In this document: piece by piece, positions 1-22,455 of the stretch
How the letters are laid out: every line of letters begins with the position of its first letter
Position numbering within the stretch: position 1 is the stretch's first letter
Source: a virus
Reading direction: 5' to 3' (one strand)
Length of the DNA stretch: 22,455 nt
Virus record (IMG/VR): IMGVR_UViG_3300020283_000034
Coordinates: 1-22,455 of that record
Made by a program: the position numbers and the translations under genes
Notes under the pieces: model-generated
What the model was told of the DNA's origin: nothing
Databases searched by the model: none
Seen by the model: only the letters and a program-made list of their open reading frames with translations

Positions 1-620
1 CCAGGTGCTGGTTTGTATGCGTTAGGATCGTCATCATCCATTTTAGCTTGTTTAGCAAACTGTGCAGCTCTATCATCTTTCTTATCTTTAGCTACACCTT
101 TCATATAATCGCTATCGGCTTCTGACACATCTTCTTCGTTCATTATCATTTGCAAATTTCTGTAGAATGCTTGTAAATTACGTGTACCACCATGAAACTC
201 TAGATGATTTTTGCTCTTAGGATTTCTGTGCGGTTTTACTCTTACACTATATTGTTTTGCAAGTTTTTTTGCCTGTTCTGCTTCTTTTTTAGAAAATGGG
301 TTAGTACCAAAATCGTGTCCAAGTACTGCTTCTGACACATCTTCTTTCTTAGCACTTCTAACTTTAGCAGCTAAGTCTTTGTCAGCTTTACCCCATGTAC
401 CAGAACCTTTAGTAATAAAACTATTTACTCTAGCAAATGCCCATTGTTGTTGACTGGCACCTGGACGGTGACCAGTTTTCCAAGCAGCCATACCTCTATC
501 ATATACTTGTTTCAGTATACTATATGATATGCCACTTTCTTTACTTTTTTTCTCTAGACCAGCAATCTTTTCGTTGATGACCTTAGCTTGTTCGAAATCG
601 TTGGATGCAAAAATACTCAT
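1..620 (-). CDS. Partial virion-type protein, DUF5824-like (5' end only, runs off left edge)
   Basis: I translated the open frame from the ATG at 620; it stays open to base 1, giving 206 codons of a longer protein. Residues about 20-86 (SGISYSILKQVYDRG, then AWKTGHRPGA and a conserved WAFARVNSFI segment) match a small domain I recall as DUF5824 from marine T4-like phages; its function is unknown and the accession should be checked. The C-terminal half is Lys/Asp-rich. The segment EDVSEA occurs twice (residues 93-98 and 163-168), encoded by a 19-base direct repeat. V-S-E|A resembles a T4-type prohead protease site, which suggests a protein packaged into the head. The ATG lies seven bases after the gp46 stop and exactly four bases after a TAAATA box, with no Shine-Dalgarno. 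Because the true C-terminus is missing, overall architecture is unknown. Confidence 0.8.
   Translation of the reverse strand, partial: MSIFASNDFEQAKVINEKIAGLEKKSKESGISYSILKQVYDRGMAAWKTGHRPGASQQQWAFARVNSFITKGSGTWGKADKDLAAKVRSAKKEDVSEAVLGHDFGTNPFSKKEAEQAKKLAKQYSVRVKPHRNPKSKNHLEFHGGTRNLQAFYRNLQMIMNEEDVSEADSDYMKGVAKDKKDDRAAQFAKQAKMDDDDPNAYKPAP
118..346. repeat. 19-base direct repeat (two copies, 118-136 and 328-346)
   Basis: The sequence gcttctgacacatcttctt occurs at 118-136 and again at 328-346 inside the same gene. On the coding strand both copies encode E-D-V-S-E-A. The codon-level identity suggests a recent duplication or strong constraint on the peptide, possibly as a protease cleavage motif. 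Confidence 0.7.
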
Positions 621-624
621 GTAT

Positions 625-632
625 TATTTATT
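625..632 (-). promoter_or_regulatory. Late-promoter-like box AATAAATA before the DUF5824-like gene
   Basis: Minus-strand AATAAATA differs by one base from the T4 late consensus TATAAATA. TAAATA ends exactly four bases (ATAC) before the ATG at 620, and the gp46 stop codon is embedded in it. The 13 bases from TAAATA through the ATG are identical to those at gp16. If used as a promoter, transcription would begin at about the start codon. Confidence 0.45.
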
Positions 633-2334
633 TTTTCGAGTCTTTGATTTTACTAAAATTACCATCTTTATAGAACTCAATAAATCGTTTAAATCTATCT
701 GCATTATGTGCTTTATGAGAGATTACAAAGATGTTTGTATCCTCATGGTTAGATATAATATCCCATAACATCTCTGTGGCATCTGCATCGAGTGATGAAT
801 CACCAACTTCATCCATCATTAATAAGTTAGTATTGACTGAGTTCTTTAATTTGGCAATTTCTCTCCATGTAAACATCAATGCAAGGTCAATTCTCATCTT
901 TTCACCTTCAGAGAATGATGCATAGGAGAAGTTATCTCTATATCTTGACTTAATTATTTCATTAAACTCTTCATCAAGATTAAATGAGAATGCTGCACCC
1001 ATCTTTTCAAGTTGTATATTTACAAACTTATTCATGACAGGTACATATTGTTTGATAATCTTTGCTTTAATACCTTGATCTCTTAATAATAGTTTACATA
1101 CATCATAAAAATGATTTGTTTCACTCATATCCATAAGCTCTTTGGATATAATTGTTTCTTCTTCTAGTTGTTCAGTGAGTAGTCTCTGAGCATCTGGTAA
1201 AGATGAGTCATCTGTTTCCAGTTTGAGATTATCATTGAGAGTACTGAGATAAGTGCTCAGACTACTCACTTCACTTCTTACCGAAGATTGCTGGCTTATC
1301 AGCTCGGCAATTTCTTGTTCTTGAGCTCGTGCACTTTCCAATTCTTTGGATAACTTGGCAAGAGCTTTTTCATAAGCAGGGATGAGAGCCTCATTTTTCG
1401 CTTTTTCCTCTTCAAGGCTGCTAATTTTTTCGTTCTTGAACGACTCTGAAATTTCTTGTCCGCAAACTTCGCACTCAGTTTCTGTTCGATAGTAAGCGAT
1501 GCGCTTCTGTTTTTCATCTATCCTCCTTTTCAACTCATTTCCATGAGTCAGACATTTTTGTTTATCGTCTACTGCTTTATTTACATCTGGTGAAGCAATA
1601 GCATCTATTAAAGTTTGTAAATGATCGTTTTCATCTTCAAGTATCTTTCTTTCGCCTTTTACTCTTGTTATTTCTTTCTTTATCTTTGTGGCTGATTGTT
1701 CTGATTTCTTTTGTAATGTAGATATAAGACTTTTCTGACCGTTAATCTTTGTTGATTGTACTTCTTTTTGATATTCTTTATCTTTAATACTAATACCTAA
1801 ATCACTTATCTTAGTCTTAAGTATATCATTCATTCTTGTAAATATAGTAATATCAAGAATCTCTTCAATTAGTTGTCTTCTTTCATGTGTATTAAGGTCC
1901 ATAAATGATTGGTATCTTGCTGAACCAAGTATGACAATCTGTGTGAATGACCTAAAGTTCAATCCAATAAGATCTTCTAATTTGTTTTGATAATCTTTTT
2001 GTGCAGCGTCTTGAGTTATAAGTTCACCATTCTTATAGATCTCAAATATGTGTGGTTTCATACCTCTTACAACTCGGTATGGCACGCTATTTACTGTGAA
2101 CTTAAGTTCTACTTCACAACCTTTATCATTTACTGAATTTATAAGTTGTGTTTTAGATACATTTCTGTATGGTCTATTAAACACTGCATAACAAATAGCA
2201 TCAAGTACTGTTGACTTACCACTACCATTTACACCAGTAATAAGAACTGTAGGTCTATCATTTAAGAATATTGTATTGCCAGTATTACCTGTACTTAAAA
2301 AATTCTTATATGTAATCTCTTCAAATACTATCAT
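628..2334 (-). CDS. 46: gp46 recombination endonuclease subunit (Rad50/SbcC-like ATPase)
   Basis: This is the ATPase/coiled-coil subunit of the phage Mre11-Rad50 complex, which resects DNA ends for recombination-dependent replication and host DNA breakdown. At 568 aa it is close to T4 gp46 (560). Residues 34-42 are the Walker A motif GVNGSGKST; two charged coiled-coil arms (about 180-285 and 300-400) flank a zinc hook, C288-E-V-C291. The ABC signature is at 473-480 (SFSEGEKM), Walker B at 504-509 (LLMMDE), the D-loop at 513-516 (SSLD) and the switch His at 540 (VISHK). All catalytic parts are present, so it should be functional. Its start overlaps the end of gp47 by 14 bases, implying translational coupling of the two partner subunits. 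No Shine-Dalgarno is needed if ribosomes reinitiate from gp47. Confidence 0.96.
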   Translation of the reverse strand: MIVFEEITYKNFLSTGNTGNTIFLNDRPTVLITGVNGSGKSTVLDAICYAVFNRPYRNVSKTQLINSVNDKGCEVELKFTVNSVPYRVVRGMKPHIFEIYKNGELITQDAAQKDYQNKLEDLIGLNFRSFTQIVILGSARYQSFMDLNTHERRQLIEEILDITIFTRMNDILKTKISDLGISIKDKEYQKEVQSTKINGQKSLISTLQKKSEQSATKIKKEITRVKGERKILEDENDHLQTLIDAIASPDVNKAVDDKQKCLTHGNELKRRIDEKQKRIAYYRTETECEVCGQEISESFKNEKISSLEEEKAKNEALIPAYEKALAKLSKELESARAQEQEIAELISQQSSVRSEVSSLSTYLSTLNDNLKLETDDSSLPDAQRLLTEQLEEETIISKELMDMSETNHFYDVCKLLLRDQGIKAKIIKQYVPVMNKFVNIQLEKMGAAFSFNLDEEFNEIIKSRYRDNFSYASFSEGEKMRIDLALMFTWREIAKLKNSVNTNLLMMDEVGDSSLDADATEMLWDIISNHEDTNIFVISHKAHNADRFKRFIEFYKDGNFSKIKDSKK

Positions 2335-3370
2335 CTATATGTTGTGCTTCCTCATATATTTCTAACATAATCTTTTTAATTTCTTTCTTATTAAGGTCTG
2401 TAGCTACATCATCTATATACTCAGATATAAGATCTGATGTATCAGTCATTTCAATAATATCATCTACATTATCAGCATTAAATTGTTCAAAGCTTTCTAC
2501 TATTTTTAATTCAAATGGTTCTTTAAGATTGATTGCATCAATAAATTTTTCAAAATTTTCAAATGAATCTTTTTCTTTTACGTATAGTTTTACATAAGAA
2601 TTCTTCAGATCTTGTGTTAAATCTTTAGGTTTTGTATTGTTATCATATATTAATTTTACATGATAACCGTAAGGATTCTGTACGAATTCAAGTGATTTAT
2701 CTGTTGTATCTAAAATCCAGAAGCCATGTTTACCACCTGAATCTGACCACATAAGTTCGTATGGTGTACCTGTGTACTGTATATTTACCTCTTCACTTTG
2801 TGTATGATAGTGACCTGAGATAACTTTTTCCCATTTTGTATAGTCAGATACTTCAAAACCATCACGACTATATTGGCCAGGAAACATTAACATTCCATTA
2901 ATATCATAATGACCTATAAGTACTTCACCACCTTGTTTAATTCTTGCAAATGATTCTTCATAATTTTCTTTACATACCCAAGGCATTAATGTAATCTTAC
3001 AGCCATCAATATCTAGTTCTGTAATAGTTTCATATACATTAAAGTTTGATTCTTGACCAAGAATTTGGTTTGGTGAATTGTTTTTAAGTGAATGTTTAAA
3101 TGGTATATCATGATTACCTATGATAACATCACATCTGATATCTCTATCTTGCACAGGTTTAACCATCATTTCTTTTTGAAATGCTAGTGTTTGGATATTG
3201 AGCCACTTACGTGAGTCAAAATAATCTCCAACTTGTATGATATGAGTAATAGATTTGTCATCAATTGCTGGCCAAAATACTTGTTCATAGAACTTTCTTT
3301 GCCAGGCTTCGATAACTACATTTCTATTTCTCGCACCAAAATGGGTATCGCCTAGAATAGCAATCTTCAT
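2321..3370 (-). CDS. 47: gp47 recombination endonuclease subunit (Mre11/SbcD-like nuclease)
   Basis: This is the nuclease partner of gp46, a metallophosphoesterase that cuts DNA ends using two Mn/Mg ions. The 349-aa length fits T4 gp47 (339). Metal-binding motifs appear in the family order: GDTHFG (D8, H10), GDYFD (48-52), GNHD (85-88), GHY (153-155) and SGHYHTQ (185-191). The C-terminal region beyond about residue 240 is the expected capping domain and Rad50-binding tail, rich in Asp/Glu and Lys. Its ATG overlaps the stop of the upstream nucleotidyltransferase as ATGA, and its own 3' end overlaps gp46 by 14 bases. The run NTase-47-46 is therefore one translationally coupled unit, in the T4 order 47 then 46. 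Confidence 0.96.
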   Translation of the reverse strand: MKIAILGDTHFGARNRNVVIEAWQRKFYEQVFWPAIDDKSITHIIQVGDYFDSRKWLNIQTLAFQKEMMVKPVQDRDIRCDVIIGNHDIPFKHSLKNNSPNQILGQESNFNVYETITELDIDGCKITLMPWVCKENYEESFARIKQGGEVLIGHYDINGMLMFPGQYSRDGFEVSDYTKWEKVISGHYHTQSEEVNIQYTGTPYELMWSDSGGKHGFWILDTTDKSLEFVQNPYGYHVKLIYDNNTKPKDLTQDLKNSYVKLYVKEKDSFENFEKFIDAINLKEPFELKIVESFEQFNADNVDDIIEMTDTSDLISEYIDDVATDLNKKEIKKIMLEIYEEAQHIDDSI

Positions 3371-3741
3371 ACGCCATATTTTCCTTCAATAGCTTTATTA
3401 GCTTCTCTAATTTTAGTAGCAGATATACTCTCAGTTTTTTTATCTAAATGCTCCTGTTCAATCTTATAACCTACATCTCTACCATAGGTTATATGAGTGA
3501 TATTTGGCACTTCAATAATCTCATATTGATTATACTCAAAACCAGCTTTTTTTAACGCATGTTGTATCTGTTGACGCCTTGCTTCGAAAGTATATGGGTT
3601 GTCCTCAGTACCATCCTGAGCACGTAGCATGATTACTACCTGACCAGTTTTGGAAATTGCTCTTTTAAAAAGCTCTGTATGCCCTTGATGCCAGGGTTGA
3701 AATCTACCAAGCATTTGCGTAGTTTCTTTATGTCTATCCAT
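3367..3741 (-). CDS. Nucleotidyltransferase-fold protein (HxGH and ISxTKxR motifs)
   Basis: This 124-aa protein has the signatures of the cytidylyltransferase/NMN-adenylyltransferase superfamily: GRFQPWHQGH (residues 12-21, with H18 and H21 forming HxGH) and ISATKIR (106-112). Such enzymes transfer a nucleotide monophosphate to a phosphorylated small molecule; the substrate cannot be read from the sequence. I recall, in cyanophage relatives, this domain fused behind an adenylylsulfate-kinase-like domain with a TVQMLGRWQPWH junction. Here TTQMLGRFQPWH lies in a separate frame and starts at the third base of kinase codon 112, overlapping the kinase gene by 106 bases. CGGTGA five bases before the ATG is a weak Shine-Dalgarno, so reinitiation is plausible. 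The gene may have arisen by frameshift splitting of the fused ancestor. Confidence 0.85.
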   Translation of the reverse strand: MDRHKETTQMLGRFQPWHQGHTELFKRAISKTGQVVIMLRAQDGTEDNPYTFEARRQQIQHALKKAGFEYNQYEIIEVPNITHITYGRDVGYKIEQEHLDKKTESISATKIREANKAIEGKYGV

Positions 3742-4076
3742 GTTTTCACCGTATAGTCTACATCTAGATAATGTGGTACTTCAAACAACTTATTCGTATC
3801 ATCATATCTAGATTCTTTGATTGTGTCCATATAGATTGATACTGTAGGTTGTACAATATCTCTATACTCCTGTTTTGGTGCTACAAAATCTAATATACCA
3901 TTTTTGCCTTTCATTCTCATGGCTTGTCTTAATCTGCCATCAGGTGAAAAATCCCAATCATCATGTAGCATTCTATAATAGTCTGCGTTATGATGTGGTA
4001 TACAAAAATGATATGCTAGTTCTTTTGCGAGTGTTGTTTTACCTGATCCTGGTAAACCGAATATTAATATTTTCAT
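3636..4076 (-). CDS. P-loop kinase, adenylylsulfate-kinase-like
   Basis: This is a small nucleoside/adenylylsulfate-type kinase of 146 aa with Walker A GLPGSGKT at residues 7-14, followed by HHNADYYR, DWDFSPDGRLRQ (41-51) and DFVAPKQEYRD (63-73). This order is typical of APS-kinase-like proteins of marine T4-like phages. IYMDTIKESRYDDTNKLF (81-98) matches the conserved region that precedes the nucleotidyltransferase in the fused homologues I recall. Recognisable homology stops at about residue 113; the last 34 residues are read from the nucleotidyltransferase coding region in another frame and look like an incidental tail. The phosphoryl acceptor is unknown. Its ATG overlaps the stop of the 43-aa membrane gene as ATGA. 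The tail could instead reflect a sequencing indel, which read coverage would show. Confidence 0.82.
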   Translation of the reverse strand: MKILIFGLPGSGKTTLAKELAYHFCIPHHNADYYRMLHDDWDFSPDGRLRQAMRMKGKNGILDFVAPKQEYRDIVQPTVSIYMDTIKESRYDDTNKLFEVPHYLDVDYTVKTWIDIKKLRKCLVDFNPGIKGIQSFLKEQFPKLVR

Positions 4077-4204
4077 TGTTGATAGATACGTAGTAATGTA
4101 TTCATAGGTTCATGTTGACTACCATAAGGGCTAAGCCAGATAATCAAACCAACAGCAAACATAGCTATTGCAATACCTAGGATAAATGGTCTTAATTCGT
4201 TCAT
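4073..4204 (-). CDS. Small single-pass membrane protein, 43 aa, unknown function
   Basis: I translated this gene by hand; it is too short for common ORF cutoffs. It begins MNELRPFILG and continues with a strongly hydrophobic stretch at about residues 7-24 (FILGIAIAMFAVGLIIWL), ending in a polar tail with LLRIYQQ. One transmembrane helix is predicted. The N-terminus has one Arg and one Glu, so orientation is uncertain. Both ends use ATGA overlaps: its ATG overlaps the gp55 stop (4201-4204) and its TGA overlaps the kinase ATG (4073-4076). Such exact packing on both sides is strong evidence that it is a real gene and translationally coupled. I do not recognise a family. Roles in lysis or membrane association are possible but nothing in the sequence shows them. 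Confidence 0.75.
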   Translation of the reverse strand: MNELRPFILGIAIAMFAVGLIIWLSPYGSQHEPMNTLLRIYQQ

Positions 4205-4908
4205 TTCTTATCTTTCTTTGTTGTTCTTGGTTTACGTTTCTTTTTAACTTTAAAATTAGGATTTTCCTTAAAGAACTCTTCTTTCTTTGCTTCTCTTACT
4301 TTATAGTGTTTACCTTCTACTTCAAATTCTGTTTCACCAGCCTTAATAGCTTCTAATTCATGTTTGACTCGTAGTGTATGTGATCTAAGAGTAAATCCAG
4401 ATCTAGACTTTTCTGCTGGTGTCTTAGCCTTTGCTTCTTCCATATCACCAAGTTTTTGATCTGCATAAGCTCTGGCTGTATCATTTAATGATTCACTAAA
4501 CTCACCATGTAGGAACATCGTTTGTTCTGCTTGTTGTATAAGTTTTAGATCTAGCATATATTTCTTTTTCTCTTTCTTAATTCTTTGTACCATGTGAGAG
4601 AATAAGATCTGTGTGACGAATGCAAATCCATTATTGAATCTATCACCATCAAATCTATATGCATATTTTATTGCGGCTAAAATAGCATCTTGAACCATTT
4701 CATCTCTATAAGAATAATTTACAAAGTTTGGTCTTAAAGATAATCTATTTGCCATTTTAATAATACATTCACCGAGATATCTACTCATTTCAGGTCTCTC
4801 CTTGCCTTTAGCCATAAGAGCTCTACATTTTCTTGAGTACTTATCGAGTTCTGCGGTGAATTCTTTATTGTTTACGTAATGTGCTGAATCTTTTGTTTGT
4901 CGTGCCAT
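4201..4908 (-). CDS. 55: gp55 late-transcription sigma factor
   Basis: This is the phage sigma factor that directs host RNA polymerase to late promoters (TATAAATA type). The sigma region 2-like core is at about residues 65-112: SYRDEMVQDAILAAIKYAYR, then a NNGFAFVTQILFSHMVQRI segment matching the gp55/sigma-70 region 2 helices. At 235 aa it is longer than T4 gp55 (185). The extra length lies in the C-terminal half, which is charged and ends in a very basic tail (KKKRKPRTTKKDKK). In T4 the gp55 C-terminus contacts the sliding clamp gp45, so the basic end is unusual. The gene ends as ATGA with the 43-aa membrane gene and starts one base beyond the UvsW stop. The late boxes seen elsewhere in this window are its expected targets. 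Confidence 0.92.
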   Translation of the reverse strand: MARQTKDSAHYVNNKEFTAELDKYSRKCRALMAKGKERPEMSRYLGECIIKMANRLSLRPNFVNYSYRDEMVQDAILAAIKYAYRFDGDRFNNGFAFVTQILFSHMVQRIKKEKKKYMLDLKLIQQAEQTMFLHGEFSESLNDTARAYADQKLGDMEEAKAKTPAEKSRSGFTLRSHTLRVKHELEAIKAGETEFEVEGKHYKVREAKKEEFFKENPNFKVKKKRKPRTTKKDKK

Positions 4909-4909
4909 G

Positions 4910-6379
4910 TTATATATCTATACTGTTTATTTTATAATCGAACTTTTCTTCAGTGTAAAATCTAAATCTTTCGCCAGCGTGTCTTAATGTAAAGTTATCT
5001 CTAGATTTATACTTTATATCATCAACAATATCATACACTGTTGCTGGCTTACCGTCATCTGTTTTTCTTAAAATCCTACCAATTGATTGAAGCACTTTTA
5101 TCTTAGACTTCGATGGATGTGCAAATATAAGATTGTGTAGGTTCCTTATATTAACACCTGTAGAGAACACACCAAGTGATGCAATAATAATTACATTATT
5201 CTTTTCAGCAAATTGCCTAGTCATTTCTCTAGATTCTTTATCAGTTTCACCTGCAATATAATGTACATCTTTATCAGACAAAGCAGATGTAAGTGAATGT
5301 ATATCTTTACCATGAGATATTCTACCGAAAATTACAAGTGTATTTCCTGGTAGGTCTGCAGCTAGTTTAGATATAAAATTATTTCTTTTTGTGTGTTGTA
5401 TTATATGTGCTATCTCATCTTGATAGTTCATATCTTTTACAAGTTTCTTATCCTCATCAGGATAATTTAATCTTAATAGTTGTATCTTAACATCAGATAT
5501 CTGATCTCTTTCAATAAGTTCTTTTGTTGATGTAATCTTTTGTATGGGTCCAAATAACCCTTTTAATACGAGTTCATGTGTCTTTGCTTCTTGTATTGTA
5601 CCAGTCATACCGATTCTATCTGGACAAACAACTAGTTTATTCATAATTGATTGTATAGATTTACTTTGTGCATGATGTACTTCATCTACAAGAACACTAC
5701 CAAACTGTGCAAAATAACCTGCACTCTTCTTATGTATGGATTGCCATGTAGATACTACAACTCTTTTATCTGTATTCTTATCTACACCACCCATAATACC
5801 ATGCATATCATGAAACTTGTCTTGACTATAATCTATAAAGTCTGACATCATTTGTGTCACAAGATTAATTGTTGGAACTATAATAAGTATCTTCTTATCA
5901 TGTGTTTCTCTCCACCATCTTGCTAATGCATATATTATTAAAGATTTACCAGATGCGGTAGGTGAAAGACAAAGCATTCTCTGCTTACGCACGCCTTCTT
6001 TAAATGCTTCTACCTGATAATCCCGCATCTGGATTTTTTTCCCTCCTGAGTGTGGGTCGAGGGCATCTAAAAACCCATCTAGTATTTTATCCGAGACATT
6101 CTGCTCGACACCAGGCATATTGCTCTTGGTACCTTCGAATTCTACTTGGATATCTAGGTCTTTAGAAAACTTTGCTATGTCTTGTACAAGACCAGCATAA
6201 ATCGTATTGTCACGTAAATTAGCTAGACGAATCTTACCATCCCAATACCTATTCTTATAGGCTGGTGTAAAATGTGCGCCAGGTACTTTAAACGTGAAGT
6301 AGTCTGATAAAGTCTGTAAGTCTGCCTTATCACCTTCAAATTTTAAGTATGCGTCATTCAGTTTTTTGAATAGTATCAT
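4910..6379 (-). CDS. uvsW: UvsW RNA/DNA helicase
   Basis: UvsW is a superfamily 2 helicase that unwinds R-loops and branched DNA, switching the phage from origin-dependent to recombination-dependent replication. The N-terminal about 110 residues form the UvsW-specific domain (RYWDGKIRL at 44-52). Helicase motifs follow in order: motif I SPTASGKS (139-146), motif II DEVHH (232-236), motif III TGT (259-261), motif V STGVNI (406-411) and motif VI QSIGRILRK (431-439). The 489-aa length matches T4 UvsW (about 500). Its start lies inside the end of the 93-aa gene (26-base overlap). It sits in the same run as UvsY, gp55 and gp46/47, so recombination and late-control functions are co-expressed. Confidence 0.95.
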   Translation of the reverse strand: MILFKKLNDAYLKFEGDKADLQTLSDYFTFKVPGAHFTPAYKNRYWDGKIRLANLRDNTIYAGLVQDIAKFSKDLDIQVEFEGTKSNMPGVEQNVSDKILDGFLDALDPHSGGKKIQMRDYQVEAFKEGVRKQRMLCLSPTASGKSLIIYALARWWRETHDKKILIIVPTINLVTQMMSDFIDYSQDKFHDMHGIMGGVDKNTDKRVVVSTWQSIHKKSAGYFAQFGSVLVDEVHHAQSKSIQSIMNKLVVCPDRIGMTGTIQEAKTHELVLKGLFGPIQKITSTKELIERDQISDVKIQLLRLNYPDEDKKLVKDMNYQDEIAHIIQHTKRNNFISKLAADLPGNTLVIFGRISHGKDIHSLTSALSDKDVHYIAGETDKESREMTRQFAEKNNVIIIASLGVFSTGVNIRNLHNLIFAHPSKSKIKVLQSIGRILRKTDDGKPATVYDIVDDIKYKSRDNFTLRHAGERFRFYTEEKFDYKINSIDI

Positions 6380-6635
6380 TTACAAAATTTGTATATGTAT
6401 CTGCTAATATTTGAGATGGCAGACATTCAATTTCATAGTCATAGAATTTGAATTCTGATTGTTGATCAGCAACTTCTAGAAATGTTCCAATTTTAAATTT
6501 AGCCGAATTCTGTTCATCTTTTTCTTGATAAACAATCATAGGATTAAGTAAATTAATCTCACGGTCGGCTTTGTGTACTTCTTTACCTATAATCATTGGA
6601 CCTGAATTTGCAAGCTTAATCATTTTTATTTTCAT
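6354..6635 (-). CDS. Hypothetical 93-aa protein, possibly Sm/LSM-like
   Basis: I do not firmly recognise this gene. The protein starts MKIKMIKLANSG and has alternating short hydrophobic segments (MIIGKEV, INLLNPMIVYQE, KFKIGTFLEV, FKFYDYEIECLP), ending in a helix-like tail. The layout resembles small beta-barrel proteins of marine T4-like phages that begin with a lysine-rich strand and have an N-P-M/L strand, which I associate weakly with Sm/LSM folds. It is coupled to UvsY by a TAATG overlap (stop and start share one base), and GGAG eight bases before the ATG is a good Shine-Dalgarno. Its 3' end overlaps UvsW by 26 bases. Position between UvsY and UvsW suggests a part in recombination or RNA handling, by context only. 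Confidence 0.75.
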   Translation of the reverse strand: MKIKMIKLANSGPMIIGKEVHKADREINLLNPMIVYQEKDEQNSAKFKIGTFLEVADQQSEFKFYDYEIECLPSQILADTYTNFVNDTIQKTE

Positions 6636-7069
6636 TACATATCTCCGCTAGTAAATTTTGCCCAATCAATAGCAGCTTTAATCGAACTGTTTCTCCATTT
6701 GATCTGGTCCATAATATGTTGAACACCTTCTAAAAGTATATCAAAGTATTCAATCTTCTGTGTAAGTTTGATTACATCAGGGTCAGTGTTGACATGCTTC
6801 TCAACACCTGCTTTAGTCTTAAGTTTCAAATCAAATGGTTTATCTTTATATTCTTCAGGACGAGCTTGACCAGAATAAAATAATTCTTTTTCTTTCTTTA
6901 ATGTTTCTAGCTGGTGTGTGAACGCGACTTTTTTAGACCTTATATCCATAAGAATCTGTAAGTACTTGTGGTGAAGCTTTGGAATAGCTAAAGACTCTCT
7001 ATCGAGTTGAGTCCTCTCTATCACAGCGTCTTCTTCCCACATAGCTAGAAGCTGCTCGTGCGTAATCAT
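6635..7069 (-). CDS. uvsY: UvsY recombination mediator
   Basis: UvsY loads the UvsX recombinase onto gp32-coated single-stranded DNA. The 144-aa protein is mostly helical and charged, with the UvsY pattern: MWEEDAVIERTQLDRES near the N-terminus, a central LHHKYLQI helix, a lysine-rich segment with KELFYSGQARPEEY, and a C-terminal helix (KIEYFDILLEGVQHIMDQIKWRN). T4 UvsY is 137 aa. I chose the ATG at 7069 because known family members begin just before the L-x-x-M/L-W-E-E-D segment; an in-frame ATG at 7087 would add MVYLYY. Neither start has a Shine-Dalgarno. UvsX itself is not in this window. The gene is divergent from phoH. Confidence 0.88.
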   Translation of the reverse strand: MITHEQLLAMWEEDAVIERTQLDRESLAIPKLHHKYLQILMDIRSKKVAFTHQLETLKKEKELFYSGQARPEEYKDKPFDLKLKTKAGVEKHVNTDPDVIKLTQKIEYFDILLEGVQHIMDQIKWRNSSIKAAIDWAKFTSGDM

Positions 7070-7073
7070 ATAA

Positions 7074-7081
7074 TATAAATA
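7074..7081 (+). promoter_or_regulatory. Exact T4 late box TATAAATA, facing phoH
   Basis: TATAAATA on the plus strand is an exact match to the T4 late consensus. It is four bases (TACC) before an ATG at 7086 and about 93 bases before the phoH ATG. It could supply late transcription of phoH and the short leader ORF. It also overlaps the upstream region of uvsY on the other strand. Confidence 0.5.
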
Positions 7082-7085
7082 TACC

Positions 7086-7217
7086 ATGGAGATGAATTTT
7101 TTTCTGAACCATTTTCACTTAAAGTGGATGTTCATCCACCAAATTAACTACGACAAAAAATTAGGAGATAATATATGGCTCGAAGGCAAAAGAAGGCCTC
7201 GTTGCAGCGTGAATTAG
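7086..7217 (+). CDS. Possible 43-aa leader ORF overlapping the phoH start
   Basis: An ATG four bases after the exact late box opens a 43-codon frame that begins MEMNFFLNHF, runs through the whole intergenic region and terminates 43 bases inside phoH in another frame. The N-terminal half is hydrophobic and aromatic (NFFLNHFHLKWMFIH); the C-terminal half is read from phoH codons and is less protein-like. There is no Shine-Dalgarno before the ATG. It may be a small peptide, a translational leader for phoH or a chance frame. The late-box spacing is the only specific support. Confidence 0.25.
   Translation: MEMNFFLNHFHLKWMFIHQINYDKKLGDNIWLEGKRRPRCSVN
7116..7139. promoter_or_regulatory. Overlapping palindrome and hairpin in the uvsY-phoH divergent region
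   Basis: CACTT-A-AAGTG (7116-7126) is an 11-base palindrome. It overlaps a hairpin GTGGAT-GTTC-ATCCAC (7124-7139, six-pair stem, four-base loop). The structures lie about 35-60 bases upstream of phoH and could be an operator or a leader structure; no T-run follows, so a terminator is unlikely. Confidence 0.3.
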
Positions 7218-7858
7218 AAGCTTCGAAAGCTTTTCATATTCAACCTAAAAACGAGACCCAGAACTATCTTTTAGAATGTATACAGAATAATATAATGACA
7301 GTAGTAATCGGACCGGCAGGAACAGGTAAAACCTATTGTACCGGTATGAAAGCTGCACAGTTATATCTGAAAGGCGAATTCGAGAAGATCGTACTTACAC
7401 GATCAAATATATCTACAGGTAAATCATTAGGTCATTTTCCAGGCACTATCGAAGAGAAGATGGAGCCATGGGTAAAACCTATAATGAATGTACTATCAGA
7501 AGCATTAGGCTCAGGACGTGCCGAATGTATGCAAAGAGCGAAACAAATAGAAGTCCAACCCATTGAAACAATTCGTGGTACATCTTTTAACAATAGTATT
7601 ATTATTGTAGATGAAGCCCAAAACTTAACTATTGATGAGATTAAGGCGGTGACGACAAGAATTGGTGATGGTACAAAACTAATACTGATGGGAGACCCAG
7701 CACAAAGTGACCTAAAGAATAGCGATCTTATTAAATTTGTTGATTTATGTCATCAGTACCGTGTGCCCGCGCCGATCGTAACGTTTAGTATTAAAGATAT
7801 TGTTAGGTCGGATATTGTTGCTAATCTGGTTAAAATGTTTGCGAAGGCCGGAATCTAG
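7175..7858 (+). CDS. phoH: PhoH-like P-loop ATPase
   Basis: PhoH-family ATPases are common in marine phages and belong to the host phosphate-starvation regulon in E. coli; their biochemical role in phage is still unclear (ATP-binding, proposed RNA-related). The 227-aa protein has Walker A GPAGTGKT (46-53), the sensor segment LTRSN (74-78), Walker B with VDEAQN (145-150) and MGDPAQSD (172-179). A clean AGGAG at 7163-7167 precedes the ATG. It is on the opposite strand to its neighbours, set between the recombination and head blocks, with an exact T4 late box 93 bases upstream. I see no clear Pho box. The frame beginning at 7086 overlaps its first 43 bases. Confidence 0.94.
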   Translation: MARRQKKASLQRELEASKAFHIQPKNETQNYLLECIQNNIMTVVIGPAGTGKTYCTGMKAAQLYLKGEFEKIVLTRSNISTGKSLGHFPGTIEEKMEPWVKPIMNVLSEALGSGRAECMQRAKQIEVQPIETIRGTSFNNSIIIVDEAQNLTIDEIKAVTTRIGDGTKLILMGDPAQSDLKNSDLIKFVDLCHQYRVPAPIVTFSIKDIVRSDIVANLVKMFAKAGI

Positions 7859-7912
7859 AATTTGTACCTTAGTACCGCTAATGGAACCATGGTATGTTAT
7901 CCATATAATACC

Positions 7913-7930
7913 AAAAAAGGACGATTTTTT
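7913..7930. terminator. Weak A/T hairpin between convergent phoH and the 196-aa gene
   Basis: AAAAAA-GGACGA-TTTTTT (7913-7930) can pair as a six-base A/T stem and would give a T-run for phoH and an A-start for the opposite gene. It is thermodynamically weak. No better terminator is visible in the 72-base convergent gap 7859-7930. Confidence 0.25.
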
Positions 7931-8521
7931 TTAAATTATATCATTATTTTTTGCGCCATTATTGTATGTCGCATGTTCAAAATACATGAACTTAAATGAT
8001 GATGTTGCTGTAAGGTAATCAACCTGTGGGTTTGTAGAATCATATTGTGGACCATCTAGTGATATTGGAAATGCATCTATAAATTTCCACTCTGCAAGTG
8101 GTTTTAGATCAGCATCTGCAGCAAATAGACTCATATTACTCATGGTATTTAAGAAACCAGGTTCTCTAGCATCTGGTCTTTCAGTGACATTTTCTTTTGC
8201 ATACTCTTTGAACTGATCAAAAGATTCAGGATTTATCATTCCTTTCATCCATTTTAATATTTGTCTATAACCCTTCATCTCTTTATCTATAAGAAATGTG
8301 ACATCTAACTGTGAATAGTCTAATGTATCACCAGGTACAGATCTTGTTTGGTTAAATGGATTTGAAAGTATGGCTTCACCAGCACTAATTACTGGCACAT
8401 TTGCCTGTTGTACAGTATAAACTATATCAGGTAATTTCTCTATGGTAATAAAGAAATGTTGTGGTGCTGCAAAGGATAACTCGGTTTGACGAGCTATCAT
8501 ATCTCCAAACTGAAGTGCCAT
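7931..8521 (-). CDS. Virion structural protein, tail-tube-like fold (unassigned)
   Basis: The 196-aa protein has features typical of myovirus tube and tube-initiator proteins: a beta-rich N-terminus (HFFITIEKLPDIVYTVQ), a LPxxx-like segment (NVPVISAGEAIL), then SVPGDTLDYSQLDVTFLID and a helix YRQILKWMKG, and a C-terminal strand pair (SFKFMYFEHATY). This layout parallels the tail tube gp19 family, in which a V-x-G-D segment is followed by a W-containing helix. It could be a tube-initiator, tail-completion (gp3) or baseplate protein; I cannot choose. Its ATG shares a base with the stop of the 110-aa gene (TAATG), so the two are coupled and probably both late-expressed virion components. It ends in a convergent gap with phoH. 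Confidence 0.82.
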   Translation of the reverse strand: MALQFGDMIARQTELSFAAPQHFFITIEKLPDIVYTVQQANVPVISAGEAILSNPFNQTRSVPGDTLDYSQLDVTFLIDKEMKGYRQILKWMKGMINPESFDQFKEYAKENVTERPDAREPGFLNTMSNMSLFAADADLKPLAEWKFIDAFPISLDGPQYDSTNPQVDYLTATSSFKFMYFEHATYNNGAKNNDII

Positions 8522-8853
8522 TAGCTATCTACCTTAGCACCTGCTCGCCATTGATAACATGACCAATATCGTGCTTTCCATTTTGGTCCTGGATCGTCGC
8601 AGTTATGTCTTGCTCTAAATGAAGCTCTCCTACCAGGGTCATCTCTTTTAATTTCCATGTTTGGGTCACCAAATCGAACCATTACTACATTACCTTTTTC
8701 ATTCTTTGTGTAGACCTTAAATTTAGACTTACCATCTTGCACACGAATAGGGTCATTAAGTTTTACCTTAGTTCCTTGATATTCTGCTTCTGTTATTTGA
8801 TGGTCGAAATGTTCATTACAATCTTCACAACAATATTGCTCAAATGTTTTCAT
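8521..8853 (-). CDS. Small head-associated protein with putative capsid-targeting leader
   Basis: The N-terminus MKTFEQY closely resembles the capsid-targeting sequences of T4 internal proteins (which begin MKTY or MKTF), and residues 20-23 (I-T-E|A) fit the T4 prohead protease consensus I/L-x-E|A. Cleavage would remove 22 residues, including CCEDCNEH, and release an 88-residue basic domain. That domain has KFKVYTKNEKGN, VRFGDPNMEIKRDDPGRR and RARHNCDD...RYWSCYQW, which I recognise as a small recurrent marine-phage domain without a name I can cite. The gene starts four bases after an exact TATAAATA box with no Shine-Dalgarno, just after the gp23 terminator, and is coupled to the 196-aa gene. 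I infer that it is packaged in the head. Confidence 0.8.
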   Translation of the reverse strand: MKTFEQYCCEDCNEHFDHQITEAEYQGTKVKLNDPIRVQDGKSKFKVYTKNEKGNVVMVRFGDPNMEIKRDDPGRRASFRARHNCDDPGPKWKARYWSCYQWRAGAKVDS

Positions 8854-8857
8854 ATAC

Positions 8858-8865
8858 TATTTATA
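8858..8865 (-). promoter_or_regulatory. Exact T4 late box TATAAATA before the 110-aa gene
   Basis: Minus-strand TATAAATA matches the T4 late consensus exactly and follows the gp23 terminator, as expected for a new transcription unit. It ends four bases (GTAT) before the ATG at 8853, so the predicted transcript start falls at the start codon. Confidence 0.65.
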
Positions 8866-8871
8866 TTAGGA

Positions 8872-8902
8872 TAAAAAAAAGGGAGTCCGAAGACTCCCTT
8901 TT
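8872..8902 (-). terminator. Rho-independent terminator of gp23
   Basis: On the minus strand an 11-pair stem (AAAAGGGAGTC / GACTCCCTTTT) closes a TTCG tetraloop with the stable C(UUCG)G geometry and is followed by a run of eight T in total. It lies 23 bases past the gp23 stop and is the clearest terminator in the window. Confidence 0.92.
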
Positions 8903-8924
8903 AAAATTCGTTATGCAACGGTTA

Positions 8925-10415
8925 TTACACGTTGTCAACTCTGAATTTTCTGTAGTACATGTTCGAATCAGGAGCATGTAAACCTTGAGATTGGAGTGAT
9001 CTCGCTGCAAATGGGTTTGATACCATTCCGTAACGAGTTTTGAAACCAATTTTAGGTTGGAAAGTTTCCTGACTTACTGCACGAACCATTTGTAATGGAA
9101 CGTATGGGCAGTAGAACATACCAGCATCCATGTTGTTAGTACCTTTATAACCAACAACGACATAGTCACCGTTAGTTGCATAAGGGTCAACATACACTTT
9201 AGTACGTCCGTTAAGTACACCAGCAAAAGTACCTGAAGTCACATCTACATTTAGGTTATCTTCTAAACCAGAAGTGTAATCAAGTAAGCCAGCCATAGTT
9301 AATGCAGAAGCTACATTAGCAGAGCAAAGGATAAAGTTTCCTTTTCCTCTTCGAGTTTCAAATGCAATAGTATTACATTCTTTTTCGATTTGCATCATTA
9401 AGCCTTTTTGTCTTTCAACAGACCATCTACCTTGACCATCAGCGATTAAGTCAAAGATTCCGTTAGTTGTAAGACCTTGTGCACCGTATTTTGCTTGAGA
9501 TAGGATAGTGTGGACAACTTCTCTATTGATTTCCGCAAGGATTTCAGTAGAAAGAATGTTAGCTAGTTCAGCTTCAGCATCCAAACCGTGGACAGCTTTT
9601 AAGTCTTGAACTAGTTCCATAGTGTATTCACTTTTAAGAGCTCTTGTTTTAGCTTCAACAGCAGTTCTCTCAATTGTGAATGACATTTCACGGAAGTTAT
9701 CTCCTTCACCCTCTCTTGTAGTCATTCCGAAGGAAGTGTTTCCTTCTCCTTGACCACTTGGCATATAACCAGTGTTAAGGCTTGGGTTGGCAGTGACTGT
9801 ATCTACAAATGGGTCATTTACAGGTGTAATTGAACCAGTATCAGTCACAGGGTCAGAGTCAGCAGTGCTAACACCATCATTTTTCGCTCTAGAGACAGCA
9901 AATGGGTTTCCAGATGTGTCATCGTTGCTTCCAGCAGAGTGCGTATTAGGCGAACCTGTATTAAACGCAGTACCAGAGAAGTTAGAGAACGGTTCGTCGT
10001 ACATAGCTTCGATACCAAGACCATTACCATCGCCACTAACACCTTCGTTAGTATTGTTGTATCTTGCTCTTAGCGCGAATATTAAACCAGTTGGAGCGTT
10101 CATTGGCTGAACACCACAAAGGTCAAATGCCATCATTTGTGGAACCGCACGTCTAACTAGAGAGATAATGATAGGATCATAACCTGCACGACCAGTAGCA
10201 TTTAGTGCTGCGTTAGTGTTAGAACCAGACATAGCACCACCGAAACTAGCACCAGATAAAGAAGCTTCTTCTAAGTTCTGCTCCTCTGCCAATGCTTTTT
10301 CCGTATTTTCCAGAACTTGAGCAAGAACAGCTTTTTTATCACGCTCATCTACTTTTGGTAGATCTTCGTGATTAATTACTGGAGCCCATTTCTCTGTTAG
10401 TACGTCGTATGACAT
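8925..10415 (-). CDS. 23: gp23 major capsid protein precursor
   Basis: This is the main shell protein of the T4-like head, with an HK97-type fold. The 496-aa precursor (T4: 521) contains the family segments SGASFGGAMSG (54-64), YDPIIISLVRRAVPQMMAFD and QPMNAPTGLIFALRARY, and ends with a conserved NPFAARSLQ segment. The N-terminal propeptide is acidic and helical. L48-E-E50|A51 fits the gp21 protease consensus, so residues 1-50 are probably removed on maturation. A loop around residues 120-220 is rich in Gly, Ser, Asp and Asn. AGGAG seven bases before the ATG gives a strong ribosome site, and a UUCG terminator follows, fitting very high late expression. A TAAATA box at 10485-10490 would provide its own promoter. 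Confidence 0.97.
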   Translation of the reverse strand: MSYDVLTEKWAPVINHEDLPKVDERDKKAVLAQVLENTEKALAEEQNLEEASLSGASFGGAMSGSNTNAALNATGRAGYDPIIISLVRRAVPQMMAFDLCGVQPMNAPTGLIFALRARYNNTNEGVSGDGNGLGIEAMYDEPFSNFSGTAFNTGSPNTHSAGSNDDTSGNPFAVSRAKNDGVSTADSDPVTDTGSITPVNDPFVDTVTANPSLNTGYMPSGQGEGNTSFGMTTREGEGDNFREMSFTIERTAVEAKTRALKSEYTMELVQDLKAVHGLDAEAELANILSTEILAEINREVVHTILSQAKYGAQGLTTNGIFDLIADGQGRWSVERQKGLMMQIEKECNTIAFETRRGKGNFILCSANVASALTMAGLLDYTSGLEDNLNVDVTSGTFAGVLNGRTKVYVDPYATNGDYVVVGYKGTNNMDAGMFYCPYVPLQMVRAVSQETFQPKIGFKTRYGMVSNPFAARSLQSQGLHAPDSNMYYRKFRVDNV

Positions 10416-10483
10416 AGTTTTCTCCTATTAATTAAATTTAGTTAGATTATTAATTTTCTTAAAAATCGTTAGGTTTTTCATTC

Positions 10484-10491
10484 TTATTTAA
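10484..10491 (-). promoter_or_regulatory. Probable late box (TTAAATAA) for gp23
   Basis: TTAAATAA on the minus strand contains the TAAATA core of the late consensus and overlaps the gp22 stop codon. It would give a leader of about 60 bases before gp23, which then has a strong AGGAG site. T4 gene 23 also has its own late promoter. The first two bases deviate from TATAAATA. Confidence 0.35.
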
Positions 10492-12589
10492 GTGCAGTTT
10501 TAGACAAGTATCTAACGTACTGCGATACAGGATTTCCATCCGTATCAGTATCCTGAGGGATTTCTCCTTCAGTACTGCTGAAAACTTCATCACCATAAGA
10601 TGATAGAGCTTTAGCTGCCGTTTCAGGATTTTCAAAGTAAGATTCTTTTAAAGTCTCTAACTTTTCCTTAAACTCATCAGTATTTGCTGCTTCTACACTT
10701 TCACTCAATTTTTCTAGGCGTATCTTTTGAGTTTCAGTAAGTCCATCACTAACTTCTTTAGTGATTTCATCTTTTTCGAAGGCTAATACTTTTGATTGCA
10801 GCTCTTCAACAATTCCGTCTTTCTCACTGATTTGGTCTTTATAACTTTCAACCGCTTCAGTAAGTTCATCAACAACACTGATATCTTCTTCAGGAATGTC
10901 GATGTAATTCTTTTCAAATAAACCTTTAAGGTCTTTAATAAAGTTCTCTGCTATTTCTGTTCTTAGAGAATACTTAATTTCTAAAGCATTCTCTTTTAAC
11001 CACTCTTCAGTAGCATAGTCAGTATATTTAGAGAACTTCTCTTCTAAATCTTTAAGATGATCTGCATTTTCAGACTCAAGTTGCTCTTTGATTTCAGCAA
11101 CTTTAGCATTTACTTTCTCGTTTACTGCAGTTTCAAAGACAATAGCGGCTTTTTGTTTGAAGTCTTCATCAAGATCGACATCTTCATCCATGTCTTTCTT
11201 CATTTCTTTCTTCTCTTTATCTTTATCCATCATTTCTTCTGGATCCTTGGCCATTTCATCTTTTTCCTTGGCCATTTCTTTGACTTCTTCGTCTTCTTTA
11301 GACTTCATTTCCTCAGGGTCTTTAGCCATTTCCTCAGTATCTTTTTTCATTTCGTCTACTGATTCATCTTCTTTGTCAGCCATTTCCTCAGGGTCTTTAG
11401 CCATTTCGTCTTTTTTCTTCATCTCCTTGACTTCTTCTTCTTCATCTTCCATCTCGTCCATATCTTTTTTCATTTCAGATACTTTAGATTTAGGATCAGA
11501 ATTATCTTTCATTGGAGTTTCAATAGGGTCAGACTCTTGATCGTGTGGACCTTTGTCCGCTTCAGCTTTAGGAGAATCATTATCTCCTTTAGACATGTCT
11601 AGAGTTTCTTTATCTTGATCAGGAAGTTGCTTATCATTAGCATCTTTCTCAATAGAAGTATCTTGTTTTTCCTCATCCATATCTTTTTTCATTTCTTTTT
11701 GAGGCTCTACTTCTTTCTCGTCTTCGTCCATGTCTTTCTTAGCCATTTCATCCATATCTTTCTTGGCCATTTCATCTTTCTTCTTAGCCATTTCTTCAGG
11801 ATCCTTAGCCATTTCGTCTTTTTTCTTATCAGACATCATCTCATCGACTTCGACTTCTTTCTCGTCTTCGTCCATGTCTTTCTTCATTTCAGAAACTTCT
11901 TCTTCTTTTTCTTCTTCTTCTTTTTTCTCGTCATCAGCGTGAGACATTTCTTTTACTTCTTCTTTAGCACCATCTTTACGGACTTTAGCTAAATCACTAG
12001 CATCAATGTCACCATCGCCATCTTTATCTAATTTCTTTTGGTCTCCTTTTAACTCTTCTTCTTTTTCTTTAGACGCCATTTCATCCATGTCTTTCTTCAT
12101 TTCTTTTGGCTCATCTTCTTCTTCTTCCATGTCGTCTTTTTTCATCTCAGATACTTTTTTCTTAGGATCTGATTCGTCTTTCATAGGAGTAGTGATTGGA
12201 TCTGATTCTTGATCGTGTGCAGGTTTGTCAGCTTCTACTTCTGCACTAGCGTCTGATGCATTATTTTCTTTATCACCACCGACATCTTTCATCGGCTCTG
12301 CACCTGTTTCATTTTTGTCAGGCTCAGCTGTTGGAGCAGCAGCTTGTTTATTAGCAATAGTTTCTTTCTCTGCATCAGGTAATTCTTTATCATTGACATT
12401 CTTCTCGATAGAAGTGTCCTGTCCCTCTTCTTTAACTTCTTCTTTTGCAAGATCGTCTTGAGGGTTATCTATTTCGTCTTTTTTAGTCATATCGGCTTCA
12501 GCCGCTTTTGCAGCTTTCTCTTGAAGGTTTTTTTCCATCAAGTCTTCAATGACTTCAATAAGACCTTTTTTTGTTTCTGTATCTGACAT
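10484..12589 (-). CDS. 22: gp22-type prohead scaffold protein with large repeat expansion
   Basis: The C-terminal about 230 residues (471-701) are helical and match the T4 gp22 core: DEDFKQKAAIVFETAVNEKV, a TEEWLKENALEI segment, and LTETQKIRLEKLSESVE. T4 gp22 is 269 aa in total; here the protein is 701 aa because about 470 residues precede that core. The extra part is very rich in Lys, Glu, Asp and Met. It contains many EMKKDMDE and EMAKDPEEM units, a duplicated segment (57-152 and 309-376, sharing QDTSIEK, HDQESDP and TPMKD), and one canonical EF-hand loop, D188-K-D-G-D-G-D-I-D-A-S-D199. Eight V-x-E-M sites resemble the prohead protease motif. Gene order protease-scaffold-capsid is as in T4. 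The core is normally digested by gp21 before DNA packaging. Confidence 0.92.
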   Translation of the reverse strand: MSDTETKKGLIEVIEDLMEKNLQEKAAKAAEADMTKKDEIDNPQDDLAKEEVKEEGQDTSIEKNVNDKELPDAEKETIANKQAAAPTAEPDKNETGAEPMKDVGGDKENNASDASAEVEADKPAHDQESDPITTPMKDESDPKKKVSEMKKDDMEEEEDEPKEMKKDMDEMASKEKEEELKGDQKKLDKDGDGDIDASDLAKVRKDGAKEEVKEMSHADDEKKEEEEKEEEVSEMKKDMDEDEKEVEVDEMMSDKKKDEMAKDPEEMAKKKDEMAKKDMDEMAKKDMDEDEKEVEPQKEMKKDMDEEKQDTSIEKDANDKQLPDQDKETLDMSKGDNDSPKAEADKGPHDQESDPIETPMKDNSDPKSKVSEMKKDMDEMEDEEEEVKEMKKKDEMAKDPEEMADKEDESVDEMKKDTEEMAKDPEEMKSKEDEEVKEMAKEKDEMAKDPEEMMDKDKEKKEMKKDMDEDVDLDEDFKQKAAIVFETAVNEKVNAKVAEIKEQLESENADHLKDLEEKFSKYTDYATEEWLKENALEIKYSLRTEIAENFIKDLKGLFEKNYIDIPEEDISVVDELTEAVESYKDQISEKDGIVEELQSKVLAFEKDEITKEVSDGLTETQKIRLEKLSESVEAANTDEFKEKLETLKESYFENPETAAKALSSYGDEVFSSTEGEIPQDTDTDGNPVSQYVRYLSKTALK
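11180..12151 (-). repeat. Degenerate repeat array in the scaffold gene
   Basis: Residues 147-470 of the scaffold are built from variants of EMKKDMDE and EMAKDPEEM. Nine-residue EMAKDPEEM occurs four times (259-267, 395-403, 420-428, 445-453). DNA repeats are imperfect and rich in GA on the coding strand, which also leaves long open frames on the other strand. Confidence 0.85.
11462..12421 (-). repeat. Segmental duplication within the scaffold gene (12134-12421 and 11462-11665)
   Basis: Residues 57-152 and 309-376 share the ordered blocks QDTSIEK, NDKxLPDxxKET, HDQESDPI, TPMKDxSDPK and KVSEMKKD. The first copy carries about 28 additional residues. This indicates an ancestral in-frame tandem duplication followed by divergence. 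Confidence 0.85.
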
Positions 12590-12613
12590 GTTGCTATAGC
12601 TCCAATATTAATT

Positions 12614-12621
12614 TATTTATT
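12614..12621 (-). promoter_or_regulatory. Late-promoter-like box AATAAATA upstream of gp22
   Basis: One mismatch to TATAAATA, located between the gp21 stop and the gp22 ATG. It leaves room for a leader of about 18-20 bases that carries GGAG at 12600-12603, so this unit would have a conventional ribosome site, unlike the four-base set. Confidence 0.4.
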
Positions 12622-12623
12622 TT

Positions 12624-13274
12624 TTACTGATTCTCCAAGAACCTTTTAAAGAGTTTTAGTTTTGTATTATTTAATTCACGAGCAGCAGCCATTTTCAGCT
12701 CTTGTTGAGCTTTTTCTAAGTCTACTTTTTGCCATACTCCTGACTCAAATATCCATTCTGCCGACTCATAAACACCTTCTACAAAGGCTTCTTGAGCTGA
12801 CGGATCGAATACTACATCAGCTGCAGTAGTTAATACAAAATCTTCTTGTACTTCATTATATCCGCTACGATTCATTTTGAGAGAGCCTAAACCCCTAGAT
12901 GAAACACCAATTTTTACACCATCATCAAGTAAATTCTCTACGATTTTACCCATAGGTGTGCTTAAAACCTGTGCTTTACCATTATAGTAGTATCCATCAC
13001 GAGTTAATGATTTAGTCATGATAGCTGCTCTCTCAGGATTAACAGTTGGTTCAGCAGGGTGATTTAACTCACCTAATGCTCTGTTCTGAGAGATATAATC
13101 TTTTGTGTATTTCTCAACCGCCTGATCCATAACGTGTTGAGGATAGATACGACCATTTCTATTTTCTTTTTGTGCTTGTAGAAACGGACCTTGAATATAT
13201 TTTTTCTTTTCTGTCTTACCTTCAGTAATTACAGATAGGTCATTAAATGTAATATCTTCTTTGATTAACTTCAT
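12624..13274 (-). CDS. 21: gp21 prohead core protease
   Basis: This serine protease of the herpesvirus-assemblin/T4 gp21 type cleaves scaffold, capsid and internal proteins during head maturation. The 216-aa length matches T4 gp21 (212). The family blocks are present: GPFLQAQKENRNGRIYP (29-45), GELNHP with catalytic His72, and GVSSRGLG (123-130) with catalytic Ser at 125 or 126. Two sites fit the enzyme's own I/L-x-E motif: I-T-E18|G and I-F-E177|S, so self-cleavage at both ends is plausible, as in T4. Its ATG shares one base with the stop of the upstream 126-aa gene (TAATG). It precedes gp22 and gp23 exactly as in T4. Confidence 0.95.
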   Translation of the reverse strand: MKLIKEDITFNDLSVITEGKTEKKKYIQGPFLQAQKENRNGRIYPQHVMDQAVEKYTKDYISQNRALGELNHPAEPTVNPERAAIMTKSLTRDGYYYNGKAQVLSTPMGKIVENLLDDGVKIGVSSRGLGSLKMNRSGYNEVQEDFVLTTAADVVFDPSAQEAFVEGVYESAEWIFESGVWQKVDLEKAQQELKMAAARELNNTKLKLFKRFLENQ

Positions 13275-13654
13275 TATTGACCTCTAAATACAATGATTGC
13301 ATTAGGACTTGTACCAGAAATAACTACATCGCCTTTTGCATGTGAGATTGGTATACCACCAGTCATATTAAAATCCCATTTACCAGTTGCGAATGCATTA
13401 CCATCAACAGTAATAGCATTTGCACCCATATTTGTAATTGATTCAATCTTGATTGGTCTCATATAATGATTGATATTTTTTTCATCTGAATCAGATGCAG
13501 GTGATTGACCAGGACCATAAATATTTTTTACTTGATATGTGAATGTGAAATCATCTGAATCGAGTGTTCCTGCACTATCTATATGATATACTACACGATT
13601 TCCTTGTGATGAACCTTGAATACCTACTGATTTTGATACAACTGTATTTGCCAT
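13274..13654 (-). CDS. Unknown 126-aa beta-rich protein in the head cassette
   Basis: I do not recognise this protein. It has no signal peptide or membrane segment. Short alternating hydrophobic and polar stretches (FTFTYQVKNIYG, RPIKIESI, NAITVDGNAF, GDVVISG, NAIIVFRG) suggest a beta-sandwich of the kind seen in decoration or tail proteins. Two D-S-D motifs occur (LDSDDF and SDSDEK). It lies between the prohead-core gene and the protease, where T4 has no gene. It is coupled to gp21 by a TAATG overlap and starts exactly four bases after an AATAAATA box with no Shine-Dalgarno at normal spacing (AAGGA is 13 bases away). A head decoration or minor capsid role is inferred from position only. Confidence 0.8.
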   Translation of the reverse strand: MANTVVSKSVGIQGSSQGNRVVYHIDSAGTLDSDDFTFTYQVKNIYGPGQSPASDSDEKNINHYMRPIKIESITNMGANAITVDGNAFATGKWDFNMTGGIPISHAKGDVVISGTSPNAIIVFRGQ

Positions 13655-13658
13655 GTTT

Positions 13659-13666
13659 TATTTATT
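13659..13666 (-). promoter_or_regulatory. Late-promoter-like box AATAAATA before the 126-aa gene
   Basis: Minus-strand AATAAATA with TAAATA ending four bases (AAAC) before the ATG at 13654. It would drive the 126-aa gene and gp21 as a late unit. Confidence 0.45.
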
Positions 13667-13668
13667 CC

Positions 13669-14439
13669 TTATGTTCCTGCGTATGTTCTAGCTCTGCCAG
13701 CCACTCGCTTTTTAGTAATCTTTCTTTTTAAAGAAGCAAGTTTCTTTTTACCTGCTCCTCGAGCTCTCATCGCTCTTTTTAACTTAATACCTGTTCTTCG
13801 TAAAGCAGCTTTTCTTGTACCTGTTTGTGGTACACATCTATTTCCTTGTAATCTTGTACCAGCTTTACATCTTTTTCTCTTAACTATTCTACCTTTTGAC
13901 CTTCTAAATATAACTCTAGCTCTTCCAGGCTGAGCTTCATCAAATGTAGTAATACCGTGCTCTAATGGGTCATCTACTGATTCTGGTAAATCAGCATCCA
14001 TGACATCAAATGTATCTGCAAACATTGCATCTTTAAGAGCAAGATAAGTCTTAACACCATCATCTACATGATCTATCTGATCATCAATCTCCATTTCCAA
14101 ATCCATGATCTGACCAAACTCATCTGGTAAAAAATCATAGTACATTTCTGGACATGAACAATCTTCATCATCTTCTGGACAATCACACATAGTATCATTA
14201 AGATCTGTACCATGCGACAGTGCTTCAGCTTCATCTAATTCTAATGTATCTTCAAATTCTACTGTTTCACAATAGTCTTCTATTAATACTTCATCTTTGA
14301 TTTCTTCAAGTGTATCTTCATCGATAATAGAGTCAGGTGACACAAAGCTGGAGTCATCGCGCACTAATTCTTTATAGTGTTTACGATACTCTTCACGTTT
14401 CTTGTCCATCCAAGTAGGAAGGTTTTGTTTTTCACTCAT
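13669..14439 (-). CDS. Prohead core protein, gp68-like (acidic N-terminus, basic C-terminus)
   Basis: This 256-aa protein has two opposite halves. Residues 30-168 are strongly acidic, with a Cys cluster C85-x-C87...C94-x-C96. Residues 169-256 are strongly basic (FRRSKGRIVKRKRCKAG, LKRAMRARGAGKKKLASLKR), a composition seen in the prohead core proteins of T4-like phages. Two sites fit the prohead protease: L68-D-E70|A71 and F-D-E168|A169. The second falls exactly at the acidic/basic boundary, so cleavage would release a DNA-binding-like basic peptide. It lies between the gp67-like gene and the protease, the T4 position of gene 68. Its ATG overlaps the preceding small gene by eight bases. Identity as gp68 rests on position and composition, not on a clear sequence match. 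Confidence 0.82.
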   Translation of the reverse strand: MSEKQNLPTWMDKKREEYRKHYKELVRDDSSFVSPDSIIDEDTLEEIKDEVLIEDYCETVEFEDTLELDEAEALSHGTDLNDTMCDCPEDDEDCSCPEMYYDFLPDEFGQIMDLEMEIDDQIDHVDDGVKTYLALKDAMFADTFDVMDADLPESVDDPLEHGITTFDEAQPGRARVIFRRSKGRIVKRKRCKAGTRLQGNRCVPQTGTRKAALRRTGIKLKRAMRARGAGKKKLASLKRKITKKRVAGRARTYAGT

Positions 14440-14593
14440 CTTCTTTAGTTTCTTTTTCGTCTGTTTCTTTTACTTCAGGCATAATAAAATCTTTAGCGAT
14501 ATTTGCTTTCATATCACCTAATTTTTCAAATGCCTTTTTGTCCAAGGCAGCTTTCGCATCTGCAACGAATTTTTCTTTATCGTTCAGTTTCAT
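14432..14593 (-). CDS. 67: Prohead core protein gp67-like, 53 aa
   Basis: I translated this gene by hand; it is below common ORF cutoffs. It reads MKLNDKEKFVADAK at the start, then DMKANIAKDFIMPE and an acidic end (KETDEKETKEDE). The pattern of a short helix, an I-A-x-x-F-I/L segment and an acidic tail parallels T4 gp67, an 80-aa prohead core protein essential for head shape. It sits just before the gp68-like gene (eight-base overlap) and downstream of portal and neck genes, fitting the T4 order 20-67-68-21-22-23. An exact TATAAATA box ends four bases before the ATG; the only Shine-Dalgarno (AGGAG) is 12 bases away, too far for normal use. Confidence 0.75.
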   Translation of the reverse strand: MKLNDKEKFVADAKAALDKKAFEKLGDMKANIAKDFIMPEVKETDEKETKEDE

Positions 14594-14597
14594 AATT

Positions 14598-14605
14598 TAT
14601 TTATA
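14598..14605 (-). promoter_or_regulatory. Exact T4 late box TATAAATA before the gp67-like gene
   Basis: Minus-strand TATAAATA lies between the gp13 stop and the ATG at 14593, ending four bases (AATT) before the start codon. It would begin a head-core transcription unit. Confidence 0.6.
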
Positions 14606-14610
14606 CTCCT

Positions 14611-15603
14611 TTAACCTCTAATGATAGCATCCATCTCCAACTGGAGGTTCTGCTTCAGTTCTTCTTCAAGCTCATCTTTCTCAGCTTTTCCTTCATCGTA
14701 GAGAGCTTGTCCATTTAACTGTACTCCACCAGGAAGTTCAGTGTTTTCATATTTCTTAAGGTTAGTACCCCATTGCATTTTTAATAATGCTGATGAATAC
14801 TTCTTAATCCATATATCACCATAAACATCACCATAAACTTCTGGGTCAGTAGCTTCATAACATTCTACTAAGAAATACTGTCCTTTTTTCGGTCTTTTCC
14901 AATCAATATCTAACCAAAGTCTATTCTTTGCTTTACTATATCTGATTGCTGGTGATGTGTTTAACATAAAGTCAATATGTTCTACATATTGTTTCTGAAT
15001 GTAATAACCTGTAATACCTGAACCAGCTGCATTACCATAAAATGCATCAAAGTTATTTAAAAAGTATTGATATTCATAGTTATACATACCAGATTGTGCA
15101 AAACTATCAACTTTAGATACTCTTGTAATCTGTATAATATTTTCTGGAATTCTTATTCCTAATTGACCTGCTTCGACTAAAGCAATTGAATCTTTTAGAT
15201 ATAGTTGTTCTTTAGTATAGTTCTTTCTAAATACTTTATTATCAGAATCTATTGCTAAATCACTATCTGTTTTGATGTATATATTAAAGCCTGTGTCTGA
15301 ATCAGTTCCTTTACTTGGATTATGAAATACTCTAGCACCAACTTTATATTCTGAATCGCTGTTGAAGACTGGAGCAGTAAGATCTTGATGTATTCTTTGA
15401 TTCTCTTCAATTACTTTTGCATTTATTTCAATAAGTCTATATGTTCTTTCACTACCATCATAATGATATTCTTGATACATTTTTACAGCATCATCAATAC
15501 AATCTTCAAGCTGCACATCAGATACTTCTACGTTAACTACGGGAGCTCCGCATCTTCGTAGCATATAATCTGCAAGTGTCTGTTTACTCTTTGGTAGTGC
15601 CAT
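14611..15603 (-). CDS. 13: gp13 neck protein
   Basis: gp13 joins the filled head to the tail with gp14. The N-terminus has the family segment LRRCGAPVVNVEVSDVQLED followed by YQEYHYDG, closely like T4 gp13 (LRRLGAPIINVEL, YGEYHFDG). The C-terminus has PGGVQLNGQALYDEGKAEKD, like T4 [20 protein letters not shown]. The 330-aa length exceeds T4 (309). Some of the extra length is an insert at about residues 82-127 holding three D-S-D motifs. The gene overlaps the end of gp20 by 20 bases. In T4 gene 13 is not between 20 and 67, so this placement inside the head cassette is a rearrangement relative to T4. Confidence 0.9.
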   Translation of the reverse strand: MALPKSKQTLADYMLRRCGAPVVNVEVSDVQLEDCIDDAVKMYQEYHYDGSERTYRLIEINAKVIEENQRIHQDLTAPVFNSDSEYKVGARVFHNPSKGTDSDTGFNIYIKTDSDLAIDSDNKVFRKNYTKEQLYLKDSIALVEAGQLGIRIPENIIQITRVSKVDSFAQSGMYNYEYQYFLNNFDAFYGNAAGSGITGYYIQKQYVEHIDFMLNTSPAIRYSKAKNRLWLDIDWKRPKKGQYFLVECYEATDPEVYGDVYGDIWIKKYSSALLKMQWGTNLKKYENTELPGGVQLNGQALYDEGKAEKDELEEELKQNLQLEMDAIIRG

Positions 15604-17113
15604 CTTTTATATCCCGTGATTCATACATATCCATTTGGTCTTCTTCTGTATTTATTTGACCATCATCAATTTCACCCATAATCTCACGGTCAATTCTAGC
15701 AATATCATCTTCTGATTGAGCTAGAATAACTTTTCGCACGTATTCTATTGAGAAATATTTACCAACATATTCTGTAGCATCTCTTAACAGATTCATTCTG
15801 TCAGTTAGTAGTTCCACATCTTTTAACTCTTTAAAGTGTGTATCTTCAATAAAGTCATAAGTTATATGTGTTCTCATATCATCAAATTCATTAGCAGTAC
15901 AAACACCAGCTAGTGATAGTTGTACTCTTAGAATTTCATTGAATAATTCACCAAATTGTTTTTTCAATCTGGCTACAAACTTACCAAATTTAAGTTCATC
16001 TCTTGAAATATCAGATGCTCTACCGATTTGGAAAGCTGTATCTGCACCATTGATTCTTGTTAGTGGTACATTTAAAGCTTCATATAGTTTGTTCTTAAAG
16101 TATTGTACATCTTCAAGGTCACCAAGATTCTGACCACCTGGAAGTGTAGTAATTTCAGTGGCTTTGCCATCTCTTCGTGGTAGCCAAAAATCTTCTAAGA
16201 TTGACATAAACTTACGTGAATCTCTAATATGACCAGTCACCGGGTCATAATCAATCTTATTTCTAAATCTGTTCTGCATATCTCTAAGATATTGTTCTGC
16301 TTTTATTTTAGGCAGATTACCAACATCTACATAGAATATTCTTCTTTCTGGTGCTCTTGCAATTCTATATACAATAAGACTATCTTCCATAGAACGTAGA
16401 TTATTAAATGCTTTAATTGCTTTATCTAAATAACCTATAATCATTCCTTTGTTTCTATCTACCATTCCAGATGGACAGAATACAATAGAGTCTTTTGATA
16501 ATTTAACTGCAGCACCTTGGTCACCATCAGGTGTAAATTCAAAATGCTCATCTACATCTTCTAAGAATGGCATTCCTGTCTTAACATTCTTTGAGTAGAT
16601 AGGCTTAATTATTCTCTTCATTTTAAGAGCATCAACTGGTCTTAATTCTTGAATACCATCTTTTGAATTCTTAGGGTCAATAATTACTTGATAATATAAT
16701 CTACCATCAACATACCAGTTTCTAAATATATTGTATGAATTCTTTTGAAACTTGAGAAGTTCTAGAGTTTTTGTGAAATGTGTTCTGATAGATTCTTTTA
16801 TTCTATCATCTATGTTAAGGTTATCTAATCTGATAGAAACAGGTGCTCTATCATGCTCAACAACAAATGCTTCATTTACAATATCATCTATTGCAGCATC
16901 TGCTTCTGGATAAAAACTGATATCTCTGTATGTAGATATAAGAGCATGTTCTGTACGAGCCTTATCATCTTGCTCATAAGTATAACCTATTCTACCGCCA
17001 ACTGGCAGTTCTGTGCCGTCGTCTAACGGACTTGGTACGGGACTAGGTAATTTAGGTGATTTTTCTGGTGATACTAATTCAAAGCCAAATAAATCTTCTT
17101 TTCTCTCAGCCAT
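15584..17113 (-). CDS. 20: gp20 portal vertex protein
   Basis: The portal forms the dodecameric ring through which DNA enters and leaves the head and on which the prohead is initiated. The 509-aa length fits T4 gp20 (524). Family segments include YRDISFYPEADAAIDDIVNEA, RNWYVDGRLYYQVIID, LRPVDALKMKRI, VYRIARAPERRIFYVDVGNLPK, YDPVTGHIRD and LPGGQNLGDLEDVQYFKNKL. A TTAGGAG site lies shortly before the ATG. Its 3' end overlaps gp13 by 20 bases. A 70-base gap separates it from gp19 and holds a hairpin. It has no clear TAAATA box, so it is probably expressed by readthrough from gp18/gp19 or from a weaker promoter. Confidence 0.95.
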   Translation of the reverse strand: MAERKEDLFGFELVSPEKSPKLPSPVPSPLDDGTELPVGGRIGYTYEQDDKARTEHALISTYRDISFYPEADAAIDDIVNEAFVVEHDRAPVSIRLDNLNIDDRIKESIRTHFTKTLELLKFQKNSYNIFRNWYVDGRLYYQVIIDPKNSKDGIQELRPVDALKMKRIIKPIYSKNVKTGMPFLEDVDEHFEFTPDGDQGAAVKLSKDSIVFCPSGMVDRNKGMIIGYLDKAIKAFNNLRSMEDSLIVYRIARAPERRIFYVDVGNLPKIKAEQYLRDMQNRFRNKIDYDPVTGHIRDSRKFMSILEDFWLPRRDGKATEITTLPGGQNLGDLEDVQYFKNKLYEALNVPLTRINGADTAFQIGRASDISRDELKFGKFVARLKKQFGELFNEILRVQLSLAGVCTANEFDDMRTHITYDFIEDTHFKELKDVELLTDRMNLLRDATEYVGKYFSIEYVRKVILAQSEDDIARIDREIMGEIDDGQINTEEDQMDMYESRDIKDGTTKE

Positions 17114-17147
17114 GCTGCTCCTAACACTTTATTATCATATTATAATG

Positions 17148-17170
17148 GGTATTAATATTATACTAATACC
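17148..17170 (-). terminator. Hairpin between gp19 and gp20 (attenuator or processing site)
   Basis: GGTATTA and TAATACC form a seven-pair stem around a nine-base loop (17155-17163). No T-run follows on the minus strand, so full termination is unlikely. It may reduce readthrough from the abundant tube transcript into gp20 or protect the 3' end of the gp19 message. Confidence 0.35.
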
Positions 17171-17183
17171 AACGCAAAATTTA

Positions 17184-17750
17184 TTAACCGACGTTGTCAG
17201 TAGTGTTCGAAGTCCAGAATTGATATCTGATAGTCGCTGTGAACTCTGATATTGTATCAGCAGTGTCAAAGCTTACGTCAATTGGATCGATAGTTGTTGG
17301 AAAACAACCTCTCAAAGTGATTGATTTATTTACTTCACCATCTTTGCCGATTTGCTCGACAGTCCAATCTTGAACAAATGAAGCAAAATCAGTAGCATCA
17401 ATTCCGCCTGCAGAAGTATTACCGACATGCGTGTTTATATTATTACTCCAAGATTCCATTGCATTTCTAATAGCAAAGTTATTGTCATTGATAACCGTTA
17501 TTGTCCAAGGTTGAAATTTTCTATCTCCTGGTAAGTACAATTCTCTACCTCTGTAAGGAACCATAATCTCAGTTAATTCAGAACCAGGTAATTGTGCAGT
17601 TTTAATCATGAAGGATCCTAATTGTACTAATCCTAAGCCAGTTGAATCAGTGTTTGTGACTCCTGCTGGAAATTGTGGAAGTACTCTGAATTGGTTGGCT
17701 CTTGCTCCACCACCAATTAAAGCTGCTTTAAAATCATCTATTCTTGCCAT
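17184..17750 (-). CDS. 19: gp19 tail tube protein
   Basis: This protein polymerises into the inner tube of the contractile tail. The 188-aa protein (T4: 163) shows the family order: ANQFRVLPQFPAG, KTAQLPGSELTEIMVPYRGRE, LPGDRKFQPWTITVINDNNF, a helix AIRNAMESW, and the C-terminal GCFPTTIDPIDVSFDTADTI followed by FTATIRYQFW. The R-x-L/I-Y-L-P-G-D-R segment and the IRYQFW end are typical. It follows gp18 by four bases and uses an AGGAG inside the end of the gp18 gene, so sheath and tube are co-translated in order, as in T4. The N-terminal loop before the LPG segment is longer than in T4. Confidence 0.95.
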   Translation of the reverse strand: MARIDDFKAALIGGGARANQFRVLPQFPAGVTNTDSTGLGLVQLGSFMIKTAQLPGSELTEIMVPYRGRELYLPGDRKFQPWTITVINDNNFAIRNAMESWSNNINTHVGNTSAGGIDATDFASFVQDWTVEQIGKDGEVNKSITLRGCFPTTIDPIDVSFDTADTISEFTATIRYQFWTSNTTDNVG

Positions 17751-17754
17751 ATTC

Positions 17755-19548
17755 TTATGCTCCTGCTACCTCTTCAAAAGATACTCCGCTTCTTACTGCT
17801 ATGAAGTTAAGAGTAATGAAGTTAATTGACCTGTTAGGTTTGACATACACATCAGCTACAAATCTGTTTCCATCAATTACCGCTGGTGTGTTGTTTGAAG
17901 CATCACACACAACTTTAAAGTCTGTCATACCTCTTCGTGATTTTACATCTGCAAGGAATGGCTCTACTGCGGCTACAAAGTTTGCTCTTGTAAAGTCATC
18001 ATTGAATTCGAATAGTTGGAATTTGGCTGCCGTAGCAATTGCTTTTTCTAACACTATGAATAATCTTCTTACATTAATTCTATCAAATGCAGAAGGTTTA
18101 GATAGTGCAGTCTTATCACCAAATAGTAATGTTCCTTGACCTTTGAAAGTCACTACCGGATTTACTCTTGATTTGTAAAGTTGATCTCTCTCAGCTTGTG
18201 ATGGGTTGAAATGTAATTTAACCACATCTCTGTAGAATCCTCTGTTTAATCCTGCAGGTGAGAACCAAGCATCATTTGTGAATTCTGCTCTTGCACATAC
18301 ACCAGCTGTGTCTGGGTTAAGTGGCATGTTGAAGAACTCATCATTATATCTATCATATTGACGCTTCCAACCTGAATCAAATACTCCGTATGAGTTTGAA
18401 TTCCAGTCTGAGAAGTAATTTGTTATCTTAGCTGCTGTAGGATTAGTGACTGCTACCGATTCTGATGGTGACATAAATGCCATTGCATCTTTTCTTTCTT
18501 TAGCACCAGCCATTACATATTTACCTACAGTTGTTGAGTGCTCACCAGTAATTAATAAGTTTACATCTTCTGTTTCAGCATCTAGTAATTTATCGTATGA
18601 TGCCATTAGTGCGCCATCTGAAACCGCTGAACCATCATTACCATTCTTAAGAATAGCATTATAGATTGGTGTACCAGAAGTTTCTGATGGTAAATCAGAA
18701 TCAAAGTTTCTTTTTATAGTAGCAAACGATCCTCTTGCAACACTTGTTATTGTAGCGCCTGGTGTGTAGTTAGCACCTCCAGCACCTGTTGCAGTTGTTC
18801 CAAAGTTATTTGCTAGGTAAACCCATTTAGATTGCTCGTTAATCTTATTTACAAAGTAGTTATTAGCATTGTTTCCATCTTTACTGTTAGCAGCTTTTGA
18901 TAGGAAAGGATATGTTTCTAATACTTCGTGAGTTGTTCCTGTTGGTAAGTCATTTAAAGTATACACCATTACGTGTACTTCGTCTCTTAAATCTGAGTCA
19001 TAAGTTGCTGCCCATGGAGATGTTCCAGGAACTGCATCAAAGTAATCTTTTAATTTGACTGAACCGAATACGTTAGTTGTGTTAAATGTATCAGAATCTA
19101 GTGCACTATCTACAATGGCAACTCCAATTGAATTACCTAAACTGCCAGGGAATCTAGCATAAACTGTAGAAGTTAAACCACTTTGATCTGATGAAAAATC
19201 TGTTTCGTTTTGAATATTAGCATCTGAATCTACTGCATTGTCAGAGTCACCCATACTTGCGTTTAAGGCTCCAGTTGCATTTGCTCTTACTATTTTAATT
19301 GCATTGGCATATCCTAAGAAGTTGGCAGCTGCGTACCAATCGTCTCTACAAAAACCTGCATTGGTACCTTTACGTGGGTATCCAAAGTTTTCAATTAAGT
19401 TTTGTTCTGATGAAACTAATGTGACTTCATTAACAGGTCCCCATTCGAAACGACCTGCAAAACCACCAATCGACGTTGCTACCGCCGGTATAATATTAGT
19501 AAGGTCTGTTTCTTTTACCTGTACTCCTGGGCTTACTAGAAATGCCAT
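17755..19548 (-). CDS. 18: gp18 contractile tail sheath protein
   Basis: The sheath contracts to drive the tube through the host envelope. The N-terminus (FLVSPGVQVKETDLT, then FAGRFEWGPVNEV) and C-terminus (ADVYVKPNRSINFITLNF, ending in SFEEVAGA) match the sheath family, whose termini form the interlocking linkers. At 597 aa it is somewhat shorter than T4 gp18 (659); the difference is in the surface-exposed middle. Five D-S-D motifs occur in that middle and N-terminal region. An exact late box lies 33 bases before the start, with AAGGAG in between, giving a conventional strong late unit with gp19. The 105-base gap upstream also holds a second box and a hairpin. Confidence 0.96.
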   Translation of the reverse strand: MAFLVSPGVQVKETDLTNIIPAVATSIGGFAGRFEWGPVNEVTLVSSEQNLIENFGYPRKGTNAGFCRDDWYAAANFLGYANAIKIVRANATGALNASMGDSDNAVDSDANIQNETDFSSDQSGLTSTVYARFPGSLGNSIGVAIVDSALDSDTFNTTNVFGSVKLKDYFDAVPGTSPWAATYDSDLRDEVHVMVYTLNDLPTGTTHEVLETYPFLSKAANSKDGNNANNYFVNKINEQSKWVYLANNFGTTATGAGGANYTPGATITSVARGSFATIKRNFDSDLPSETSGTPIYNAILKNGNDGSAVSDGALMASYDKLLDAETEDVNLLITGEHSTTVGKYVMAGAKERKDAMAFMSPSESVAVTNPTAAKITNYFSDWNSNSYGVFDSGWKRQYDRYNDEFFNMPLNPDTAGVCARAEFTNDAWFSPAGLNRGFYRDVVKLHFNPSQAERDQLYKSRVNPVVTFKGQGTLLFGDKTALSKPSAFDRINVRRLFIVLEKAIATAAKFQLFEFNDDFTRANFVAAVEPFLADVKSRRGMTDFKVVCDASNNTPAVIDGNRFVADVYVKPNRSINFITLNFIAVRSGVSFEEVAGA

Positions 19549-19580
19549 GTATGTGACTCCTTAAGAATTCTTTTATGTTA

Positions 19581-19588
19581 TATTTATA
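19581..19588 (-). promoter_or_regulatory. Exact T4 late box TATAAATA for gp18-gp19
   Basis: Minus-strand TATAAATA, 32 bases upstream of the gp18 ATG, with AAGGAG in the leader. Its distance to the start gives a normal leader of about 25 bases, so it is the best-formed late promoter in the window. Confidence 0.75.
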
Positions 19589-19602
19589 TTTTCAACTTCC
19601 AC

Positions 19603-19622
19603 CAAGGATGCTTCTATCCTTG
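19603..19622 (-). terminator. Hairpin after gp17, upstream of the gp18 promoter
   Basis: CAAGGAT-AGAAGC-ATCCTTG on the minus strand forms a seven-pair stem with a six-base loop, about 30 bases past the gp17 stop. It is not followed by a T-run on this strand. It may end or process the terminase transcript; it sits between two late boxes. Confidence 0.45.
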
Positions 19623-19634
19623 ATTATTATATCT

Positions 19635-19642
19635 TATTTATT
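19635..19642 (-). promoter_or_regulatory. Late-promoter-like box AATAAATA just after gp17
   Basis: One mismatch to TATAAATA and located upstream of the hairpin. A transcript starting here would carry the hairpin in its leader before gp18. It may be a second gp18 promoter or chance in AT-rich DNA. Confidence 0.3.
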
Positions 19643-19653
19643 AAATGCCGAAC

Positions 19654-21498
19654 CTAAAAGTCTTTATCAAAGTTCTGATAGATCTTATCAAACCATTCAG
19701 GTTTTTCACCTTCCTCGACATTAATGGGTGTCCATAAATCACCTTGTGTATCTACTTGTGGATTATATGTATCATTCTCTGACAGCCAACCGACTGGCAT
19801 ATCATCTCCTTCTTCAGCAAGCTTATCTCTATACATCATTTTAGAAGCATCTAATTCTGTTAGTTCTTTCCAATGATCGCATCCAGTAGCCCAACCAAAT
19901 AGAACCATACACATTACAAGGTCATCATTTGTACCTGGTTCGGCTGCAAATATCTGTGTATTTTCACCTTTTCTTACAAATGTTGTAAGTTCTACATATA
20001 TATCATAATCTTCAACTACTATTTTATCACCTTCAATCAATGACTTTATATTAGAACAACCATTTGTTTTTACTGCATGAGATGTTGTGACACCTAGTTT
20101 TGAGTTTGGTCCAGAACCTAATTGATTACCTGATCTACCTTTTGATACAGATTTTAATAAGTTTTCATACTCTAATTCATGATGTAGACCATTTAATATC
20201 TGACCACCGAGATCATTTGCTTCTACTAATATGTGAGCATCATTAAAATGTTTACCTACATTTGATAAGAATTGTGGTAAAATCATTGGTGATATCTCAT
20301 TTGATCTAAATTTTGCAACTACTTTATATGGTAATGCTGTAATATCAAATACAATAAATGCCGAGTAATCTAGTCTAATACCTCTTGCAGTATCACAAAC
20401 TAAGATATATTTATGACCAGGTTTAGGTTCCTCATGATAGTCTATACCTTCCAATGTTTTTATAGGGTCTACATAACTCATTGTTTGTAATTTTGTAGGT
20501 GATATTAAAGTATTACTAGAACCAATAAATTGACATTCAAACTCTTGTCTAAACTGATCTTCTGATGTATTTGCTATCTGTTCTGTTTTCCAATCTTCAT
20601 CTCTACCAGGAACATCCCACCAGTTTATTTCAGTAGGTACAAAGTTAGATCTTTCTGAGATAGCCTCTGTCCACATTTTGTAGAAATGATTCATACCTTT
20701 TGGTGTAGATACTACAATCATTTTTGTATCCGTACCAGATGAAATTGTAGGATATACTGAACGGAAAAAATCTTCAGCATCATTTGGTGGTACAAATGCA
20801 AACTCATCTAGGAATAATAAAGAGAATGACATACCTCGAGCTGCTGATGCTGATGAAGATGTAGCAACTACTTTACTACCATTCTCTAATGATATAGATC
20901 TCTTATTCCAAGTCAATACACCTTGTTGCAACCAAAACGGTAGATTCTCATAAGCTAACTGTAATCTACCTAATATTTCTTGTGCAAGTTCACCTTTGTT
21001 TGCAAGTATACCTACAGTTTTACCTGGATTAAACAATAAGAACCATAAGATATATGCTACACTTGTTGTAGATTTACCACACTGTCTAGGTAATTTTGCT
21101 ATATTGAATCTGTTTTCATTGAATCTTTTAATCATGTCTCTTTGAAAGTCATATAATGTAAATGGTATCTCACCAAAATCTACTGACATGATTTTCATGT
21201 ATGTCTCTGCAAAATATACAGGGTCCTCCATACATTTCTTGTATTCTATTAATTGTTCTTTTGTGTATTCTAGATTTTGGAAACCTGACTTAATATTAGG
21301 ATTACCAATATAATGACTTGTGCCGGTTGGGTTTTGAAATAGTTCTGGATTAGAATCTGGTGTAGGTGATTTTTTAGATACTCTTTTACTAGCAAGAAAT
21401 TTTAACAGAGCTTTCTTGTTTTCGAAATAGAAATCACCAAATCGTTTCCACCCATCATGTAAATTGGAGTCGTACTCCTTTTGAGCAATGTAATCCAT
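19654..21498 (-). CDS. 17: gp17 large terminase (packaging ATPase and nuclease)
   Basis: This motor translocates DNA into the prohead and cuts concatemers. The 614-aa protein (T4: 610) has Walker A PRQCGKST (137-144), Walker B LLFLDEF with D231 and E232, and motif III STPKG (265-269) in the ATPase domain. The C-terminal RNase H-like nuclease has D369 (VCDTARG), E426 (VEANDLGG) and the acidic pair in NDDLVM (524-529). All catalytic residues are present and the gene is uninterrupted; no intein or intron is seen. AAGGAG lies close before the ATG, which is one base past the gp16 stop, so the two subunits are coupled. Confidence 0.96.
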   Translation of the reverse strand: MDYIAQKEYDSNLHDGWKRFGDFYFENKKALLKFLASKRVSKKSPTPDSNPELFQNPTGTSHYIGNPNIKSGFQNLEYTKEQLIEYKKCMEDPVYFAETYMKIMSVDFGEIPFTLYDFQRDMIKRFNENRFNIAKLPRQCGKSTTSVAYILWFLLFNPGKTVGILANKGELAQEILGRLQLAYENLPFWLQQGVLTWNKRSISLENGSKVVATSSSASAARGMSFSLLFLDEFAFVPPNDAEDFFRSVYPTISSGTDTKMIVVSTPKGMNHFYKMWTEAISERSNFVPTEINWWDVPGRDEDWKTEQIANTSEDQFRQEFECQFIGSSNTLISPTKLQTMSYVDPIKTLEGIDYHEEPKPGHKYILVCDTARGIRLDYSAFIVFDITALPYKVVAKFRSNEISPMILPQFLSNVGKHFNDAHILVEANDLGGQILNGLHHELEYENLLKSVSKGRSGNQLGSGPNSKLGVTTSHAVKTNGCSNIKSLIEGDKIVVEDYDIYVELTTFVRKGENTQIFAAEPGTNDDLVMCMVLFGWATGCDHWKELTELDASKMMYRDKLAEEGDDMPVGWLSENDTYNPQVDTQGDLWTPINVEEGEKPEWFDKIYQNFDKDF

Positions 21499-21499
21499 A

Positions 21500-21868
21500 T
21501 TACTCCTTACCTAATAACTCTAATAAATCTTTCGTATTTAGTTTAACATTTAGATTATTATTAGTCACAGACTTTTCATTTTGCGTAGCACCTTTCTGAA
21601 TCTTCTCAGTACGTATGTGGTGATCCATAAGTTGACCAGCAATATTTCCCAAAGTTTGCGCTGTATTAGATGCCACTTCAATAGCTCGCGGGTGCTCTGA
21701 CTCCTGCGCGAGTTGAACTGCACTATCAAGTACGTCTTGAAGTCTCTCGCTTGCTGCGTACAGGACTTCCCTGGCGTACTCATAGTCATCGCTACGATGT
21801 TTAACTAATTTGGCAACGCTGTCTTTAGTTTCAACTAATTCGTTTTCTAATTTCTTTTCATTATCCAT
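21500..21868 (-). CDS. 16: gp16 small terminase
   Basis: The small subunit forms a ring that recognises DNA and stimulates gp17. At 122 aa it is shorter than T4 gp16 (164). The middle is strongly helical (YAREVLYAASERLQDVLDSAV, then VASNTAQTLGNIAGQLMDHH), matching the coiled-coil oligomerisation core of the family; the N-terminus is charged and the C-terminus (NLNVKLNTKDLLELLGK) is a separate short segment. It is coupled to gp17 with one base between genes. TAAATA lies four bases before the ATG and no Shine-Dalgarno is visible. It is divergent from the oxygenase-like gene, with 34 bases between the starts. Confidence 0.88.
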   Translation of the reverse strand: MDNEKKLENELVETKDSVAKLVKHRSDDYEYAREVLYAASERLQDVLDSAVQLAQESEHPRAIEVASNTAQTLGNIAGQLMDHHIRTEKIQKGATQNEKSVTNNNLNVKLNTKDLLELLGKE

Positions 21869-21872
21869 GTAT

Positions 21873-21880
21873 TATTTATT
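21873..21880 (-). promoter_or_regulatory. Late-promoter-like box AATAAATA before gp16
   Basis: One mismatch to TATAAATA; TAAATA ends four bases (ATAC) before the gp16 ATG. The 13 bases from TAAATA through the ATG are identical to those at 618-630. Confidence 0.45.
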
Positions 21881-21890
21881 CGATTTAGGG

Positions 21891-21898
21891 TATAAGTA
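21891..21898 (+). promoter_or_regulatory. Late-box variant TATAAGTA before the oxygenase-like gene
   Basis: TATAAGTA on the plus strand has one mismatch to TATAAATA and ends four bases (TAGT) before the ATG at 21903, mirroring the minus-strand arrangement at gp16 only ten bases away. Confidence 0.35.
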
Positions 21899-21902
21899 TA
21901 GT

Positions 21903-22455
21903 ATGAGGAATATGGAAGAGTTCTGCTACCCAATCTTTGAGTGGGAGTATGACAATAAAGCTTTAAAAGAAAGTATGGATAAAATGCCAGCTTCTTTTGA
22001 AATGTGGACACCATTTGCACGTGAATTAAAATCTAAAGCAGATTTATATCCATCTGAACAAAAGAAACATGAAGACCCAATGATGAAGATGTTGGGTATG
22101 ATTGATGGCAAACCAATATTTCCAGGTCTTGAAGGTTATTATGAGATGAAATGCCCTGAGTTTCTAGATGACCCATATATAAAGAGTCTGAGAGATAAAA
22201 TTAATTTACCTATAGAACCTCATAACTGTGCATTCGTAAAGATACCTGCGGGTTTTAATTTAAGACCTCATAAAGATATTAATAGAAAGTGTGCAATACA
22301 TTTTCCATTTAATTTTGATGATGCACCCACTTTGTTCTTTAATGATAGAAAAGATACACAATGGACCTATGCTCATGTGCATAGCTGTCCAGCAGTATTA
22401 AATATTCTAGAGGTTCATGGTGTAAATAATTCTGGTCAACCTGACAGATTTTGTT
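21903..22455 (+). CDS. Partial 2OG-Fe(II) oxygenase-like protein (runs off right edge)
   Basis: The plus-strand frame from the ATG at 21903 is open to the window end (184 codons). It starts MRNMEEFCYPIFEWEYD. Residues 111-136 have a double-stranded beta-helix pattern with FVKIPAGFNLRPHKD, where H123 and D125 form an iron-binding H-x-D motif, followed by IHFPFNF. Later EVHGVNNSG supplies a distal His (H172), and R182 in PDRF would bind 2-oxoglutarate. This order is that of 2OG-Fe(II) dioxygenases, which are common in marine T4-like phages; substrate is unknown. A second in-frame ATG at 21912 is possible. No Shine-Dalgarno is evident. It is one of two genes on this strand. Confidence 0.82.
   Translation, partial: MRNMEEFCYPIFEWEYDNKALKESMDKMPASFEMWTPFARELKSKADLYPSEQKKHEDPMMKMLGMIDGKPIFPGLEGYYEMKCPEFLDDPYIKSLRDKINLPIEPHNCAFVKIPAGFNLRPHKDINRKCAIHFPFNFDDAPTLFFNDRKDTQWTYAHVHSCPAVLNILEVHGVNNSGQPDRFC

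Follow-up and report, generated by a model that had tools for sequence, protein, structure and literature searches.

The locus and its genes

The window, which is the whole stretch of DNA analysed here, is a 22,455-base virus record from IMG/VR. It contains a T4-like structural block, in which the gene of the major capsid protein gp23 lies upstream of the ORF under study and those of the scaffold gp22, the prohead protease gp21, the portal, the sheath and the terminase lie further upstream (Table 1), some of these names having been read from the ORF translations. The stop codon of the ORF shares the sequence TAATG with the start of gp19. The order gp21-gp22-gp23-ORF-gp19 is kept in L001, the closest relative.

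Table 1. Features of the ORF and of its surroundings in the window; a slash marks a predicted cut
Feature	Coordinates	Strand	Basis or remark
Whole ORF, 110-aa pro-protein, ATG start	8521..8853	-	Read in the sequence
Predicted propeptide, residues 1-22, charge -5	8788..8853	-	Parallels the T4 IPI leader
Capsid-targeting-like heptad MKTFEQY, residues 1-7, aromatics at 4 and 7	8833..8853	-	
Acidic Cys-rich spacer CCEDCNEHFDHQ, residues 8-19	8797..8832	-	Cys motif recurs in the family
Predicted gp21 site I20-T21-E22/A23	8785..8796	-	L/I-X-E motif (PMC9026906)
Predicted mature domain, residues 23-110 (88 aa), charge +9	8524..8787	-	Alignment, model, charge count
gp23 major capsid protein, own candidate site LEE50/A	8925..10415	-	
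gp22 scaffold, 701 aa, expected prohead-core partner	10484..12589	-	Family search
gp21 prohead protease (Peptidase_S77), predicted cutter	12624..13274	-	E=6.6e-39
gp19 tail tube gene, directly downstream of the ORF	7931..8521	-	Family search
Terminator-like hairpin and subsequent T run, separating gp23 from the ORF	8880..8899	-	Read directly
Late-promoter-like box TATAAATA, ending 4 nt before the ORF ATG	8858..8865	-	Also in L001

The translation of the ORF begins MKTFEQYCCEDCNEHFDHQITE/AEYQG. A sequence-only reading of the window had proposed a capsid-targeting leader from the N-terminal MKTFEQY and the I-T-E/A at residues 20-23, followed by a basic 88-residue remainder with an R-A-R-H-N-C ... 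R-Y-W-S-C pattern; all three are present in the translation. The motif [IL]xE[AGS] arises in 1.06% of shuffles of the first 30 residues, and an M-x-x-[FY]-x-x-[FY] start is found in one of the 23 window genes, where internal Met positions predict about 0.1. Both features had been pointed out before testing, so these odds are post hoc, and conservation in the family is a stronger test than either.

The gp22-like scaffold of the window (701 residues, compared with 269 in T4) has a long, repetitive, acidic N-terminal half with KKDMDEM and AKDPEEM repeats, and its match to the scaffold family lies in the C-terminal part. A 256-residue ORF at 13669-14439 on the minus strand has an acidic first part and, after FDE/A, a very basic C-terminal part (AQPGRARVIFRRSKGRIVKRK...); this ORF is a further candidate for a DNA-associated head protein matured by gp21.

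Comparison with T4 internal proteins

The gp21 protease of T4 recognizes an L/I-X-E motif and the propeptides of the T4 internal proteins are 10-19 residues long; in the IPIII leader residues 4 and 7 are the main targeting positions, while residues 8 and 10 are important for processing, which was blocked by Asp at position 10 (PMC9026906). According to the T4 record, IPI reads MKTFKEFTSTTTPVSTITE/A, with the start MKTFKEF and the site ITE/A, and the leader of IPII and IPIII is MKTYQEFIAE/A, where the cuts in all three proteins were placed by motif in this analysis. The key targeting residues are F4/Y7 in the window protein, F4/F7 in IPI and Y4/F7 in IPII and IPIII. I20-T21-E22 ends a 22-residue propeptide, compared with 19 residues in IPI and the range of 10-19 in T4 overall, and a gp21-type protease is encoded by the same phage.

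By its residues the window leader is thus of the IPI type, with F4, Y7, no hydrophobic residue at position 8 and an ITE/A end. Since residue 8 is a Cys, cutting would have to rest on the second site. The leader of C48C1 holds both kinds of site, MKKFKQYIDE/GCCEACKSLDEELELTE/A. The window protein also resembles IPI in being small and basic when mature and in coming from a genome that encodes gp21. Unlike in IPI, IPII and IPIII, the leader contains a Cys-rich acidic spacer, the mature sequence was unrelated to theirs in the family searches made, and the domain reaches far past the T4-like phages, where it occurs without the leader.

Propeptides of head proteins in the giant phages SPN3US and phiKZ are likewise removed by a prohead protease and probably target these proteins into the head (PMC5694885). 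As described there, they are mostly longer than 100 residues and end in AXE/SXE-type motifs, as opposed to the I/L-X-E found here.

Conservation of the site among relatives

A pattern scan of viral contigs gave at least 597 relatives among at least 600 pattern matches, two further scans contributed 80 kept loci each, and 28 records in the phages collection match the domain, which is present in phages of unrelated hosts. The start of the domain was placed in each ORF by a profile built from 16 sequences. The 240 loci examined yielded 145 distinct extended and 76 distinct leaderless forms, identical proteins having been collapsed before counting and 6 of 80 loci dropped for an ORF running off the contig. 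Charge and Cys counts refer to 144 extended forms, one with a propeptide shorter than 15 residues being omitted.

The extended relatives read ...[ILV]-x-E/A-E-Y-Q-G. A hydrophobic-x-E/[AGS] site stands exactly at the domain edge in 123 of the 145, counts that come from related sequences and are not independent events. P1 is Glu in 126 and P3 is Ile, Leu or Val in 135, P2 is free, and P1' is Ala in 125 and Ser in 19. The remaining 22 extended forms comprise 11 with Ala at P1 and E/A one residue earlier, 6 with Asp at P1 and 5 others. The likeness to T4 internal-protein leaders proposed in the sequence-only reading is borne out by this conservation and by the IPI-type leader.

The last 25 residues of the propeptide are acidic in 141 of the 144 forms, with a mean charge of -6.3, compared with -1.4 for control stretches 50-75 residues upstream of the site (66 forms). 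All mature domains are basic, with mean charges of +15.7 in extended and +19.4 in leaderless forms and a minimum of +8. This division would be consistent with an acidic segment that shields a basic, DNA-binding domain and is cut off in the prohead. In 85 of the 144 forms the 25 residues preceding the site contain a CxC or CxxC motif, compared with one of the 66 control stretches and 25 of the 66 proteins that supplied them. The leader segment CCEDCNEH, which had been regarded as unusual, is present as described, and its Cys motif turns out to be common in the family.

Leaderless relatives and the prohead protease

The 76 distinct leaderless relatives begin with M-A-x-[YF]-[QKRHE]-G, in which Met occupies P1; examples are MAKYQGRTVKLNKP in Aegir and MATYKGKSVSLNKP in CRP-902. 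If the initiator Met is removed, as is usual for Met-Ala, the leadered and leaderless routes would give one and the same mature N-terminus.

Among 15 named records with the domain, a gp21-type protease (Peptidase_S77) is found in four, C48C1, HTVC008M, Melnitz-2 and immuto, and exactly these four have a hydrophobic-x-E/[AGS] site before the domain (LTE/A, LEE/A, MME/S and LDE/G, respectively). The protease is absent from the other 11, of which eight have leaderless forms, CRP-2 has a short N-terminus lacking a site, and in CRP-6 and Vibrio phage 1.052 a longer protein carries the domain close to its N-terminus. The IMG/VR records, most of them fragments, contain a gp21-type protease in 6 of 25 extended and none of 25 leaderless cases, and gp23 in 5 of 25 and none of 25, respectively. 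The T4 markers of the window occur in the fetched flanks of 41 of 170 extended and 2 of 86 leaderless loci, both of the latter being weak gp17 matches. That relatives are made with no tag where the cutting enzyme is absent suggests, from these gene contents, that the protein acts inside virus heads.

The position of the gene varies. The order gp17-ORF-gp20 is found in 19 of the 41 T4-marker loci, the window's own copy being one of the 41, and L001 is the only other locus with markers in which the ORF lies beside gp19. In two Autographiviridae the order is scaffold-ORF-capsid, while the domain is fused to Peptidase_S78_2 (XkdF) in CRP-6 and to DUF2213 in Vibrio phage 1.052.

Fold and family

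The structure predicted from 43 aligned sequences (mean pLDDT 80.5) consists of four strands followed by two helices, and 20 residues are invariant among the 43 members. In the model the predicted cleavage site lies at a confident strand, residues 21-25, rather than in a floppy linker. Among solved structures, the best Foldseek match has an E-value of 1.0, VIA-align gave none at Z of 2 or more, and the best hit of the profile search, ribosomal eS4 at E of 0.035, is not useful. Sixteen viral predicted proteins match the fold at E of 0.001 or better, one of them named XkdF and one ChaB.

By profile the protein matches phrog_7595 (E 2.4e-12, residues 19-102 against positions 4-96 of 96), which also matches C48C1, Aegir and HTVC111P; its entry lists the function as unknown and makes no mention of a propeptide. 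The window protein has no match above the cut-off in NCBIfam. The name HVA1, given by the depositors to two relatives, found no support in the Pfam scans made.

Tlr6F is a small protein of unknown function in polinton-like viruses, virophages, Megavirales and some phages (PMC4642659), described as widespread in DNA viruses and uncharacterised (PMC4642659, PMC12220804). The corresponding Pfam model DUF5754 (PF19058), only 49 positions long, gives consistent sub-threshold matches over the same core in 20 of the 43 aligned members at E up to 0.5, the best being 0.001. The best score of all, in HTVC041P, is 9.7e-5 and 22.8 bits, compared with the Pfam cut-off of 27.4; none of 17 records exceeds that cut-off, and the window protein itself has no match at E of 1. 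From these matches, a distant relationship of the domain to Tlr6F/DUF5754 is probable. In contrast to the window protein, no leader is mentioned for Tlr6F in the descriptions consulted.

In podovirus forms (L278-L357, of which 14 of 80 were read, and L091, L092 and L094) the Cys pair of the domain is lost and an insertion is gained; two such forms have the best DUF5754 scores. A zinc site could unite the Cys residues of the leader with the domain pair that these forms have lost.

Modular proteins and possible further cargo

The neighbours of the gene in C48C1 and HTVC008M include further ORFs with leader-like starts, such as MLSFKQFVSE, MITFKKYLEE and MIPFILKE/G. Strict M..[FY]..[FY] starts number 7 in 196 genes of C48C1 and 6 in 187 genes of HTVC008M, where about one is expected in each and some of those counted are plainly not leaders; in non-T4 loci there are 6 in 530, with 4 to 6 expected.

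Many other T4-like phages have the domain at the end of long proteins that also contain cytidylyltransferase-like, DUF5824 and zeta/AAA-like modules. Leader-like segments precede modules in L074 (for example ESFEAYLNE/A and EAFESYLEE/G), and the genome-bin contig L371 contains VKSFKQFDEE...PLQE/AEYQG inside a 953-residue protein. In five of the 12 listed modular proteins (L030, L032, L035, L060 and L074), with domain limits set by hand from Pfam and PHROG matches, only one of 26 gp21-type sites falls in a named domain, though 36% of the residues do; the linkers contain 25 sites compared with 6.5 in local shuffles, and none of 2000 shuffles reached 25. For the whole proteomes of C48C1 and HTVC008M the ratios are 1.27 and 1.15, respectively.

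Many cyanophages encode proteins named cytidylyltransferase that match the cytidylyltransferase-like module. A protein of that name was found in the virions of cyanophage S-SM1 (PMC3037559) and, judging from the name, would belong to the same gene cluster.

The zeta-like module of L074 is internal, following EAFESYLEE/G, and is a separate protein in HTVC008M, where a zeta/AAA kinase-like protein has its own leader-like start MIPFILKE/G (L082, 9447-10109). Small, very basic proteins with leader-like starts are encoded at L081 6990-7361 (MLSFKQFVSE), L082 17858-18229 (MRTYRAFKK) and L083 1965-2357 (MKKFSEL), the first two matching phrog_23027; these three are candidates for further head cargo.

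Proposed function and alternatives

There is a strong comparative case, built on sequences, that the ORF encodes the precursor of a T4-type internal head protein whose basic domain is new and widespread, and we consider it probable that the protein is targeted by its leader, cut by gp21 and kept in the head as the basic domain. This reading rests on the IPI-like leader, the conserved site, the start of the leaderless forms, the match with gp21, the division into acidic and basic parts, the gene context and the enrichment of leader-like starts. The earlier suggestion of a head protein is supported in that the coincidence of the leaderless start, the match of site and gp21, and the head-gene neighbourhoods all agree.

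By comparison with T4, the IPI-like leader with its aromatics at positions 4 and 7 would direct the protein into the prohead core during assembly, where gp21, encoded 3.8 kb upstream, would cut after E22 and release the acidic propeptide. The 88-residue domain would stay in the head, most likely bound to DNA in view of its charge, and would probably enter the cell with the packaged DNA. Entry into the cell is proposed by analogy with the T4 internal proteins, and both it and DNA binding are less firm than packaging and cleavage. The literature searched yielded no virion proteome from a phage that encodes this protein.

A tentative alternative is that the protein is packaged and clipped, and its mature domain acts on a host target in takeover or counter-defence, as does T4 IPI*. 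The leader is of the type carried by IPI, which is injected and inhibits a restriction enzyme (PMC3012670), and other T4-like phages have the domain fused to enzyme-like modules, namely cytidylyltransferase-like and zeta/AAA kinase-like ones. However, the 20 invariant residues among the aligned members are unusual conservation for an arms-race protein, the domain occurs in phages of unrelated hosts, and in podoviruses the gene lies between those of scaffold and capsid. That same gene order would suit a head-assembly or core factor, which builds the prohead or aids the protease and for which the leader would be a regulated latch rather than a mark of cargo, as would the fusions to the XkdF-type protease domain in CRP-6 and to DUF2213 in Vibrio phage 1.052 and the XkdF-named fusion among the fold matches. 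Such a role is nevertheless unlikely, as the family search revealed no resemblance to T4 core proteins, and in C48C1, HTVC008M and Melnitz the gene is grouped with those of other modular or leader-bearing proteins and is distant from that of the protease.

Least probable, and in our view quite improbable, is a cytosolic or tail-tube-linked protein that resembles a leader-bearing one by chance, although the ORF overlaps the gp19 start in the window and the Cys and His residues of the leader could bind a metal. We reject chance resemblance, since the position of the site, that of the leaderless start and the occurrence of gp21 all agree, and a role as a tail-tube partner is weakened by the placement of the gene elsewhere in other loci, gp19 adjacency being shared with L001 only. 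Retention of E22-A23 for the sake of the fold alone is similarly weakened by the Met that occupies this position in leaderless forms, although the strand in the model counts the other way.

With the internal-head-protein reading, a domain present in hundreds of phage contigs acquires a site of action, the head interior, that can be tested. The reading also suggests that phages well outside the T-even group load internal proteins by the T4 route with different cargo, and the leaders could be employed to carry other proteins into these heads. The leader-like segments and the I/L/V-x-E sites between modules lead to the tentative proposal that in many T4-like phages cytidylyltransferase-like, DUF5824 and zeta-like kinase modules form a cargo polyprotein with the domain as its last piece, and that some such cargo may be cut into separate head proteins by the prohead protease. 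No description of a leader on this domain, or of a cargo polyprotein cut by gp21, was found in the mostly open literature available. More speculatively, and with considerable doubt, the Tlr6F/DUF5754-like domain might be a general DNA-associated protein of the capsid interior in dsDNA viruses, which the T4-like phages would load by way of a gp21-removable leader and which many of them would produce at the end of such a polyprotein.

The late-promoter-like box

An ATAAATA box, which we take to be of the T4 late promoter type, ends exactly 4 nt before the ATG in 4 of the 23 window genes, with starts at 8853, 13654, 14593 and 21868 on the minus strand. Over the whole window such boxes show no excess, 12 being counted and 13 expected by chance, and the signal above chance lies in the fixed spacing to start codons only. 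No box at a fixed gap was found in C48C1, the T4 pieces or the leaderless loci. In HTVC008M it stands at gap 5 in 7 of 187 genes, compared with 0.03 expected, and in the extended loci L097-L176 at gap 5 in 35 of 1225 genes, compared with a mean of 2.25 for other gaps. A box at such a short fixed gap predicts leaderless late mRNAs in some T4-like lineages.
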